In this document: piece by piece, positions 1 to 64,000 of the stretch
Numbering within the stretch: position 1 is the first letter of the stretch
Layout of the letters: every line of letters starts with the position of its first letter
DNA from: Pseudoflavonifractor phocaeensis
Lineage (GTDB): Bacteria; Bacillota; Clostridia; Oscillospirales; Oscillospiraceae
DNA: 64,000 nt
NCBI RefSeq assembly: GCF_021531815.1
Contig: NZ_JADYUM010000003.1
Span: 124,001 to 188,000, forward strand
Direction of reading: 5' to 3'
The notes under the pieces: model-generated
The model's input: the letters and a program-made list of their open reading frames with translations, nothing else
Database searches by the model: none
Told to the model about the DNA's origin: nothing
Position numbers and translations under genes: made by a program

Positions 1-614
1 TTCACGCCGGTCTGGGCGTCGTCGAAGTTGCCCACCACCGAGGCCACACCCACATTGTTTCCCTCCTGGGTGACCATCTGCAGCTCCTGGACCTGGGACA
101 CCCCGTCCTTGGGATAGAACACCAGGATGCGGGTCTTGGGCACGTCTTTAAACCCTTCCAGAGCGCCCTTGCCGGTGTCGCCGGAGGTGGCCACCAGGAT
201 GCACACCGTCTTGAACTCCTCGGTCTTGGCCAGGGAGGCGGTCAGCAGGTGGGGCAGCATCTGGAGCGCCATGTCCTTGAAGGCGCAGGTGGGACCGTGC
301 CACAGCTCCAGGCAGTGGGTGTTCCCGTCCACGGTCCGGACGGGAGCCACGGCGGGCGTGTCAAACTTGGCCGGACCGTAGGCCGCGGCGGCAAAGTCGG
401 TCAGCTCCTTGACGGTGAACTCCTCCAGAAACTGCTTCATGATGTAGACCGCCCGGTGCTGATAGGACATGTCCTTCAGCTCCTCCAGGGCTTTCCCGGG
501 CAGCTTGGGAATATAACAGGGGGTCAGCAGGCCGCCGTCCGCGGCCAGTCCCTGTGTGATCGCCTGGGAAGCGGTGAACCGGGTCCCTGCGTCTCTTGTG
601 CTGATATATTGCAT
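1..614 (-). CDS. thrC: Threonine synthase, N-terminal part (cut by window edge)
   Basis: PLP enzyme that makes threonine from O-phosphohomoserine in the cytoplasm. About 204 codons are visible; the C-terminal half lies beyond the left edge. The ATG at 614 follows GGGGATGATTTC, an acceptable ribosome site. The start MQYISTRD is typical of the short threonine synthases. GPTCAFKDMALQ carries the presumed PLP lysine at residue 113, and VATSGDTGKGA (141-151) is the phosphate-binding loop of the family. A good sigma-A promoter lies at 690-718. No T-box or other amino-acid leader is seen in the roughly 70-nt leader. Confidence 0.95.
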   Translation of the reverse strand, partial: MQYISTRDAGTRFTASQAITQGLAADGGLLTPCYIPKLPGKALEELKDMSYQHRAVYIMKQFLEEFTVKELTDFAAAAYGPAKFDTPAVAPVRTVDGNTHCLELWHGPTCAFKDMALQMLPHLLTASLAKTEEFKTVCILVATSGDTGKGALEGFKDVPKTRILVFYPKDGVSQVQELQMVTQEGNNVGVASVVGNFDDAQTGV

Positions 615-689
615 GAAATCATCCCCATTTTGAGTTATAACAGAAAGCGGCCCGGACCGGGCTGTCCTGTGTACTGTCACTAAAGTTAT

Positions 690-718
690 ATTATGCCAGT
701 TTCCCCGCTCCAGGTCAA
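690..718 (-). promoter_or_regulatory. Sigma-A-type promoter for thrC
   Basis: On the minus strand TTGACC (718-713) and CATAAT (695-690) are separated by 17 bp. Transcription would start near 683, leaving a leader of about 70 nt with a small GC hairpin (AGCCCGGTCCGGGC). The call rests on consensus match only. Confidence 0.6.
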
Positions 719-764
719 GGGATTCCCGGAAAAACGCCCAGAATTGTCAAAAATTCCCCGTTGT

Positions 765-1133
765 TCAAAACGCGTTTTCCGTGCGGCGTACAATGGGCCG
801 CAGGGTGTCCCTCCCCTGTGGAGCATAGACCTCCACCACGTCAAACCGGGGCTGAAGGTTTGTGGGATGCTCCATCAGGTAGAGCTGGGCGGAGGTGCGC
901 AGCTTCTCCTGCTTCCGGCCGTCCACCGCCTCCGCCCCCCGGCCGTAGGCGTCGTTCTTGCGCAGCTTGACCTCCACAAAGCACAGGCAGTCCCCGTCCT
1001 CCGCGATGAGGTCGATCTCCCCGAAGCGGCACCGCCAGTTGGCCGCCAGCAGCACGCATCCCCGCTGCTCCAGCCACTGGGCCGCCAGCGCCTCCCCCCA
1101 GCGGCCCAGGGCTCTGCTCTCCCCGCCGCTCAT
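765..1133 (-). CDS. YraN/UPF0102 family endonuclease-like protein
   Basis: Small protein (122 aa) with the restriction-endonuclease-like fold of the YraN family, often linked to DNA processing but with no settled role. GEIDLIAEDG followed by CFVEVK gives the PD-(D/E)XK-type residues D41, E54 and K56. The N-terminal GRWGEALAAQWL matches the family's first helix. The ATG overlaps the rnhB stop by 4 bp (ATGA), so the pair is translationally coupled. The rnhB-yraN pairing is common in Firmicutes, which supports the call. The 150 bp downstream hold the thrC promoter. Confidence 0.93.
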   Translation of the reverse strand: MSGGESRALGRWGEALAAQWLEQRGCVLLAANWRCRFGEIDLIAEDGDCLCFVEVKLRKNDAYGRGAEAVDGRKQEKLRTSAQLYLMEHPTNLQPRFDVVEVYAPQGRDTLRPIVRRTENAF

Positions 1134-1735
1134 AGGTTCTTTAGAAATGTCCGGCGGTGGATGGGACTGGGACCATATGTACGCAGCAGCTCATAGTGGA
1201 GCTTCGTCCCATAGCCCTTGTGCTGTTCAAAGCGGTACTGGGGATACTGCTCCGCCATTTCCAGCATAAAATGGTCCCGGCTCACCTTGGCCAGGATAGA
1301 GGCCGCCGCGATAGAGGCTGACAAGCTGTCCCCCTTTACAACGCAGCGGTGGGGCACCGTGATGGCGGCGGTCTTTCCGTGGTCCCGGTTGCCGTCGATG
1401 AGAGCGAAGTCCGGGAACTGGGGCAGACCGTCCATGGCCAGCTGCATGGCCTTCATCCGGGCGCTGAGGATGTCAGTCTCGTCGATCTCTTTGGCGCTGA
1501 CCGAGGCCACGCTCCAGTACTGGGCGATCTCCTGAATGATGGGAAACAGCGCCTCCCGCTTCTTCTCCGCCAGCTTTTTGGAGTCGTTCAGGCCGGGGAT
1601 GTCCGCCCCCATGGGCAGAATGACGGCGGCAGCGTATACCGGACCGGCCAGGGGGCCGGCCCCCGCCTCGTCACAGCCGCAGACAAGGGTGTACCCCTCT
1701 GCCAGAGCCTCCCTCTCATATTGCCAGAGATCCAT
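1130..1735 (-). CDS. rnhB: Ribonuclease HII
   Basis: Removes RNA from RNA:DNA hybrids, including single ribonucleotides in DNA. Length (201 aa) is normal. The first catalytic pair is D22-E23 in CGCDEAGAGPLAGPV; later family blocks include ALIDGNRD, KVSRDHF and the C-terminal KGYGTKLHYE and SPIHRRTF. An oddity is that the GRG motif after the first catalytic acids reads G-A-G: the arginine is alanine at residue 26. In well-studied RNases HII this motif contacts the ribonucleotide junction. Start ATG at 1735. It sits downstream of rbgA, 202 bp away, and overlaps yraN by 4 bp. Confidence 0.96.
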   Translation of the reverse strand: MDLWQYEREALAEGYTLVCGCDEAGAGPLAGPVYAAAVILPMGADIPGLNDSKKLAEKKREALFPIIQEIAQYWSVASVSAKEIDETDILSARMKAMQLAMDGLPQFPDFALIDGNRDHGKTAAITVPHRCVVKGDSLSASIAAASILAKVSRDHFMLEMAEQYPQYRFEQHKGYGTKLHYELLRTYGPSPIHRRTFLKNL

Positions 1736-1780
1736 GGTTCATGCTCCTTTCAAGCAGCGCGTTTTCAGCCGTGAATTTTG

Positions 1781-1900
1781 GTAGGGCAAGGGCTCTGCCC
1801 TTGCCTTTCCCCGCCCACCAAACAGCGAAGAGACGGGGAACGGTTCCTTCTCATGGAATGGGCGCGCGCCCGCGGGCGGCCACACGGGGCCGCCCCTACG
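1781..1900. repeat. Intergenic palindromes, including a solo copy of the repeat-family palindrome
   Basis: The 202-bp gap between rbgA and rnhB holds no gene. Positions 1785-1805 form a perfect palindrome, ggcaagggc-tct-gcccttgcc, preceded by AATTTTGGTA. The same palindrome opens the long repeats at 24508, 30804 and 35030 and recurs alone at 7637. A second inverted repeat, GGGCGGCC/GGCCGCCC, lies at 1874-1895. Both could form hairpins in either transcript. No U-tract follows, so they are not obvious terminators. Confidence 0.75.
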
Positions 1901-1937
1901 CAGCCCTATTGTGACCTGTCCATACGGCTTTGTTCGT

Positions 1938-2825
1938 TCACGTTTGATCTGCCTCAGCGGGGGCTTCCAGGGTAAACCGTCCCAGCTTGCCCCCCCGGTA
2001 CTCGTCCAGCAGGACCCGGGCCATGCGTTCCGTGTCGAACTCCCCTCCGGAGATGCGCATGCCCCGCTTCTGGGCGCAGGCCTCCAGGAGGCGGTAGCCG
2101 TAGGCCACGTCGTTTTCCTCCTCCTCCCGCTCCGGGAGGGCGGCCAGCTTATACCCGGCCTTCAGGGCCTCGGGGTAGCGCTGGGACATCAGCGTCATCA
2201 GGTGGCAGCCCAAAGTCTCCACATCCATAATGTCATCCTTCACCGCCCCGGTAAAGGCCAGGTGCATCCCGGTGGTCACGTCCTCGAACTTGGGCCACAG
2301 GATGCCCGGGGTGTCCAGCAGGTCCAGGGACTGGTCCACGTTGACCCATTGCTTGCCCCGGGTGACGCCGGGCCGGTCCCCCGCCAGGGCGGACTTCTTC
2401 CGGGCCACCTTATTGATGAAAGTGGATTTGCCCACGTTGGGCACCCCCACCACCATGGCCCGCACAGGCCGGCCCACCTGGCCCTTCTCCCGCCAGCGGG
2501 CGATCTGCTCCTTCAGCGCCTCCTGGATCAGAGGAGAAAACTGGTTCACGCCCTTCCCCGTCTTGGCGTCGGTCTCCAGCACCGCGTGGCCCTGGGCTTT
2601 GAAGAAAGCGGCCCAGCGGCGGTTCATGGCCGGGTCGGCCTGGTCCGCCCGGTTGAGGACGATGAGCCGGGGCTTTCCGGCGCAGATGGCGTCGATGTCC
2701 GGATTTCGACTGGACACCGGAATGCGGGCGTCGATGATCTCCACCACCATATCCACGTTTTTCAGGTCCGCCTCGATCTGCCGGCGGGTCTTGGTCATAT
2801 GACCGGGGTACCACTGAATGTTCAC
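1938..2825 (-). CDS. rbgA: Ribosome biogenesis GTPase RbgA/YlqF
   Basis: Circularly permuted GTPase needed for late 50S subunit assembly. The G-motifs run in permuted order: G4 NRAD at 58-61, G1 GVPNVGKST at 127-135, G3 DTPG at 171-174. The start MNIQWYPGHMTK is the family hallmark. The start codon is GTG at 2825, preceded by AGGGGG at 7 nt. Its position just downstream of rplS and upstream of rnhB is conserved in Firmicutes. Length (295 aa) is normal. Confidence 0.97.
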   Translation of the reverse strand: MNIQWYPGHMTKTRRQIEADLKNVDMVVEIIDARIPVSSRNPDIDAICAGKPRLIVLNRADQADPAMNRRWAAFFKAQGHAVLETDAKTGKGVNQFSPLIQEALKEQIARWREKGQVGRPVRAMVVGVPNVGKSTFINKVARKKSALAGDRPGVTRGKQWVNVDQSLDLLDTPGILWPKFEDVTTGMHLAFTGAVKDDIMDVETLGCHLMTLMSQRYPEALKAGYKLAALPEREEEENDVAYGYRLLEACAQKRGMRISGGEFDTERMARVLLDEYRGGKLGRFTLEAPAEADQT

Positions 2826-2934
2826 GGGAGTTCCCCCTTTTCCTACCTATTTAAAATGTTATCCCTTGCTCCCGCTGTCAGGCGGGCATCCTTCCGGGAC
2901 CGTCTCCATTTTGTTCCGGTGCGCCGGGAAAGAT

Positions 2935-2967
2935 ACAAAAAAGGAGCGGCTCAAACCGCTCCTTTCT
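2935..2967 (-). terminator. Intrinsic terminator after rplS
   Basis: On the minus strand AAAGGAGCGG-TTTGAG-CCGCTCCTTTTTTG forms a 9-10 bp GC-rich stem followed by a U-tract, placed just after the rplS stop. rbgA therefore probably depends on read-through or on its own weak promoter in 2826-2934. Confidence 0.85.
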
Positions 2968-2974
2968 TGATGGA

Positions 2975-3316
2975 TTACAGGGCCTCTTTGACCTTGGCAG
3001 CCTTGCCCACGCGGTCGCGCAGGTAGTACAGCTTGGCGCGGCGGACCTTGCCGTGACGCACCAGCTCGATCTTGTCGATGGAAGGAGCGTGAACGGGGAA
3101 CACCTTCTCCACGCCGACGCCGTAGGAGACGCGGCGAATGGTGAAGGTCTCCTCAATGCCGCCGTGCTTCTTGGCGATCACAGTGCCCTCAAAGACCTGG
3201 ATACGCTCACGGTTGCCTTCCTTGACCTTCAGGTGCACCCGAACAGTGTCGCCCACCTCAACAACGGGGGGCTCCGCCTTCTTGTACTTCTCGGTAAAAG
3301 CCTGCATCAGATCCAT
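2975..3316 (-). CDS. rplS: 50S ribosomal protein L19
   Basis: Ribosomal protein at the 30S-50S interface. The 113 residues match L19 in full: [71 protein letters not shown] at 3316 follows AGGAGG. It has its own promoter (3416-3444), a roughly 90-nt leader and its own terminator, so it behaves as a single-gene unit. Confidence 0.99.
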
Positions 3317-3408
3317 TTTCTTTTCCTCCTGTTATATAGGCGTTCATGCGGCAATGGCGCCTTTCACCCCTGTGAAAGGACTGGCGCAGAGGACCGCCCG
3401 TTTTCAGA
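3317..3408 (-). promoter_or_regulatory. Structured leader of rplS (candidate L19 leader)
   Basis: About 90 nt between the predicted start site and the rplS start. It contains TTTCAGTCTGAAA and a longer arm around GGCGGTCC...CTTTCACAGGGGTGAAAGG before AGGAGG. Autoregulatory L19 leaders are known upstream of rplS in Firmicutes. I infer that possibility from position and visible hairpins, not from a recognised consensus. Confidence 0.35.
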
Positions 3409-3415
3409 CTGAAAT

Positions 3416-3444
3416 AGTTTACCACAGGGAGTTGAAAAAGGCAA
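3416..3444 (-). promoter_or_regulatory. Sigma-A-type promoter for rplS
   Basis: Minus strand TTGCCT (3444-3439), 17-bp spacer, TAAACT (3421-3416). It lies in an AT-rich patch right after the end of the 548-aa membrane protein gene. Confidence 0.6.
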
Positions 3445-3479
3445 GGATTATTTTAGAATCTTTTTGGAAATTTTCAAAA

Positions 3480-5126
3480 TCAGGCAGGCAGAAAACGGCC
3501 TACGCCCTGCTCCTCCCGGATGATGCCCAACGTTTGCCCCTGTCCGTCCGTCACCCGCAGTTCTTCCGTTTCTTCCTCCAGATAGATCCGGCACAGTGCG
3601 CCGTCCCGGTAGTAATAGAGGACGTCGAAGCCCCGAGGGTCGTTGACCGCCGCGTTCCATTGGCGGTAGATGGGATCGGTGGGCAGAGGCGTCACCGAAG
3701 GCAGGCCCTCTCCCCCATTCAAGCAGACCAGCAACCCGGTAAATGCCCAGCTGCTTTCTGTACAGCCGTGGATGTGCTCATGCCAGCGGAAATTCTGTTC
3801 CGGCAGGAAAGAGGCCTCCATACCCAACACCCCTACCCGAAGGTCCTTCCGGCCTTCGGCCGTTGGAAAGTCCCGGTCCAGGACCGCCAGCACCGCCCGT
3901 GCCGCCTGCTGGTCCGCCTCCCAGGTGTCCCGGTAGTCCCGGATCTCCGAGGTGCCAGCCACACAGAAGGTCAGCGCCAGTACCGCGGAAAATGCCGCTG
4001 GGCCGGCTTTTTTCCCGGGCAGGCTCCTCCACAGGAGGGACACCAGTGTGTCCGCCGCCAGGGCCAGCCCCAGGAAGGAGGTCACCGCCCCCCGGCAGGA
4101 GAACCAGGGGTTGGCCAGGATCAGGAAAATACTCAGAGGGGCCGCCGCCAACAGCAGCCCTGTCAGAAGGGCCAGGGCGGTCCGGTGGTGTTCCTCCCCC
4201 TTCTCCCGCCGGACAGCCAGCCAGCCGTACAGCAGGCACAGGGCGGCGGCCAACACCGTCCACAAAGCCATCCGCTCCCGGGCGATCAGCACCAGACCCC
4301 GAAGGAAGCCCCGGGACAGGGTGGCCCAACCGCCCGGACCGAACACCTGCCTGATCTGCCCCAGGATATTGGGAAGAAAATCGCTCCAATAGCCCGGAGC
4401 GTTGGGCAGGAACAGCTGGCCCCGGCTCCCGTAGACGCCGCCGTTGGACAGCGCCCCAGTGACGGCAAAGTAGATCCCCACCGCCGGAAAGGACCAGAAG
4501 GCCAGCAGCCCCCGCTTCCAGCGCCGCCGTCCCTCCAGCAGCGCCATACCCAGCACCAGAGTCATGGCCAACACTGCCGACTGCTCATAAAACCCGAAGG
4601 GCAAAAGCATCAGCCCCGGAAAGGCCAAGGCCCATCCCGGCTTTCCGGTATCCAGCCAAGCTCCGAAGGCCAGTCCCGCCAGACAGGCGAAAAACAGGCC
4701 GCATATGATCCGGGTGGAGGCGGATATCCAATAGGTCCCCTCCACCCCCAGAGGGAACAGGGCCATGACCACAGGGAATACCGGACCCAGGGAAAAGTAC
4801 CGGCCCAACAGCTTCTCCCCCATCCAGATGTCCGCCACATACAGGAGAGACATCAGGGCCACGCCCAGGATCATCCGGTCAAAAAGGGGTGACCAGAGAT
4901 AGTAGTCCGCCATCCCTGCCAGAGGCCGGGAGGCCAGCACTCCAACCACCGCTTGGAGCTGTGAAAAGGTGAACCCGGCGGCGTAGTTATGGCATTGGAT
5001 GTAATCGTCCAGTTGGGGCCAATATGCCAGTCCGGCGGCGCAATTCCGGACCATGACCAGGGCCAGCAGCACCCCGTAACGAACAAACTCCCTCCGCTGC
5101 CGGCTCAAACTGTCACACGCCCTCAT
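3480..5126 (-). CDS. Polytopic membrane protein, possible GT-C-type glycosyltransferase
   Basis: Not firmly recognised. 548 aa: a membrane-spanning block of about ten hydrophobic segments (residues 15-400), then a soluble C-terminal domain of about 140 aa. A short first extracytoplasmic loop carries PQLDDYIQ; an acidic pair in that loop is typical of GT-C glycosyltransferases such as the O-antigen and teichoic-acid glucosylating enzymes, so this is the best guess. It overlaps the 3' end of the Nif3-family gene by 14 bp and is thus probably the last gene of a trmK-nif3 operon. The start ATG at 5126 has GAGG only 3 nt upstream, so the exact start is uncertain. Confidence 0.7.
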   Translation of the reverse strand: MRACDSLSRQRREFVRYGVLLALVMVRNCAAGLAYWPQLDDYIQCHNYAAGFTFSQLQAVVGVLASRPLAGMADYYLWSPLFDRMILGVALMSLLYVADIWMGEKLLGRYFSLGPVFPVVMALFPLGVEGTYWISASTRIICGLFFACLAGLAFGAWLDTGKPGWALAFPGLMLLPFGFYEQSAVLAMTLVLGMALLEGRRRWKRGLLAFWSFPAVGIYFAVTGALSNGGVYGSRGQLFLPNAPGYWSDFLPNILGQIRQVFGPGGWATLSRGFLRGLVLIARERMALWTVLAAALCLLYGWLAVRREKGEEHHRTALALLTGLLLAAAPLSIFLILANPWFSCRGAVTSFLGLALAADTLVSLLWRSLPGKKAGPAAFSAVLALTFCVAGTSEIRDYRDTWEADQQAARAVLAVLDRDFPTAEGRKDLRVGVLGMEASFLPEQNFRWHEHIHGCTESSWAFTGLLVCLNGGEGLPSVTPLPTDPIYRQWNAAVNDPRGFDVLYYYRDGALCRIYLEEETEELRVTDGQGQTLGIIREEQGVGRFLPA

Positions 5127-5910
5127 AGACCTCTTTATGCCGCTGGGAGAGCAGCACCTCCACCTCCGGGAATTTCCGGGCCAACTGCTGGGCCAGAGGA
5201 GCGCACGCCACGTTTTCCGTGGCGTAGTGGCCCGCGTCCATCAACGTGATCCCCAGGGCCTTGGCCTCCAGATACTGGTCATATTTCACGTCGGCGGTGA
5301 CGAAGGTGTCGCAGCCCGCGGCCAAAGCGTCGGCCAGCATGGAGCCGCAGGAGCCGCCCCCCACCGCCACTGTTTGGACCGGACGTCCGCCGCCGGCAAA
5401 GCGGACCGAGGCCGCCCCCAGCTTCTCCTTTACAAAAGCGGCGTACTCCCCCGCCGTCAGGCCGGGCCGGTGGGCGATTCCCACCCGGCCGATGCCGTAG
5501 GGCCTGCCCTGGCCGTCCACCCCATCCTGGTGGAGTTGACCCACCTCCGTCAGCTCCAGGGCGGCGGCCAGACAATCGTTGACGCCGCCCTGGGCAGCGT
5601 CCAGATTGGTGTGGGCACAGATGGCGGCGATCCTCTGTTCCGCCAGCCCCAGCAGGACCCGCCCGGTCACCGTCTCGTCGGTGACAGACCGGGCCGGGTG
5701 GAAGATCACCGGGTGGTGGGACACGATGAGCTGGCAGCCCAGCTCCGCCGCCTCCTCCGCCACTTCTTCCGTGATGTCCAGGGCTACCAGGAGGCGCTCC
5801 ACCTGGACCGCTCCACGGCCCACCAAAAAGCCCGCGTTGTCAAAGTCCATCTGGGTGGCAAAGGGGGCCAATTGGTCCAAGAACCCGTATATTTCCTTCA
5901 CCGCTGCCAT
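5113..5910 (-). CDS. Nif3-like dinuclear metal centre protein
   Basis: Member of the Nif3/YqfO (DUF34) family, a ring-forming protein with two bound metals; its biochemical role is unsettled (GTP cyclohydrolase-like and metal-handling roles have been proposed). I start it at the ATG at 5910 (MAAVKEIYGFLDQLAP), which has AAGGAG upstream. A longer frame opening at 6090 begins with low-complexity residues overlapping trmK and is not credible. Metal ligands: SHHPVIFHP (H65, H66), AHTNLDAA (H100, D104), and DAGHYATEN near the C-terminus. The 265-aa form lacks the extra middle domain seen in longer homologues. It overlaps trmK by 13 bp, the usual gene pair in Firmicutes. Confidence 0.95.
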   Translation of the reverse strand: MAAVKEIYGFLDQLAPFATQMDFDNAGFLVGRGAVQVERLLVALDITEEVAEEAAELGCQLIVSHHPVIFHPARSVTDETVTGRVLLGLAEQRIAAICAHTNLDAAQGGVNDCLAAALELTEVGQLHQDGVDGQGRPYGIGRVGIAHRPGLTAGEYAAFVKEKLGAASVRFAGGGRPVQTVAVGGGSCGSMLADALAAGCDTFVTADVKYDQYLEAKALGITLMDAGHYATENVACAPLAQQLARKFPEVEVLLSQRHKEVYEGV

Positions 5911-6605
5911 GTTTCCCACTCCTTTTTCATCTCCAGCAGGCCGCTCCGAACCTGCTCCAGCTCCCGCCGCCGCTGGGGCGCGCTCTCCTGCCGGGACTGG
6001 GACAGCCCTGCCAGGGCCCGCTCCGTCTTGCCCAGCCAGAGGTCCAGCCACTCGCCCCGGAGCGGGGCGGCGCTGTTCCGGCCAGCCCACAGCTCCGCCG
6101 GAGTTAGAGGGGCCATCTCCCCCGCTCTTACCAAGAGCGCGGTATAAAGGGTTTCTCCTTCCCGGCTCAATTCCTCTTGGACGATCTCATACCCGTTTTG
6201 ACTCAGCCACAGACGCAGGTCGGATATGGAGGACATAGGCTGGAGCACCAGGGTCATGTCCCGTTCCCGGGTCCAGGGAGCCGCAGACAGGATGGAGGCG
6301 ATGGTCTCGCCCCCCATCCCCGCAATGGCCACAGCCCCGACCTCCTCCGGGCCGATGCCCTTCAGGCCGTCGCACAGCCGGAAGGCGATCCGGCCGTTCA
6401 ACCCGTACGCCCGTACGGTGGTTTTGGCCCGGCTCAGGGGGCCGGGCCGGAGATCGGCGGCGATGGCCGAGGGGATCTTCCCCTCCAGGACCAGAGCGGC
6501 GGGCAGGTAGGCGTGGTCGGTGCCCACGTCGGCCAGCCGTACTCCTTCCGGGATCAGATCGGCCACCATCCGCAGCCGGGGCGTCAGTTCCAGTTTCTTC
6601 GCCAT
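5898..6605 (-). CDS. trmK: tRNA (adenine(22)-N1)-methyltransferase TrmK
   Basis: SAM-dependent enzyme that methylates A22 in tRNA. Residues 1-30 (LTPRLRMVADLIPEG, then LADVGTDHAYLP) give the SAM-binding motif I of the family. GVGAVAIAGMGGETI-like sequence follows around residue 95, and VLQPMSSISDLRLWL is the catalytic-domain end. A C-terminal coiled region rich in R/E/L follows, as in B. subtilis YqfN. Length 235 aa. It lies directly upstream of the Nif3 gene and 9 bp downstream of a flavin reductase-like gene. Confidence 0.94.
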   Translation of the reverse strand: MAKKLELTPRLRMVADLIPEGVRLADVGTDHAYLPAALVLEGKIPSAIAADLRPGPLSRAKTTVRAYGLNGRIAFRLCDGLKGIGPEEVGAVAIAGMGGETIASILSAAPWTRERDMTLVLQPMSSISDLRLWLSQNGYEIVQEELSREGETLYTALLVRAGEMAPLTPAELWAGRNSAAPLRGEWLDLWLGKTERALAGLSQSRQESAPQRRRELEQVRSGLLEMKKEWETWQR

Positions 6606-6614
6606 ACCGGCTCC

Positions 6615-7205
6615 TCACATGGAGTGTCCCACGGTGATGTACAGGGCGTGGGCAAAGTCCCGGACGTCAAACTCGGTCTTTTCGTCCATGAATTCCTCTT
6701 TTTTCCCGGTGTCCCGGCGGCAGTACATCCCCAGATAGTCCATCTCGCCGTGCTTGCACCAGCGCTTCAGCGCCTCCTCCCACAGGTCCGCCCCGTATTC
6801 GGGCTTATACCCGCAGGTGGTGATGGAGGCGACCTGCTTCATCCAGTAGGCGGAGGGCTGTTTCTCCGCCCCGTAATACTTGCAGCCGGCGTAGATCAGC
6901 CGGTCCATGACCGCCTTCATGGGCGGCGTACAGAACCAGGAGTAGATGGGGGTCGCCAGCACCAGTACATCGCTGGTTTGGATGGAGTCGAACACCGGCT
7001 GGAACTCGTCCTTCTGGACGCAGCCCAGGCAGTCCTTGGCGTTCTGGCAAGCTTTGCAACCCCGGCAGGGCTTGATATCCCGCTCGTAGAGCCAGATCAC
7101 ATCCTGCTCAATGCCCATCTCCTGGTTTTCCTCCACAAAGGGCCGCAGCAGCGCCGCGGTGTTGCCGTCACGGTTGGGGCTGCCCATCAAAATCGTATAT
7201 TTCAT
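6615..7205 (-). CDS. Flavodoxin-fold NAD(P)H-dependent FMN reductase family protein
   Basis: 196 aa, flavodoxin-like fold. The N-terminal MKYTILMGSPNRDGNT is the FMN phosphate-binding loop of the iron-sulfur flavoprotein / FMN reductase group. PCRGCKACQNAKDCLGC has the cysteine spacing of members that carry a 4Fe-4S or redox-active cluster. VLVLATPIYSWFCTPPMK is the conserved FMN-ring loop. Substrate unknown; a role in low-potential electron transfer is inferred. It lies between a DUF1858 redox-disulfide gene (69 bp and a terminator upstream) and trmK. Confidence 0.85.
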   Translation of the reverse strand: MKYTILMGSPNRDGNTAALLRPFVEENQEMGIEQDVIWLYERDIKPCRGCKACQNAKDCLGCVQKDEFQPVFDSIQTSDVLVLATPIYSWFCTPPMKAVMDRLIYAGCKYYGAEKQPSAYWMKQVASITTCGYKPEYGADLWEEALKRWCKHGEMDYLGMYCRRDTGKKEEFMDEKTEFDVRDFAHALYITVGHSM

Positions 7206-7230
7206 CTCGTGTTCCTCCCTGCGTCTTTTT

Positions 7231-7266
7231 CAAAAAAACAGGGGCGGATCTCTCCGCCCCTGTCTT
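7231..7266 (-). terminator. Intrinsic terminator after the DUF1858 gene
   Basis: Minus strand ACAGGGGCGGA-GAGA-TCCGCCCCTGT followed by TTTTTTG: an 11-bp stem with a U-tract, immediately after the stop at 7275. It separates this gene from the flavodoxin-fold gene downstream. Confidence 0.9.
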
Positions 7267-7274
7267 TGTTTGGC

Positions 7275-7478
7275 TTACTCTCCAGCGGCGATCATTTCAT
7301 TGACCTTCGCCAGCAGGTCGTTCACGTCCACGCCGTGGACCATGCAGGCCTGCTCCACGGTCTCGCCCCGGGAGGCGGGGCAGCCCAGGCAGTGCATGCC
7401 GATGCCCATGAACAGGGGGGCGGTCTGAGGAGCGATGGTCAGAATATCACCGATGATGGTGTCCTTGGTAATGGTCAT
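7275..7478 (-). CDS. DUF1858 (redox-disulfide) small protein
   Basis: 67 aa. Matches the DUF1858 'hybrid-cluster-associated redox disulfide' domain: TIIGDILTIAPQTAPLFMGIG followed by CLGCPAS, where the C-x-x-C pair at about 30-33 is the likely redox or metal site. Partner unknown. It has its own terminator and an AT-rich upstream stretch that may contain its promoter, so it is probably monocistronic. Confidence 0.85.
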   Translation of the reverse strand: MTITKDTIIGDILTIAPQTAPLFMGIGMHCLGCPASRGETVEQACMVHGVDVNDLLAKVNEMIAAGE

Positions 7479-7636
7479 AACAGAATTCCTCCGTTTTTCT
7501 TTGGGATAACGATAGTATATCCTAAGCTGTCGGAATTTGCAACGGCGTTTTCAATATTTTTCACGGACTCAGTCCTCCTCCGGGGCCCATCGGGACCGCA
7601 CAGTATGAAGCACTCAAAATCAAGTCATCCGCGAAA

Positions 7637-7657
7637 GGCAAGGGCAGAGCCCTTGCC
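7637..7657. repeat. Solo copy of the repeat-family palindrome
   Basis: Perfect palindrome ggcaagggc-aga-gcccttgcc, followed by CTACAATAATTTTG. In inverted orientation this is the same palindrome plus AAAATT flank as at 1785 and in the long repeats. It lies in the 326-bp gap 7479-7804, which otherwise contains only the terminator at 7760. Confidence 0.8.
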
Positions 7658-7759
7658 CTACAATAATTTTGACCCATATTTTCCGGACATGGGGGCCACC
7701 AACTGCGGCTGAAAACTGCGCGACCCTACGTTGCAGCCGTGAAAACTGCCCCGAATGCA

Positions 7760-7792
7760 GAAAAAGGACGCCCGGTTGGGCGCCCTTTTTTC
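7760..7792 (-). terminator. Intrinsic terminator after the zinc-ribbon gene
   Basis: Minus strand AAAAAAGGGCGCCC-AACC-GGGCGTCCTTTTTC: an 8-bp stem flanked by A- and U-tracts, 13 bp after the stop at 7805. The symmetric tracts would let it act on both strands. Confidence 0.85.
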
Positions 7793-7804
7793 CTGGCTTA
7801 TTAA

Positions 7805-8086
7805 TTAGCCCTGCTGCTCACGCATCTTGGCGAAGCAGTCGCTGCAGTAGACGGGACGGTCAGACTTGGGCTCGAAGGGAACCTTAGCCTCACCACCACA
7901 AGCGGCGCACACGGCGGTGAAATACTCACGGGGGCCGCGGGCAGCGTTCTTGCGGGCGTCACGGCAGGGCTTGCAGCGCTGGGGCTCGTTCTGGAAGCCG
8001 CGCTCAGCGTAGAACTCCTGCTCACCGGCGGTAAAGGTGAACTCCTTGCCGCACTCTTTGCATACCAGGATCTTGTCTTCGTACAT
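7805..8086 (-). CDS. Zinc-ribbon protein
   Basis: 93 aa, recognised as a conserved Clostridia zinc-ribbon family protein. Four C-x-x-C pairs are visible: CKECGKEF near residue 9, CKPCRDARK near 38, CAACGG near 60, and YCSDCF near 79. They would bind two zinc ions. The middle EFYAERGFQNEPQRCKPCR is the conserved core of the probable zinc-ribbon domain group. Function unknown. It lies downstream of the SigH-like gene, 58 bp away, with no terminator between them. Confidence 0.85.
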   Translation of the reverse strand: MYEDKILVCKECGKEFTFTAGEQEFYAERGFQNEPQRCKPCRDARKNAARGPREYFTAVCAACGGEAKVPFEPKSDRPVYCSDCFAKMREQQG

Positions 8087-8144
8087 GGATTTTCCCTCTC
8101 TTTGACTCGTTGTCCAATGGGTTTGGACGGTTGTAATATTGCGA

Positions 8145-8783
8145 TCAGCTCTCGCTGGATACGCCGGAAGAAAACTGCCGCGCCATCTTTCGCCGGATAC
8201 GCTGAATGGCGTTATCCACCGACTTCTGGGGGCGACCTACCCGCCGGGCAATCTCACCGCAGGTAAGACCGTTGAGGTAGGGTGGTAAAATTTTCGCTTC
8301 GAGCTCAGACAACTGGCCCTTCAGAGCGTCGAGCCGCTCTTTCAGTTCCTCCCTGCCGATGATGACGTCCTCCGGGCTCTCAGCGCTGGAAAACATGTGC
8401 GCGTTGGTTCCATCAAAAAGAGGGGGTTCAAAAGAGACACTGTGATTCAAAGGTGCGTGCTTGCCGCCCTGAGCCGCGCGGATCGCGGAATTCAGACGGC
8501 TGCGGACACAAATCTCCGCATAGGTCCGAAAGGCTGTGTCCCGATCCGGATCATAGCTTCGGATCGCGGTAAGCAGCCCCAACATTCCCTCCTGGATCAG
8601 GTCCTCGCTGTCCCCTCCCGCCAGAAACAAGGGGCGGGCGCAGGCGCGGACCAACTGTCCATACCGGCGGACCAATTCACCCTCCGCCTGGGGATCTCCC
8701 CCTGCGGTGCGCAGGCACAATTCCCGGTCTGAAAGACCTTGGAACTTGGTATTTTGCCAATCAATACTGCGGCTATTGACCAT
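8145..8783 (-). CDS. RNA polymerase sigma factor, SigH-like (sigma-70 family)
   Basis: Sigma-70 family factor of the SigH/Spo0H or SigI-like size (about 212 aa). Region 2 is clear: DLIQEGMLGLLTAIRSYDPDRDTAFRTYAEICVRSRL. Region 4 has LSELEAKILPPYLNGLTCGEIARRVGRPQKSVDNAIQRIRRK, a complete helix-turn-helix. I take the ATG at 8783, which has GGTGA 11 nt upstream. A TTG start at 8810 would add nine residues, but that TTG is also the start of a near-perfect promoter (8782-8810), so the true start may lie still further in. SigH in Bacillus and Clostridium drives early sporulation and competence genes; comEC is also in this window. That link is inference. Confidence 0.85.
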   Translation of the reverse strand: MVNSRSIDWQNTKFQGLSDRELCLRTAGGDPQAEGELVRRYGQLVRACARPLFLAGGDSEDLIQEGMLGLLTAIRSYDPDRDTAFRTYAEICVRSRLNSAIRAAQGGKHAPLNHSVSFEPPLFDGTNAHMFSSAESPEDVIIGREELKERLDALKGQLSELEAKILPPYLNGLTCGEIARRVGRPQKSVDNAIQRIRRKMARQFSSGVSSES

Positions 8784-8810
8784 AATAATAAAAATCACCG
8801 GATTTGTCAA
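8782..8810 (-). promoter_or_regulatory. Consensus sigma-A promoter overlapping the 5' end of the sigma-factor gene
   Basis: TTGACA (8810-8805), exactly 17 bp, TATTAT (8787-8782) on the minus strand. The -10 overlaps the ATG at 8783, so a transcript from here starts near 8775 and lacks that ATG. Translation would then need a downstream start such as the TTG at 8720. Confidence 0.5.
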
Positions 8811-8870
8811 GGGTCCGCCGGAAAATTTTTGTACAATTCTCCATACCCTCCAAATCCTCCCCCCGAAAGC

Positions 8871-10229
8871 TTACAGTTCTCCGATCAAATCGGCCAGCCG
8901 CTGGGCGGCTGTCTGGGCGATCTCCTCGGTCTTGGCCTCCACCATGACCCGCATCAGGGCCTCGGTACCCGAAGGACGGACCAGTACCCGGCCCTCCCCG
9001 TTCAGGGCGGCCTCCTCCCGCTGGATGGCCTGGGCCAGCAGTTCGCTGGCCATGACGGCTTTCTTCACGTCGTTGTCGGCCACCGGGATGTTGATCAGGA
9101 CCTGGGGGTACCGGGGGCAGGCGCCGAACAGCTCGGAGGCCTTCTTGCCGCTCTCCTTCAGCAGGGCCAGGATCTGGAGGGCGGTCAGCTCTCCGTCGCC
9201 GGTGGTGGCGTGCTCCAGGAAGATCATGTGGCCCGACTGCTCCCCGCCGATGGCGTAGCCCTTCTCCAGCATCCGCTCCAGCACGTTCCGGTCACCCACG
9301 GCGGTGCACTCCAGCTTCATGCCGTGCTCCTTGGTGTAGACGTGGAGGCCCAGGTTGGACATGACGGTGGCCACCACAGTGTTTCCGGGCAGCTTGCCCT
9401 TGTTCATCATGTCCAGGCCACAGGCGGCCATGATCTGGTCCCCGTCGATGAGATTGCCCAGCTCATCCACCGCCAAACAGCGGTCGGCGTCGCCGTCAAA
9501 AGCGATGCCCATGTCGTAGCCGCCGGCCTTCACCATGGCCGCCAGGGCGTCAATGTGGGTGGAACCGCACTTGTCGTTGATATTAACACCGTCGGGGTCC
9601 GCGTTGATCACGTCGGTACGCAGCTTGGAGAAGCGGTCAAACAGCCGGGCGGCGGTGGCGGAAGCGGCGCCGTTGGCGCAGTCCACCAAGATACGCAGCC
9701 CCCCCAGAGTGGAGTCGATGGTGGACTCCAGATGGTCAATATAGTCCTCCGAGGCCTTGGGGGCCACGTAGCTCACTTTGCCGATGTCGCCATGGGTCTT
9801 CATGGGCACATTGTTATGGCCGAACAGGACAATGTCCTCGATCTTCTCCTCCAGCTCGTCGGACAGCTTGAAGCCCTGGCCGTTGAAGATCTTGATACCG
9901 TTGTGCTCAAAGGGGTTGTGGCTGGCGGAGATGACGATGCCCGCGTCCGCCCCCTCGTCCACTGTCACCCAGGCCACACCGGGGGTTGGCAGAGTGCCCA
10001 GGTCCAGCACGTCGGCCCCGGCGGTACACAGGCCCGCGATCAGAGAACCCTTCAGCAGGTCGCCGGAGATGCGGGTGTCCTTGCCGATGGTAACCAGGGG
10101 CTTCTCCCCCGGCTTTTTGTCCTTGGACAGCACCTGGGCGGCAGCCAGACCAACCTTGTAAGCCAGGTCCGCGTCCAGACCGGCGTTGACCACGCCGCGG
10201 ATTCCGTCGGTTCCAAATAGTTTACCCAT
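8871..10229 (-). CDS. glmM: Phosphoglucosamine mutase
   Basis: Converts glucosamine-6-phosphate to glucosamine-1-phosphate for peptidoglycan precursor UDP-GlcNAc. 452 aa, standard length. The N-terminal LFGTDGIRGV is the family signature. The phosphoserine loop SASHNP has S103. The metal loop DGDADR is at 245-250. RPSGTEALMRVMVEA near 427 is the phosphate-binding loop. ATG at 10229 is preceded by GAGGTG. It is not visibly co-transcribed with cdaA/cdaR as in Bacillus; upstream is the structured element at 10302. Confidence 0.98.
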   Translation of the reverse strand: MGKLFGTDGIRGVVNAGLDADLAYKVGLAAAQVLSKDKKPGEKPLVTIGKDTRISGDLLKGSLIAGLCTAGADVLDLGTLPTPGVAWVTVDEGADAGIVISASHNPFEHNGIKIFNGQGFKLSDELEEKIEDIVLFGHNNVPMKTHGDIGKVSYVAPKASEDYIDHLESTIDSTLGGLRILVDCANGAASATAARLFDRFSKLRTDVINADPDGVNINDKCGSTHIDALAAMVKAGGYDMGIAFDGDADRCLAVDELGNLIDGDQIMAACGLDMMNKGKLPGNTVVATVMSNLGLHVYTKEHGMKLECTAVGDRNVLERMLEKGYAIGGEQSGHMIFLEHATTGDGELTALQILALLKESGKKASELFGACPRYPQVLINIPVADNDVKKAVMASELLAQAIQREEAALNGEGRVLVRPSGTEALMRVMVEAKTEEIAQTAAQRLADLIGEL

Positions 10230-10301
10230 ATTTGATACACCTCAATTATTGATATATAAATTTGATGATAGGCACAAATTTTCAGATCGAAGCAGAAGGA
10301 C

Positions 10302-10421
10302 GAGATCTTCGTTTAAGGCGCTGTCGAAGGTAAGCGACAAAGCCTCCTGTCACAAAAGGAGGTGCATTTGCGAAGGGAGCCTTGAGACGCGGCCCTGAAA
10401 CGCGCTAAGAAACGAAATCTT
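10302..10421 (+). ncRNA. Candidate cloverleaf-like structured RNA element
   Basis: Between glmM and ruvB the DNA folds into a closed multi-stem figure. An outer stem pairs 302-314 with 410-421 (12 pairs, one bulge) and a second pairs 317-321 with 402-406. Inside are three hairpins: TGTCG/CGACA (322-339, 8-nt loop), CCTCCT/AGGAGG (343-362), and AGGG..CC/GG..CCCT (374-396); coordinates here are offset by 10000. G302, G317 and G342 pair with U on the plus strand, but would be A-C mismatches on the minus strand, so a plus-strand RNA is favoured. I do not recognise the family, and no clear promoter is seen. Confidence 0.5.
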
Positions 10422-10435
10422 GCCGTTCTGGCCGC

Positions 10436-11512
10436 TCAGCCCTCGAAGCTCAGCTGCTCCATCTCTCCCCCGTTCCGGGCGCCGGGAACGGACAGGCCCA
10501 GGTGCTGGTACGCCTTCGGGGTGACACAGCGCCCCCGAGGGGTCCGGGTCAGAAAGCCCAGCTGCATCAGGTAGGGCTCATAGACATCCTCCAGGGTGAC
10601 GGCCTCCTCATTGATGGTGGCCGCCAGGGTCTCCAGGCCCACCGGGCCTCCCTTGTAGTTTTCAATGATGCTGCGAATCATCCGGTGGTCAATGGAGTCC
10701 AGGCCAAGGTGGTCGATCTCCAGGGCGGTGAGGGCCTCGTCCGCCACCTTCTTAGTGATGACGCCCCCCGCCTTAACCTGGGCGAAGTCCCGGACCCGGC
10801 GGAGCATCCGGTTGGCGATACGCGGGGTGCCCCGGGACCGCTTGGCGATCTCCATGGCCCCCTCCTCCTCGATGGGTACGCCCAGGATGCCCGCGGACCG
10901 GGTGACGATCATGGACAGTTCCTGTGGAGTGTAAAGCTCCAGCCTTAACGTCACCCCGAACCGGTCCCGGAGGGGGGCGGACAGCTGGCCCGCCCGGGTG
11001 GTGGCCCCGATCAGGGTGAACTTGGGCAGGTCCAGGCGGATGGAGTTGGCCGACGGCCCTTTGCCGATGATGATGTCGATGGCGTAGTCCTCCATGGCCG
11101 GGTACAGGACCTCCTCCACCGCCCGGTTCAGCCGGTGGATCTCATCCACAAAGAGGATATCGTTCTCGTTCAGGTTGGTGAGCAGGGCGGCCAGGTCCCC
11201 CGGCTTCTCGATGGCGGGGCCGGAGGTGATGCGCACGTTGACCCCCATCTCGTTGGCGATGATGCCGCTGAGGGTGGTCTTGCCCAGGCCGGGCGGGCCG
11301 TGGAGCAGCACATGGTCCAGAGGCTCCTGCCGCATTTTGGCCGCCTGGATGAAGACTTCCAGGTTCCCTTTTGCCTTCTCCTGGCCGATGTACTCCCGCA
11401 GGGTTTTGGGCCGCAGGGAATACTCATTCTCATCCTCCCGGGTGAGCGAGGTGGTCACCAGGGGCTCCAGGTCCTCAGATGTAAATTCTGAATTGGAAAA
11501 ATCGATAGACAT
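10436..11512 (-). CDS. ruvB: Holliday junction branch-migration ATPase RuvB
   Basis: AAA+ motor that, with RuvA, drives branch migration of Holliday junctions. Walker [10 protein letters not shown] at 72-80, Walker B DEIH at 123-126, sensor GATTRAG, and the arginine-finger region [16 protein letters not shown]. The C-terminal winged helix ends [22 protein letters not shown]. 358 aa, normal length with a short N-terminal extension. It follows ruvA by 48 bp in the order ruvC-ruvA-ruvB. Confidence 0.98.
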
Positions 11513-11560
11513 TTGGTCACTTCCTATTGACGCGGCATAGCCGTGGTCACGTCCACGGTA

Positions 11561-12169
11561 TTACGCCTTCATCATCTTTTTCAGCGCCGCCTTGATGATC
11601 TGCTCCAGGGTCAGGTTCTCCAGATCGACGCCCTTGAGGGCCGCGTTGATCTCGCTCTGGGAGTAGCCCAGCACCGCCAGGGCCGCGCTGGCCTCGGACA
11701 GCTTGTTCTCCGGGATGACGGTGATGCCGGTGCCGCCGTAGCTCTCTCCGGCGGCGGAGATGGTCTGGCCCTTGGCCAGCTTGTCTTTCAGCTCCAGAAT
11801 GACTCGCTGGGCGATCTTCTTCCCAATGCCCTGGGCACAGGTCAGAGCTTTCTCGTCCCCGGTGATAATGGACAGAGCCAGATTTGCCGGAGTGCTGGAA
11901 GACAAAATGGAAAGAGCGGCCTTGGGACCCACCCCGGACACGGAGATGAGCTGCTGGAACAGGTTCAGTTCCTCCTGGGTGGCAAAGCCGTACAGCTCCA
12001 TGGCGTCCTCCCGGACATTCAGGTGTGTAAAGAGTTTTCCCTTGTCACCTTTTTTCAAGGCGGACAGGGTGTAGCTGGTGGTCCGGCAGGCGTAGCCCAC
12101 CCCGCCGCAGTCGATGACCGCCAGGTAGGGCTCCACATGGGCCACGGTGCCACTTACGTAGTAAAACAT
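11561..12169 (-). CDS. ruvA: Holliday junction DNA helicase subunit RuvA
   Basis: Tetrameric junction-binding partner of RuvB. Start chosen at the ATG at 12169 (MFYYVSGTVAHVEPY), preceded by AAGGAAG; a frame extending to 12205 adds only 12 unconserved residues. Family blocks: VIDCGGVGY (OB fold), REDAMELYGFAT, the helix-hairpin-helix pairs ISVSGVGPKAAL and AQGIGKKIAQRVILELK, and a C-terminal RuvB-binding domain (LAVLGYSQSEI). 202 aa. Lies between ruvC and ruvB. Confidence 0.98.
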   Translation of the reverse strand: MFYYVSGTVAHVEPYLAVIDCGGVGYACRTTSYTLSALKKGDKGKLFTHLNVREDAMELYGFATQEELNLFQQLISVSGVGPKAALSILSSSTPANLALSIITGDEKALTCAQGIGKKIAQRVILELKDKLAKGQTISAAGESYGGTGITVIPENKLSEASAALAVLGYSQSEINAALKGVDLENLTLEQIIKAALKKMMKA

Positions 12170-12217
12170 AGCTTCTTCCTTTCCGGCCATATACCGGCCG
12201 CACAAACGGCAGGGCCG

Positions 12218-12739
12218 TCATCTTGTGTCGTATTTGTTCGGGTCGAACACCCGGTCCGTATTCAGCAAGGATGTGGCCGCCCGACTGTGGCAGATGGCCA
12301 GCGCCAGGGCGTCGGCGGCATCATCGGGCCGGGGGATCTCCTTCATGCCCAGCAGCCGCTGGGTCATGAGCATGACCTGCCGCTTCTCCGCTTTCCCGTA
12401 CCCCGCCACCGCCTGCTTCACCTGCATGGGGGTGTACTCGAACACCGGCACCCCCAGCTTCTCCGCCGCCAGCAGGATCACCCCCCGGCCGTGGGCCACG
12501 GCGATGCCGGTGGTGATATTTTTGGTGAAAAAAAGCTCCTCCACCGCCATCTCATCGGGATGAAAGGTATGGATCAGCTCCTCCATGTCGTTAGAGATCT
12601 GGAGCAGGCGGCTGGACAGGGGAATACCCGGCGGGGTGGTAATGACGCCGTACCGCAGCAGGGTATTTTTCTGCCGCTCCGCCCGGATGACCCCAAAGCC
12701 GATGGTGGCCACGCCCGGGTCTATGCCCAAGATGATCAT
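12218..12739 (-). CDS. ruvC: Crossover junction endodeoxyribonuclease RuvC
   Basis: Dimeric Holliday-junction resolvase with an RNase H fold. Acidic residues: D7 in ILGIDPGVATIGFGV, the glutamates of VEELFF near 66, and the C-terminal pair in RPDDAADALALAICH near 139. 173 aa. First gene of ruvC-ruvA-ruvB, with an extended -10 promoter upstream. Confidence 0.97.
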   Translation of the reverse strand: MIILGIDPGVATIGFGVIRAERQKNTLLRYGVITTPPGIPLSSRLLQISNDMEELIHTFHPDEMAVEELFFTKNITTGIAVAHGRGVILLAAEKLGVPVFEYTPMQVKQAVAGYGKAEKRQVMLMTQRLLGMKEIPRPDDAADALALAICHSRAATSLLNTDRVFDPNKYDTR

Positions 12740-12772
12740 AGCGTTCTCCCCTGCACATAATAATTCATTTTG

Positions 12773-12781
12773 ATTATAGCA
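12773..12781 (-). promoter_or_regulatory. Extended -10 promoter for ruvCAB
   Basis: Minus strand TGCTATAAT (12781-12773): a perfect -10 with the extended TGn motif. The -35 position is poor (TCCCAA), as is usual for extended -10 promoters. It is 33 bp upstream of the ruvC ATG. Confidence 0.5.
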
Positions 12782-12831
12782 TACTTTTATGAGATTGGGA
12801 AGCGTGGAAATAAAAGCCTGCGGACAAAAGA

Positions 12832-12870
12832 GTGGGAGGCCGAAACCCCCACTGTGGTTCCGGCCTCCCG
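12832..12870 (-). terminator. Hairpin after the decayed cysteine desulfidase gene
   Basis: Minus strand GGGAGGCCGGAACC..GGTTTCGGCCTCCC then ACTCTTTTG: a strong stem with a weak U-tract, probably the old terminator of the pseudogene at 12934. Confidence 0.55.
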
Positions 12871-12894
12871 CCTTGAATTTGCGGCCTGCCGACG

Positions 12895-13520
12895 GCAGCC
12901 CCGCGATGTTCCATTGTATGATTCAGGAATTGGTCATGATCCGGATGATCTCCTGGTCTGTAGCCCGCATCCCATCCCGGCCCCGGCGGCCGCCCCGGCG
13001 CTGACCGCGCCGCAGTAGGCGGACAGGCGGCCGATCCCCGCCTTCTGATGGATGGCAATGAGGTTGGACAGCACCAGCGCCCGGTACAGCTTGTCGTTGC
13101 TCACCCCCAACTCCTGAGCGTAGATAACCACCGGGACCGACACCGTGATGCCCTGGTTCCCGCTTCCGGAGTTGATGACCACCGGCAGTTCACAGCCGCT
13201 CATGCGGGCGTCCGAGCCCGCCGCCGCGGCCTTCGCCCGGGTCGCCACATCAGAGACGCCGTAGGTCTGGCTCAGGACCCGGCCAATGTTGGCGCCGTAA
13301 TTCCCCTGCATTCCTTCTTCGGAAATGGCCATGTTATAGGAGATCTGACGGCTGATGACCTCCCTGACGTCTTCAATATCCACCGTCTCCGCAAAATCCA
13401 GGATATCCCACACGTTCATCATCCCATAATCCAGTGGATTATCTCCGCAATCGGACTCCACCGGCGTTTCAAACAGGACTTCACCGTTTTTTCCACCAGA
13501 ACGATGTTAGTGTCGATTCG
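12895..13520 (-). pseudogene. Decayed L-cysteine desulfidase (CyuA/YhaM, UPF0597 family)
   Basis: Middle part of an L-serine/L-cysteine dehydratase-like enzyme that releases H2S from cysteine. Frame 1 gives DTNIVLVEK at 13510-13490, then a one-base loss in a run of A (six instead of seven) shifts frame. The main piece reads ESDCGDNPLDYGMMNVWDI...SGSGNQGITVSVPVV...HQKAGIGRLSAYCGAVSAG. It breaks again near 12965: the next bases in another frame give TDQEIIRIMTNS and then stop. The N-terminal third and the C-terminus are missing. Beyond its upstream end the sequence switches abruptly to a Gfo/Idh-type fragment. Clearly non-functional as written. Confidence 0.85.
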
Positions 13521-13890
13521 GTGGGTCCCCAGCTCCGCCACCGCGTTTTTCCAGGGTGGCGTGCTGGCGTCCGGTTTTGCAGCTCCGCCTTTTACCCCCA
13601 AAAATGTTCGGAAGGATAGGATCCGTCCCAGTTCTCCCACTTCGATCAGTTCCCTGGCCTTTCTTTATGGCTCATACGGGCGCTGGACACGGCAGACCAT
13701 CAGCTTTCGCCCGCTCTTCGCCGCCTCGTCCACCATGTCTTCCCCCTCATCAGCGTTCAGTGCCAAGGGCTTTTCACACAGGACATGCTTCCCGGCCTGC
13801 AGCGCCTACACGGTCAGGTCGTGGTAGGTAGGCGTCGGGGTGGCGATCAGCACGGCGTCCACCTGGGGGTCCACCAGGACCTCCTCAAAG
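13505..13890 (-). pseudogene. Fragment of Gfo/Idh/MocA family oxidoreductase
   Basis: The minus-strand frame reads KTFEEVLVDPQVDAVLIATP, TYHDLTV, stop, [29 protein letters not shown], stop, RKARELIEVGELGRILSFR, AELGTHRID. These are the family's middle blocks, including the CEKP motif that holds the catalytic lysine. Stops are TAG at 13806-13808 and TAA at 13665-13667. The N-terminal GxGxxG Rossmann part and the C-terminal domain are missing. It joins LysR sequence at one end and cysteine desulfidase sequence at the other. Confidence 0.85.
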
Positions 13891-13962
13891 GTTTTCCGCT
13901 GCTTTCGTATCGTGTTCCATCTCCGCGGTGGTCTTGAAGTAGTAGAGCTGCTGTAAGTTCAT
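13885..13962 (-). pseudogene. Stub of a LysR-type transcriptional regulator
   Basis: ATG at 13962 with GGGAGG upstream opens MNLQQLYYFKTTAEMEH, then DTKAAENL and a TGA at 13885. The first 24 residues match the start of LysR-type DNA-binding domains (normally ...LYYFKTVAELEHYTKAAELL). The helix-turn-helix is cut by fusion to the Gfo/Idh fragment. Confidence 0.8.
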
Positions 13963-14012
13963 GTCTCATCCTCCCTGCCCCAGTGCCGTCCAATGTCCAG
14001 AGGCCCTTTGTT

Positions 14013-14828
14013 TTACAAGAGATCGATCAGGCTCCGAATATAGTCGTAGCCAATCTTCGCCCCGTTCTCCGGCGGCTCAGGCCGGTATTCGAAGGCCAGA
14101 TATCCCCCAAAGCCCGCTTTCTTCAGCGCCCGAACCACAGAGGGATAATCATATCCGCCCTCACAGGGACAACTCCGGTCCTCGCCGGATATGTCCACCT
14201 GAGCCAGAATATCGGCGTTCTCCAGAATAGGGGCCTCGATCCCCTCGTTTTCATACAGCATGTGCATGGTATCCAGATGCAGTTTGAAGAACGGCGTATG
14301 GAAATCGCGGATGAACCGGGCCGTGTCGCGGATGGTGATATAGGCGTCTGTCTCCAGATGGTCGTTAGCCTCCAGGATCACCACAATCTTTTTCTGCTCC
14401 GCGTAAGTCACCACTTCCTCCACGCTGCGGTGGAACTGCCGGTAAAACAGCTCCGCTCCCCCCGCGTCATGAAAGCGCCCCCGAATGGCTCCAATGATCA
14501 CCATGGCGCCATCCAGCGCCCGGGCCAGGTCGATATGCCCCTTCATCCGCTCCACCGCCTTGCGGCGGATCTCCTCGTCTCCCGCACCCAGGCACAGGCC
14601 GTCCACGGTATATCCCATTCCGGTCGCTACCCCTGAAACGCAGAGTCCTGTTTGCTCCACCAACTTTTGTATCAGGGCAACATTCACACATTCCGGACGA
14701 TTGACCGTCAGCTGGACCGCGTCATATCCTATTTCCGCCGCCATGGGAAAAACAGTTTCATAAGCTCCCTGTAAGGGCGCGGTGGCACAGGGGAATGTCC
14801 CATCCGCAATGATCACGCTTGTCTTCAT
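14013..14828 (-). CDS. Sugar phosphate isomerase/epimerase (xylose isomerase-like TIM barrel)
   Basis: 271 aa TIM barrel of the AP-endonuclease-2/xylose-isomerase superfamily (IolE/IolI/hydroxypyruvate-isomerase group). Metal-site candidates run along the strands: VILEANDHLETD (E near 151), FFKLHLDTMHMLYE (D near 185, H near 188), QVDISGEDRSCPCEG, and YLAFEYRPEPP (E near 248). Substrate unknown. It stands alone now: downstream is the debris of a LysR gene and an oxidoreductase, partners typical of inositol or sugar catabolism, so this may be the survivor of a lost operon. ATG at 14828 has GGAGG upstream, and TATAAT is at 14877-14872. Confidence 0.85.
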   Translation of the reverse strand: MKTSVIIADGTFPCATAPLQGAYETVFPMAAEIGYDAVQLTVNRPECVNVALIQKLVEQTGLCVSGVATGMGYTVDGLCLGAGDEEIRRKAVERMKGHIDLARALDGAMVIIGAIRGRFHDAGGAELFYRQFHRSVEEVVTYAEQKKIVVILEANDHLETDAYITIRDTARFIRDFHTPFFKLHLDTMHMLYENEGIEAPILENADILAQVDISGEDRSCPCEGGYDYPSVVRALKKAGFGGYLAFEYRPEPPENGAKIGYDYIRSLIDLL

Positions 14829-14936
14829 AAATATCCTCCATTCCTTTTCACGGGGTCATGTTGGTAGTTTTATTATAATTCACCAGGGGATAGAAGACTA
14901 ATACTTCTTACTCATCAGATAAATAAAAGCCATTTA

Positions 14937-15067
14937 TCATTTGAACGTCCGGTTCCTTTGCAGCTGCTCCGCCAGGCCAACGAACTCAGTGTAAGGCACC
15001 TTTTTGTTCGTATCTTTTTCACGGTTTCCCGCCGCGAAAACAGGCATATTCGGATTGAATATTTTCC
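14937..15067 (-). pseudogene. Short remnant reading frame, origin unknown
   Basis: In the 316-bp gap 14829-15145 the minus strand carries an open stretch ending NREKDTNKKVPYTEFVG, then LAEQLQRNRTFK and TGA-TAA, preceded by IFNPNMPVFAAG. It looks like the C-terminal 40 residues of a lost gene. I see no start or ribosome site fitting it, and I cannot name it. Confidence 0.35.
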
Positions 15068-15145
15068 ACGTTCATCCCCCCTTCCCTGACCGGATGGATA
15101 AAAACAAGCCCCGCCTCACCGGAGACGGAGCTTTTAAGACCCTGT

Positions 15146-15853
15146 TCAGTTCTTCCGTCTGCCCATGAACCGCAGCAGGTAAAGGAACAAATTCAGAAAA
15201 TCCAGATACAGCTGGAGGGCGGAGAAAATGGATGCCTTCTCAAGCATATCGGGGAAGCCGGCATAGTAGTGGTAATAGGCCCGGATCTTTTGGGTGTCAT
15301 AGGCGGTAAAGGCCAGGAAAACGCCGATCCCGATGATGCAGGCGATCCGGTCCATGGCAGCCAGCCAGGGAATAAACATGGACAGGAGCCCAAAAATGAT
15401 CAGAAAGATCAGCCCGGAAAACAGGATCGGGCGCAGGCCGGACAGGTCGGTCCTGGTGAAGTGGCCATAGGCCGCAAGGGCGGCAAAATAGACCGCCGTG
15501 GCCAGGAAGACCAGGATCAGGCTGGGCAGGTCAAAGACCAGCAGGTAGACGGATATGGTGAAGCCAAACAGCACCGCAAAAGCGATGAACATGGCCTTGG
15601 CCGTCCCCACCGCCATCCGCTCGATACGGCTTCCCATGGTAAAGGCCATCACCAGGGTGGCGATCAGGATCACGATCTGGAAACTCCAGACGTACATCAC
15701 GATGCCGGTGAGCCAACAGGCCAATGCCACCCCGAAGGTCACCATCAGGCCCAGCACCATCCACAGGAAGGTTCTGGCCGTATACTGGCCCTGGGTCTCC
15801 ATCTGGCCCGCCGGCGTCATGCCCCGGTCAAACTCATAGGGATCAAAACTCAT
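15146..15853 (-). CDS. Bax inhibitor-1/YccA family membrane protein
   Basis: 235 aa, seven hydrophobic segments, membrane. Family marks: ARTFLWMVLGLMVTFGVAL (first helix), the acidic/aromatic block FTAYDTQKIRAYYHYY near 190 with the aspartate proposed to control calcium leak in BI-1 homologues, and LYLDFLNLFLYLLRFMGRRKN at the end. The N-terminal YEFDRGMTPAGQ is cytoplasmic. Physiological role in bacteria not settled. Single-gene unit, AT-rich upstream, ATG preceded by AGGAG. Confidence 0.93.
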   Translation of the reverse strand: MSFDPYEFDRGMTPAGQMETQGQYTARTFLWMVLGLMVTFGVALACWLTGIVMYVWSFQIVILIATLVMAFTMGSRIERMAVGTAKAMFIAFAVLFGFTISVYLLVFDLPSLILVFLATAVYFAALAAYGHFTRTDLSGLRPILFSGLIFLIIFGLLSMFIPWLAAMDRIACIIGIGVFLAFTAYDTQKIRAYYHYYAGFPDMLEKASIFSALQLYLDFLNLFLYLLRFMGRRKN

Positions 15854-15964
15854 TGCGCAGCGCTCCTTTCCCCGCGTTCAAAACGGCGTCAGCCGTTCCA
15901 TTGCCTGTTTCGTACTCCGTATTGTATCCCGCATAAGTGGAAAAAAATCAACGGTTTCCCATCC

Positions 15965-18079
15965 TCAGTTCTGGCCAAAGACAAGGTCGTAAAAGTCGTT
16001 TTCAATGATCAGCGGGGTGCTGTCCAGCTTATAGCCCACCAGCTTCTTCATGGCGGACACATAGCTCTCCTGCTCCTCGGCGGTCATGTCGACTCCCTCC
16101 GCCGGGGTGAATTCACCGGTAAAGCGGTTGTAGAAGCCCTTGTCCGACTTCCAGCACCGGGAGGTGAAGACCACTAACCCCTCGCTGTCAGACAGGATGT
16201 CGCTGCCGTCCAGCATCCGGGAGTCGTACTCCAGTCCCAGCAGGTTGGAGAGGGTAGGCAAAATGTCCACCTGGCAGCAGACCTTGTTTACCACCACCGG
16301 CTCCTCCATGCTGGCCGTCCAGAGGATGAGGGAGTTTTTATACACATCGAAGTCGATGTTGGACTCCTTCAGAGCCTCCATGTCCTCGGAACTGCCAAAT
16401 TTCTGGCCGGACAGCTCCTCCAGGGTGTCCACATTGAAATAAGGGATGTGGTCCCCGGTGGCCACGATGAGGGTCTTGTCCAGCTTGCCCGCCGCCTCCA
16501 GCTTGTCCAGCAGCACCTCCAGGGCCTTGTCCACCTCCATGGCGGTGGCGATGTAGTTTTGGGTGGTCTCACTGTAGGGTAGAGCCCGGACGGTGTCCCG
16601 GTAGGGAGCCACGATGCGGTTGTTGGAGTAGGGCATGTGTCCGCTGATGGTCAGGTAGTAGACGTGGAAGGGCTTGTCGCTGTTGATGTAGTCATCCACG
16701 CTGGCCTCGATGACATAGGAGTCCCGCTGGGGCCACAAGGGCTTGGTTTCCCCCATCTCCAGCTCCAGGCCGGACTGGTACTGCCGCCAGTCATAGCCCA
16801 GGTTGGTGTGGGAGGCCAGACGGCCGTACATATCGTAGTTGCCGTGGTAGCCCAGCACCTCATACCCCGCCCGGCCCAGCTGCTGGGCCAGGGAGAAGTA
16901 ACAGTTGGTGCCCAGTACCCCGGTGCGCTTCATGGTGATGGGGTTTCCGTTCTTGGGGTACAGGCCCAGGAGCGTCTGGCACTCCCCGTTAGAGGTACTG
17001 GTGAAGTGGAGGGCGGTGTAGTAGTTGTTGAAAATAAAGCCCTCGTGGGTCAGCTTGTACAGGGTGGGGGTCAGCTCCGGGTCGATGACGTAGCCGGAGA
17101 AGCCTTCCAGAACCAATTGGATCACATTATACCCCTCGAACATACCGGTGTACTCGTTCTTTTTGGTGGGGGTGACGCTGTTAAAGTAGTCGGCCAGCCA
17201 TTTGACGTCCTTGTTGGAGGTCTCGGCGGACAGCTTGGACAGGTCCACGTCCATGACGTTGGGCGAGGTGTCGATGACCGGGGCGGGGTCAGGCTCAGAG
17301 ACGTCCCCCGAGGAGTCGGCCCCGCTGCCGGCGGGATCGGCAGAGCTGGCGCCCAGGTCCCCGATGCCGCTGAAATCGGCGTCCAGGTCGTTTTTCACCG
17401 GGAAGGCCATATGCTTTACATCCAGGCGCAGCATGTTCCACAGGCCCAGCTGCTCCACCTGGTCGTCGATATTGGTGTCCATCCGGTAGAGCATCTTGGG
17501 GGTCAGGTCGCCGTTCCAGGGCAGGTGGACCACTCCCAGGCCCAGCAGGTGGAGGACCAACGCCCCCGCCAGCACCAGACCGGAGAACCGGACGTCAAAG
17601 CGGTCATAGCCCATGAACCGTCTGCCCAGGGCGCAGAGCAGAATCACGGGCAGGAAAAACACCAGGATAATGGGAATGCTGGACACCACCGTGGAGAGGA
17701 TCACGTCGGCATAGTCGGTGAGCCGGTTGCCGGCGGCGGTACCAAGGGTGCTCAGCGGGTAGTAGGACTGGAGGATCTTCTTGGCGATCATCTCCACCAC
17801 ATAGACCAGGGTGACCACCACCGCCAGCACTTTGGTGATTATCCCATTGATCCGCCGCTTGAAGGGCAGGGTCAACGCGGTACAGACGCCCCCCGCCGCC
17901 AGGCCGTACAGCAGCCAGATGGGCAGGTACTGCAGTGCCATTTTCATGTACAGGTGGAGCACCAGCTCCAGATAGACAAACAGCGCCGGGAAAAACAGCA
18001 CCCGGGCCGGGGTATTGGACCTACCACGGTAGCCGGACTGCTCCTGCCCCCCAAGGACCCGTCTTCCGTTATATGACAT
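15965..18079 (-). CDS. LTA synthase family sulfatase (phosphoglycerol transferase-like)
   Basis: 704 aa. N-terminal membrane part with about five helices (residues 25-215), a linker rich in D/S/P/G, then an extracytoplasmic sulfatase-fold domain (from about 310). LVLEGFSGYVIDPELTPTL gives the first metal acid; TSTSNGECQTLLGLYPK holds the nucleophile region; VVIEASVDDYI-like, GHMPYS and VATGDHIPYF hold the remaining metal ligands. It would transfer glycerol-phosphate from phosphatidylglycerol to a glycolipid or polymer, or act as a related phosphatidyl transferase. Whether this organism makes true lipoteichoic acid is not shown here. Single gene. ATG at 18079 has GGAGGG upstream and an extended -10-like TGATATTAT around 18130. 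Confidence 0.9.
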   Translation of the reverse strand: MSYNGRRVLGGQEQSGYRGRSNTPARVLFFPALFVYLELVLHLYMKMALQYLPIWLLYGLAAGGVCTALTLPFKRRINGIITKVLAVVVTLVYVVEMIAKKILQSYYPLSTLGTAAGNRLTDYADVILSTVVSSIPIILVFFLPVILLCALGRRFMGYDRFDVRFSGLVLAGALVLHLLGLGVVHLPWNGDLTPKMLYRMDTNIDDQVEQLGLWNMLRLDVKHMAFPVKNDLDADFSGIGDLGASSADPAGSGADSSGDVSEPDPAPVIDTSPNVMDVDLSKLSAETSNKDVKWLADYFNSVTPTKKNEYTGMFEGYNVIQLVLEGFSGYVIDPELTPTLYKLTHEGFIFNNYYTALHFTSTSNGECQTLLGLYPKNGNPITMKRTGVLGTNCYFSLAQQLGRAGYEVLGYHGNYDMYGRLASHTNLGYDWRQYQSGLELEMGETKPLWPQRDSYVIEASVDDYINSDKPFHVYYLTISGHMPYSNNRIVAPYRDTVRALPYSETTQNYIATAMEVDKALEVLLDKLEAAGKLDKTLIVATGDHIPYFNVDTLEELSGQKFGSSEDMEALKESNIDFDVYKNSLILWTASMEEPVVVNKVCCQVDILPTLSNLLGLEYDSRMLDGSDILSDSEGLVVFTSRCWKSDKGFYNRFTGEFTPAEGVDMTAEEQESYVSAMKKLVGYKLDSTPLIIENDFYDLVFGQN

Positions 18080-18300
18080 AGAGAGTTCCCTCCGAATTTT
18101 TCTTGAATTTTACACACAGTTTACCATAATATCACAGTCTTCGCAAGTAAAGAGCGCCATTTTAAGAAAGACTTCAGGAATTCTACTCTCATGCCTTTTC
18201 TCCGGGTCCTGTACGCCGGCCACACAAAATGCCGGTCCGCTTACCGCCTCTCCACGTTTTATTTTTGCTTTCCCGGGCAAGCTATTCCCGAGGTGATTTT

Positions 18301-18468
18301 ATGAAGTACCCCGATCTGAACAGCCTTCTTCAAAACGATTTGGAGGCCAGGAAATATTTTGATACCCTGCCCTACTACGCCCGTGAGCAGATCAGCACCC
18401 GCGCCGGCAACGTCAACTCCTTCGCCAGCCTCAAGGACTACGCCGAAAACCTCCTGAGCGGCGACTAA
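18301..18468 (+). CDS. Small conserved hypothetical protein, 55 aa
   Basis: ATG at 18301 with GAGGTG 6 nt upstream opens MKYPDLNSLLQNDLEARKYF. The rest, including LPYYAREQISTR and FASLKDYAENLLSGD, is charged and probably helical, with no membrane segment or cysteine. Small proteins of this kind are common in gut Clostridia. I know no function. It converges on the ferritin gene across a perfect hairpin (18509-18544), which supports it being a transcribed gene. Confidence 0.75.
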   Translation: MKYPDLNSLLQNDLEARKYFDTLPYYAREQISTRAGNVNSFASLKDYAENLLSGD

Positions 18469-18508
18469 CGCCAACCCGCCCCTCCCTTGGGGCAGGTTCT
18501 TCTATGTG

Positions 18509-18544
18509 ACAACATCCCCTTTGCCGAAGCAAAGGGGATGTTGT
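18509..18544. terminator. Bidirectional terminator hairpin
   Basis: Perfect 15-bp stem ACAACATCCCCTTTG / CAAAGGGGATGTTGT with loop CCGAAG, between the convergent 55-aa gene and ferritin. The U-tracts are short (TTGTTTG on plus, TTGTCAC on minus), so strength is uncertain. Confidence 0.75.
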
Positions 18545-18568
18545 TTGCATGTCCGGTATCAGATTCTT

Positions 18569-19081
18569 TTACAGGACCAGGGAGGGCGCGCTGTAAACCC
18601 GGGCGGCCATCTCACTGTTGAGCATGTACAGGCTCTTGGCATCGTCGCCGAAAAGCTTCATCTTCTTGATCATGTCCTCGGCGTTCTTCTCCTCCTCGCC
18701 CTGCTCCTTGACGAACCAGTCCAGGAACTGCATGGTACGGAAATCCCGCACGGAGTAAGCCGCGTCATAAATGGCGTGGATCAGGCTGGTGACATACTGC
18801 TCATGCTCCAGACCCAGCTCCAGCACGTGGAGTTTGTCGTCCAGCACCTTATCGGGCTTCGCGATGGCCTCCAGAGTGACCGTCTCCCCGTTGTTCTGGA
18901 GGTACTGCATCATCAGCATGGCGTGGTCCCGCTCCTCCTGGGCCTGGATCTTGTACCAGTTGGCGAAGCCGTCCAGTCCGGCGTCCTCATAGAAGATGGA
19001 GAAATCCAGGTACAGATAAGCGGAATAAAACTCCTTATTGACCTGTTCGTTCAGCAGTTCTGCTACCTTTTTATCCAGCAT
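18569..19081 (-). CDS. ftnA: Ferritin (non-haem iron storage)
   Basis: 170-aa bacterial ferritin that oxidises and stores iron in a 24-mer shell. Start taken at the ATG at 19081, with GAGGTG 7 nt upstream; an in-frame GTG at 19090 falls inside that ribosome site. Ferroxidase ligands match classical FtnA numbering: E17, E50, H53 (QEERDHAM), E94, then WFVKEQGEEE giving E126/Q127/E130. Single gene with its own promoter. No Fur- or PerR-like palindrome is evident. Confidence 0.96.
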   Translation of the reverse strand: MLDKKVAELLNEQVNKEFYSAYLYLDFSIFYEDAGLDGFANWYKIQAQEERDHAMLMMQYLQNNGETVTLEAIAKPDKVLDDKLHVLELGLEHEQYVTSLIHAIYDAAYSVRDFRTMQFLDWFVKEQGEEEKNAEDMIKKMKLFGDDAKSLYMLNSEMAARVYSAPSLVL

Positions 19082-19125
19082 GACAAACACCTCGTTTCAG
19101 AATTTTCCCGTATCCGGGCCAACCT

Positions 19126-19154
19126 ATGTTAGCACGAAACCATATTTTTGACAA
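19126..19154 (-). promoter_or_regulatory. Sigma-A-type promoter for ferritin
   Basis: Minus strand TTGTCA (19154-19149), 17-bp spacer, TAACAT (19131-19126), about 45 bp before the ATG. Confidence 0.6.
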
Positions 19155-19224
19155 GATGACCGAAAAAACTTGTTCTTTCCCAGCGCTGTTTTCCCGGCAG
19201 CGGAGCGATTCCCGCCCTACACAT

Positions 19225-22200
19225 TCATCCGAACATGGAAAACAGGTCGATCTGGCTGGTTTCCGGCAGGTCCCCAAAGGTCCCCGCCGCTTTCAGCAAC
19301 TCGATGTGGGTCTTGGAGACCTTGGGGCAGGCGGCGGAAACCTCCTCGATAGAGATGAAGGTCCGGCCCTTCCGGGCCTCGGCCAGAGACAGCGCAGCCG
19401 TCTCCCCCAGCCCGGCCACTGACACGAAGGGAGGCCGCAGAGTCCCCCGCTCCTCATCCATGGTGAAGTTGATGGCCTCGGACTGGTACAGGTCCATCCG
19501 GTCGAAGGTGAAGCCCCGGAGGTAGAACTCGTAACACACCTCCAGGGTGGTGAGCATGTCCTGCTCCACAGCGGTGGCCTCCTTGTCCTTGGCCACGATC
19601 TCCCGCATCTTCTTCTGGCACACGTCCATTCCCCGGCACATGTAGGCCTCGTCAAAGGCCTTGGCCCGGATGGAGAAATAGGCGGCGTAAAAGGCCAGGG
19701 GGCGGTGGACCTTGAACCAGGCGATGCGGAAGGCCATCATCACATAGGCCACAGCGTGGGCCTTGGGAAACAGGTAGGCGATCTTTTTACAGGAGCCGAT
19801 GTACCAGTCCGGCACCCCGGCGGCCTTCATCTCCTCCTCCGCGCCCTCCGGCAGGCCCCGGCCCTTACGGACCGCCTCCATGATCTTGAAGGAGCGCTTG
19901 GGGGGCATTCCCTTGGAGATGAGGAACAGCATGATGTCATCGCGGCAGCCGATGGCCTGCCCGACGGGGACTCCCTGCTGGAGGATCAGGTCCCGGGCGT
20001 TGCCCAGCCACACGTCGGTGCCGTGGGAAAAGCCGGACAGCCGGACCAGAATATCGAACTGGTCGGGCTGGGTCTCCTCCAGCATCCCCCGGACAAAGGA
20101 GGTGCCGAACTCCGGGATGGCGGTGCCGCCGGTGGGGCCCAGGATCTTGTCATTCTCATAGCCCAGCACCTTGGAGGATTTGAAGATGGACATGGTGTCC
20201 GGGTCATCCAAGGGGATGTCCGTCCGGGCATTCACCCCCGTCAGCACCTCCAGCATTCGGATCATAGTGGGATCATCGTGGCCCAGCATGTCCAGCTTCA
20301 GCAGGTTGGACTCCATGGAGTGGTATTCAAAGTGGGTGGTGATGATGTCGCTGTTGGGGTCGTCGGCAGGGTGCTGGACGGGACAGAAGTCGTAGATCTC
20401 CTTGTCCTGGGGAATGACCACCATTCCGCCGGGGTGCTGGCCGGTGGTCCGCTTCACGCCGGTGCAGCCCAGCGCCAGCCGGTTCTCCTCCGCCTTGGAG
20501 GCGGTGAGCCCCCGCTCCGCCAGGTACTTTTTCACATAGCCGAAGGCGGTCTTCTCCGCCACGGCGCCGATTGTCCCCGCCCGGAACACGTGGGACTGGC
20601 CAAAGAGTTCAAAGGTATACCGGTGGGCGTTGGCCTGGTACTCGCCGGAGAAATTCAGGTCGATGTCCGGGACCTTGTCGCCGCCGAAGCCCAGGAAGGT
20701 CTCGAAGGGGATGTTGAAGCCGTCCTTTACATATTTGGTGCCGCAGACCGGACAGTAGGCGTCCGGCATGTCGGCGCCGCAGCCGTAGGGATGCTCCGGG
20801 TCCTGGGCATAGTCGAAGTCGGTGTGCTTACACTTGGGGCAGCGGTAGTGGGCGGGCAGGGAGTTGACCTCGGTGATGCCCGACATGAAGGCCACCAGAG
20901 AGGAGCCCACGCTGCCCCGGGAGCCCACCAGGTAGCTGTGCTCCAAGGAGTTCTGGACCAGCTTCTGGGCGGACATGTAGATGACGTCGTATTTGCAGCG
21001 GATGATGTCTCCCAGCTCCGCCTCGATGCGGTCCACCACGATCTGGGGCGGGTTCTCCCCATAGAGGTCGTGGGCCTTCCCCCAGACCAGCCGCTTCAGT
21101 TCCCCGTCGGAGTCCTCCAGCTTGGGGGCGAACAGGCCCTTGGGCAGGGGATCGATGGGGTCGCAGCAATCGGCAATGAAATTGGTGTTCTTCACCACCA
21201 CCTCGTAGGCCTTCTCCTTCCCCAGATAGGAGAACTCCCGGAGCATCTCGTCGGTGGTTTTCAGATAGATGGGCAGAGGTTGATCCGCGTCCTCGAAGCC
21301 CTTGGAGGCCAGAAGGATATGGCGGTAGACCTCGTCCTCCGGGTCCAGGAAGTGGACGTCGCCGGTGGCGCACACCGGCTTGCCCAGCTCCTCCCCCAGA
21401 CGCACAATGGTCCGGTTGAAGTCCCGCAGCTCCTCCTCCGACTTGACCATCCCCTTGCGCAGCATGAACATGTTGTTGCACAGGGGCTGGATCTCCAGAT
21501 AGTCGTACCAGGAGGCGATGCGCTTCAGCTCCCCCCAGCTCTTGCCCTCCACCACCGCCTGGAACAGCTCTCCCGCCTCGCAGGCGGAGCCGATGATGAG
21601 GCCCTCCCGGTTCTCGTTGATGAGGGATTTGGGCATGATGGGGTAGCGCTTGAAATACTCCAGGTAGGACAGGGAGATGAGCTTGTACAGGTTGCGCAGC
21701 CCCGTCTGGTTCTTGGCCAGGACGATAAGGTGCTTGGGCCGACGCTTGGCCTTGCCCGCCTTGCGCAGCTGGGGCATGTAGCCGTTGATCTCCCCAAGGT
21801 CGTGGAGCCCCCGCTCCTCCAGCATCCGGAAAAAGGGCGGCAGCATGTAGGCCACCGTGGCCGCGTCGTCGCTGGCCCGGTGGTGGTTGAAGGCGGGCAG
21901 ATTCAGGTGCCCCGCCACGATGTCCAGCTTGTATTTGCCCAGGTCGGGCAGCAGGTTCTGGGCCAGGATCAGGCTGTCCACTGAGGGGTTATGGAAAGGT
22001 ATGTGATACTTCTCGCAGCCGGCGGCGATAAAGCCCATGTCGAACTCCGCGTTGTGGGCGGCCAGAGGCCGGTCCCCAGCAAAGGCCAGAAAGGCTTTCA
22101 GCGCCTCCTCCTGGGAGGGGGCGCCCACCAGCATCTCGTCGGTAATGCCGGTGAGCTGGATGATCTCGGGAGACAAAATACGGCCCGGGGCGACAAAGGT

Positions 22201-23361
22201 GTTGAACCGGTCGGTGATCTCCCCGTTTTTCAGCACCACCGCGCCGATCTCGATGATGACCTCATACTTTTTGTTCAGGCCCGTGGTCTCGATGTCGAAA
22301 CAGACGATCTCCTGGTCAAAGGGCTGGTGGGTCTCCCCGTGGACCACCACCCGGTCATCCACGTCGTTGACGTAGTAGGCCTCCACCCCAAACAAGATCT
22401 TCATTTTCTTGGCCGAATGCCAGGCGTTGGGGAAGGAATGGGCCACGCCGTGGTCGGTGATGGCCACGGCGGGATGGCCCCACTTCTCCAGCCTCTTGAT
22501 GGCGTTCTCCGCCACCGGGGAGTCGGTCTTGGCCCCCACGGCGGTCAGGGCGTCCATGGAGGACATGTTGGTGTGGAGGTGGAGCTCCACACGCTTCTCC
22601 TCCGCCGTGTCCATCCGCACCTTCTTGTCCGCCTGGGTGACGGCCACCGGCTCCAGCACCATGTCGCCGTAAAAGCGGTCCATGTTCAGGCGGCCCTGGA
22701 CCTTCAGGTGCATTCCCTTTTTGATCCCGTCCACCAGGGGCTTGCCCTCGTCCCCGGCAAAGAACTTGTTCACCCGGATGGAACCGGTGTAGTCTGTCAT
22801 ATCGAAGGCCACCACCCAGGCGCCCCGCTTTTTCAGCTCCTTGTGGTCCACGGCGAAGACGTCGCCCTCCACCACCACGGTGCCCATGTCCAGCTCCAGT
22901 TCTCCCATGGAGACAGGGTCCTTGGTGATGGGCTTGCCGAAGATAGCCTTGCCCGCGAACTTCTTTCCCTCTCCCTTGGGAGCGGCTGGGTGGGCCACGC
23001 TCTTCATGGCCGCTTTCCGCAGGGCCTCCGCCCGGGCGAAGGCATCGGCGGGAGCGCTCTCCTGCTTAGGCGCGGCATCAGCGGCGGGGGCCTCCGCCGG
23101 AGCGGTAGGCTCTGCCGCGGGCTTCGGGGCCGCGGTCTGGATCTTCACGCTGTTCAGACCGTAGGCCCGGCACAGGGTCTCCTCCGCCTCCCGGATCAGG
23201 TTGGGTCCGGCGCCCGCCGCGCCCTCCACCAGGATCTTGGCGCTGCGGCTGGCCTTGTCGATGGCGGCGGAAACAATGAGCCAGCCCTCCACCGCGTTGG
23301 ACAACTCGGTCCAGCGGCGCAGGGCGGCGAACATCTGTAAAAAGGGGATCTTTTTAGACAT
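19225..23361 (-). CDS. polC: DNA polymerase III alpha subunit, PolC type
   Basis: Replicative polymerase of low-GC-lineage Firmicutes, with built-in proofreading. 1378 aa. Order: N-terminal domain with an alanine/proline-rich linker (about 85-160), OB fold (TDYTGSIRVNKFF), PHP domain beginning HLHTNMSSMDALTAV, inserted DEDDh exonuclease (VCFDIETTGLNKKYEVI near 350, HNAEFDMGFIA, HHRASDDA), polymerase palm with PDIDLNFSGEYQ near 900, a zinc cluster (YRCPKCKHTDF, YCPVCGTKYV), and C-terminal PPFVSVAGLGETAA. It closes the pyrH-to-polC cluster, 32 bp after ispG. Confidence 0.98.
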   Translation of the reverse strand: MSKKIPFLQMFAALRRWTELSNAVEGWLIVSAAIDKASRSAKILVEGAAGAGPNLIREAEETLCRAYGLNSVKIQTAAPKPAAEPTAPAEAPAADAAPKQESAPADAFARAEALRKAAMKSVAHPAAPKGEGKKFAGKAIFGKPITKDPVSMGELELDMGTVVVEGDVFAVDHKELKKRGAWVVAFDMTDYTGSIRVNKFFAGDEGKPLVDGIKKGMHLKVQGRLNMDRFYGDMVLEPVAVTQADKKVRMDTAEEKRVELHLHTNMSSMDALTAVGAKTDSPVAENAIKRLEKWGHPAVAITDHGVAHSFPNAWHSAKKMKILFGVEAYYVNDVDDRVVVHGETHQPFDQEIVCFDIETTGLNKKYEVIIEIGAVVLKNGEITDRFNTFVAPGRILSPEIIQLTGITDEMLVGAPSQEEALKAFLAFAGDRPLAAHNAEFDMGFIAAGCEKYHIPFHNPSVDSLILAQNLLPDLGKYKLDIVAGHLNLPAFNHHRASDDAATVAYMLPPFFRMLEERGLHDLGEINGYMPQLRKAGKAKRRPKHLIVLAKNQTGLRNLYKLISLSYLEYFKRYPIMPKSLINENREGLIIGSACEAGELFQAVVEGKSWGELKRIASWYDYLEIQPLCNNMFMLRKGMVKSEEELRDFNRTIVRLGEELGKPVCATGDVHFLDPEDEVYRHILLASKGFEDADQPLPIYLKTTDEMLREFSYLGKEKAYEVVVKNTNFIADCCDPIDPLPKGLFAPKLEDSDGELKRLVWGKAHDLYGENPPQIVVDRIEAELGDIIRCKYDVIYMSAQKLVQNSLEHSYLVGSRGSVGSSLVAFMSGITEVNSLPAHYRCPKCKHTDFDYAQDPEHPYGCGADMPDAYCPVCGTKYVKDGFNIPFETFLGFGGDKVPDIDLNFSGEYQANAHRYTFELFGQSHVFRAGTIGAVAEKTAFGYVKKYLAERGLTASKAEENRLALGCTGVKRTTGQHPGGMVVIPQDKEIYDFCPVQHPADDPNSDIITTHFEYHSMESNLLKLDMLGHDDPTMIRMLEVLTGVNARTDIPLDDPDTMSIFKSSKVLGYENDKILGPTGGTAIPEFGTSFVRGMLEETQPDQFDILVRLSGFSHGTDVWLGNARDLILQQGVPVGQAIGCRDDIMLFLISKGMPPKRSFKIMEAVRKGRGLPEGAEEEMKAAGVPDWYIGSCKKIAYLFPKAHAVAYVMMAFRIAWFKVHRPLAFYAAYFSIRAKAFDEAYMCRGMDVCQKKMREIVAKDKEATAVEQDMLTTLEVCYEFYLRGFTFDRMDLYQSEAINFTMDEERGTLRPPFVSVAGLGETAALSLAEARKGRTFISIEEVSAACPKVSKTHIELLKAAGTFGDLPETSQIDLFSMFG

Positions 23362-23393
23362 TATGTCAACTCTCCTTGAGGGTATCTCGGCAC

Positions 23394-24431
23394 TTAAAGG
23401 GTATCTATGAGGGCAAACAGCTCGTCCACCAGCCGCTCCTGGGGAACTTTCTTGATGATCTGGCCTTTTTTGAACAGCAGGCCCTCCCCCTGGCCCCCCG
23501 CGATGCCGCAGTCGGCGGCGGAGGCCTCTCCGGGACCGTTGACCACACAGCCCATGACGGCCACGGTGATGGGCTTGTCCACGGCCTTCAGCCGCTCCTC
23601 CACCTCCCCGGCCAGGGAGATCAGGTCGATTCGGGTGCGGCCGCAGGTGGGACAGGACACCAGCTCCGCCCCCTCCTTCCGGATTCCGGCAGCTTTCAGG
23701 ATGTCCCGGGCGGCGTAGACCTCCTCAATGGGGTCGGCGGACAGGGACACCCGCATGGTGTCCCCCACGCCCAGGGCCAACAGGCCCCCGATGCCCACGG
23801 CGGACTTGAGGGTCCCCATGCGGACGGTGCCCGCCTCGGTGACGCCAATATGTAAAGGATAATCACTTTTCAGCGTCATCAGCTGATAGGCTTTCATGGT
23901 GATAGGCACGCTGGAGGATTTGAGGGAGACGCAGATATCGTCGAAGTCGAACTTGTTCAGCAGGCGAATGTGGCCGAAGGCAGACTCCACCATGGCCTCA
24001 GGACATACGTGGCCGTATTTGGCCAAAATAGGCTTCTCAAGAGAGCCGCCGTTCACACCGATGCGGATGGGAATATTTTTCTGCCGGCAGGCCGCGGCCA
24101 CCGCCTTCACCCGGTCCTCTCCCCCGATGTTGCCCGGATTGATTCGCACCTTGTCCGCTCCGGCGGCAATGGCCTCCAGAGCCAGCTTGTAGTCAAAATG
24201 GATGTCCACCACCACGGGGATGGGGCTGTGCTCCTTGATCTTGCCCACCGCGTGGGCAGCGGCCATATCAGGCACCGCCACACGGATGATCTCACAGCCG
24301 GCAGCGGCCAGCTTCCGGATCTGGTCCAAGGTAGCCGCCACATCGTCGGTACGGGTATTGGTCATGGACTGGATCGTAACCGGAGCGCCGCCGCCGATCA
24401 GAACACCGCCGACATTGATTTGTTTGCTCAT
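23394..24431 (-). CDS. ispG: 4-hydroxy-3-methylbut-2-enyl diphosphate synthase (flavodoxin/ferredoxin)
   Basis: Penultimate enzyme of the MEP isoprenoid pathway, an iron-sulfur TIM-barrel protein. The [4Fe-4S] cysteines are in SCPTCGRTRID and GCVVNGPGEA. The barrel start ISMTNTRTDD-like block is present (IQSMTNTRTDDVAATLDQI). 345 aa, the short bacterial form. Same cluster as dxr, so two MEP steps are encoded together. It is separated from rseP by repeat copy 1, and the ATG at 24431 is followed upstream by the repeat's left end. Confidence 0.98.
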   Translation of the reverse strand: MSKQINVGGVLIGGGAPVTIQSMTNTRTDDVAATLDQIRKLAAAGCEIIRVAVPDMAAAHAVGKIKEHSPIPVVVDIHFDYKLALEAIAAGADKVRINPGNIGGEDRVKAVAAACRQKNIPIRIGVNGGSLEKPILAKYGHVCPEAMVESAFGHIRLLNKFDFDDICVSLKSSSVPITMKAYQLMTLKSDYPLHIGVTEAGTVRMGTLKSAVGIGGLLALGVGDTMRVSLSADPIEEVYAARDILKAAGIRKEGAELVSCPTCGRTRIDLISLAGEVEERLKAVDKPITVAVMGCVVNGPGEASAADCGIAGGQGEGLLFKKGQIIKKVPQERLVDELFALIDTL

Positions 24432-24458
24432 GGAAAAACTTCCTTTTTAAAGTATTGT

Positions 24459-24946
24459 GTAAAATTTTGGTTATTGGCCTATGGAACCTAAAACCTATGT
24501 TATGTAGGGCAAGGGCTCTGCCCTTGCCCTTTCCGGGTATCCGAAATACTGGGAGAAATCTGCGCACTTGAACACTTCGCGTGCGAGCGGGACGGGAGAT
24601 AGGGATATTTCGCCCCCGGGCGAGGTACTTTTGTAAAGATACAAAAGTACCCAAAAAATCTCCGGGGCTTCGGCCCCGGTCCCCAAGGGGCGTCCTACAA
24701 AAAAGCCTGCCTCACGTCCGGCGCCGATCCCCTGGTTTTGCCGCCCCTCCTTCCGGGCCTTCGGCCCTGGGTCAAGGGGACTTGGATTGGAACAGGCGCT
24801 GAATACTGCGCTTGGGTTTCACAACTATGCGGCGCGGTCCTTGACCGCGCTGGCCCGTCCATTGCATGCAGCTTGATTCAGTAGACACCTGTACCGGTTT
24901 GTCCCACAGAGCATAGACTCGCTTCTCTATAAACTAAAATTTATCT
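24459..24946 (+). repeat. Long intergenic repeat, copy 1 (MITE-like)
   Basis: Roughly 490 bp between ispG and rseP with no plausible gene. Ends are imperfect inverted repeats: TAAAATTTTGGTTATTG on the left, and (read inward from the right) GATAAATTTTAGTTTATAG. Inside, left to right: palindrome ggcaagggctctgcccttgcc (24508-24528), hairpin GGTACTTTTGTA/TACAAAAGTACC (24624-24651), hairpin CCGGGGC-TTCG-GCCCCGG (24662-24679), GGGCC-TTC-GGCCC near 24755, and the conserved block GTCCATTGCATGCAG near 24860. The right end overlaps the rseP stop codon. Confidence 0.88.
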
Positions 24947-26014
24947 TCCGAACAGCTTGCCCACGTCGCTGAGGGTCACCATCAGCATCAGGGACAGCAG
25001 CGCCGCCATGCCCGCCATATGGACGTATCCCTCGTACTTTGGCGGAATTTTTCTGCGGAACAGGCCGTACAACACCCCGTTGAGCAGCAAAAAGAAAATG
25101 CGTCCCCCATCCAGGGCAGGCAGAGGCAACAGGTTCATCACCGCCAGGTTGACGGCGATCAGGGCGGCAAAGGCCGCCATATTCTTGGCTGCGTCCAGAA
25201 GCGTAGGGGAAAGCTCGGGATTGCTGCCCACCTCGGTCATCACTTCCACGATACCCACCGGCCCGGACAGGTCCCGCAGGCCAACCGCGCCGCTGATCAG
25301 GTCCTCCAGGCTGAGCCACACCATGCGCACGTAGTCCAGCGCTCCATACCAGCTGAACAGCAGCTTATTGCCCAGGGTGGCGGGCAGCACTTCCATGCCG
25401 ATGCTCAGCCCCCGCAGATAGGTGGTCTCCCCCTTCTCGCCGGTCCGCTCCTGGAGGGGCATGTACAGACCCTCCAGCTTCACCTTCTGGCCGCCGCGCT
25501 CCACAACCCAGTCCACCGTATCCTCCGCGCGGCTCAAATACAGGGACACGTCGTCATAGCTGTACATCCGGTGTCCGTTGATGGATACCACCCGGTCGCC
25601 CGCCTGGAGGCCGCAGGTCTCCAACCCGTAGCCGTCCAGAAATCCGGCCACCGTGGGCATGACGAACCCACTGCGCTGGGAGTACAGCACCAGAATGATC
25701 AGCAGTCCGGTGAGAAAATTCATGGCCGCCCCGGCGCAGAGGATCAAAAATTTCTTCCAGCCCGCGGCCCGGCCGAAGGCCCCCGGGTCGGCGGAGTCAT
25801 CGTCCTCTCCCTCCATGGCGCAGTAACCGCCGATGGGAAGCGCCCGAACGCTGTAAAGGGTTTCTCCTTTCTCCCCGCTGAACAGAGCGGGACCCATCCC
25901 GATGGAGAACTCGTTGACCTTTACCCCCAGGCACTTGGCGGCGGTAAAGTGGCCCAACTCATGGGTGGCGATGAGGATACCGAAGATCAGGATGGCAACA
26001 AGATTATAAAGCAT
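24941..26014 (-). CDS. rseP: Site-2 metalloprotease RseP (M50 family)
   Basis: Intramembrane zinc protease that cleaves membrane-anchored anti-sigma factors or signal peptides. H18-E-L-G-H22 in ATHELGHFTAAKCLG is the zinc-binding and catalytic motif. A PDZ domain spans about 115-190 (GLQAGDRVVSINGHRM). The third ligand is in NLLPLPALDGGR near 305. About four membrane segments. 357 aa. The stop TAA (24943-24941) lies within the right end of repeat copy 1. Cluster neighbour of dxr, 25 bp apart. Confidence 0.97.
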   Translation of the reverse strand: MLYNLVAILIFGILIATHELGHFTAAKCLGVKVNEFSIGMGPALFSGEKGETLYSVRALPIGGYCAMEGEDDDSADPGAFGRAAGWKKFLILCAGAAMNFLTGLLIILVLYSQRSGFVMPTVAGFLDGYGLETCGLQAGDRVVSINGHRMYSYDDVSLYLSRAEDTVDWVVERGGQKVKLEGLYMPLQERTGEKGETTYLRGLSIGMEVLPATLGNKLLFSWYGALDYVRMVWLSLEDLISGAVGLRDLSGPVGIVEVMTEVGSNPELSPTLLDAAKNMAAFAALIAVNLAVMNLLPLPALDGGRIFFLLLNGVLYGLFRRKIPPKYEGYVHMAGMAALLSLMLMVTLSDVGKLFGR

Positions 26015-26039
26015 AGAACCTCCAATGATCGCCGGCGGC

Positions 26040-27176
26040 TTACCGGGCGGCCTCCCGGGCGGCGGCGTCGGCCTCCAGAATGTCTGTCAGGCCGGGGTCC
26101 CGGACCACCGGGACTTTTTCCATAGCCCGGGCCACCTTGTCGGCGATGTCCAAAAAGCCGATCTCCCCTGCCAGGAACTGGGCCACTGCCGCCTCGTTGG
26201 CGCCGTTGAGAATGGCCCCGGCGGTACCTCCGGCCTTGGCCGCCTCCAGCGCCAGCGCCAGACAGCGGAAGGTATCCAGATCGGGGGTGCCGAAGGTCAG
26301 CGGCCCGCAGTTCCACAGGTCCAGCGGAGTGGCTGGACCGGGCACCCGCTTGGGCCAGGTCAGGGCATACTGGATGGGCAGCCGCATGTCCGGGGAACCC
26401 AACTGGGCGATCATGGCATTATCACAGTATTCCACCAGGGAGTGGATAATACTCTCCCGGTGAATTACGATGGCAATTTTTTCCGGCGGCATATGGTACA
26501 GGTGCATGGCCTCCATGAACTCCAGCCCTTTGTTCATCAAAGTAGCTGAGTCTACGGTGATCTTTGCCCCCATGGACCAGTTGGGATGCCGTAAGGCGTC
26601 TTCCCTTGTCATGCCTTGCAGCTGTTCTCTTGTTTTGCCGTAAAAGGGGCCTCCGGAGCAGGTCAGGATGAGGCGCTTCACCTCTCCCCTGTCCTTGTTG
26701 CCCTCCAGGGACTGAAACAGGGCGGAGTGCTCGGAATCCACGGGCAGAATCTGAGCTCCGTAGTCTTTCGCCTCCTCCAGCACCAGCTGTCCGGCGCACA
26801 CCAGGGTCTCCTTGTTGGCCAGGGCGATGCGCTTGCCCTCCCGGATGGCCGCCAACGTGGGCCGCAGACCCACCATCCCCACCACGGCAGTGATGACCGT
26901 ATCAGCGCTGGAAATGGCGGCGGCCTCCATCAGCCCCTCCATGCCCGACAGTACCCGGACGTTGGTGTCCGCCAGCCGGACCCGCAGGTCGGCGGCGGCT
27001 TTCTCGTCCACCAGCACCGCCAGCTCCGGCTTGAACCGCCGGGCCTGCTCCTCCATCCGGCCCACGCTGGAATTGGCCGTCAAAGCAGCCACACTCATGC
27101 CGCAGGCGGCAATCACATCCAATGACTGCCGCCCGATGGAACCGGTGGAACCTAAAATTGAAATTCGTTTGCTCAT
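26040..27176 (-). CDS. dxr: 1-deoxy-D-xylulose 5-phosphate reductoisomerase
   Basis: Second step of the MEP isoprenoid pathway, NADPH-dependent. Start chosen at the ATG at 27176 (MSKRISILGSTGSIG), with AAGGTGA upstream; a frame opening at 27242 runs through a palindromic repeat and is unlikely. NADPH-binding GSTGSIG at 9-15; metal and substrate blocks ILPVDSEHSALFQ and WSMGAKITVDSATLMNKGLE. 378 aa. Confidence 0.98.
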   Translation of the reverse strand: MSKRISILGSTGSIGRQSLDVIAACGMSVAALTANSSVGRMEEQARRFKPELAVLVDEKAAADLRVRLADTNVRVLSGMEGLMEAAAISSADTVITAVVGMVGLRPTLAAIREGKRIALANKETLVCAGQLVLEEAKDYGAQILPVDSEHSALFQSLEGNKDRGEVKRLILTCSGGPFYGKTREQLQGMTREDALRHPNWSMGAKITVDSATLMNKGLEFMEAMHLYHMPPEKIAIVIHRESIIHSLVEYCDNAMIAQLGSPDMRLPIQYALTWPKRVPGPATPLDLWNCGPLTFGTPDLDTFRCLALALEAAKAGGTAGAILNGANEAAVAQFLAGEIGFLDIADKVARAMEKVPVVRDPGLTDILEADAAAREAAR

Positions 27177-27198
27177 ATTTTTCACCTTTTCAGTTGTG

Positions 27199-27262
27199 GA
27201 TTCTTTTCTTGTAAGAAAAGAATCAAAAGGACTTTGGCGCAAAACTTCGTTTTGCTTCCTTT
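27199..27262 (+). repeat. Palindromic repeat, left arm beside the 56-aa gene
   Basis: Hairpin gattcttttcttgtaagaaaagaatc (27199-27224), followed by AAAAGGACTTTGGCGC and AAAACTTCGTTTTGC. An inverted, diverged copy lies at 27490-27554. Confidence 0.6.
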
Positions 27263-27275
27263 GACACTCAGAGCT

Positions 27276-27446
27276 CTAGCATACAACGCAAAGTAAAAGT
27301 CCACTGACGGCTATTCCCAGCAATACGCATAAAGCAGTAATGATACTCTTTGCTGCCTGGTTCCCAGCGACTAACAGATCCACCTTATTCGCATTTAGGG
27401 CCACTATAATACCTAATCCGAGCAAAAGCCAAGAAATTTTTGACAT
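27276..27446 (-). CDS. Small two-helix membrane protein, 56 aa
   Basis: Not recognised. ATG at 27446 is preceded by AAAGGGAAG 5 nt upstream; stop TAG at 27276. It reads MSKISWLLLGLGIIVALNAN, then KVDLLVAGNQAAKS, then a hydrophobic tail (IITALCVLLGIAVSGLLLC). That gives two likely membrane helices with a short charged loop. The base composition is much more AT-rich than cdsA and dxr on either side. It lies between inverted palindromic repeats in the 378-bp gap, where most Firmicutes have none. The strong ribosome site and clean hydrophobic pattern support a real gene; lack of a known family argues for caution. Confidence 0.55.
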   Translation of the reverse strand: MSKISWLLLGLGIIVALNANKVDLLVAGNQAAKSIITALCVLLGIAVSGLLLCVVC

Positions 27447-27489
27447 TTTTCTTCCCTTTCACAACATAAAAAGAAACCTTCTTGACCGC

Positions 27490-27554
27490 CAGAAGCGCAA
27501 CGCAGTTTCGCAGGAAGTTTTCTTTGCCTGCTTTCTTTTTCAAAAGAAAGCAGG
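27490..27554 (-). repeat. Palindromic repeat, right arm beside the 56-aa gene
   Basis: Hairpin cctgctttctt..aagaaagcagg (27527-27554) starting directly at the cdsA stop. Read inward on the minus strand it is followed by CAAAGAAAACTTCC and TGCGAAACTGCGTTGCGCTTC. This parallels the left arm at 27199 in the order hairpin, AAAACTTC-like block, TTGCGCTTC-like block. Confidence 0.55.
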
Positions 27555-28376
27555 TCAGAAGGCGGGGAACAGCTCCACCAGCAGCAGCAGGGTGGGCGCC
27601 GCAAAGACCATGGAATCGAACCGGTCCATCATGCCCCCGTGGCCGGGAAGCAGGTTGCCGTAATCCTTCACGCCGCACTGGCGCTTGATCAGAGAGAAGG
27701 ACAGGTCCCCCAACTCGGTGACCGCGCTGCCCACCAGGCCGTAGAGGGCCATCAAGTGGAAGGACACCGCCAGCCCGGCGAATCTGGCCAGGACCAGGGC
27801 ATAGAGCAGCATAAACACGCAGCCGGACAGGATACCGCCCACGTAGCCCTCCACCGATTTGTTGGGGCTGACCCGGGTGATACCCCGGTGCTTGCCCAGA
27901 AACACCCCGGCGAAATAGGCCCCCACATCGGTGAGAAAGGCGCTGATCACAGGCAGCAGCACCAGATACTGCCCGTTCTCCATTCCCTTCAGCCGGACCA
28001 GAGAGGACAGGAACAGGGGGATGGCCACGCCCCCAAAGAGGCAGACCATGACATGCTCGAACCGGACCTCCTGTTCCTCCAGGTCGTAGTGCTGAATGGC
28101 CGTGAAAAACAGGGCGCACATCAGCAGCAGGGCAGCGGCCAGGGAAACCAGGCTCCCCCACCCCGCCCAATAACCCACGGGGATGGCGGCGGCGGACAGA
28201 GCGGTGTAGACATACATGTGGTTGTGGTGGGCCACTTTGGTGGCCCGGAGCAGCTCATAGGAGGCCATGGCCACGATGGCGGCCACCGTCACCGCCAGAC
28301 AAATGGGCGGCAGAAAAAACAGGTCCACGAAGAACAGCGGGGCCAGCACCACCGCCACAAGAATCCGTGCTTTCAA
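27555..28376 (-). CDS. cdsA: Phosphatidate cytidylyltransferase
   Basis: Makes CDP-diacylglycerol, the precursor of acidic phospholipids, in the membrane. 273 aa with about seven helices. The C-terminal signature is present as SAVTELGDLSFSLIKRQCGVKDYGNLLPGHGGMMDRFDS, with the conserved D-x-x-x-S-x-x-K-R and KDxGxxxPGHGGxxDR pattern. Also PNKSVEGYVGG. Sits between uppS (3 bp upstream) and the repeat-flanked 56-aa gene. Confidence 0.97.
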   Translation of the reverse strand: MKARILVAVVLAPLFFVDLFFLPPICLAVTVAAIVAMASYELLRATKVAHHNHMYVYTALSAAAIPVGYWAGWGSLVSLAAALLLMCALFFTAIQHYDLEEQEVRFEHVMVCLFGGVAIPLFLSSLVRLKGMENGQYLVLLPVISAFLTDVGAYFAGVFLGKHRGITRVSPNKSVEGYVGGILSGCVFMLLYALVLARFAGLAVSFHLMALYGLVGSAVTELGDLSFSLIKRQCGVKDYGNLLPGHGGMMDRFDSMVFAAPTLLLLVELFPAF

Positions 28377-28379
28377 CGG

Positions 28380-29129
28380 TCACACACCTCCAAACCGGCG
28401 GTTTCGGCCCTGGTAGGCCGCAATGGCCCGCAGCAGCTCCTCCTTGGAGAAGTCAGGCCAGAGCACATCGGTGAAGTAGAACTCCGCATAGGCGGACTGC
28501 CACAGCAGGAAATTGGACAGCCGCAGCTCTCCGCTGGGCCGGATGACCAGATCCGGGTCGGGAACCCCCTTGGAGAACAGATAGCCGCCGAACTGCTCCC
28601 GGGTCAGGTGGTTGGGGTCCGCCCTGCCCTCCAGACAGTCCTGGGCATAGGCCTTGGCCGCACGCATCAGCTCGTCCCGTCCGCCGTAGTTCAGGCAGAT
28701 GTTCACCTGACAGCCGTCATAGTGCCGGGAGATCTCCCGGGTGCGCTCACACAGCTGGCGCAGCTCCGGGGTCAGCGGGGACAGGTCGCCGAAAAACTCC
28801 ATTTTCACCTTGTCCCGCTCCATCCGGCCAATGGCCTCCAGCAGATATTTCTTCAGCAGGCCCATGATGGCCTCTACCTCGTCCGCCGGCCGCTTCCAGT
28901 TCTCGGTGGAGAAGGCGTATACCGTCAAATAGTCCAGGCCGATCTCCTTGCAGTAGGTAGCGATGGTTCGGAAGGTCTCAGCCCCCGCGGCGTGGCCCGC
29001 CGTCCGGGGCAATCCCCGCTTCTTGGCCCAGCGGCCGTTTCCGTCCATGATGATGGCGATGTGCCGGGGCAGGTGTTCAAAGTCCACCTGGGATTCCGGC
29101 TGATTGTTTTTTTTCTGAAATAAGGCCAT
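28380..29129 (-). CDS. uppS: Undecaprenyl diphosphate synthase
   Basis: cis-Prenyltransferase that makes the C55 lipid carrier for cell-wall synthesis. The substrate loop IIMDGNGRWAKKRGLPRTAGH has the catalytic D29. Further blocks: YLTVYAFSTENWKRP, NICLNYGGRDEL, and the C-terminal DLVIRPSGELRLSNFLLWQSAYAEFYFTDVLWPDF. 249 aa. 111 bp downstream of frr, with a hairpin between them. Confidence 0.98.
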   Translation of the reverse strand: MALFQKKNNQPESQVDFEHLPRHIAIIMDGNGRWAKKRGLPRTAGHAAGAETFRTIATYCKEIGLDYLTVYAFSTENWKRPADEVEAIMGLLKKYLLEAIGRMERDKVKMEFFGDLSPLTPELRQLCERTREISRHYDGCQVNICLNYGGRDELMRAAKAYAQDCLEGRADPNHLTREQFGGYLFSKGVPDPDLVIRPSGELRLSNFLLWQSAYAEFYFTDVLWPDFSKEELLRAIAAYQGRNRRFGGV

Positions 29130-29187
29130 TGGGGCACCTCGATCCGGTCTGTCGTTTCAGACCTTGTCTCAATATCTCAAAACCGTC

Positions 29188-29222
29188 AAAGGGCCGCGGG
29201 GCGGACAGCCGTCCCCGCGGCC
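29188..29222 (-). terminator. Hairpin between frr and uppS
   Basis: Minus strand GGCCGCGGGG-ACGGCTGTCCG-CCCCGCGGCC followed by CTTTGACGG. The stem is strong but the U-tract is poor, so partial termination or transcript processing is as likely as full termination. Confidence 0.5.
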
Positions 29223-29240
29223 ATGTATGGCTGGGTCCGA

Positions 29241-29795
29241 TCAGACCGCCATCAATTCCTTTTCCTTCTTCGCGGTCAGCTCGTCGATTTCCTTACACCG
29301 CTTATCGGTGATGTCCTGAAGCTCCTTCTCCAGATTCTTCTGGTCGTCCTCGGTGATCTCAGACTTCTTGACCTTCTTCTTAATTTCGTCCATGGCGTCC
29401 CGGCGGATATTCCGGACGGCAACCTTACCCTCTTCCCCGTACTTGCGGACCTGCTTGGTCAGGTCCTTGCGGCGCTCCTCGGTGAGCTGGGGGAAGGCCA
29501 GACGGATGATCCGGCCGTCATTCTGGGGATTGATGCCCAGGTCGGAGGTCTGGATGGCCTTCTCAATGGCCTTGAGCAGAGAGCTGTCCCAGGGCTGGAT
29601 GGTCAGGGTCCGGGGATCAGGGGAGGAAATGGCGGCCACCTGGTTCAGAGGGGTGGGAGTGCCGTAATACTCCACGGAGATCCGGTCCAGCACACCGGCG
29701 TTGGCACGGCCGGCGCGGACAGAGGCAAAGTTGGCCTTGACCACCTCGATGGTCTTCATCATCTTGTCGTCGTAGATTTTGTTCTCAGGGCTCAT
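29241..29795 (-). CDS. frr: Ribosome recycling factor
   Basis: Splits post-termination ribosomes together with EF-G. 184 aa, a full-length RRF: VKANFASVRAGRANAGVLD, VEYYGTPTPLNQVA, IQPWDSSLLKAIEKAIQ, LAFPQLTEERRKDLTKQVRKYGEEGKVAVRNIRRDA. The last part is charged and coiled. Sits between pyrH (37 bp) and uppS, the standard order. Confidence 0.98.
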   Translation of the reverse strand: MSPENKIYDDKMMKTIEVVKANFASVRAGRANAGVLDRISVEYYGTPTPLNQVAAISSPDPRTLTIQPWDSSLLKAIEKAIQTSDLGINPQNDGRIIRLAFPQLTEERRKDLTKQVRKYGEEGKVAVRNIRRDAMDEIKKKVKKSEITEDDQKNLEKELQDITDKRCKEIDELTAKKEKELMAV

Positions 29796-29832
29796 GGTCT
29801 TGACTTCCTTTCCTTAATTCCAGTTTTTCCGA

Positions 29833-30549
29833 TCAGCCGCCTACAATGGTGCCGATCTTCTCCCCCATAACGGCCCGGAGAATGTTTTCAGGGTCCTTCA
29901 GGGCAAAGAGGAGGACGGGGATCTTATTGTCCATGGACAGGGAGGTGGCGGTGGAATCCATCACCTTCAGGTGCTGGGCCAGGACGTCATCGTAGGTAAT
30001 GGCGTCATATTTGACCGCGCTGGGGTCCAGCTTGGGATCGGCGGAGTAAACGCCGTCGATATTCTTGGCCAGCAGGATCACGTCGGCGTCGATCTCGGCG
30101 GCCCGAAGGACCGCGGCGGTATCGGTGGAGAAGAAGGGATTGCCGGTGCCGCAGCCGAAAATGACCACGCGGCCTTTCTCCAGGTGCCGGATGGCACGGG
30201 AACGGATATAGGGCTCGGCCACGGAACGCATCTCAATGGCGGTCTGCACCCGGACCTCAACGCCCTTCTGCTCCAGCACGTCGGCCACGGCCAAAGCGTT
30301 AATGGTGGTGGCCAGCATGCCCATGTGGTCGGCGCGGACCCGCTCCATCTGGTCGCCGCCGTCCTTGACGCCGCGCCAGAAGTTGCCGCCGCCTACCACC
30401 ACGCCCACCTGGACCCCAAGGCCCACACAGCGCTTGACCACGTCGCACACCTGGCCGATCACATGGAAGTCCAGGCCGCGGGAGGCGTCGCCCGCCAGGG
30501 CTTCGCCGCTGATCTTCAACAAAACTCTTTTATACTTAGGCTGCTCCAT
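29833..30549 (-). CDS. pyrH: UMP kinase
   Basis: Hexameric kinase of the amino-acid kinase fold, UMP to UDP, controlled by GTP and UTP. Start chosen at the ATG at 30549, with AGGAG 9 nt upstream; an in-frame GTG at 30558 sits on that ribosome site. [11 protein letters not shown] (P-loop-like start), [53 protein letters not shown]. 238 aa. First gene of the cluster here; rpsB-tsf, usually just upstream, are not in the window, and repeat copy 2 lies there instead. Confidence 0.98.
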
Positions 30550-30751
30550 TGGAACCACTCCTGTCTTTTTTCTTGCTTTCTTATTTTAATATAATTCTCC
30601 CCGTTTGCATAGGGGTGAAATCAAAGTTTTTCAAATTGTCCTCACTTGAAAACGGATCGTCCGCGGATCACGTGGACCGTCCCGGAGGCGGTTTTTCAAA
30701 CCTCCCATGTCTTATTGGAAGCATAAAACAGATGTTTATTTTATTGGTACC

Positions 30752-31241
30752 GCAATAAATTTTCGTTTCGCTGTCCATGGGAGCGAAAACCGATGTGATG
30801 TAGGGCAAGGGCTCTGCCCTTGCCCGTTTCGGGTGAGCAAAATGCTGGGAGAAATTTGCGCGCTTGGACACTTCTCCTACAGGCGGGACGGGGGATTAGG
30901 GAAGTTTCGTCCTCGGGCGAGGTACTTTTTTAGAGATACAAAAGTACCCAAAAAAACTCCGGGGCTTCGGCCCCGGTCCCCAAGGGGCGTCCTACAAAAA
31001 GCCTGCCTCACGTCCGGCGCACATTCCCTGGTTTTGCCACTCCTCCTTCCGGGCCTTCGGCCCTGAGTTAAGGGGGCTTGGATTGGAACAGCCGCTGAAT
31101 CCTGCGCCTGGGTCTCACGACTGTGCGGCGTGGTCTTTGACCGCGATGGGCCGTCCATTGCATGCAGTCTGATCCATCGGCAGTCCGCATAGGTCAGTCC
31201 TACAGAGCGTAAAACTGCTACCTCATAAACGAAAATTTTCC
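30752..31241 (+). repeat. Long intergenic repeat, copy 2 (MITE-like)
   Basis: About 490 bp upstream of pyrH and before the ribU promoter. Ends: left CAATAAATTTTCGTTTCG, right (inward) GAAAATTTTCGTTTATG; both ends of this copy share AAATTTTCGTTT. Palindrome at 30804-30824, hairpin GGTACTTTTTTA..TACAAAAGTACC near 30921, CCGGGGC-TTCG-GCCCCGG near 30959, GTCCATTGCATGCAG near 31152. Same orientation as copy 1. No credible gene on either strand. Confidence 0.88.
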
Positions 31242-31302
31242 TGTTTATGTTGTCCGGTGTCTGCGATGTTTTGGCACAAACGAAAGATTTTTCCGCAAGG
31301 GG

Positions 31303-31331
31303 TTGCAATTTTCTCCCCTGTGCCGTATAAT
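31303..31331 (+). promoter_or_regulatory. Sigma-A promoter for ribU
   Basis: TTGCAA (31303-31308), 17-bp spacer, perfect TATAAT (31326-31331). Transcription would begin near 31338, about 20 nt before the riboswitch. Confidence 0.8.
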
Positions 31332-31356
31332 GTGCCACAGACAACTGAATCCAATG

Positions 31357-31472
31357 TCTTCAGGGCGGGGTGCAACTCCCCACTGGCGGTACAGTCCGCG
31401 ACCGGACGCAGCGATGCGTCCGCTGACCCGGTGAAACTCCGGGACCAACGGTATAGTCCGGATGGAAGAAGA
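31357..31472 (+). promoter_or_regulatory. FMN riboswitch (RFN element)
   Basis: All conserved RFN blocks are present in order: TCTTCAGGGCGGGGTG, AACTCCCCACTGGCGGT, AGTCCGCGACC, a variable arm (GGACGCAGCGATGCGTCC), GCTGACCCGGTGAAACTCC, GGGACCAACGGTATAGTCC, GGATGGAAGAAGA. The first and last blocks pair to close P1. It binds FMN and lowers ribU expression when flavin is plentiful. Downstream (31510-31577) CACCTCCTT..TTTTGAC pairs with GTCAAAA..AAGGAGTG, a long arm that would hide the ribU ribosome site, so translational control is inferred. Confidence 0.97.
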
Positions 31473-31585
31473 TGTGTGTAGAACAATATTCACGCGCGTT
31501 TGCGCGGGTTGCGCACCTCCTTGATTGTTTTGACACCTGGAAGGCATGGCTTTTCGGGCGTCAAAAATTTTAAGGAGTGTTTTTT

Positions 31586-32212
31586 ATGTCCGCAAATACC
31601 GCTACCCAGTCCGCCCGCAGCGCCAGCCGCGTCCGGGCCAGAAATCTGGCTGTCACCGCCATGTTGTCCGCCGTCGCCTTTGTGCTGATGTTTTTGGACT
31701 TCCCCATTCCCTTTCTGATTCCTGCCTTTGTCAAGATGGACTTCTCCGAGCTTCCCGCCCTTCTGGCCGCGTTCAGCCTCGGTCCTGTGTACGGCGTGGC
31801 GGTCTGCCTGGTGAAAAACCTGATCCATCTGGCCATCACCACCACCGGCGGTGCCGGCGAGGTATGTAATTTCCTGCTGGGCGCCTGCTTCACGTTCGCC
31901 GCTGGCTTGCTCTACCAGAGGGTCAAGTCCCGCAAGGGCGCCCTGGCCGGCGCCCTGGTGGGCGCTGTCATCATGGCGGTGCTCTCCGTCCCCCTGAACT
32001 ATTACATCTCCTATCCCATCTACACCAAGTTCATGCCCATCGACGCGATCCTGAACATGTACCGGGAGATCCGCCCCAACTCCGGCGGACTGCTGGAATG
32101 CCTGATCGTTTTCAACGCGCCCTTCACTCTGGTCAAGGGACTGCTGACCACCGCTCTGTGCTTCCTGATCTACAAGCCCTTGTCCCCCATTCTCCACGGC
32201 ACCAACCACTGA
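31586..32212 (+). CDS. ribU: Riboflavin ECF transporter S component RibU
   Basis: Membrane substrate-binding subunit for riboflavin uptake; works with a shared energising EcfAAT module not in this window. 208 aa, about six hydrophobic segments. LAVTAMLSAVAFVLMFLDFPIPF and KMDFSELPALLAAFSLGPVYG carry the family's first helices and the AxxxA contact pattern; IHLAITTTGGAGEVCNFL follows. Start at the ATG at 31586, with AAGGAG 8 nt upstream; a GTG at 31577 overlaps that site. Controlled by the FMN riboswitch, which confirms the substrate. Confidence 0.97.
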   Translation: MSANTATQSARSASRVRARNLAVTAMLSAVAFVLMFLDFPIPFLIPAFVKMDFSELPALLAAFSLGPVYGVAVCLVKNLIHLAITTTGGAGEVCNFLLGACFTFAAGLLYQRVKSRKGALAGALVGAVIMAVLSVPLNYYISYPIYTKFMPIDAILNMYREIRPNSGGLLECLIVFNAPFTLVKGLLTTALCFLIYKPLSPILHGTNH

Positions 32213-32221
32213 CCGCTGACG

Positions 32222-32260
32222 CAAAAGCGGGGCAGATCTTCATCTGCCCCGCTTTTTTTC
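32222..32260. terminator. Shared ribU/yjdF terminator
   Basis: AAAGCGGGGCAGAT-CTTC-ATCTGCCCCGCTTTTTTT: a 14-bp stem with a U-tract on plus and an A-rich flank giving a U-tract on minus. The yjdF stop codon (32242-32240) lies inside the hairpin. Confidence 0.93.
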
Positions 32261-32659
32261 GCGCTTTTTTTGCTGGCGCAGGCGGAATTTCCGCTCCGCC
32301 TCCTCCTGCCGTTGTGCACGGCTCTGAGTCTGGTGCGCCAGTCCCTCCTGCTCCCGCTGCCGGCTAAGGGCCTCCTGGGCTTTCGTCCCCACTCCCCTGG
32401 CTCCGGCGGCCGCATGTGCCTCCCGCTGGAGCCGTTTCGGGTTCTTCGGGTCCGTTTCCGGGGGCTTCTCCGCCGACGGCTCACTGAACCGCAGCCTGTG
32501 CCATTCCCGCAGCACCCAGCTGTACAGCTGGGGCTCGGTGGGTTCGGCGCCAAAGACCACTCTGGCCGCCTGATAGCCCTCCCCGCTCCAGCGCTGGGCG
32601 ATCCCCACCCAGAAGGGCGGCTGAAACAGCACGGTAAAGCTGCTCACGTTTCGGTCCAT
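32240..32659 (-). CDS. yjdF: YjdF family protein (DUF2992)
   Basis: 139 aa of the YjdF/DUF2992 family: SFTVLFQPPFWVGIAQRW, ARVVFGAEPTEPQLYSWVL, LRFSEP, and PKNPKRLQREA, then a very basic charged tail. The family is typically controlled by the yjdF riboswitch, which senses azaaromatic compounds, and may help detoxify them; its enzyme activity is not known. A roughly 118-nt structured leader with its own promoter precedes it. The last codons are embedded in the terminator shared with ribU. Confidence 0.88.
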   Translation of the reverse strand: MDRNVSSFTVLFQPPFWVGIAQRWSGEGYQAARVVFGAEPTEPQLYSWVLREWHRLRFSEPSAEKPPETDPKNPKRLQREAHAAAGARGVGTKAQEALSRQREQEGLAHQTQSRAQRQEEAERKFRLRQQKKREKKRGR

Positions 32660-32777
32660 ATACAGTTTCCTCCCTAAAAATACGCGTCAGGGAAGGGACG
32701 ACCCGGGAGGGAAGGTTACTGACGGGAGCGCGCCGCCCGCGGACGGACTACCAACCGCCCTGTGTTTTTATCCCTGC
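32660..32777 (-). promoter_or_regulatory. Structured leader of yjdF (candidate azaaromatic riboswitch)
   Basis: Long GC-rich leader with several complementary tracts. The ribosome site GGGAGG (32674-32669) can pair with CCTCCC (32710-32705); GGGCGG, CGTCCGCGGGCGG and CTTCCCTGACG/CGTCAG are further arms. The position before a YjdF gene is the main argument. I did not match the consensus from memory, so the class is inferred. Confidence 0.55.
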
Positions 32778-32783
32778 CTTTTG

Positions 32784-32812
32784 ATTATACCGTGCGGCCA
32801 AGCGGTCCGCAA
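32784..32812 (-). promoter_or_regulatory. Sigma-A promoter for yjdF
   Basis: Minus strand TTGCGG (32812-32807), 17-bp spacer, perfect TATAAT (32789-32784). Start near 32777. Confidence 0.7.
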
Positions 32813-32855
32813 GTCCAAACGCCCGAACATACGGGACGAATCACCTCCGCCCCTC

Positions 32856-32895
32856 TTAACCTCCTTTTGACCTGCTCCCGGTAGCGGTTTTAACA
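32856..32895 (+). promoter_or_regulatory. Possible Pho box upstream of the alkaline phosphatase
   Basis: Direct near-repeats TTAACC (32856-32861), TTGACC (32867-32872, 11 bp on) and TTAACA (32890-32895, 23 bp further, about two turns). This resembles the TT(A/T/C)ACA repeats with 11-bp phase bound by PhoP in Bacillus. It lies 65-105 bp before the phoA start. A TAGAAT at about 32915 could be the -10. Confidence 0.4.
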
Positions 32896-32959
32896 ATCCT
32901 TTTTTAGAATAATGCCGTCTACTGCGACAAAGATTACATCAAACAGGAGGAAACCAATT

Positions 32960-34528
32960 ATGAAGAAACTACTGTCCGCCGCGCTCTCCGCAGCGCTGGC
33001 CGCCTCCCTTCTGGCGGGCTGCGCCGCCAGCGCCGCCGGAAATGACGCCGCCGCCCAGTCCAGCGGCGCCGCCGCCGTCACCCCCCTCGCCTCCGCCACC
33101 GAGACTCTGAAAGCGCCGAAATATGTATTCCTGTTCATCGGCGACGGCATGAGCTACCCCCAGTTCCAGGCCGCCTCCGACTATCTGGGCGCCATGGCCG
33201 ACAGCGACTACATGCAGGCGGAGCCCAGTCTGGACGACAACCAGGGTGCCGTTCTGGATGGTCCTGTAGCCCTGAACTTCATGAACTTTGAAGTGGCCGG
33301 CTCCGCCGTCACCTACGACTCCAACTCCTTCGCTCCTGACTCCGCCTCCACCGCCACCTCCATCGCCACCGGACACAAGACCTACTCCGGCTCCATCAAC
33401 GTGGACGAGACTGCCACCAAGACCTATGAGACTATCACTGAGAAGGTCCATGAACAGCTGGGCATGAAGGTGGGCATCATCTCCTCCGTCAACCTGAACC
33501 ACGCCACCCCCGCCGCCTTCTACGCCCACCAGGCCAGCCGCTCCAGCTACTATGACATCGGTCTGGAGCTCATCGACTCCGGCTTTGAGTACTTTGCCGG
33601 CGGCGGCCTGCTGAAGCCCGACGGCCACGACAAGGAAAACCCCTCCGAGAACCTGTATGAGCTGGCCGCAAAGGCGGGCTATAACGTGGTCAATACCCAG
33701 GCTGAGGCGGAGCAGGTCACCGGCGGCCCCGTCATCATCATCGACGAGCATCTGGCTGACGCTGACGCCATGGCCTATGAACTGGACCGCACCGATGATA
33801 TGTGGGCTTTGGCCGATTACGTGGAAAAGGGCATCCAGGTCCTGGACAACGAAAATGGCTTCTTTATGATGTGCGAGGGCGGCAAGGTGGACTGGGCCTG
33901 CCACGCCAACGACGCCGCCTCCACCATCCACGACACCCTGGCGCTGGCCGACGCCGTCCAGGTGGCGGTGGACTTCGCCAAGGACCACGCCGACGAGACC
34001 CTGATCCTGGTCACCGGCGACCATGAGACCGGCGGTCTGACCATCGGCTTCGCGGGTACCGACTACGACACCTACCTCTCCCTGCTCAGCAGCCAGAAGA
34101 TCTCCTTCGCCAAGTACGACAGCGACTATGTCTCCGCCTATAAGACGGGCAAGACCTCCTTTGAAGACGTGCTCAAGGACATCGAAAACCTGTTCGGCCT
34201 GAAGGCCCAGGGCGAGGAGGGCGACAAGCTGGTCCTTACCGACTACGAGAAATCTCTGCTGAAAACCGCCTATGAGAAGAGCGTCAACGAGAAAGACACC
34301 GGCATGGCCCAGCAGCAGGAGTATGTGGCCTATGGCACCTACGAGCCCCTGACCGTCACCATCACCCACATTCTCAACAACAAGTCCGGCGTCTCCTTCA
34401 CCTCCTACAGCCACACCGGCCTGCCTGTGGGCGTCTTCGCCGATGGCGTCAACGCCCAGGAGTTTAAGGGATATTTCGACAACACCGAAATCTATCACAA
34501 GCTGGCCAACATGCTGAACGTCAAGTAA
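32960..34528 (+). CDS. phoA: Alkaline phosphatase, lipoprotein
   Basis: Exported phosphomonoesterase of the alkaline phosphatase superfamily, 522 aa. Start at the ATG at 32960, with AGGAGG upstream. The lipobox L18-A-G-C21 after a short hydrophobic signal predicts a lipid-anchored surface protein. Metal and nucleophile residues: FIGDGMSYPQ (D62), DSASTATSIATGHKT with S128 in the position of the E. coli nucleophile, NLNHATPAAFYAHQ, FMMCEGGKVDWACHANDA, VTGDHETGG. With a possible Pho box upstream, a phosphate-starvation role is inferred. Confidence 0.93.
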   Translation: MKKLLSAALSAALAASLLAGCAASAAGNDAAAQSSGAAAVTPLASATETLKAPKYVFLFIGDGMSYPQFQAASDYLGAMADSDYMQAEPSLDDNQGAVLDGPVALNFMNFEVAGSAVTYDSNSFAPDSASTATSIATGHKTYSGSINVDETATKTYETITEKVHEQLGMKVGIISSVNLNHATPAAFYAHQASRSSYYDIGLELIDSGFEYFAGGGLLKPDGHDKENPSENLYELAAKAGYNVVNTQAEAEQVTGGPVIIIDEHLADADAMAYELDRTDDMWALADYVEKGIQVLDNENGFFMMCEGGKVDWACHANDAASTIHDTLALADAVQVAVDFAKDHADETLILVTGDHETGGLTIGFAGTDYDTYLSLLSSQKISFAKYDSDYVSAYKTGKTSFEDVLKDIENLFGLKAQGEEGDKLVLTDYEKSLLKTAYEKSVNEKDTGMAQQQEYVAYGTYEPLTVTITHILNNKSGVSFTSYSHTGLPVGVFADGVNAQEFKGYFDNTEIYHKLANMLNVK

Positions 34529-34552
34529 AACCACTTCCCTGCTCCCGCGTAA

Positions 34553-34584
34553 AAGCCCGCTCCCGCGCACTGCGGGGCGGGCTT
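34553..34584 (+). terminator. Hairpin after phoA
   Basis: AAGCCCGC-t-CCCGC-gcact-GCGGG-GCGGGCTT: a stem of 13 pairs with one bulge, 25 bp after the stop. No U-tract follows, so it may protect the 3' end rather than terminate. Confidence 0.5.
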
Positions 34585-34590
34585 ACGCGG

Positions 34591-35104
34591 TAAATTTTGG
34601 TTTATTGACCAGCAAGTCTATGCTCTGCAGGACCAACCGGTGCGGTTTTCTGCTGAATCAAGCTACATGCAATGGACGGACCAGTGCGGCCAAGTACCAC
34701 GCCTCACAGCTGTGAAACCCAGGCGCAGGATTCAGCGGCTGTTCCAATCCGGTTTTCCCTGACCCAGGGCCGAAGGCCCGGAAGGCGGGGCCGCAAAACC
34801 AGGGAATGTGCGCCGGACGTGAGGCAGGCTTTTTTGTAGGACGCCCCTTGGGGGCCGGGGCCGAAGCCCCGGAGATTTTTTGGGTACTTTTGTATCTCTA
34901 CAAAAGTACCTCGCCCGAGGGCGAAACATCCTTATCTCCCGTCCCGCCCGCAGGCGAGATTTTCAATTCTCTACTATTCGGCGGCCCCAAGGGTCCGCCT
35001 TACCTGAACGCAGAATAACGTCCGTCAAAGGCAAGGGCAGAGCCCTTGCCCTACATCATATCAGTTTCCGCTTCCATGGGCTGCGAAGCCAGAATTTGTA
35101 TTTT
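34591..35104 (-). repeat. Long intergenic repeat, copy 3 (MITE-like, inverted)
   Basis: About 510 bp between phoA and yibE/F, opposite in orientation to copies 1 and 2. Ends: TAAATTTTGGTTTATTG at 34591 and, read inward from 35104, ACAAATTCTGGCTTCG. Palindrome at 35030-35050, GGTACTTTTGTA/TACAAAAGTACC near 34883-34910, GGGGCTTCGGCCCC equivalent near 34856-34872, CATGCAATGGAC near 34667. A stretch near 34972-35010 (TCGGCGGCCCCAAGGGTCCGCC) is not in copies 1 and 2. No gene seen in this 604-bp gap. Confidence 0.88.
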
Positions 35105-35132
35105 CCATCTCGATGCAAAGGAATCATACGCC

Positions 35133-36272
35133 ATGAAACAGATCCTCTCCTCCTCCGCTGCCTCCACCCGCGCTCCTGTTTTGGTCTGTCTGCTGCTCAC
35201 GCTGGTCCTGCTGTTTCTCCCCACCGGCTTTGAGGACAAGGAGGTCTTTCAGGAATCAGACATCCGGCCCGCACTGGTGCTGTCCACCGACGAATCTTCT
35301 GTCGTGGACACCGGCCTCATCCGTTCCGGGGAACAGCGCTGCCAGCTGAAAATTCTCGGCGGGCCTTTTCAAGGCCAGACTGCCGAGGGCAAGAACATCC
35401 TCAACGGCTCTCTGGAGCAGGACAAGCTCTTTGCCGCCGGGGACAAGGCCCTGGTCCGCATCAACTACGACGGGGAGCAAATTCTCAACATCTCCATGAT
35501 CGACCACTATAGAATGCCCTGGGAGCTTCTCCTGGCCGGGATGTTTGTCCTTCTTCTGCTGCTGTTCGCCGGCTGGGCGGGCCTGCGGGCGGTGCTGTCC
35601 TTCGCTCTGACAGTGCTGATGATCTGGAAGCTGCTGATTCCCCTGTATTTAAAAGGCTGGGACCCTGTCTGGGTGGGGCTTGCCATCACCCTGGCCCTCA
35701 CGGTCCTGATCATCGCCCTGGTCTACGGCTTCGACCGCCGGTGCGCCGCCGCCGTCTCCGGCTCCTTTTTAGGCATTCTGGTCACCTGTGTCCTGGGTAT
35801 TTTGTTCACCAACCTGTTCAAGCTCCATGGGGCGGTGATGGCCTACTCGGAGAGCCTGCTCTATGCCGGGTATCAACACCTCAATCTGACCCAGATCTTC
35901 ATGGCCTCTGTCTTCATCGGCGCCTCGGGGGCCATCATGGACCTGTCGGTGGACATCACCTCCGCCGTCCGCGAGGTGGTGGAGAAACGGCCTGACCTGA
36001 CTTGGTGGGAGGCCGCCCGCTCCGGGATGAACGTAGGCCGGGCCGCCATGGGCACCATGACCACCACCCTCCTCTTTGCCTACTCCGGGGGGTATGCGGC
36101 CCTGCTCATGGTGTTCATGGCCCAGGGCACCCCCCTGTCCAACATCTTTAACTACAAATATGTGGCCGCCGAGATCATCCACACCGTCATCGGCTCCTTC
36201 GGGCTAGTCACCGTGGCCCCCTTCACCGCCCTGTGCGCCGGATTGTTTCTCACCAAACAGCCACAGAGATGA
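35133..36272 (+). CDS. YibE/F family membrane protein
   Basis: 379 aa. After an N-terminal membrane segment (residues 15-32) comes an extracytoplasmic OB-like region (QRCQLKILGGPFQGQTAEGKNILNGS) and then seven or so helices typical of the YibE/F family (LAGMFVLLLLLFAGWAGLRA, FIGASGAIMDLSVDITSAVREV, RAAMGTMTTTLLFAYSGGYAALL). Function unknown; transport of small solutes has been guessed for the family. Start at the ATG at 35133, with AAAGGAA upstream. It directly follows repeat copy 3. Confidence 0.9.
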   Translation: MKQILSSSAASTRAPVLVCLLLTLVLLFLPTGFEDKEVFQESDIRPALVLSTDESSVVDTGLIRSGEQRCQLKILGGPFQGQTAEGKNILNGSLEQDKLFAAGDKALVRINYDGEQILNISMIDHYRMPWELLLAGMFVLLLLLFAGWAGLRAVLSFALTVLMIWKLLIPLYLKGWDPVWVGLAITLALTVLIIALVYGFDRRCAAAVSGSFLGILVTCVLGILFTNLFKLHGAVMAYSESLLYAGYQHLNLTQIFMASVFIGASGAIMDLSVDITSAVREVVEKRPDLTWWEAARSGMNVGRAAMGTMTTTLLFAYSGGYAALLMVFMAQGTPLSNIFNYKYVAAEIIHTVIGSFGLVTVAPFTALCAGLFLTKQPQR

Positions 36273-36283
36273 TCCCCGGACAT

Positions 36284-36321
36284 AAAAAACTGGCAGACCG
36301 GAACGGTCTGCCAGTTTTTCT
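36284..36321. terminator. Bidirectional terminator between yibE/F and the M18 gene
   Basis: AAAAAACTGGCAGACC-ggaac-GGTCTGCCAGTTTTTC: a 14-bp stem with A- and U-tracts, 2 bp from the M18 stop at 36323. Confidence 0.93.
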
Positions 36322-36322
36322 C

Positions 36323-37735
36323 TTATACCGCCTCAAAGACGGCCTTCATTCCCTTGAAGGTCATATAGCAGTCCAGCTTGGACACCGTCTCGAAGGGGGC
36401 GTGCATGGACAGGACGGGGACCCCCGCGTCCAGGGTATCGATGTCCCGCTCCGCCATGTAGACGGCCACGGTACCGCCGCCGCCGGCATCCACCTTGCCC
36501 AGCTCAGCCATCTGCCAGACCACGTTGGCGTTGTCCAGCACCCGGCGGACATAGGCCACCAGCTCTGCGGAGGCGTCAGAGGCCCCGGACTTGCCCCGGG
36601 CCCCGGTGTACTTGCACAGGCCCATGCCGTAGTTGATGAAGGCGCTGTTACGCTTTTCATAGACCTCGGCGAAATTGGGGTCGTAAGCCGCCGTCACGTC
36701 GGCGGACAGGCAGAAGGACTGCTCATAGCAGGCCCGGGGCAGCACGCCCTGGCCCGCGCACAGGTCGGCCATGAAGGTGTCGAAGGCGGCGGACTTCATA
36801 CCGGACACGCCCTCGGAGCCGATCTCCTCCTTGTCGGCCAGCATACACACGGCGGTGCGCTCGGGCATGCCCAGCTGCAGCAGAGCGGCCAGGGCGGCGT
36901 AGGCGCACACCCGGTCATCGTGGCCGTAGGCGCCGATGAGGGAGCGGTCAAAGCCGATGTCGCAGGCGGAGAAGGCGGGGACGGCGGACAGCTCGGCGGA
37001 GATAAAGTCCTCCTCCACGATGCCGTACTTTCGGTTCAGCAGCTCCAGAACGGCGATCTTCACCCGGTCGCTGCCCTCGTCATCGGCCAGGGGGCGGCTG
37101 CCCACCAGAATGTTCAGGTTCTCGGCGGGAATGGCCTCGCCCAGAGGCTTCTTGGACTGCTCCGCGCCCAAGTGGGGCAGCAGGTCGTCGATGGTAAACA
37201 GGGGGTCGCCCTCCCCGTTGCCCACGGACACCCGAACTACCTGGCCGCTCTTCAGGGCCACCACGCCGTGAAGCTCCAGGGGGATGGTCACCCACTGGTA
37301 CTTGCGCAGGCCGCCGTAGTAGTGGGTCTTGAGGAAGGCCATCTCGTCGGCCTCGTACAGGGGATTCTGCTTCAGGTCCAGCCGGGGGGAGTCGATGTGG
37401 GCCGCGCCGATGTTGACGCCCTGGTCCAGGCCTTTCCGGCCCATGACCGCCAGCATGATGGCCTTGCCCCGGTTGGCCCGGTACACCTTATCGCCGGGCT
37501 TCAGCTCCATGCCCCGGGTATAGGGGCGGAAGCCCGCCGCCTCGGCCAGGGCGATGGTGCGGTCCACGCACTCCCGCTCGGTCTTGCCCGCGTCCAGGAA
37601 CTGCTTGTAGCCGGTGCAGTAGTCCTCCATGGCCTCCAGCTCTCCGGGCAGCAGCCGGTCGTAGCCGTTCTTCTTTTCGTAGGCCAGGGCTTTACGAAGC
37701 TGCTCGCCCCGGGTGGGTTCCTTAAATTCGTCCAT
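36323..37735 (-). CDS. M18 family metalloaminopeptidase
   Basis: 470-aa dodecameric zinc aminopeptidase that trims acidic or neutral N-terminal residues from peptides. Zinc ligands: GAAHIDSPRLDLK (H near 112, with the catalytic D two residues on), DKEEIGSEG near 305 (general base and ligand glutamates), the aspartate of DDRVCAYAAL, and the C-terminal HAPFETVSKLDCYM. Preceded by AAGGAGG. It is followed by a terminator and is upstream-linked to coaE with a 73-bp gap. Confidence 0.95.
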   Translation of the reverse strand: MDEFKEPTRGEQLRKALAYEKKNGYDRLLPGELEAMEDYCTGYKQFLDAGKTERECVDRTIALAEAAGFRPYTRGMELKPGDKVYRANRGKAIMLAVMGRKGLDQGVNIGAAHIDSPRLDLKQNPLYEADEMAFLKTHYYGGLRKYQWVTIPLELHGVVALKSGQVVRVSVGNGEGDPLFTIDDLLPHLGAEQSKKPLGEAIPAENLNILVGSRPLADDEGSDRVKIAVLELLNRKYGIVEEDFISAELSAVPAFSACDIGFDRSLIGAYGHDDRVCAYAALAALLQLGMPERTAVCMLADKEEIGSEGVSGMKSAAFDTFMADLCAGQGVLPRACYEQSFCLSADVTAAYDPNFAEVYEKRNSAFINYGMGLCKYTGARGKSGASDASAELVAYVRRVLDNANVVWQMAELGKVDAGGGGTVAVYMAERDIDTLDAGVPVLSMHAPFETVSKLDCYMTFKGMKAVFEAV

Positions 37736-37808
37736 TGAAAAAACCTCCTTGCAAGAAATATAAATGGGTCAATCGATCGGTCCGGCCAGCGGCCGGCTGT
37801 CATTTTCT

Positions 37809-38408
37809 TCACCGTTCATCCAAAATCTTCTCAAACAGCGCTCGGGCCCGGGCGGCGAACTTCTCCGGGGCGGCGCAGTCGTTGACCAGAGTATAGCCGC
37901 ACTTGCCCACATAGTATTCGTCCCGCTGCTGGGCGGCCACCCGGGACCGGGCATAGTCCTCTGAAATACCCTCCCGGGCCATGATGCGGCGAATCCGCAC
38001 CTCCGGCGGGGCAGTGATGGCCAGCGTGGCGGAACACAACTCGGCCAATCCGCTTTCAAACAGCCGGATGGCGTCGATGGCGGCGGCGGGACGGCCCGCC
38101 CGCTCCGCCTGTTCCAGCCGTCCCCGGATCTCCGCCGTGATGTACCGGTTGGCGATGGCGTTCAGGTCGGCCATGGCGGCGGGGTCAGCGAAGACAATGG
38201 TCCCCAGCTTTTTCCGGTCGAAATGACCCAGGCCGTCGATGAGGGGGCCGAAGCGGTCCTCCAGCTCATCCCGTAAAGTATGATCACTTGCCAGCAGCTC
38301 ATGGTACACGGCGTCAGCGTCGATGATGGCGCCCCCCAGTTTCTCCAGCTCATTCAGGGCCGTGGTCTTCCCCGCCCCGGTGGGTCCGGTGATACCGATA
38401 ATAGTCAT
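37809..38408 (-). CDS. coaE: Dephospho-CoA kinase
   Basis: Last step of coenzyme A synthesis. 199 aa. Start at the ATG at 38408 (MTIIGITGPTGAGKTT); an upstream in-frame ATG at 38450 lies inside ywlC and is unlikely. P-loop GPTGAGKTT at 8-16. DADAVYHELL and FFDRKKLG-like sequence (GHFDRKKLGTIVF) are the CoA-binding and lid blocks. 31 bp after ywlC. Confidence 0.97.
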   Translation of the reverse strand: MTIIGITGPTGAGKTTALNELEKLGGAIIDADAVYHELLASDHTLRDELEDRFGPLIDGLGHFDRKKLGTIVFADPAAMADLNAIANRYITAEIRGRLEQAERAGRPAAAIDAIRLFESGLAELCSATLAITAPPEVRIRRIMAREGISEDYARSRVAAQQRDEYYVGKCGYTLVNDCAAPEKFAARARALFEKILDER

Positions 38409-38439
38409 AACAGCCTCACTTCCGATCCGCCTTTCCCGC

Positions 38440-39465
38440 TCAGACTTCAATAATATGGAATCCCGCCGCCTTATTCAGCCGGTTGGCGATGGCCAGTCCA
38501 ATGCCCGAGGCATCAGGGCACTGAGCCCAGATGGCGGGGACGTCGGTATGGTCGAAGGAGCGCAGGGCATCGAAAATGTGCCGGGCCTGCTCCTCCTTGT
38601 CCCCGGCGGGCCCCAGGTCCATGACCGGCCTCGTCCCGGCACGGCCTGAGAACAGGGACGTGTACTCGTCAAAGCAGATGATCCCATCTTCAGGAGCGGC
38701 ATGGGCGGCGATGTAAGCGGCGCTCCTGGCCGGGTCCCCCGCCACCACCGTCACCGGGGCTTTGGGGGCGTAGTGGCGGTATTTCATGCCGGGAGCCCTG
38801 GGCTTCTCCCCCGCTCCCATCAGCCGGGTCACCGCCGGGTCCACCGCCACCTCGCCCAGCACGGAGCGCAGTTGCTCCAGGGTGATCCCCCCGGGCCGCA
38901 GCAGCCGGGGCGGCGTGCAGGTCAGGTCGATGATGGTGGACTCCACCCCCACGGCGCAGGGACCGCCGTCCACGATGGCGTCGATCTTGCCATCCATGTC
39001 CTCCAGCATATGCTGGGCGGTGGTGGGGCTGGGCCGGCCCGAAGTATTTCCCGAAGGAGCCGCCACCGGCACGTCCGCCAGGCGGATGATCTCCCGGCAG
39101 ACCGGATGGGCGGGGCAGCGCATCCCCACCGTCTCCAGCCCTGCGGTGACCACATCGGGCACCACCGCCTTCCGGGGCAGGATCATGGTCATGGGCCCGG
39201 GCCAGAAGCGCTCCGCCAGAGTCCATGCCGCCGCCGGGATTTTTTCGCAGTACCGCTCCAGCCAGGAGGCCTCCGGGATGTGCAGGATCAGGGGATTGTC
39301 CTGGGGGCGGCCCTTGGCCTCAAAAATATGGGCCACCGCCTGGGCGTCCAGCCCGTTGGCTCCCAGTCCGTACACGGTCTCCGTGGGGATGCCCACCAGG
39401 CCGCCCGCCCGCAGAATGGCGGCCGCCTGTTCCGTATCTCGTTTTGTCAGCTGCTTTGTCTCCAT
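38440..39465 (-). CDS. ywlC: L-threonylcarbamoyladenylate synthase (YwlC/Sua5 type)
   Basis: First step of the t6A37 tRNA modification: threonine, bicarbonate and ATP to threonylcarbamoyl-AMP. 341 aa, so the long Sua5 form: YrdC domain (GGLVGIPTETVYGLGANGLD, KGRPQDNPLILHI, GPMTMILPR, RCPAHPVCREII, SGNTSGRPSPTTAQHM) and a C-terminal Sua5 domain after the linker near 215 (SPGMKYRHYAPKAPV-like: APGMKYRHYAPKAP). TsaB of the same pathway is also in the window (49150-49887). Confidence 0.96.
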   Translation of the reverse strand: METKQLTKRDTEQAAAILRAGGLVGIPTETVYGLGANGLDAQAVAHIFEAKGRPQDNPLILHIPEASWLERYCEKIPAAAWTLAERFWPGPMTMILPRKAVVPDVVTAGLETVGMRCPAHPVCREIIRLADVPVAAPSGNTSGRPSPTTAQHMLEDMDGKIDAIVDGGPCAVGVESTIIDLTCTPPRLLRPGGITLEQLRSVLGEVAVDPAVTRLMGAGEKPRAPGMKYRHYAPKAPVTVVAGDPARSAAYIAAHAAPEDGIICFDEYTSLFSGRAGTRPVMDLGPAGDKEEQARHIFDALRSFDHTDVPAIWAQCPDASGIGLAIANRLNKAAGFHIIEV

Positions 39466-39492
39466 ATTGCCAGCTCCAAACCTTGGTTTTGT

Positions 39493-39918
39493 CTACGCCA
39501 AACGCATCGGGGTGTAACGGATCCCGTCCTCCACCTGTTCTTCCGCCGTGGGAACAAAACCCAGGCGGCGGTAAATCTCCACCGCGTATGGGGAGGAGTG
39601 TACCGTCATGGGCCGTCCCGCCCGGGCGGCGGCATATTGGAACAGGGCCCGGCCTATCCCGTGGCCCTGGACCTCTTCCCGGACAAAAAACAGAGAGATG
39701 TGATTGCCCCGCAGGGCCAGGACACCCGCCAGGCGGCCATCCGTATAGGTGCCATAGGTGACAAGTGTTTTCACTTGCTCCATGTTCTAAATATAGGTCT
39801 GAAAGGTCTCCACGCCCTGGGCGCTGTACTCCGGCGCTTCAAAGCGCTGAAAGACAGCCCAGACCAGTTCCATGGCCCCGGGCAGGTCCTGTTCCTCCAG
39901 CTTTCTGACGTGAATCAT
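39493..39918 (-). pseudogene. GNAT N-acetyltransferase split by an in-frame TAG
   Basis: One reading frame, interrupted once. The first part, from ATG at 39918 (MIHVRKLEEQDLPGAMELVW), ends FQTYI-TAG at 39789-39787; the second continues in the same frame, N-MEQVKTLVTYGTYTDGRLAG, to 39493. The second half has the acetyl-CoA loop (VREEVQGHGIGRALFQ) and the C-terminal YRRLGF. Without the amber codon it is a normal 141-aa acetyltransferase. The second part has its own ATG one codon after the stop, so restart is possible. The first part overlaps the phosphatase gene by 4 bp (ATGA). Confidence 0.8.
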
Positions 39919-40568
39919 GCTAAAATCAACTCCGCCAGCTGGGCCGGGTCCTCCACAATGTAGTCGGCTCCCTCGGCCTCCAGTTCCTGCCGGGTGCGGA
40001 AGCCCCACAGAACCCCGCAGCCGGTGAGGCCGCCGTTTTTGGCCGTTTGAATGTCCACATTGCTGTCCCCCACGAAGAGGGTCTTCTCTGGGACAGCGCC
40101 CATCCGCTCCATCAGCTTGCGGAGCAGGGTGGGGTCCGGCTTGGTGGGCAGGCCATGCAGGGCCCCCTGGACCATGGGGAACACCCCGGGGTAGTACCGC
40201 TCCACAATGGGTCCGGCGGCCCCGTCGGGCTTGTTGGTCAGCACCGCCATAGACACCCCCGCCTCCTTGAGGCGGGCCAGGGCCTGGGGCATCCCGGCGT
40301 AAACAGTGGTTTTATCCGCCTTGTGGGCGGTATACCGGAAGGTAAACTCTTCCATGAGCTGTGCCCGCAGTTGGGGCGTCAACTCCACATCTTTGGGCGC
40401 CACCCGCTCCAGGAGCTTGGGTGCGCCGTTGCCCACAAAGTTCTTGTAGGCCTCCACCGGGTGGGTGGGCCAGCCGTGCTGCTGACACACCCAGTTGGTG
40501 GCCGCCGCCAGATCCTCCAGGGTGTCCAGCAGGGTTCCGTCCAGGTCAAATATTACATAATTGTACAT
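39915..40568 (-). CDS. HAD family phosphatase, phosphoglycolate phosphatase-like
   Basis: 217-aa haloacid-dehalogenase hydrolase. Motif I FDLDGTLLDTLEDL (nucleophile D8, acid D10), motif II VLTNKP near 110, motif III lysine near PTKPDPTLL, motif IV FVGDSNVDIQTAKNGG near 168. The Gph-like cap follows motif I. The substrate could be phosphoglycolate or pyrophosphate (PpaX-like); sequence alone does not decide. Translationally coupled to the broken GNAT gene. Confidence 0.9.
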   Translation of the reverse strand: MYNYVIFDLDGTLLDTLEDLAAATNWVCQQHGWPTHPVEAYKNFVGNGAPKLLERVAPKDVELTPQLRAQLMEEFTFRYTAHKADKTTVYAGMPQALARLKEAGVSMAVLTNKPDGAAGPIVERYYPGVFPMVQGALHGLPTKPDPTLLRKLMERMGAVPEKTLFVGDSNVDIQTAKNGGLTGCGVLWGFRTRQELEAEGADYIVEDPAQLAELILA

Positions 40569-40601
40569 GGTTTTGCCTCCAAAGGGCTGTTTTGAAGCCC
40601 T

Positions 40602-40859
40602 TTACTCGTAAATGCCGATCTCCATGCCGCCGATCTCCACCAGGGTATCCCGGGCAAAACCGGAGCGCTGAAGGTAGGCCTTCACCGCCATCTGGGCGTA
40701 CTTGGGGTTGATGTTCTCGTCCTCCAGGTCCAGGTCCAGGCGGTTGTCCTCGCCGCCGCAGACCGCGCCGTGGTCGTCCAGTACCTCGTTCAGCTCGCCC
40801 ACCACATCGGCCAGGGTCTTACCCTCGGGGAGAGAATTGTAATGAATAAACAGGTCCAT
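40602..40859 (-). CDS. Conserved hypothetical protein, 85 aa
   Basis: Acidic, probably cytoplasmic. MDLFIHYNSLPEGKTLADVV then GGEDNRLDLDLEDENINPKY and FARDTLVEIGGMEIGIYE. No membrane segment, no cysteine pairs. I do not recognise the family. Its position in a run with prfA (59 bp upstream) and the phosphatase (33 bp downstream) and a normal ribosome site support it as a real gene. Confidence 0.75.
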   Translation of the reverse strand: MDLFIHYNSLPEGKTLADVVGELNEVLDDHGAVCGGEDNRLDLDLEDENINPKYAQMAVKAYLQRSGFARDTLVEIGGMEIGIYE

Positions 40860-40918
40860 GGTTCAAACTCCTTACCTTCTTGTTTCGGGGCCTCCGCCCC
40901 GGCTGTCTCAGTGTTCCC

Positions 40919-41977
40919 TCAAGACTGCTCCTTGAGTCGTTCCGCCTGATCGTTGGCCGCCAGGGCGTCAATGATCTCATCCAGGTCGCCGTCCATGACG
41001 CTGTCGATCTTGTACAGGGTCAGGCCGATGCGGTGGTCGGTGACCCGGCCCTGTGGGAAATTATAGGTTCGGATACGCTCGTTCCGCATGCCGGACCCCA
41101 CCTGGCTGCGGCGCTGGGCGGTATATTCGTCCACGATCTTCTCCTGCTCCGCCTCGTACAGCCGGGAGGCCAGGATGCGCATGGCCTTGTCCCGGTTCTG
41201 GAACTGGCTGCGCTCCTGCTGGCACTCCACCACCGTCCCCGTGGGCTTGTGGATCAGCCGAACGGCGGAGGACGTCTTGTTGACGTGCTGGCCGCCCGCC
41301 CCGGAGGACCGGAACACCTGCATCTCAATATCCGCCGGGTTCAGCTGGACGTCCGCCGTCTCCATCTCCGGCAGGACAGCCACCGTGGCGGTGGAGGTGT
41401 GGATCCGGCCGCCGGACTCGGTCTCAGGCACCCGCTGGACCCGGTGGACTCCGCTCTCATACTTCAGACGGGACCAGGCGCCGTCTCCTTCTATTGTAAA
41501 GGAAATTTCCTTTATGCCACCTAACTCCGTTTCACTGGCGGAGTCCACTTCCGTCCGCCAGCCCCGGGACTCGGCGTACATGGAATACATGCGATACAGG
41601 GAGTGGGCAAAGAGGGCGGCCTCCTCCCCTCCGACCCCGGCCCGGACCTCCACAATGACGTTTTTGCCGTCGTTGGGGTCCTTGGGAAGCAGCAAAATTT
41701 GCAGTTCCCGCTCCAGCCGCGGCAGGTCCTCCAGGGCCTGCTGGTACTCCTCCTGGGCCAGGTCCTTCATCTCCGGATCGGAGAGCAGAGCTTGGGCCTG
41801 GTCCCGGGCTTCCAAGGTACGCTGGTAGGCATGGAAGGTCTCGGCCAGGGGTTGGAGCTCCGCCTGTTCCTTATTCAGTTTTGCCACCAGCGCCGGGTCG
41901 CCGTAGGTCTCCGGCGCCGCTAAACGGGCCTGGATCTGGCTATATCTGGCCTCAATGGCGGTGAGTTTGTCCAGCAT
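40919..41977 (-). CDS. prfA: Peptide chain release factor 1
   Basis: Reads UAA and UAG in the ribosomal A site and triggers peptide release. 352 aa. GGQ at 228-230 in SSGAGGQHVNKTSS. The stop-codon recognition P-x-T tripeptide reads PET at 184-186 (usually PAT or PVT in RF1). RAGVGGEEAALFA marks domain 2. The methylase prmC, often next door, is not here. Since RF1 is present, TAG is an ordinary stop in this genome, which bears on the broken GNAT gene. Confidence 0.98.
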   Translation of the reverse strand: MLDKLTAIEARYSQIQARLAAPETYGDPALVAKLNKEQAELQPLAETFHAYQRTLEARDQAQALLSDPEMKDLAQEEYQQALEDLPRLERELQILLLPKDPNDGKNVIVEVRAGVGGEEAALFAHSLYRMYSMYAESRGWRTEVDSASETELGGIKEISFTIEGDGAWSRLKYESGVHRVQRVPETESGGRIHTSTATVAVLPEMETADVQLNPADIEMQVFRSSGAGGQHVNKTSSAVRLIHKPTGTVVECQQERSQFQNRDKAMRILASRLYEAEQEKIVDEYTAQRRSQVGSGMRNERIRTYNFPQGRVTDHRIGLTLYKIDSVMDGDLDEIIDALAANDQAERLKEQS

Positions 41978-42021
41978 GGCGGACCTCCTGTGGTAGGAAT
42001 CGTTGTATGGTACACTTTAGT

Positions 42022-42663
42022 TTATCGGTCGAACAAGAACGACTTTACCAGGGCCAGCGGCTCCCGGACATACATTTTCAGCCTTGAGGGGGTATGGCTG
42101 GACGGTGCGGCCAGGGTGGACAGGGTATAGGTCCCCTCCCAGGTCCGGTCAAAAAGCATCCGCACCCGGGTCAGATGGAAGCCGTTGGACACCACCAGCA
42201 CCCGTCCCATCTCCTCCTGATGTCCCGTCTCTTTCAGCAGTTCAAAGGTGCGTTGCAGGTTCTCATAGGTATTATGGGAACGTTCTTCTTTCAAAATCTG
42301 TTCTTCCTCCATCCCGCTGGCCACCAGATAATCATACATGGCCTGAGCCTCGGTGGAGGGTTCGTCAGGCCCCTGGCCGCCGGAGACCACCACCAAAATA
42401 TCCGGGTGGTCCTCCCAGTACTCCAGCGCCTTGTCCAGCCGGTCCTGGAGCAGAACAGACGGTCCCCAGGGCTTCACCTGGCAGCCCAGCACCACCATAA
42501 CCCGAGGCTCCCCGCTGAGCTGGTCCCGGGCCCCGGACAGGACCGCCCCAAAGATGACCCCAAAGGCCAGGACCCCCGCCAGCACCAACGCCAGCAGACC
42601 CTTGAGCCACCGGGAGTACCGGCGTCCCTTATAGCTGGCCACTTCCATTTTTTGCTTTTTCAT
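42022..42663 (-). CDS. YdcF/SanA-like family protein (DUF218)
   Basis: 213 aa. One N-terminal membrane segment (residues 21-44, basic flank KGRRYSRW), then an extracytoplasmic DUF218 domain: VMVVLGCQVKPWGPSVLLQDRLDKAL, VVVSGGQGPDEPSTEAQAMYDYL, ERSHNTYENL, VLVVSNGFHLTRVRMLFDR. Family members bind nucleotide-like ligands and affect envelope permeability; the exact role is not known. It overlaps the ABC-F gene by 4 bp (ATGA). Confidence 0.9.
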   Translation of the reverse strand: MKKQKMEVASYKGRRYSRWLKGLLALVLAGVLAFGVIFGAVLSGARDQLSGEPRVMVVLGCQVKPWGPSVLLQDRLDKALEYWEDHPDILVVVSGGQGPDEPSTEAQAMYDYLVASGMEEEQILKEERSHNTYENLQRTFELLKETGHQEEMGRVLVVSNGFHLTRVRMLFDRTWEGTYTLSTLAAPSSHTPSRLKMYVREPLALVKSFLFDR

Positions 42664-44564
42664 CCCCGGGCCTCCTCCAGTTGGGCGGACAGGGACTCCC
42701 AGTTCCCATACAGCTTCAGGATCTCCTCCTCCAGGGCCTCCCGCTGCTCGTACAGCTCCTGGAGCTTCAGGTAGTCGGAGGCGGCCTCCTCGATTTGAAG
42801 GGAGAGGTCGTACATCTGCTCCTCCGCCTTGGCCACCGCCCGCTCAGCGGCGTTGACCTGCTTTTCCAGTTCCTTAGTCCCGCCGGGCCGTTTGGGTTTC
42901 TCTTTCTTCGGTTCCTCCTTGGCCGCCGGGGCCGGAGCGGCAGCCGCCAGCTTCTGCCGCTGTTTGGCCGCCAGGTACTCCTGGTAGGTGCCCTTGAAGT
43001 CGGTGATATGCCCGTCCTCCAGCATCCAGATACGGGTGGCGAAACGGTCGATAAAGTATCGGTCGTGGGACACAAAGAGCAGGTTGCCCTCGTACTCCTC
43101 CACCGCCTCCTCGATCCACTCCCGGCTCTGGATATCCAGATGGTTGGTGGGCTCGTCCAGGATCAGCAGATTGATCTTGGCGTCCATGAGCATACACAGC
43201 CGCAGCCGGGACTGCTCGCCGCCGGACAGGGTGGAGACGGGCTTGAACACGTCCTCCCCCCGGAATTTGAAGGAGGCCAGCCGGTTCCGGGCAGTCTGGG
43301 GCGTACAGTCCAGATCATAGATCATGGTGTCCACCAGGTTGCGCTCCGGGTGGTCGAAGTGGATAATCTGGGGCAGGTAGCCGATGCGCACCGTAGGACC
43401 CAGCCGCAGCTTGCCGCCGTCGGGCGCCTCCTCCCCCATGATGATCTTGATGAGGGTGGACTTGCCGGTGCCGTTGTCCCCCAGCAGGGCGATGCGCTCG
43501 CCCCCCTCCACCTCCAGGTTTACTCCGGAAAACAGGGTGCGCTCCCCGAAGGACTTTTCCAGGTTCTTGACGGTCATCACCTCGTCCCCTCGGAACTCCC
43601 GCTCTCCAAAGCGCACCTCCATCTTCCGCTCCCTGGTGGGGCGGTCGGTGGTGCGCATCTTCTCAATGCGCTTTTCCATGGACTTGGCCCGTCGGAAGGT
43701 CTTGTCCATGCCGGAGTAGGCCCAGGTCCGCAACTGCTCCGCCGATTTTTCCAGCTGCTCGATTTTGGCCTGCTCCTTCTCATACTGTTTCAGCTTCTCC
43801 TCATACCGCCGCTCCTTTTCCACGGCGTAGAAGCTGTAATTGCCGGAGTAGAACTCCGCCTTGCCATTCTGGATCTCGATGACACGGCTGACTACCTTGT
43901 CCAGAAAATACCGGTCATGGGAGACGGTGAGGACGGTGCCCTTGAATTTCTCCAGATACTCCTCCAGCCACTCGGTGGCCCGCAGGTCCAGGTGGTTGGT
44001 GGGCTCGTCCAGCAGCAGGATGTCGGTGTCCTCCAGAATGAGACGGCCCAGATTCACCCGGGTCTTCTCCCCGCCGGACAGTTTATCAAAAAGCCGCTCC
44101 CTCATGTCCCGGGAAATGGAAAGGCCGTTGCACACCTTGTTTTTCCGGGTATCCGTCTCATAACCGCCCTCGGACTGGAAGGCCGCGGACAGCTTGTCAT
44201 ACCGGGCCAGCAGGGCGGGGTCGCTGTCCCCCGCCGCCATCTGGTGGGACAGCTGTTCCATCTCCTCCTCCATCTCATGGAGGGGGGCGAAGGCGGTGTC
44301 CAGCACGTCCTCCACGGTGTAACCCGCGGGATAGACGGGAATCTGGGAGATCAAGCCCAGCCGTTTCCCCGGGGCGATGACCACCTCGCCCTCGTCATAG
44401 TCCATGACGCCGGTGAGGATGCGCAGCAGCGTGGTCTTGCCGCAGCCGTTGGGGCCCAGCAGGCCCACCCGCTCCCCGGCATCCACCTGGAAGGTAAAGC
44501 CGTCTAAAATTTTGGTGCCAACCTCAAATTCTTTGACCAGGTTGGTTACGGAAATATCGATCAT
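42660..44564 (-). CDS. ABC-F family ATPase
   Basis: 634-aa soluble protein with two ABC domains and no membrane part; ABC-F proteins act on the ribosome in translation or antibiotic protection. Start at the ATG at 44564 (MIDISVTNLVKEF), with GGGAG upstream; an upstream in-frame start at 44636 is unsupported. First domain: Walker A GPNGCGKTT at 37-45, LSGGEKTRVNLG, LLLDEPTNHLDL. The inter-domain linker is basic and helical. Second domain: GDNGTGKST, LSGGEQSRLRL, ILDEPTNHLDI. A C-terminal coiled coil of about 90 aa follows a KEEPKKEKPKRPGG linker, as in Uup/YdiF types. Resistance role neither shown nor excluded. Confidence 0.94.
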   Translation of the reverse strand: MIDISVTNLVKEFEVGTKILDGFTFQVDAGERVGLLGPNGCGKTTLLRILTGVMDYDEGEVVIAPGKRLGLISQIPVYPAGYTVEDVLDTAFAPLHEMEEEMEQLSHQMAAGDSDPALLARYDKLSAAFQSEGGYETDTRKNKVCNGLSISRDMRERLFDKLSGGEKTRVNLGRLILEDTDILLLDEPTNHLDLRATEWLEEYLEKFKGTVLTVSHDRYFLDKVVSRVIEIQNGKAEFYSGNYSFYAVEKERRYEEKLKQYEKEQAKIEQLEKSAEQLRTWAYSGMDKTFRRAKSMEKRIEKMRTTDRPTRERKMEVRFGEREFRGDEVMTVKNLEKSFGERTLFSGVNLEVEGGERIALLGDNGTGKSTLIKIIMGEEAPDGGKLRLGPTVRIGYLPQIIHFDHPERNLVDTMIYDLDCTPQTARNRLASFKFRGEDVFKPVSTLSGGEQSRLRLCMLMDAKINLLILDEPTNHLDIQSREWIEEAVEEYEGNLLFVSHDRYFIDRFATRIWMLEDGHITDFKGTYQEYLAAKQRQKLAAAAPAPAAKEEPKKEKPKRPGGTKELEKQVNAAERAVAKAEEQMYDLSLQIEEAASDYLKLQELYEQREALEEEILKLYGNWESLSAQLEEARG

Positions 44565-44634
44565 CGCTTGTCTCCCGGTTCTCTGGTGTGATATGATAAT
44601 AGATACTGAATCATAGTTTTTGGGAGGTCTCGCC

Positions 44635-45651
44635 ATGGAAGCGATCCGATGGGAAAACCATACGTTATATCTCCTGGATCAGACCCGGCTGCCCACCGTG
44701 GAAAACTGGCGGCGGTACACCGACCCCTTTGAGGTGGCCAGTGCTATCCGGACCATGGTAGTCCGGGGAGCCCCCGCCATCGGCGTGGCGGCTGCCTATG
44801 CCATGGTGCTGGCTGCCCGGAAGGACCCAGACGGCTCCGGCCGCGGCCAGCAGATGGTCCGCGCCAAGGAGGCCCTGGCCGCCAGCCGCCCCACGGCGGT
44901 CAACCTGTTCTGGGCTCTGGACCGGATGGAGCGGTGCGGCCTGTCCTGCGGGAACGACCCGGACAGGCTGGAGGCGGAGGCCGTGGCCATCCACCGGGAG
45001 GATATTGCCACGAACCAGGCCATGGGCCTGGCGGGGGCGGCGCTGGTGCCGCAAAAGGCCCGCATCCTCACCCACTGCAACGCCGGGGCCCTGGCCACCG
45101 GCGGCTACGGCACCGCCCTGGGGGTCATCCGGGCGGCCCATGCCCAGGGCAAGGTCTCCATGGTCTACGCCGATGAGACCCGTCCCCTCCTCCAAGGGGC
45201 CCGGCTCACCGCCTTTGAACTGATCCGGGACCAGATCCCGGTCACCCTCATCTGTGACGACATGGCCGGAGCCCTGATGGCCCAGGGCAAGGTAGACCTG
45301 GTGGTGGTGGGCTGCGACCGGATGGCCGCCAACGGAGATTTCGCCAATAAGATCGGCACCTACTCCCTGGCGGTGCTGGCCCGGTACCACCATATCCCCT
45401 TCTACACCGCGCTCCCCTCCTCCACCGTCGACATGTCCATCCCCAACGGGGACCATATCCCGGTGGAACAGCGCGGAGGCGAGGAGGTCCTCCGTTTTGC
45501 CGGGGGCCAGACCGGCCCCCTCGGTGCAAAGACCTGGAATCCGGCCTTCGACGTGACGCCCCACCAGCTGCTTTCCGGTATCATCACCGAACGGGGCGTG
45601 ATCCTTCCGCCCTTTGACCAGGGGCTGGCTCGCTGGTTTCGCAAAATCTAA
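44635..45651 (+). CDS. mtnA: S-methyl-5-thioribose-1-phosphate isomerase
   Basis: Methionine salvage (or methylthioadenosine disposal): isomerises methylthioribose-1-phosphate to the ribulose form. 338 aa, eIF2B-alpha-like fold. Start at the ATG at 44635, with GGGAGG upstream. VVRGAPAIGVAAAYA is the phosphate-binding loop; C148 in LTHCNAGALATGGYGTALG and D228 in VVGCDRMAANGDFANKIGTY are the catalytic pair. It stands alone on the plus strand; no other salvage gene is next to it. Confidence 0.96.
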   Translation: MEAIRWENHTLYLLDQTRLPTVENWRRYTDPFEVASAIRTMVVRGAPAIGVAAAYAMVLAARKDPDGSGRGQQMVRAKEALAASRPTAVNLFWALDRMERCGLSCGNDPDRLEAEAVAIHREDIATNQAMGLAGAALVPQKARILTHCNAGALATGGYGTALGVIRAAHAQGKVSMVYADETRPLLQGARLTAFELIRDQIPVTLICDDMAGALMAQGKVDLVVVGCDRMAANGDFANKIGTYSLAVLARYHHIPFYTALPSSTVDMSIPNGDHIPVEQRGGEEVLRFAGGQTGPLGAKTWNPAFDVTPHQLLSGIITERGVILPPFDQGLARWFRKI

Positions 45652-45668
45652 AAGGACAATGTGAACAG

Positions 45669-45708
45669 ACATCCAGGGCGTGCCCATGGCGCGTCCTGGA
45701 TGTTTTTC
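45669..45708 (+). terminator. Intrinsic terminator after mtnA
   Basis: ACATCCAGG-acgcg-type inner arm-CCTGGATGT followed by TTTTCTT, between convergent mtnA and murF. Confidence 0.88.
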
Positions 45709-45725
45709 TTGGTGAAAACAGGGCT

Positions 45726-47117
45726 TTACGCCTCCTGGGTGTGTTCCACCAGGTAGGCGGTCAATTCCTCCAACTGCATGCCTCGGGAGGCCTTTACCAA
45801 AATGGTGCTGTCCGGCTTGATGATCTGGTCCAGCACCGCCTTGGCCGCCGGCTTATCCGCGCAATGGTAGACCAGAGGCACCCCGGATTCCCGGGCGCCC
45901 TGGGCGATATGCTCCGACATCTCCCCCACTGCCACCAGGCAGTCGATATGTGCCTTGCCCAGGCACTCCCCCACGCCGCTGTGGAGGGCGGGGGCGAAGG
46001 GCCCCAGCTCCAGCATATCCCCCAGAACAGCCGCCTTCCAGGAGCTGTGGCTGTCAGACAGCACGCTGATGGCCGCCCGCATAGACTGGGGATTGGCGTT
46101 ATAGGTGTCGTCCAGGATGGTGATACCTTGGGCCCGGCGGAGGATATTCATCCGCATCCGGGTGGGCACGAACCGGGTCAGGCCCTGCTCGATCTGATCG
46201 GGAGTCAGACCGAACCGCTCCCCCACCGCCGCGGCGATGAGGGCGGGATAGATCATATGCTCTCCCAGGGCGGGGATCTTCACCTCCCGGTCCATACCCG
46301 GGGTGGTGAGGCGGCAGTGGATATGGCTGACGCCGTCGCCGCCCATGACCTGGGCCCGGTACTCCAGCCCCTCCCCCTGGCCGCAGAAGACAGTGTTCAC
46401 CGGCGTATTTCCCCGGAGGGTGGCCAGCATGGGATCGTCCCCATTGAGGACCAGCAGACCGTCCTTCCGGATATGGGGCAGCAGCTCACACTTGGCCTTG
46501 AAGATATTTTCCCGGCTGCCCAGCCGCTCGATATGGGCGTCGCCGATGTTGGTGATGACGCCCACGTCGGGCTTTACCGTCCCGGCCAGGTAGTCGATCT
46601 CCCCGAATTTGTCCATGCCCATCTCCAGAACGGCGATCTCATAGCTGCGGTCCAGCCGCAGCAGGGTCAGGGGCAGGCCCACGTTGTTGTTGAAGTTGCC
46701 CTCGGTCTTGAGCACCTTGTATTTGGTGCCCAGCACGGCGGCGATCATGTCCTTGGCCGTGGTCTTGCCCACGCTGCCGGTGACCGCCACAAAGGGGATC
46801 TGGAACCGCTCCTTGTACCAGGCGGCCAGGTCCCGGAGGGCCCGCTGGGTATTGTTCACCTTCACATAGAACTTGTCGGGGCGGTAGCTCTCCCGCTCCC
46901 GGGCGGTGAGGCAGCCCACCGCGCCCCCCTCCAGGGCGGCGTTGATGTAGGCGTGGCCGTCAAACCGCTCGCCCACCAGAGGGATGAACAGCGCCCCCTC
47001 GTGGATGTTCCGGCTGTCGGTGTCCACCCGCAGGATTGGGGCGTCCAGATCCTCATAGCTTCCCAGCAGCTTGCCGTTGACCGCCGTCAGCAGCTGGGCC
47101 AGTGTAATGGTCTCCAT
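45726..47117 (-). CDS. murF: UDP-N-acetylmuramoyl-tripeptide--D-alanyl-D-alanine ligase
   Basis: Adds D-Ala-D-Ala to the cell-wall precursor stem. 463 aa. P-loop GSVGKTT at 114-120. DTDSRNIHEGALFIPLVGERFDGH is the N-terminal substrate domain, KTEGNFNNNVGLPLTLL and LEMGMDKFGEIDYL the central domain, ITILDDTYNANPQSM the C-terminal domain. It follows ddl, which makes its D-Ala-D-Ala substrate, by 4 bp. Confidence 0.98.
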   Translation of the reverse strand: METITLAQLLTAVNGKLLGSYEDLDAPILRVDTDSRNIHEGALFIPLVGERFDGHAYINAALEGGAVGCLTARERESYRPDKFYVKVNNTQRALRDLAAWYKERFQIPFVAVTGSVGKTTAKDMIAAVLGTKYKVLKTEGNFNNNVGLPLTLLRLDRSYEIAVLEMGMDKFGEIDYLAGTVKPDVGVITNIGDAHIERLGSRENIFKAKCELLPHIRKDGLLVLNGDDPMLATLRGNTPVNTVFCGQGEGLEYRAQVMGGDGVSHIHCRLTTPGMDREVKIPALGEHMIYPALIAAAVGERFGLTPDQIEQGLTRFVPTRMRMNILRRAQGITILDDTYNANPQSMRAAISVLSDSHSSWKAAVLGDMLELGPFAPALHSGVGECLGKAHIDCLVAVGEMSEHIAQGARESGVPLVYHCADKPAAKAVLDQIIKPDSTILVKASRGMQLEELTAYLVEHTQEA

Positions 47118-47121
47118 GGAC

Positions 47122-48174
47122 TCAAAGTCCTCCCTTCCGGGCTTCCATTGATTTCCGGATGATGGTCTCGCACAGGGTCCCGTAGTCGATCCCCACTGCC
47201 GCCGCCTCCTGGGGGACCAGGCTGGTGGGGGTCATGCCGGGCAGGGTGTTGATCTCCAGGAAATAGGGGGTGCCGTCCTCCGTGACGATGAAGTCGGCCC
47301 GGGAGTAGACGGACAGGCCCACAGTGTTGAACACCGTCAGGGCGTCCCGGCCCAGACGCTCCTCCCACTCCGCGGGGATCTGGGCGGGGCACACCTCCAC
47401 CGCGGCGCCGGGCTGGTACTTGTTCTCATAGTCGTAAAAGCCCACCTTGGGGATGATCTCGATGGAGGGCAGGGCCTTTCCATCCAGGATAGCCACCTGG
47501 ATCTCCCGGCCCTGGATATACTGCTCCAGCACGGTGCGTCCCCCCAGCTTGATGCTCTCAGCCAGGGCATGGCGCAGTTCCTCCCGGTCGTGGGCGATGT
47601 AGACGCCGATAGAGGAGCCGCTGTCCATGGGCTTTACCACCACGGGCAGCTGCGTCCGCTGGGCCAGCTCCTCCAGATTTTCATGGGTGATGGTGACCGT
47701 CTCCCACCGGGGGGTGGTCACCTTGCCGGCCACCAGCCGCTTGGTCAGGTCCTTATCCATGGCGATGGCGGAGCCCAAGCAGCCGGAGCCGGTGTAGGGC
47801 ACCCCCAGCAGGTCCAGGGCGGCCTGGATGCGGCCATCCTCGCCGCAGGCCCCGTGGAGGGCCAGATAGACCACGTCGGCCCCCCGGCACAGGTCCAACA
47901 CCCCGGGGCCGATGGCGGAGGGGCTCCGGTCCTTCCGGCTGGCCCGCACCTGGGCCAGGTCGGGGGCCTGGCGGCTCACCCGCTTGAAGGATTCTGGAAT
48001 GGGGGCGGCGTATAAGTCCTCCGGCGCGCCCGGGAAATCCTCCAGGCCAAAAAACAGGTCCACCAGGGCCACCTGGTGTCCCCGGTCCCGCAGGGCCTGG
48101 CACACCATGGAGCCGGACGAGAGGGAGACGTTGCGTTCCGGGCTGAGTCCCCCGGCCAATACCACGATTTTCAT
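47122..48174 (-). CDS. ddl: D-alanine--D-alanine ligase
   Basis: ATP-grasp ligase that joins two D-alanines for MurF. 350 aa. Start at the ATG at 48174 (MKIVVLAGGLSPERNVSLSSG), with GAGGTG upstream. ALHGACGEDGRIQAALDLLGVPYTGS, VVKPMDSGSSIGVYI, and YSRADFIVTEDGTPYFLEINTLPGMTPTSL carry the ATP and metal ligands. Residues of the omega loop fit the family. A promoter is at 48236-48264. Confidence 0.97.
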   Translation of the reverse strand: MKIVVLAGGLSPERNVSLSSGSMVCQALRDRGHQVALVDLFFGLEDFPGAPEDLYAAPIPESFKRVSRQAPDLAQVRASRKDRSPSAIGPGVLDLCRGADVVYLALHGACGEDGRIQAALDLLGVPYTGSGCLGSAIAMDKDLTKRLVAGKVTTPRWETVTITHENLEELAQRTQLPVVVKPMDSGSSIGVYIAHDREELRHALAESIKLGGRTVLEQYIQGREIQVAILDGKALPSIEIIPKVGFYDYENKYQPGAAVEVCPAQIPAEWEERLGRDALTVFNTVGLSVYSRADFIVTEDGTPYFLEINTLPGMTPTSLVPQEAAAVGIDYGTLCETIIRKSMEARKGGL

Positions 48175-48235
48175 ATTTTTACACCTCATTTGGGCCGATC
48201 AGGCATAACTGTTACATTTTATACGCTAATAGGAT

Positions 48236-48264
48236 ATTTTAGCACATCCATGCCCAATACTCAA
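48236..48264 (-). promoter_or_regulatory. Sigma-A promoter for ddl-murF
   Basis: Minus strand TTGAGT (48264-48259), 17-bp spacer, TAAAAT (48241-48236). In the 347-bp gap 48175-48521 I otherwise see only the upp terminator; a short open frame at 48261-48467 on the minus strand has no recognisable product. Confidence 0.55.
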
Positions 48265-48477
48265 GGATGGGGCGGAAAATTTTGACCGTATAAACTGACA
48301 AATCGGCGCCGGGCAGCACAGACCTCTCCTATCTTTTTCCACGATACCGGAAACGCCGGGACTCCGACAACGCCGCCGTGTTGGGGCACACTCCCTTCTC
48401 CCGCCGCCAAAGAGGGACCGACACACAAAATGGCCGTCCGGTGGATGGACGTTTTACCCGGGATCACAACAGCCGAT

Positions 48478-48513
48478 AAAAAATCCTCCGGACTGCGATC
48501 CGGAGGATTTTTG
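48478..48513 (-). terminator. Intrinsic terminator after upp
   Basis: Minus strand AAAAAATCCTCCGGA-TCGCAG-TCCGGAGGATTTTTT: a 12-bp stem with tracts on both sides, 9 bp after the upp stop at 48522. Confidence 0.93.
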
Positions 48514-48521
48514 AGGATTCC

Positions 48522-49157
48522 TTACTTGGTGCCGAAGATGCGGTCGCCGGCGTCGCCCAAGCCGGGGACGATATAGGCGTGGTCGTTGAGCTTCTCATCC
48601 ACAGCGGCCACATAGATCTCCACATCGGGGTGCTCCTTCTGGATGCAGGCGATGCCCTCGGGGGCGGCGATGACGTTCATCAGCTTGATGTGCTTGCAGC
48701 CGTAGCCCTTGATGAAGGTGATGGCGGCGGCGGCGGAGCCGCCGGTGGCCAGCATGGGGTCCAGAATGATCACGTCCCGCTCGGCGATGTCGTTGGGCAT
48801 CTTGCAGTAGTACTCCACAGGCTGATGGGTCTCAGGGTCCCGGTACAGGCCGATATGGCCCACCTTGGCGGAGGGGATCAGGTTCAGGATACCGTCCACC
48901 ATGCCCAGGCCCGCCCGGAGGATGGGGACGATGGCCAGCTTCTTGCCGGCCAGCTGCTTGAAGGTGCCGGTGGCCACGGGGGTCTTGATTACGACCTCCT
49001 CCAGAGGCAGGTCCCGGGTGGCCTCGTAGCACTCCAGGGCGGCGATCTCGGAAATGATCTCCCGGAACTCCTTGACGCCGGTACGCTCGTCCCGGAGGAT
49101 AGACAGCTTATGCTGCAGCAGAGGGTGGTTCAGAACGTGTACTTTCTCGTTAAACAT
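48522..49157 (-). CDS. upp: Uracil phosphoribosyltransferase
   Basis: Salvages uracil to UMP with PRPP. 211 aa. [28 protein letters not shown] at the start, [13 protein letters not shown] in the centre, the PRPP loop [18 protein letters not shown] near 130, and [35 protein letters not shown] at the end. It overlaps the 3' end of tsaB by 8 bp and is followed by a strong terminator. Confidence 0.98.
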
Positions 49158-49887
49158 TTCTATGATCCCCTTCGTTGTTTAAATTTTGGTTCTCCCGTTC
49201 CAGGCGCTCCCGCTCCGCCTGGGACAGGCGGTGGTAGACCGGGACCAGGTCGCGCCCCTTGACCAGAGCGCCCTGGGCCGCCAACTCCTCCGCCGCCCGG
49301 GCAACGCCCCAGGCCCCCTGCAGGCGCAGGTTGGCCGGGGCCAGTTCCAGCTGGACGCCTTGCTCCGTCAAGGTATTATAACACAGCTTCGCCCCGTCTC
49401 CAACGACTATTTTGGAATTTTCGTATTTTTTCAGTTCCTCCCCCAACTCGGCCAGGGAGATGGCCCGGTCCGGAGACAGCCGTTCCAGTCCCTCCCCGGT
49501 GGCCAGGAACAGGGCATTATACACCTGCTTGCGGCGGGCGTCCATGGCGCACACGATCACCTTCCCCACCAGGTGGACCAGGGGCCAGGCCATGGACTCC
49601 AGGGTGGAGCAGGGGGCGCAGTCCTTGTCCCCCGGCCAGGCCAGCCCCTTGGCGGTGGCCACTCCGATGCGCAGTCCGGTAAAGGAGCCGGGACCGGCGG
49701 CCACGGCCACCACGTCCACCTCCTCCAGCCGCTGGCCGCTGTTTTTCAGCAGGCTGTCCACCATGGGCAGCAGGGTGCGGCTGTGGGTCAGGCCGCTGTT
49801 CTGCCAGTTCTGGGCCACCAACTCCCCGTCCCGGGTCAGAGCCACGGAACAGGCCGCGGCGGAGGATTCCAAGGCTAAGATCATCAT
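49150..49887 (-). CDS. tsaB: tRNA threonylcarbamoyladenosine modification protein TsaB
   Basis: Partner of TsaD and TsaE in making t6A37. 245 aa. [21 protein letters not shown] and the block [44 protein letters not shown] give the ASKHA fold core. It lacks the zinc ligands of TsaD, as expected for TsaB. TsaD, TsaE and a RimI-type enzyme are not adjacent here. The first two codons are both ATG (49887 and 49884). Confidence 0.95.
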
Positions 49888-49954
49888 AACAGCATCACAC
49901 GTTCCTTCTATGGTTTTTAAACTTGCGAAGGGAATGGGGCCGCCCCTTCTCTCC

Positions 49955-50998
49955 TCAGCCCGCTGAGGGCTGGGCCAGCTCCAGCAGCAGGGAGGTCAGC
50001 AGTTCCTGGCCGTCCTGTCCGGTGGACTTCATGGCCAGATCGGTCTGTCCGCACCGGACCACCGCCCGGCGGCACCACTTGAGCGAGAACCGCTTGGCGC
50101 TGGTCATCAGCTTGTCCGCCGGGTAGGGCTTGATTCCCCACAGGGAGGCCACGTAGGCGCTCCCCTTTCCCTGTTCCAGGGCCAGCCTGGCTGAGTAGAG
50201 CTGGCGCATCTGGCGCCCCAGGGACCACATGATCTTGATAGGGGGCTCCTGCATCTGGTACAGCTCCCCCAGCACCGACATGGCCCGGTCGAACTTTCCC
50301 TCGCCGATGGCGTCGGTCATGCGGAAGACCACCGCGTCCAGCTGGGGGGTGGCCACGGCCTCTATGTCCGCCTTGGTAATATGCTTTTGTTTGGAATAGG
50401 CGCCGATCTTTTCGATCTCGCCGATCAGGTTGGTCATCAGATCACCGCACAGAAAAATCAAATCCAGGGCCAGCCGGGAGTCGATGTCCTTCCCCAGGGC
50501 CTTGAAACGCCGCCGCACCCAGTCCACCAGGTCCCCCTGGTCCTGGCGCGCAAAATTCACCACCGTGCCGTACTGCTTCAGGGCGGCGGCCAATTTTGTC
50601 CTGGCGTCCCCCTTATAGTCCACCAAGTCGTAGAGGAACACCAGACAGCAATAGCCGGGCAGCTGGGCAAAAAGTCTGGCATATTCCTCCCGGTCCTTCT
50701 CCCCCACCTTGAACAGGTCGAAGTCGGTGACCAGCACCAGGGTCCGCTCCGCCATCATGGGCAGGCAGTCCACCGCCTCCTCCAGGGCGTGGGGGGACAT
50801 GTCCTTGGCCTTGATCTCATGGAGGTTGAAGGTCCCCATGCCCCCGGTGAGGATCAGTTCCCGCAGGCGGCCCAAATAGTAGTCCCGGAGATAGGTCTCC
50901 TCCCCGTGAAAAATATACAGTTGCCCCGGGGTCCCCTCGGACAGGTCCTTTTTCAGTTTCTGATAGCCGGCGGTGTCCGGCTTGCTCTTGGGCGGCAT
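49955..50998 (-). CDS. holA: DNA polymerase III delta subunit
   Basis: Clamp-loader wrench that opens the beta ring. 347 aa. YIFHGEETYLRDYYLGRLRELI at the N-terminus, the AAA-like middle without a working P-loop, and a C-terminal helical collar (IKIMWSLGRQMRQLYSARLALEQGKG, WGIKPYPADKLMTSAKRFS). It lies 19 bp after comEC, a common pairing in Firmicutes. Start ATG at 50998. Confidence 0.95.
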   Translation of the reverse strand: MPPKSKPDTAGYQKLKKDLSEGTPGQLYIFHGEETYLRDYYLGRLRELILTGGMGTFNLHEIKAKDMSPHALEEAVDCLPMMAERTLVLVTDFDLFKVGEKDREEYARLFAQLPGYCCLVFLYDLVDYKGDARTKLAAALKQYGTVVNFARQDQGDLVDWVRRRFKALGKDIDSRLALDLIFLCGDLMTNLIGEIEKIGAYSKQKHITKADIEAVATPQLDAVVFRMTDAIGEGKFDRAMSVLGELYQMQEPPIKIMWSLGRQMRQLYSARLALEQGKGSAYVASLWGIKPYPADKLMTSAKRFSLKWCRRAVVRCGQTDLAMKSTGQDGQELLTSLLLELAQPSAG

Positions 50999-51017
50999 AG
51001 GGTGCCCTCCTTCTCAA

Positions 51018-53324
51018 TTACTTCTCCGGCCGGAAGCGGATGACCACCGTTCCCTGGAGGTCGGTGCGGTAAAGCTCCGCCCCGGCCCGGTCCAGCCGCT
51101 CCAGGGTATCCGGGGCGGGGTGGCCGTAGGAGTTGGACTTCCCCACGGAGATGACGGCTACCTCGGGCCGGACGGCCTCCAGCAGCTCCTCCGTGGTGGA
51201 ATATTTGGAGCCGTGGTGGCCCGCCACCAGCAGTTCGATGTCAGGGAGCCGGACATGGTCCAGCAGCAGCTGCTCCGTCTGTCCGTCCATGTCCCCGGGG
51301 ATCAGCACATCGTAGTCTCCCGCCGTGGCCAGAACGGTGAGGCCCAGCTCGTTGGTCTCCCCCGCCCGGCCCAGAGGCGCGTATAACATAAACTCTTGCT
51401 CTCCGCCCAGGGAGACGCGGGTATCCTCCTGGATGAGCCAGACCTCCACGCCCCGGTCCTCCGCAAGCTCCAGAATCTCCCGGCGCAGCGGGTCCCCCTC
51501 CTCCACATCGGGGAGGGCGATGGCGGACACGTCGATGCGCTTCAAAAGCTGGGGGATGCCGTTGGCGTGGTCGGTGTGGTAGTGGGACACCACCAGCAGG
51601 TCCAGGGTGTTCCGCCCCAGGCTGTGGAGATAGTCGGCAGCCACGTCCCCGGCGTTGTCCGGGCTGTCCCCGCCGCAGTCCACCAGGGTCAGGTAGTTCC
51701 CGGCCTGGAGCAGGACGCTCTGGCCCTGGCCCACATCCAGCACCGCCGCCGTCAGTTTCCCCGCCTGGAAGGTCAGGGAGGTGAACAGCAAAGAAACCGC
51801 CAGGGTCACCGCCCCGGCACACAGGGGGATCACAGGCCGCCGTCCCCCCTTGCTCAGCAGGGTGACCGCCAGAAGCAGGCACAAAAATATGATCCAGGCT
51901 CGGTAGTAGAAAGACTCCAGCGGAATAGCGGCCATGGGCAGGCGGCCCAGAGCCTCCACCACCCGAATCAGCCAGCGGGCAATGGCTGTAAAGGGAATTG
52001 CCAGCACAGCGGCCGGGCCGGGGTGGAACATCCCCAGCAGCCCCAGAAACAGCCCGCTCAGAAACAGCAGGGCCACCGCCCACAGGGTGAGCAGGTTGGA
52101 AATGGGCGAGATGAGGGAAAACGTCTGAAAGTGGATGGCCACCAGAGGCACCGTCAGCACCGACGCCCCCAGGGTGGCGCACAGGACGGACACCAGGAAC
52201 CGGGGCACCTGCACCGCCAGACGGAGCAGCCTGTTTTTAGGCCGCTTGTCCAGCCGCAGCTTGCGTAGCATCCACACCTGAATGGTGTCTGACACCAGCA
52301 GAATGCCGGCCACCGCTCCGAAGGAGAGTTGGAGCCCCACATGGGCCGCGGAAAAGGGGTTCCAGGCCAGCAGGAGCATCAGGGCAAAGGCCAGGGCGGT
52401 AGGGCCGTCCCGCTCCCGGCCCAGCAGGGGCGCGATCTGGAGCAGCAGGATCATCACCGCCGCCCGGGTCACCGAGGGGGTACTGCCCGCCACGCCGCAG
52501 AAGGCAAGCACAAACAGGATGGTCACCAGGGCGGTGCTCCGCTTCCCCCGCCCCATGAGCGCAGCCACCAGGGCCGCCAGAAATGCCAGGTGCATCCCGG
52601 ACACCGACACCGTGTGGGACAGTCCCACCCGCTGCAGAGAGCTGGTGAACGCATCGGTCAGGCTGTCCCGGTTGCCCGTGACCAGCCCCCGGATCAGCGG
52701 GGACACGTCCTCCGGGAAAACACCGGCAATGGACCGCTTCAAATCCCGGGACAGTACCGCGGGCCAATCCCAAACCGGGACACGCCCGGGCCGCTGGATG
52801 TCCAGCCGCCCATAGGTCTGGGCCCGGAGGAAAATCCCCTTGGCGGTGTAGTAGGTGATCTCCTCCCCGGCGAAGGTGCGGTCCCCCAGGGTGCAGTGGG
52901 CCACCGTGGAGAGCCGGTCCCCCGGACGCAGGTCCGCCCCCTGCTCGTCCACATAGAGAATGGCGGACAGGCGGACGAAGGTATCCGTGTCCGCCCGGAC
53001 CAGGACGGACCAGCCGTAGTCCGTCTCCTGGGGCCAGTCGGCCACCGTGGCCGACAGCCTGACAGTGCGTCCGTCCAACTCCCGGGCGGGCTGGAAAAAG
53101 ATGGCGGTGTAGATCGCCGTCCAAATCAGACCCACTGCGGCCCCGGCGCACAGGAGGGCGCAGACCTTCCGGGGTCTGGTCCGGCTGCGCAGCAGGAGCC
53201 ACAGGGCCAGTCCCAGCAGGGCCAGCCCTCCCCCCACCGGAAGCCAGCAGTTCTCCGGGAGAACATAATTTGCCAGAAACACCGCGGCGGAGAAGGCGGA
53301 GGCAAAGATGGCAAGTATTCGCAT
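51018..53324 (-). CDS. comEC: ComEC/Rec2 family competence protein (DNA uptake channel)
   Basis: 768 aa. N-terminal membrane/OB part (helices at 5-70, then DUF4131 with LRPGDRLSTVAHCTLG), a central competence channel domain (SHTVSVSGMHLAFLAALV, the conserved SGxHxxxLS-like block, then about eight helices), and a C-terminal metallo-beta-lactamase domain with SHYHTDHANGIPQLL near 580, LIPGDMDGQTEQ, and VAGHHGSKYS. It would carry single-stranded DNA across the membrane and degrade the other strand. comEA and the pilus genes are not in the window, so competence is not shown. Confidence 0.94.
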   Translation of the reverse strand: MRILAIFASAFSAAVFLANYVLPENCWLPVGGGLALLGLALWLLLRSRTRPRKVCALLCAGAAVGLIWTAIYTAIFFQPARELDGRTVRLSATVADWPQETDYGWSVLVRADTDTFVRLSAILYVDEQGADLRPGDRLSTVAHCTLGDRTFAGEEITYYTAKGIFLRAQTYGRLDIQRPGRVPVWDWPAVLSRDLKRSIAGVFPEDVSPLIRGLVTGNRDSLTDAFTSSLQRVGLSHTVSVSGMHLAFLAALVAALMGRGKRSTALVTILFVLAFCGVAGSTPSVTRAAVMILLLQIAPLLGRERDGPTALAFALMLLLAWNPFSAAHVGLQLSFGAVAGILLVSDTIQVWMLRKLRLDKRPKNRLLRLAVQVPRFLVSVLCATLGASVLTVPLVAIHFQTFSLISPISNLLTLWAVALLFLSGLFLGLLGMFHPGPAAVLAIPFTAIARWLIRVVEALGRLPMAAIPLESFYYRAWIIFLCLLLAVTLLSKGGRRPVIPLCAGAVTLAVSLLFTSLTFQAGKLTAAVLDVGQGQSVLLQAGNYLTLVDCGGDSPDNAGDVAADYLHSLGRNTLDLLVVSHYHTDHANGIPQLLKRIDVSAIALPDVEEGDPLRREILELAEDRGVEVWLIQEDTRVSLGGEQEFMLYAPLGRAGETNELGLTVLATAGDYDVLIPGDMDGQTEQLLLDHVRLPDIELLVAGHHGSKYSTTEELLEAVRPEVAVISVGKSNSYGHPAPDTLERLDRAGAELYRTDLQGTVVIRFRPEK

Positions 53325-53389
53325 GGCGCCTCCTCCCCAGTTGATCTCTCATGCCCGCATGCAGATCGTGAGAGATCCTTTGCCGGCGG

Positions 53390-54667
53390 TCAGGGCTTTC
53401 CGCCCTGTTTTTTCAATTCATCCCAATACCGCCTCGCGGCCTGCTCCGTCTTGTTGTCGCCGTAGCGGTAGTAGTGTACCCCCTTCAGCTCCTCAGGCAG
53501 GTACTGCTGCTCCACCCAGTGGCCGGGGAAATCGTGGGGATACAAATATCCCTGCTCCCGCTCCAGCCCAGCCGAGTCGGCGTGGACATTCTGCAGCTGG
53601 CGGGGGATGTCCCCCGCCTTCCCCGCCCGGACGTCAGCCATGGCGGCGGCGATGCCCTCATAGACCGAGTTGGACTTGGGCGCGGTGGCCAGCAACACCA
53701 CCGCCTGGGCCAGCGGCAGCCTCGCCTCGGGCAGGCCCAGCTGGAGGGCGTTATCCACACAGGCCTTGACGATGGGGATGGCCATGGGATAGGCCATCCC
53801 CACGTCCTCGCTGGCGGAGCACAGGATGCGTCGGATGGCGGTGATCATATCCCCCGCCTCCAGCAGCCGGGCCAAATAGTGGAGGGCGGCGTCGGGGTCG
53901 GAGCCCCGCATGGATTTCATCAGGGCGGAGGCAATGTCGAAATGGGCGTCTCCCTCCCGGTCGTAGCGCATGGCCGACTTCTGGGCCACGGTTTTGGCGT
54001 CCTCCAAGCTGACAAGGAGTTTCCCTTGCTGGCGTTTGGCGGCACTGAGCAAAAGCTCAATGGCGTTCATGGCCTTCCGGATGTCTCCGCCGCAGGCCCA
54101 GGCAATGTGCTCCCGCACCCCGTCCTCACAGACCACCTGCGCTCCCAGCCGCTCCTCCATAATGGAGATCCCCCGGTCGATGGCGGGGAGGGCGTCCTCC
54201 GCTGTGATCTGCTTGAACTCAAAGACAGTGGCCCGGGACAGCACCGCCCCAAACACCGCGAAAAAGGGGTTCTCCGTGGTGGAGGCGATGAGGGTGATGC
54301 GGCCGTCTTCCATAAACTCCAAAAGGGACTGCTGCTGCTTTTTGTTGAAATACTGGATCTCGTCCAGGTAAAGCAGCACTCCCTCCGGGGCCATGAGGGT
54401 GCCGATGTCCGCCATGATGTCCTTGATGTCGGAGATGGAGGCGGTGGTGGCATTGAGCCGGTGGAGGGGCCGGTTGGTCCGCTGGGCAATGATGTTGGCC
54501 ACAGTGGTCTTTCCCGTCCCGGAGGGGCCGTAGAAGATCAGATTGGGGACGCTGCCGCCCTCGATGATCCGACGCAGCAGGCCGTCCTTGCCCAAAATAT
54601 GCTTCTGCCCCACCACCTGGTCCAGGTTTTGGGGCCGTATCTCATCCGCCAGAGGGCGGTATGCCAT
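53390..54667 (-). CDS. rarA: Replication-associated recombination protein A (RarA/MgsA)
   Basis: AAA+ ATPase at stalled forks. 425 aa. MAYRPLADEIRPQNLDQVVGQ start, Walker A GPSGTGKTT, Walker B LLYLDEIQYFNKKQQ, sensor 1 IASTTENPFF, arginine finger within VLSRATVFEFKQI, and C-terminal oligomerisation part SDPDAALHYLARLLEAGDM, ICSASEDVGMA. Lies between comEC and the YczE-like gene. Confidence 0.96.
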   Translation of the reverse strand: MAYRPLADEIRPQNLDQVVGQKHILGKDGLLRRIIEGGSVPNLIFYGPSGTGKTTVANIIAQRTNRPLHRLNATTASISDIKDIMADIGTLMAPEGVLLYLDEIQYFNKKQQQSLLEFMEDGRITLIASTTENPFFAVFGAVLSRATVFEFKQITAEDALPAIDRGISIMEERLGAQVVCEDGVREHIAWACGGDIRKAMNAIELLLSAAKRQQGKLLVSLEDAKTVAQKSAMRYDREGDAHFDIASALMKSMRGSDPDAALHYLARLLEAGDMITAIRRILCSASEDVGMAYPMAIPIVKACVDNALQLGLPEARLPLAQAVVLLATAPKSNSVYEGIAAAMADVRAGKAGDIPRQLQNVHADSAGLEREQGYLYPHDFPGHWVEQQYLPEELKGVHYYRYGDNKTEQAARRYWDELKKQGGKP

Positions 54668-54679
54668 AGGCTCATCTCC

Positions 54680-55375
54680 TTATTCTCGGGACAATTCCCT
54701 CTCACATTCCGTCCGGGGTTTGGCCGGCGCTCCGTCCAGCCCCGCGGCACGGCACATTTTATCCTTGAAGAAGTAGTTGACCACTGCCACCGCCCGGCCT
54801 ACGCCCAGCATAGCGATGATGGTGCCCACGCCGACACCCACGATATGGCCCACCTCCACCATGCACAGGATACAGGTGGTGGCCACACAGCCGATGTCAA
54901 AAATGTTCTTGGTAAAGCCCTGGTCCCTGCCGATCCGCTCCGCCAGAGCCTGAACGATACCGTCTCCGGGATTGGGTACCAGGCGCATATTCACCGTCAT
55001 GGTGATCCCCACGCCGGTGACCCCGATGGCCAGGGCCAGCATGAGCAGATTGGATACCAGGCCGTGGGTCAGTGGATCGTAGGCCACCAGCCGGTCAAAC
55101 ACGTTCAGAAGGCGGCTGAACACCAGACTGAAAGGCAGCTGGAGCAGATCGTACCAGCGGCGGTTTTTTCCCCGCAGGGCAAACTCCGCCGCCACAAAAA
55201 TGCAGTATTGGATAAATGTGACGTCTCCCATGCTGATTCCCGTGATCTGATAGACACTGTAGGACACCGATAAAATCGGCGAAACGCCCAGCCCCGTCTT
55301 GGTATTCAGCGTCAGGCCCATGGCCAGCACCAAGATCCCCGCGCCGTAAATCAGACCCCGATAAAACCGCTTCAC
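54680..55375 (-). CDS. YczE/YitT-like membrane protein
   Basis: 231 aa, five or so membrane helices. MKRFYRGLIYGAGILVLAMG, LNTKTGLGVSPILSVSYSV, and NMRLVPNPGDGIVQALAE match the YczE/YyaS/YitT family of unknown role (possibly small-solute export). Start ATG overlaps the nth stop by 4 bp. Single conserved acid-rich loop near residue 140. Confidence 0.85.
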   Translation of the reverse strand: MKRFYRGLIYGAGILVLAMGLTLNTKTGLGVSPILSVSYSVYQITGISMGDVTFIQYCIFVAAEFALRGKNRRWYDLLQLPFSLVFSRLLNVFDRLVAYDPLTHGLVSNLLMLALAIGVTGVGITMTVNMRLVPNPGDGIVQALAERIGRDQGFTKNIFDIGCVATTCILCMVEVGHIVGVGVGTIIAMLGVGRAVAVVNYFFKDKMCRAAGLDGAPAKPRTECERELSRE

Positions 55376-56058
55376 TTCTGCCCCTTCTTTTCCTTGGATT
55401 TTTCTTTGTCTTCCCCGCCGTTTTTGGTGAAGTAATCACACCAGGGCCGCAGAACGCAGTTCTGACACTGGGGACGGCGGGCAATGCACACCGCCCGCCC
55501 ATGGAGGACCAGCCGGTGGCAGAAGTCATTGGATTCCTCAGGGGGCAGAATGGCCCGGAGCTGCTGCTCCACCTTGCCGGGGTCTTTGGAGCCGTCGGTA
55601 AGGCCCAGCAGGCCGGAGATGCGGATACAGTGGGTGTCGGCCACCACCACGCCGGGGGTATGGTAGACGTCCCCCAGGATCAGGTTGGCCGTCTTGCGGC
55701 CCACGCCGGGCAGCCGCAGCAGGTCTTCCATGGTATCCGGCACCTTCCCGCCGTACTCCCGGACCAGCATCTGGGAGGCCAGCACGATGTCCCGGGCCTT
55801 GGCCCGGAAAAAGCCGGTGGAGTGGATATATTCCTCCACCTCGCTGATGTCCGCCTGGGCCAGGGACTCCAGGGTGGGGAACCGGGCGTAAAGGGCCGGG
55901 GTCACCTTGTTCACCCGCTCGTCCGTACACTGGGCCGCCAGCCGCACGGAAAACAGCAGTTCATAGTCTTTGCGGTACTCCAGGGAACAGATCCCATCGG
56001 GATACAGCTCTTTCAGCGCCTCCACAATGGCCCGAACCTGGTCTTTCGTCTTTTTCAT
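55372..56058 (-). CDS. nth: Endonuclease III
   Basis: Base-excision repair glycosylase and AP lyase for oxidised pyrimidines. 228 aa. Helix-hairpin-helix LPGVGRKTANLILG with the catalytic lysine near 122, catalytic aspartate in VVADTHCIR near 140, and the [4Fe-4S] loop C-x6-C-x2-C-x5-C in VCIARRPQCQNCVLRPWC. The C-terminal tail after it is lysine- and glutamate-rich. Coupled to the YczE-like gene. Confidence 0.97.
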   Translation of the reverse strand: MKKTKDQVRAIVEALKELYPDGICSLEYRKDYELLFSVRLAAQCTDERVNKVTPALYARFPTLESLAQADISEVEEYIHSTGFFRAKARDIVLASQMLVREYGGKVPDTMEDLLRLPGVGRKTANLILGDVYHTPGVVVADTHCIRISGLLGLTDGSKDPGKVEQQLRAILPPEESNDFCHRLVLHGRAVCIARRPQCQNCVLRPWCDYFTKNGGEDKEKSKEKKGQK

Positions 56059-56223
56059 CTGATCACCACTTCTGACGGAACGCCCCGCGCTCAGACAGGC
56101 GCGCGTTCACGTTATTTTTATATGATACCATATCTCGCCGAAATTTTCGACTGCTTTTTTCTCCGATCCCGATTTTTACAAGCGTCTTTTTCCTGCGTTC
56201 CGTCCCGAGCGGCATCAGAGGCA

Positions 56224-56259
56224 GAAAACGCGGGCCGCCGGAAGCGGGCGGCCCGCGTC
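56224..56259 (-). terminator. Terminator after the sodium-dependent transporter gene
   Basis: Minus strand ACGCGGGCCGCC-CGCTTCC-GGCGGCCCGCGT followed by TTTC: a perfect 12-bp stem, 47 bp after the stop at 56306. Confidence 0.85.
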
Positions 56260-56305
56260 TTGGACTCTTTTTCATCGGAAATGCCCGGACGCCCCACAGG
56301 TCCTC

Positions 56306-57688
56306 TCAGGCAAAAAACTGGTTCCAATAGCCCATGAAGAAAATGAACAGCACCACCACCGGCAAAACATAGGTCACATAGGGCCGTACGCCCCTGGGGA
56401 ACTTCAGTCCGGCGCCGGTGTTGGCCTCGGCCAGGAAGTTCTCCCAGCCCCAGCCCCGGCGGGAGACGCAGAACACCAGATAGACCAGGGACCCGAGAGG
56501 CAGGACGTTCTGGCTGACCAGGAAGTCCTCAATGCCGGAGATGTCCATACCCAGGACGGTGAAGCCGGACCACAGGTTGAAGCCCAGGGCACAGGGTGCG
56601 GACAGAAGCAGCACCGCCACGCAATTGACCGCCACCGCCTTTCTGCGGCTCCACCCCCACATATCCATGGAGAAGGAAATGATGTTTTCAAAGACGGCGA
56701 TGATGGTAGACATGGCAGCGAAGGACAGGAAGACGAAGAACAGCGTCCCCCACAGGCGGCCCATGGGCATCTCGTTGAAAATGTTGGGCAGGGTGATGAA
56801 CACCAGGGAGGGACCGGCCCCGGGGGCCACGCCGTAGGCGGAGCAGGCGGGGAAAATGATCAGTCCCGCCACGAAGGCCACGAAGGTGTCCAGGCCGCAG
56901 ATGCGCAGGGCCTCACCTCCGAGGGAGTGGCTCTTGTCGATGTAGCTGCCGAAAATGGCGATGGCGCCGATGCCCAGAGACAGGGTGAAGAACGCCTGGC
57001 CCATGGCGGCGAACACGGCCTCTCCCAGGATCCACTTTCCCTCCGCGTCGTACATCAGATTCCGGAAGTTGGGCCAGAGGTAGAAGCGCAGGCCCTCGGC
57101 GCCTCCCGCCAACGTCAGGGAGCGGACCGCCAGCACCAGCATCAGCACCAGCAGACACAGCATCATGGGCTTGGTCACCTTTTCCACGCCGTTCTGGAGA
57201 CCCTGGAGACACACTGCCATACCCAGCAGGATGACCAGGGCCATGAACAGCAGCATGATCCCCGGCTTTCCCATCAGGGCGGAAAACTCACCGGCCACAC
57301 CGTCGGCGCTCAGGCCGGTAAAGTCCCCCATGGCCATCTTGCCGCAGTACAGCACCAGCCACCCGGCGATGACGGTATAGAACATCATCAGCAGGTAGTT
57401 TCCGGCAAAGCCCACCCAGCTGTACAGGTGCCACTTGGAGCCTTTGGGCTCCAGTACGTGGAAGGACCGGGCCATGCTCTTCTGACTGGCCCGGCCCACA
57501 GCCAGCTCCATTACCATGACGGGCAGGCCCAGGACCGCCAGAAATAACAGGTACACCAGCACAAAAGCGGCGCCGCCATACTGCCCCACGATATAGGGGA
57601 ACCGCCAAACGTTCCCCAGCCCGATGGCACACCCCGCCGAGATCAGCAAAAATCCCAGGCGGGAAGAAAAATTCTCTCTTTTCTCCAT
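56306..57688 (-). CDS. Sodium-dependent transporter, NSS (SNF) family
   Basis: 460 aa, about eleven helices. RLGFLLISAGCAIGLGNVWRFPYIVGQYGGAAF carries the sodium and substrate sites of helix 1, and FFTLSLGIGAIAIFGSYIDKS the unwound helix 6. LAFAG-like gating segments follow. Substrate probably an amino acid or amine, as in LeuT and MhsT; not decidable here. It has its own promoter and terminator. Confidence 0.94.
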   Translation of the reverse strand: MEKRENFSSRLGFLLISAGCAIGLGNVWRFPYIVGQYGGAAFVLVYLLFLAVLGLPVMVMELAVGRASQKSMARSFHVLEPKGSKWHLYSWVGFAGNYLLMMFYTVIAGWLVLYCGKMAMGDFTGLSADGVAGEFSALMGKPGIMLLFMALVILLGMAVCLQGLQNGVEKVTKPMMLCLLVLMLVLAVRSLTLAGGAEGLRFYLWPNFRNLMYDAEGKWILGEAVFAAMGQAFFTLSLGIGAIAIFGSYIDKSHSLGGEALRICGLDTFVAFVAGLIIFPACSAYGVAPGAGPSLVFITLPNIFNEMPMGRLWGTLFFVFLSFAAMSTIIAVFENIISFSMDMWGWSRRKAVAVNCVAVLLLSAPCALGFNLWSGFTVLGMDISGIEDFLVSQNVLPLGSLVYLVFCVSRRGWGWENFLAEANTGAGLKFPRGVRPYVTYVLPVVVLFIFFMGYWNQFFA

Positions 57689-57741
57689 TCCGAGAACCTC
57701 CTTTATCCTTCGGCCCTCTCTAGGCCGCGCACAGTAAAGCC

Positions 57742-57770
57742 ATTGTACTAGATTTTCTCCCCACGGTCAA
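57742..57770 (-). promoter_or_regulatory. Sigma-A promoter for the sodium-dependent transporter
   Basis: Minus strand TTGACC (57770-57765), 17-bp spacer, TACAAT (57747-57742). Most of the rest of the 319-bp gap 57689-58007 holds no gene I can support. Confidence 0.7.
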
Positions 57771-57944
57771 CCGTTTGGGTGGATGGCCATCCATCTTTCC
57801 GGCCGGACTGCAGAATATGCTTTCCTGAGCTGTTTATTCCAGGCGGGAATTATGGGGCCAGGTCAGCGTTCTGCCTTCACGAAGCACTGCTTCAATACGC
57901 CGGTAAACTCAGATTCACCCCATCTTCGGAGAGACGGCTACAGC

Positions 57945-57981
57945 AAAACCTCCCTCTGTCAAAATGACAGAGGGAGGTTTT
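57945..57981. terminator. Bidirectional hairpin after the MarR gene
   Basis: AAAACCTCCCTCTGTCA-aaa-TGACAGAGGGAGGTTTT: a perfect 17-bp stem with a 3-nt loop, 27 bp after the MarR stop at 58008. Confidence 0.85.
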
Positions 57982-58007
57982 CATTTTGAACCGTCAGCCG
58001 GCACGTC

Positions 58008-58454
58008 TTACTTTTCTTTCATCTTGACCTCAGGCATCAGTTCCTCACCCACCACATGGAGCATATGGTCCAGCTGCTCGGTCTCTTCCGGCGTAAACCG
58101 GTTTTTGATCCGGCCCATCACTTCCTGAAGGTAGGTGCTGCTGATGTTGTAGTAATCCAGATACTTTTGGGTGGGCCGCAGATGATACTCCCGGCGGTCA
58201 TAGGGTGACTGGACCTTTTCCACATAGCCCTTTTGGATTAGGCTGTTTACCTTATAGGCGGCATTGGGGGATGAGATGTGGACAAAGGAGGCAAATTCGT
58301 TGATCGTCGGCTCCTTCAGCGCCTGGATGATCTCCATACAGAAGGTCTCCACCGCCGTCAGCGTAGCCTCCCGGCTTTGAAAACGGGAAAATATCTCCTG
58401 ATAAAAATGCAGTTTGAATTTGGTATACACCTCGTCAAAGCTTTCCTCCAGCAA
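58008..58454 (-). CDS. MarR family regulator beside the fab genes (FabT-like)
   Basis: 148 aa. Winged helix-turn-helix of the MarR family: TINEFASFVHISSPNAAYKVNSLIQKGYVEKVQSPYDRREYHL has the recognition helix and the wing with the conserved D-R-R. Flanking helices at both ends form the dimer part. It is the last gene of the fab run, 93 bp after fabZ. In streptococci FabT, also a MarR protein, sits in the fab cluster and represses it; the same role here is inferred from position. No operator was identified. Confidence 0.85.
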   Translation of the reverse strand: MLEESFDEVYTKFKLHFYQEIFSRFQSREATLTAVETFCMEIIQALKEPTINEFASFVHISSPNAAYKVNSLIQKGYVEKVQSPYDRREYHLRPTQKYLDYYNISSTYLQEVMGRIKNRFTPEETEQLDHMLHVVGEELMPEVKMKEK

Positions 58455-58547
58455 CGTTCTTCCTCCTCACTGCACCGGAATCCGCCATTGTATCTGAAAA
58501 CAGTCATTTTTTCCATGCTGATTCCAGTATATCAAAAGTTTACCGGT

Positions 58548-58994
58548 TCAGCAAGAGGAGGCTGGACTTTCCGTCAGCGCAAAGGTCAGTTCCGCCTTGC
58601 AGGCGGTCTTTCCGCTCACCTTGGCGGTGGCGGTGCCGAAGCCCACAGGCCCCCGCTGGGCGGTGAGCTCACACTCCAGTTCCAGCACGTCGCCGGGACG
58701 GACCTGTTGCTTGAAGCGGGCGTTCTTGATGCCCCCGAACAGCGCCAGCTTGCCCTTGTTCTCCGGCACGGTGAGAATGGCCACCGCCCCCACCTGGGCC
58801 AGGGCCTCGATGATGAGGACACCGGGCATCACCTTATAGCCGGGGAAATGTCCCTGGAAAAAGGGCTCGTTGGCAGTTACGCACTTGATGCCCTTGGCGC
58901 TCTGGCCAGGTTCACAGGCCGTGATCTTATCCACCAGCAGGAAGGGGTAGCGGTGGGGCAGCAAGGCCTCGATCTGGTCGATGTTCAGTTCCAT
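58548..58994 (-). CDS. fabZ: 3-hydroxyacyl-ACP dehydratase FabZ
   Basis: Dehydrates 3-hydroxyacyl-ACP in fatty-acid elongation; hot-dog fold. Start at the ATG at 58994 ([22 protein letters not shown]), with GGAGGAGG upstream; an earlier start would overlap fabF further. Catalytic histidine and glutamate are in [25 protein letters not shown]. 148 aa. 2 bp after fabF. Confidence 0.97.
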
Positions 58995-58996
58995 AT

Positions 58997-60241
58997 TCAG
59001 TCCTCCTCCCACTTCTTCAGCACGATGGCGGCGTTGTGGCCGCCGAAGCCCAGGGAGTTGGACAGTGCCACCTTGATCTCCGCCTCACGGCCCTGGTTGG
59101 GCACGATGTCCAGATCGCAGGCCGGATCGGGCTGCTCATAGCCGATGGTGGCGGGAACAAAGCCCTCCTTCAGGGCCAGGGCGGTGAAGATGGCCTCCAC
59201 CGCGCCGGCGGCGCCCAGCAGGTGGCCGGTCATGGACTTGGTGGAGCTGACCATCAGTTTCTTGGCGTGCTCCCCGAAGGTGGTGTGGATGGCCGCTGTC
59301 TCACAGGCGTCGTTCATGGAAGTGGAGGTGCCGTGGGTGTTGATATAATCCACCGCCTCAGGGGCGATCCCGGCATCGGCCAGGGCCTGGGCCATACAAG
59401 CGGCTCCGCCCGCTCCGCCGGGGGCGGGAGCGGTGATATGGTGGGCATCGCAGTTGGCGCCGTAGCCCAGCACCTCGGCATAGATCTTGGCGCCCCGGGC
59501 CTTGGCGTGCTCGTACTCCTCCAGCACCAGGATACCCGCGCCCTCCCCCATGACAAAGCCGGAACGCCGGGCGTCAAAGGGGATGGAGGCCGCCAGAGGG
59601 TCCTGGCTGTCGGTGAGGGCCTTCATGGCGGTGAAGCCGCCCATGGCCAGAGGGGTGATCGCGGCCTCAGCGCCGCCGCACAGCATCACGTCGCCGTAAC
59701 CGTCCCGAATGTGGCGGAAGGCGTCGCCCACGGCGTTGGTACCGCCGGCACAGGCGGTGACCACGCAGGAGCACATGCCCCGGAAGCCGTAGCGGATGGC
59801 GGCATGGCCCGCCGCCATGTTGGAGATGATCATGGGGATCATAAAGGGGGACACGGAGTCAAAGCCCTTGGCCAGGCCGCGCTCATAGGCCCCCCCCACC
59901 GTCTCAAAGCCGCCGATGCCGCTGGAGATCAGCACGCCGCAGCGGTCCAGATCTTCCTTCTCCCGGTCCAGACTGCTGTCGGCCATGGCCTGGTCGGCGG
60001 CGATGAGGGCAAACTGGGTGAAGCGGTCCATCTTCTTGGCGTCCCGCTTGCCCAGCAGGCCGTCCACATCCAGGTCCTTCACCTCTCCGGCCAGCTTTAC
60101 CTTCTGGTTGGCGGTATCATAGCGGGTAATGGGGCCGATGCCGCATTTGCCGGCCTTCACAGCCTCCCAGCTCTCCGCCACCGTATTGCCGGTGGGGTTC
60201 ACGGTCCCCATACCGGTAATGACTACTCTGCGTTTTTCCAT
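58997..60241 (-). CDS. fabF: Beta-ketoacyl-ACP synthase II
   Basis: Condensing enzyme of fatty-acid elongation, including the step to longer unsaturated chains. 414 aa. Start at the ATG at 60241 ([19 protein letters not shown]), with GAGGTGAAGG upstream. Cys-His-His triad: [16 protein letters not shown] (Cys near 164), [16 protein letters not shown] (His near 304), [14 protein letters not shown] (His near 340). Between fabG and fabZ. Confidence 0.98.
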
Positions 60242-60254
60242 ATCCTTCACCTCA

Positions 60255-60998
60255 TTACACCGCCATTCCGCCGTCCACACACAGCACCTGGCCGGTGATA
60301 TAGGCGGAATCCTGCTCCGCGAAGAAGGCCACCGCCCGCGCCACGTCCTCAGGGGCGCCGGGACGGCCCATGGGGATGGTGGACAGCATGGCTTCCTTGG
60401 CCTTCTCCGGCAGAACGGCGGTCATATCCGTGTCAATAAAGCCGGGAGCCACGGCGTTGACGGTGATGTTCCGCCCGGCCAGCTCCTTGGCGGCGGCCTT
60501 GGTCAGGCCCAGAATCCCCGCCTTGCTGGCGGCATAGCCCGTTTGCCCCGGGTTGCCCCGCAGGCCCACCACGCTGGACAGGTTGACGATCCGCCCGAAG
60601 CGCTGGCGCATCATCAGCTTGGAGGCGGCCTTCATGCAGAAATAGGCCCCCTTCAGATTGGTGTCCAGCACCCGGTCCAGGTCCTCGGCCTTGGCGGTCA
60701 TCAGCAGGCCGTCCCGGGTGATGCCCGCGTTGTTCACCAGAATGTCCACTTTGCCGAAGCGGTCCTTCACCGCCTTTACCAGTTCCTCGCAGGCAGCGGG
60801 ATCGGCCACATCGGCCCGGAAGGCCTCAGCCTCCGCGCCCAGTGCCCGGCAGGCCTCCACCGTCTCCTGGGCGGCGGCCTCGTTGCCTGCGTAATTGACG
60901 GCCACAGCCGCCCCCCGGCGGGCCAGTTCCAGGCAGATGGCCCGGCCGTTCCCCCGGCTGCCGCCGGTGACCAGAGCCACAGCACCCTTCATGGTCAT
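60255..60998 (-). CDS. fabG: 3-oxoacyl-ACP reductase FabG
   Basis: NADPH-dependent reduction in each elongation round. 247-aa short-chain dehydrogenase: LVTGGSRGNGRAI (cofactor loop, with N where I is usual), NNAGITRDGLLM, NLSSVVGLRGNPGQTGYAASKAG with the Ser-Tyr-Lys set, and VAPGFIDTDMT. The start overlaps the fabD stop by 4 bp. Confidence 0.97.
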   Translation of the reverse strand: MTMKGAVALVTGGSRGNGRAICLELARRGAAVAVNYAGNEAAAQETVEACRALGAEAEAFRADVADPAACEELVKAVKDRFGKVDILVNNAGITRDGLLMTAKAEDLDRVLDTNLKGAYFCMKAASKLMMRQRFGRIVNLSSVVGLRGNPGQTGYAASKAGILGLTKAAAKELAGRNITVNAVAPGFIDTDMTAVLPEKAKEAMLSTIPMGRPGAPEDVARAVAFFAEQDSAYITGQVLCVDGGMAV

Positions 60999-61930
60999 AG
61001 GTCTTCTCCTTTCAGAGCCGCCGCGACCTTCTCGAAGTCATCGGCGGTATCGATGTTGTAGGTACGGATGGAGGGGGCGGTCTTTTTCACGAAGGCGGAC
61101 AGGGTCTTGCCCGGCCCGATCTCCACGATGGTGTCCACCCCGTCCGCCTCCATGCGGCGGATGGTGTCCTCCCAGTAGACGGAGGACTGGACCTGCCGCT
61201 CCAGCAGGGCGGCAATGGATTCCTCCTCCGCCTTGGGGCCGCCCTTGCAGTTGAAATAGACGGGAATTTCCATCTTATGGAAGGTAATGGTCTCAAAATG
61301 CTTCCGCAGCACGTCCCCCGCCGGTTTCATCAGCCTGGTGTGGAAGGGGCCGCTGACCTTCAGGGGCATGCAGCGCTTGGCCCCCAGCTCCTTGGCGATC
61401 TCCCCCGCCCTGTCCACGGCGGCTTTTTCGCCGCCGATGACCAGCTGGCCGGGGCAGTTGTAGTTGCAGATCTGGACCACGCCCAGCTCCGCTGCCCGGT
61501 CACAGGCCGTCTGCAGCTTCTCCCGGTCCAGGGCCAGGACGGCGGTCATACCGCACTCCAGGCCGGCGGCGGCCTCCTCCATGGCTTTTCCCCGGAGGGC
61601 CACGGTGCGGATGGCGGTGTTCCGGTCCAGCACCCCGGCGGCGTACAGGGCGGAGTACTCCCCCAGGGACAGGCCCGCAGCCGCCTGGGGATAGATCTCC
61701 CGGCTGTAGAGCAGTTCTGTGACGCCGATGGCAAAGGCCACCATACAGGGCTGGGTATACCGGGTCTGGGACAGCCGGTCCTCCGGGCCATCGAAGCACA
61801 GCTGCTTCAGGTCAAAGTCCACAGGCGCGCTGTCCATCACGGAGGCAAACTCCGGGTACCGCTCATAGAAGTCCCGGCCCATGCCCACCTTCTGGCTGCC
61901 TTGGCCAGCATATACAAACGCTAATTTCAC
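60995..61930 (-). CDS. fabD: Malonyl-CoA:ACP transacylase
   Basis: Loads malonyl onto ACP. 311 aa. FVYAGQGSQKVGMGRDF start, nucleophile elbow GLSLGEYSALYAAG (Ser near 91), catalytic histidine in VSGPFHTRLMKPAG near 199, and the C-terminal VEIGPGKTLSAFVKK. Its start is 3 bp from the fabK stop. Confidence 0.97.
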   Translation of the reverse strand: MKLAFVYAGQGSQKVGMGRDFYERYPEFASVMDSAPVDFDLKQLCFDGPEDRLSQTRYTQPCMVAFAIGVTELLYSREIYPQAAAGLSLGEYSALYAAGVLDRNTAIRTVALRGKAMEEAAAGLECGMTAVLALDREKLQTACDRAAELGVVQICNYNCPGQLVIGGEKAAVDRAGEIAKELGAKRCMPLKVSGPFHTRLMKPAGDVLRKHFETITFHKMEIPVYFNCKGGPKAEEESIAALLERQVQSSVYWEDTIRRMEADGVDTIVEIGPGKTLSAFVKKTAPSIRTYNIDTADDFEKVAAALKGEDL

Positions 61931-61933
61931 CTG

Positions 61934-62866
61934 TTACACCTCCCGGGCCAGCTGCGCGGCGGTGGAATGGCAGCCGGCGCACAGCTCCTCCAGAATGGTC
62001 CGCAGGGGGCGGATCTCGTGGAGCATGCCAGCCACCTGGCCCGCCATCAGGGAGCCGGTCTTAGTATCGCCGTCAAAGACAGCCCGGCGCAGGGAGCCCA
62101 GGGTGTACTTCTCCAGCTCCATCTTGTCAGCGCCGGCCTTCTCCCGGCTGATATATTCCCGGGTCATCTGGTTTTTCAGGACCCGGACCGGGGCGCCCAC
62201 AGAGCGGCCGGTGACGGTGGTGTCGCTGTCCTTGGCCTTCAGCAGGGCCTGCTTGTAGTTATCGTGAATGGGGCACTCCTCGCTGACCAACAGGCAGGTG
62301 CCGATCTGAGCGCCGCAGGCTCCCAGGGCGAAGGCGGCGGCCAGCTGCCTGCCGCTGGCGATGCCGCCGGCGGCGATCACCGGCAGGTCCGTCATGTCGC
62401 ACACCTGGGGTACCAGGGCCATAGTGGTCAGCTCGCCCACGTGGCCGCCGCTCTCGGTGCCCTCGGCGATGAAGCCGTCCACACCCAGGGGTTCCAGCCG
62501 GCGGACCAGCGTGGTGGCGGCCACGACGGGAAACACCTTAATCCTGGCCTCTTTCCAGGCGGGAACATACTGGCTGGGGACGCCGGCTCCGGTGGTGACC
62601 ACCTTGACGCCCTCCTCCACCACCACCTTGGCCATCTCGGGGGCGGCAGGGTTCATGAGCATGATGTTGACGCCGAAAGGTTTGTTGGTCAGCGCCTTGC
62701 AGCGGCGGATGTTTTCCCGGAGGCTGTCGGCATTCATGCCGCCGGCGCCGATGAGGCCCAGGGCCCCCGCGTTGGACACGGCGGCGGCGAACTCGCCGGT
62801 GGCGATATTGGCCATGCCGCCCTGGATCAGGGGGAACTCAGTCCCCAGCAATTCGTTCAGCTTCAT
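61934..62866 (-). CDS. fabK: Enoyl-ACP reductase II (FMN-dependent)
   Basis: Last step of each elongation round. 310-aa TIM-barrel flavoprotein of the 2-nitropropane-dioxygenase-like group, the FabK type rather than FabI: LLGTEFPLIQGGMANIATGEFAAAVSNAGALG, GVNIMLMNP, AEGTESGGHVGELTTM (catalytic His near 144), VIAAGGIASGRQLAAAFALGA. FabK enzymes are not blocked by triclosan. Start ATG at 62866, with AAGGAGAG upstream. Confidence 0.97.
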   Translation of the reverse strand: MKLNELLGTEFPLIQGGMANIATGEFAAAVSNAGALGLIGAGGMNADSLRENIRRCKALTNKPFGVNIMLMNPAAPEMAKVVVEEGVKVVTTGAGVPSQYVPAWKEARIKVFPVVAATTLVRRLEPLGVDGFIAEGTESGGHVGELTTMALVPQVCDMTDLPVIAAGGIASGRQLAAAFALGACGAQIGTCLLVSEECPIHDNYKQALLKAKDSDTTVTGRSVGAPVRVLKNQMTREYISREKAGADKMELEKYTLGSLRRAVFDGDTKTGSLMAGQVAGMLHEIRPLRTILEELCAGCHSTAAQLAREV

Positions 62867-62909
62867 ATGATCTCTCCTTACGGATGGTTCCGTTGGTTTG
62901 ATGGTTGTA

Positions 62910-63308
62910 TGGCAAATTTTAGTTTTCTGAGGATTTCGCCTGCGGGCGGGACGGGGGGCGGAGAAGTTTCGCCCCCGGGCGAGCTACTTTCCAGGGAAGG
63001 AAAGTAGCCAAAGTTCCCCGGGCCTGCGGGCCCGGACCCGATGAAAGTTCGATTGGGAAAGTATTCCTTGCGTCCGGCGCGCATTCCTTGGTTTTGCTGC
63101 CCCGCCATCCGGGCCTTTGGCCCTGAGCCGAGTGAATTTGAATACAGACAACCGCTGAATACCGGCACCTGCGTTTCCGAATTGTGCGGCGTAGTGCTTG
63201 GCCGGCCTGGCCTTCTCCCGGCCATCTTTTGGTGACTTTTGGATGGCTCCAAAATTCACTCGCCGCCGCAGCGGTGAAATCTCCTAACCCTATAGACTAA
63301 AACTTACC
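62910..63308 (+). repeat. Long intergenic repeat, copy 4 (shorter, diverged)
   Basis: About 400 bp between fabK and fabH. Ends: left GGCAAATTTTAGTTTTC, right (inward) GGTAAGTTTTAGTCTATAGG. It lacks the left palindrome of copies 1-3. Hairpins are present with changed sequence: GCTACTTTCC-AGGGAA-GGAAAGTAGC (62983-63008) and CCGGGCC-TGCG-GGCCCGG (63018-63035), then GGGCC-TTT-GGCCC near 63113. The right end includes the fabH stop codon. No gene found; in particular no acpP. Confidence 0.8.
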
Positions 63309-64000
63309 ACTTGAGCAGGGCGCCTGCCCAGGTGAGGCCGCCGCCGAAGCCCACGGTGAGGACCCGCATCCCGGGCTTCAATGTTCCTGCCTGGGACAGC
63401 TCGTCCAACGCCATGGGGATGCTGGCCGCCGAAGTATTTCCGTAGCGGTCCATATTTTTATAAAACAGCCCTTCCCGGGCGCCGAGTTTTTTGGCCACAA
63501 AGTCGATGATGCGGGCGTTGGCCTGATGGCAGACCACCAGGTCCAGGTCGTTTATCCCGCAGCCCTCCGCCTCCAGCAGCTGCCGAATCGACTTCTCCAC
63601 CACCTCCACCGCGAAGCGGAACACCGCTTTGCCGTCCATATGGACGGTGGAGCGTACCGGGCCGGGGCCCTCCACCATGATGCTCTCCGCGTCGCCCCGG
63701 GAGCCGAACACGGTGTGCCACACCGCCTCCTCGTCCCGGCGGAACACCGCCGCACCCGCGCCGTCCCCGAAGAGGACGCAGGTGTTCCGGTCGGTCATAT
63801 CCAGCACCCGGCTGATGACCTCGCAGCCCACCACCAGGGCGTGGGGCCGGGGGGCGTCCGCCAGCAGAGCGTGGGCGGTCTTCATGCCATACAGGAAGCC
63901 GGCGCAGGCGGCATTCAGGTCGAAACAGACGGTGTCCTCCTTCAGGCCCAGTTCCTTTTGCAGCAGGCAGGCCGTGGAGGGGCTGGCGAAGTCTGGGCTG
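63304..64000 (-). CDS. fabH: Beta-ketoacyl-ACP synthase III (cut by window edge)
   Basis: Starts fatty-acid synthesis by condensing acyl-CoA with malonyl-ACP. The N-terminal third is beyond the right edge. Frame stays open to 64000: SPDFASPSTACLLQ, then active-site cysteine in DLNAACAGFLYG, CHQANARIIDF with the catalytic histidine, and MDRYGNTSAASIPMAL with the asparagine. It ends LTVGFGGGLTWAGALLKW. The stop TAA is at 63306-63304. Confidence 0.97.
   Translation of the reverse strand, partial: SPDFASPSTACLLQKELGLKEDTVCFDLNAACAGFLYGMKTAHALLADAPRPHALVVGCEVISRVLDMTDRNTCVLFGDGAGAAVFRRDEEAVWHTVFGSRGDAESIMVEGPGPVRSTVHMDGKAVFRFAVEVVEKSIRQLLEAEGCGINDLDLVVCHQANARIIDFVAKKLGAREGLFYKNMDRYGNTSAASIPMALDELSQAGTLKPGMRVLTVGFGGGLTWAGALLKW

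Follow-up and report, generated by a model that had tools for sequence, protein, structure and literature searches.

The window analysed here (64,000 nucleotides of Pseudoflavonifractor phocaeensis DNA, from a draft genome of 2.67 Mb and 45 contigs that is called G000 below) holds at 24459, and at three further places, an intergenic repeat with inverted ends and internal hairpins; the question raised by this locus is whether such a repeat is a miniature mobile element, a dispersed structured RNA or a piece of DNA fixed at the same loci in all relatives. The preferred reading, given a probability of about 0.6, is that of a non-autonomous, MITE-like container whose REP-like cargo was replaced in place, the ends being confined to two sister species among the genomes searched. 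Mobile repeats are usually dated by the sites that genomes share; site and content with separate histories, as proposed here, would mislead such dating, and the turnover of mobile DNA at fixed sites would become directly observable in strains. For specialists, the interest lies in this separation of site from content and in a covarying hairpin with a pseudoknot. Loci in G000, in the genome of the sister species (Pseudoflavonifractor phocaeensis An901; G040) and in the other genomes compared are labelled by L-numbers (L011, L197 and so on).

Window copies and the extent of the family

The four long copies reported in a preliminary description of the window are all present, and the coordinates given there were accurate within a few bases. 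The family ends are inverted sequences of 13 bp, TAAATTTTNGTTT, and an element runs TAAATTTTNGTTT..AAACNAAAATTTA; with up to two mismatches, the end pattern occurs at 12 places in the window (0.87 expected; none of 100 shuffles reached 12). Copy 1 (24460-24943, + strand) measures 484 bp between a left terminal inverted repeat with one extra A (24460-24473, +) and a perfect right one (24931-24943, −), and its right end supplies the stop codon (TTA, that is TAA; 24941-24943) of an M50-peptidase gene on the − strand (24941-26014). Its interior contains a GTAG-tagged palindrome, GTAGGGCAAGGGCTCTGCCCTTGCCC (24504-24529, +), so labelled by its likeness to the REPs described in PMC3733652, followed by a GGCGA / CTTT..AAAG hairpin with a loop-downstream helix (24609-24667, +; 72.5 bits under covariance model R1) and by the hairpin CTCCGGGGC-TTCG-GCCCCGG (24660-24679, +), which is changed in a compensatory manner in copy 4. 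Copy 2 (30756-31239, +) lies between an amino-acid-kinase-family gene and an FMN riboswitch (31352-31477, +), ahead of which it stops by about 110 bp, and has its GTAG-tagged palindrome at 30800-30825 (+) and its R1 motif at 30906-30964 (+; 65.4 bits). Copy 3 (34591-35098, −) follows closely on a terminator-like hairpin that comes after an alkaline phosphatase gene, with an R1 motif at 34867-34925 (−; 72.1 bits) and a GTAG-tagged palindrome at 35030-35054 (−). Copy 4 (62913-63306, +) contains an inverted pair of R1 motifs, the left one a GCTAC..GTAGC variant (62968-63023, +; 43.1 bits) and the right one a GTGACTTTTGG variant (63216-63274, −; 55.3 bits), and its right end supplies the stop codon of an ACP synthase III gene (63304-63885, −). 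Ungapped blocks of copies 1-3 agree at 79-94%; copy 4 belongs to the same family but has diverged (70% over 281 bp). The window also holds an azaaromatic (yjdF) riboswitch (32678-32781, −).

Beyond the window, 72 end-like sites with at most one mismatch were counted in G000 against 4 for a reversed control pattern, and BLAST found 56 places resembling copy 1. Perfect ends number 40 in G000 and 85 in G040 (control 0 in both), and the other 62 of the 64 genus genomes hold 0-2 ends each; by the end pattern, only G000 and G040 stand above background. G040 is also the nearest relative among the 64, judged by the flanks of site 24459. Paired copies number 35 in G000 and 33 in the fetched stretches of G040. 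The size of about 0.4-0.5 kb first ascribed to the family describes the four window copies, but element lengths vary from 58 to 800 bp in G000 and from 145 to 854 bp in G040. Two types recur: in one, of about 490 bp, a GTAG-tagged palindrome lies close to an end, and the other, of about 680 bp, contains two hairpins facing inward. Some copies, L012 for example, are mixed, which suggests that the two types recombine. The interior of the 673-bp type finds some match, mostly to its hairpin ends, in 37 of the 64 genus genomes, G000 included. The elements seem to encode nothing, as had been supposed: at an E threshold of 0.1, Pfam gave no family for six long stop-to-stop frames (93-155 aa) taken from three elements.

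A covarying hairpin module

Two compensatory changes had been noted between copies 1 and 4; both are present in the sequence and belong to a wider motif, GGCGA-hairpin-CAAA, in which the loop pairs with a downstream segment and both the stem and the loop-downstream helix covary. The motif was assessed in two sets. A1 comprises 58 distinct sequences gathered with a pattern that fixes GGCGA, CTTT, AAAG, CAAA and a 6-base loop; this settles 4 of the 11 pairs in the stem and sets no pairing requirement on the loop or on the rest of the arms. A2, the held-out set, comprises 28 matches (26 distinct) in five genomes of other genera, found by a model that was built from A1 and holds the stem but not the loop-downstream helix. 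Across the 11-bp stem and the 5-bp helix between the loop and the segment after CAAA, 95.6% of cells in A1 are paired (70.4% shuffled; at most 49.1% slid), and the covariation score is 0.634 against 0.161. The loop-downstream helix alone is 89.0% paired in A1 (67.1% shuffled; at most 49.7% slid) and 80.0% paired in the 26 distinct sequences of A2 (61.5% shuffled; at most 46.0% slid), where its last pair fails in 13 of 26. CTTT and AAAG are nearly constant in A2 too, their constancy in A1 being imposed by the search pattern.

Relatedness among the sequences is allowed for by the slid controls and not by the shuffles, and the measures that it inflates least are the counts of pairs changed on both sides and of further pair types. 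In A1, 12 pairs are changed on both sides against 10.8 (a value reached by 90 of 500 shuffles) and 27 further pair types occur against 27.5 (373 of 500), neither above shuffles; in A2, 12 pairs are changed on both sides against 8.7, which no shuffle of 500 reached, and the further pair types (229 of 500) do not exceed the shuffles. For the loop-downstream helix alone, neither count rises above shuffles in either set. Against shuffled and slid controls, the dispersed structured element surmised earlier is thereby upheld on most measures of covariation, the held-out set included, and is not distinguished from shuffles on two of the five.

Whether the structure exists in RNA or as a DNA cruciform had been left undecided. 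G-U pairs make up 6 of about 887 standard pairs in A1 (about 655 without the four pattern-fixed pairs) and 3 of about 380 in A2, and because they are so rare DNA is favoured over RNA, without proof; this poverty in G-U suggests a way to separate DNA from RNA structure by sequence alone. Covariation of both stem and loop-downstream helix, the position of elements behind genes and the TTCG loops in GC-rich hairpins, which are very stable as RNA, would all suit a role in transcripts, as 3′ untranslated regions or as terminators that share a conserved pseudoknot, a reading that is nonetheless doubtful given the G-U counts, the lack of an Rfam match and the occurrence of the motif in inward inverted pairs, as may be expected of DNA ends. 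Such pairs number 12 among 47 places in G000, and another 12 in a 41-item count over the fetched loci of other genus members (in which L114 and L218 are one locus counted twice). No Rfam family was found at gathering score over the window elements or seven further loci, and the matches seen with permissive thresholds all lay below gathering scores. Plain transcription terminators are a further candidate reading.

A mutational origin of the covariation, in which template switching between arms corrects imperfect palindromes without any selection, is rather doubtful too. Correction of this kind is a known mechanism, and it would account for the near-perfect complementarity of the arms and the scarcity of G-U intermediates in them, but it does not readily explain why the loop-downstream helix also covaries in both A1 and A2. 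The pseudoknot hairpin is a covarying unit absent from Rfam: with strict filters, model R1 matches 6 of 117 genomes of the order, G000 among them, from three families, and within the genus this internal module also occurs without the ends described above. A scan of viral contigs for the G000 hairpin gave no match.

Gene ends, insertion junctions and candidate enzymes

Of 151 element ends in the two genomes, 49 supply an open frame of at least 60 codons with an in-frame TAA at offset 0 and a further 10 supply such a frame with TAG at +7; among the 66 paired elements 39 have the offset-0 TAA on at least one side. At site 24459, all 20 other species compared have 6-234 bp between the two genes, and their stretches contain no end with at most one mismatch. 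The natural stop of the M50-peptidase gene, read by hand, is the same codon in 15 of the 20 relatives, namely those whose alignment extends to 5 bases or fewer from the end of the gene. The gene before L037, by eye taken for pyrE, has 13 readable rows, namely those read on its own strand: relatives terminate at the same codon in 4 of them and one codon further on in the other 9. Stop codons are thus found at the ends themselves, and insertion at a natural stop is read from the comparison at these few loci. In the proposed mechanism, the ends TAAATTTTNGTTT..AAACNAAAATTTA would be what is recognised for movement, and insertions would be mostly intergenic, often at or directly behind a stop codon, the end keeping or supplying the stop.

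The first flanking base, reading outward from the element, is a pyrimidine at 121 of 132 ends. No target duplication was detected: for lengths of 1-10 outside the ends, none of the 66 elements has a flank identity of 4-10 bp, and flank match rates lie within 2 sd of permuted pairs. IS630-type MITEs duplicate a TA target. A TA duplication lying inside the ends fits L195 and perhaps L027; it does not fit L011, where two TA stand in a row at the junction, and had the element entered a TAA or TAG stop at its TA, the base after the right end would not be expected to be a pyrimidine. A TA shared with the ends might still be a target duplication. The alternative, in which the target TAA is kept once and the site grows by 3 bp less than the element, agrees with site 24459, L027 and L201/L274 but not with L011; what these junction comparisons imply differs from one to another by a few bases.

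No transposase or recombinase was found between these ends (G000 and 63 genomes by end pattern, with the fetched stretches read), and no longer autonomous element was seen by end pattern or in the fetched stretches. Both assemblies are interrupted at these repeats, and a gap between contigs could therefore conceal an autonomous copy. A Y1 transposase (PF01797) has one short match in each genome, of 23.7 bits in G000 and 28.7 bits in G040 (just over the cut-off of 23), and is matched in 6 of the 8 genus genomes searched; the Y1 family is shown by the match, and RAYT is the inferred identity. Neither Y1 locus of G000 and G040 has ends with at most two mismatches nearby, and the ten loci of the PF01797 search contain no R1 motif. 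The Y1 genes may serve the GTAG palindromes. In the Y1 genes L330:1291-1776 and L329:1258-1788, the stretches GQGLCPC and GRGLAP look, by eye, like in-frame translations of the GTAG-tagged palindrome that the genome in question carries, as though the palindrome had inserted there.

IS200/IS605-type single-strand transposition inserts behind a fixed short target without duplication and involves subterminal hairpins; the elements may resemble this system in those respects, and their symmetrical ends do not fit it. Bacterial MITEs such as RUP and Correia elements (PMC3049150, PMC2649163) are among the closest known systems. Like such MITEs, the elements are short, intergenic and multicopy, with inverted ends and no gene found; unlike them, they show no target duplication and no matching transposase, their interiors appear replaced at conserved sites and their ends coincide with stop codons. 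GTAG-tagged palindromes are reported in PMC3733652 as moved by RAYT transposases, and the GTAG termini of REPs as supplying the stop codon TAG to flanking frames. GTAG REPs and REPINs (PMC3733652, PMC3116915) are matched here by the GTAG-tagged palindrome inside the elements, by the inward hairpin pairs and by the Y1 match; the GGCGA/CTTT unit differs in its other tag and its loop-downstream helix, and the outer ends are not REPs. By reading, the GTAG tag stands beside the palindrome of the interior module GTAGGGCAAGGGCTCTGCCCTTGCC only; on the GGCGA/CTTT hairpin it occurs in none of the 28 A2 rows at the tag position (in the 58 sequences of A1, GGCGA is imposed by the pattern). Intrastrand triplex repeats, too, are dispersed intergenic hairpins with a third segment alongside, but according to PMC4666352 they need homopurine stretches and Hoogsteen pairing, whereas the third segment here covaries with the loop by Watson-Crick pairing. 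No named family matching the elements was recognised in the open-licence literature searched.

The earlier suggestion of a miniature mobile element is largely borne out by the shared ends, the many copies, the frames without Pfam matches and the 20 species without ends at site 24459; neither a target duplication nor a transposase with these ends was found. The family is real and unusual; because a target duplication was not seen, "MITE-like" describes it better than "MITE".

Shared sites and differing interiors in the sister species

G000 was compared site by site with G040; flanks at the sites are mostly 80-92% alike. Of the 35 paired G000 elements, 31 could be placed in the fetched parts of G040 (L012, L017, L019 and L095 were not assessable and lie outside the count), and 24 of the 31 have ends there on at least one side, a distance of as much as 70 bp being tolerated between the aligned flank and the end; L027, despite a 3-mismatch match 39 bp away, was counted as not shared, which lowered the number from 25 to 24. 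All four window sites are among the 24, copies 2 and 3 included, and in 18 of the 24 the sharing is tight, the flank alignment stopping no more than 10 bp short of the end and the end in G040 lying at most 4 bp away. The remaining 7 lack ends in G040, and one of them, L029, keeps a worn remnant. Site matching in the first G040 stretches alone would be biased because these were fetched for holding ends; nine unmatched sites were then looked up regardless of content. In the reverse direction, of 36 G040 elements 34 were assessable, and 26 of these have an end in G000, worn remnants with up to three mismatches being counted (23 of 31 when three elements fetched via G000 flanks are excluded). Not all sites are old, since 8 of the 34 have no end in G000, and sites where the other species has no element include L011, L016, L025, L027 and L201/L274.

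Independent insertion at hot spots, by a specificity for a stop codon with a purine before and a pyrimidine after, would make such coincidences unrelated to descent and any in-place replacement superfluous. The preference for stop codons and for an outward pyrimidine suits this, as does L013/L187, where the insertions in the two species are neighbouring rather than identical; it is nevertheless unlikely, for 24 of 31 sites coincide, 18 of them tightly, and the flank preference would seem far too weak to pick a few dozen of a genome's stops. Worn remnants in G000 where G040 has fresh copies (near 10257-10423 of the window, L105 and L098) likewise stand against it. The first of these (10257-10423, coordinates by eye) is a worn element with recognisable ends TAAATTTG.. 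and ..AAACGAAATCTTG, and its fresh counterpart in G040 is L197:976-1236.

Interiors behave otherwise. At 15 shared sites with complete elements on both sides, the orthologue covers between 0 and 0.21 of the interior in G000 and between 0 and 0.18 in G040, and none of it at 10 of the 15. The best other copy in the same genome covers 0.80 or more of the interior at 13 of the 15 sites in G000 (exceptions L094, 0.34, and L039, 0.32) and 0.96 or more at 14 of the 15 in G040 (exception the partner of L036, 0.50). At L013, L020, L028 and L038, outside this table, and at site 24459, the interior sharing is 0-0.15. The G040 copies are in many cases up to 99% alike among themselves, though their sites are common with G000. 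A stretch of a viral contig, compared with the fetched loci and 98.6% alike to G040 over 5345 bp, looks like host DNA from a second strain of the sister species; it has the G040-type interior at site 24459, where it and G040 both carry GTAG-tagged palindromes between the ends. The possibility that the elements are fixed at the same loci in all relatives holds for the sites in so far as 24 of 31 are common with the sister species, but not for the differing interiors, nor for the rest of the genus at site 24459, the sole site tested there. By these comparisons most ends and sites appear to predate the species split, and the contents to be younger and species-specific.

Both the difference of interiors between species and their similarity within each genome are directly observed, and from them replacement is inferred. 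In the container reading, the cargo would consist of REP-like palindromic modules, GTAG-tagged palindromes and the GGCGA/CTTT pseudoknot hairpin, often in inward pairs, and after the species split the cargo at conserved sites would have been replaced by copies of a genome-specific type. The likeliest route would be that a new copy inserts at or beside an old one, which is then lost between the repeated ends; exchange at the ends is a further possible route. Tandem traces consistent with the first route are weakly enriched: 16 end-like sites lie within 100 bp of 132 ends, 15 of them with three mismatches, against 7.0 expected from a mononucleotide shuffle, and the pattern of a head-to-tail junction was not found beside the elements.

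Homogenisation of the interiors within each genome by gene conversion among copies, with no new insertion, would explain why so many G040 copies at sites common with G000 are up to 99% alike. Ordinary recombination needs more homology than the 13-16 bp or so of end sequence that would in many cases be all a donor and a recipient have in common, and gene conversion is judged improbable. Improbable, too, is a cassette-exchange platform in which an enzyme would recognise the ends, remove one palindromic cargo and put another in its place, so that fixed sites at gene ends would be refilled repeatedly, with a DNA pseudoknot that the enzyme reads keeping the cargo in shape.

Some further loci vary in other ways. 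The two flanks of the G040 element L184:1038-1233 match two different G000 contigs, as if rearranged at the element. At site 24459, two other species (L212, L216) have a different intergenic insert with a TCCTTTTCTCTCGAGAAAAGGA hairpin, and in another species (L222) a pair of GTAG-tagged palindromes is inserted ahead of the same FMN riboswitch that follows copy 2 in the window.
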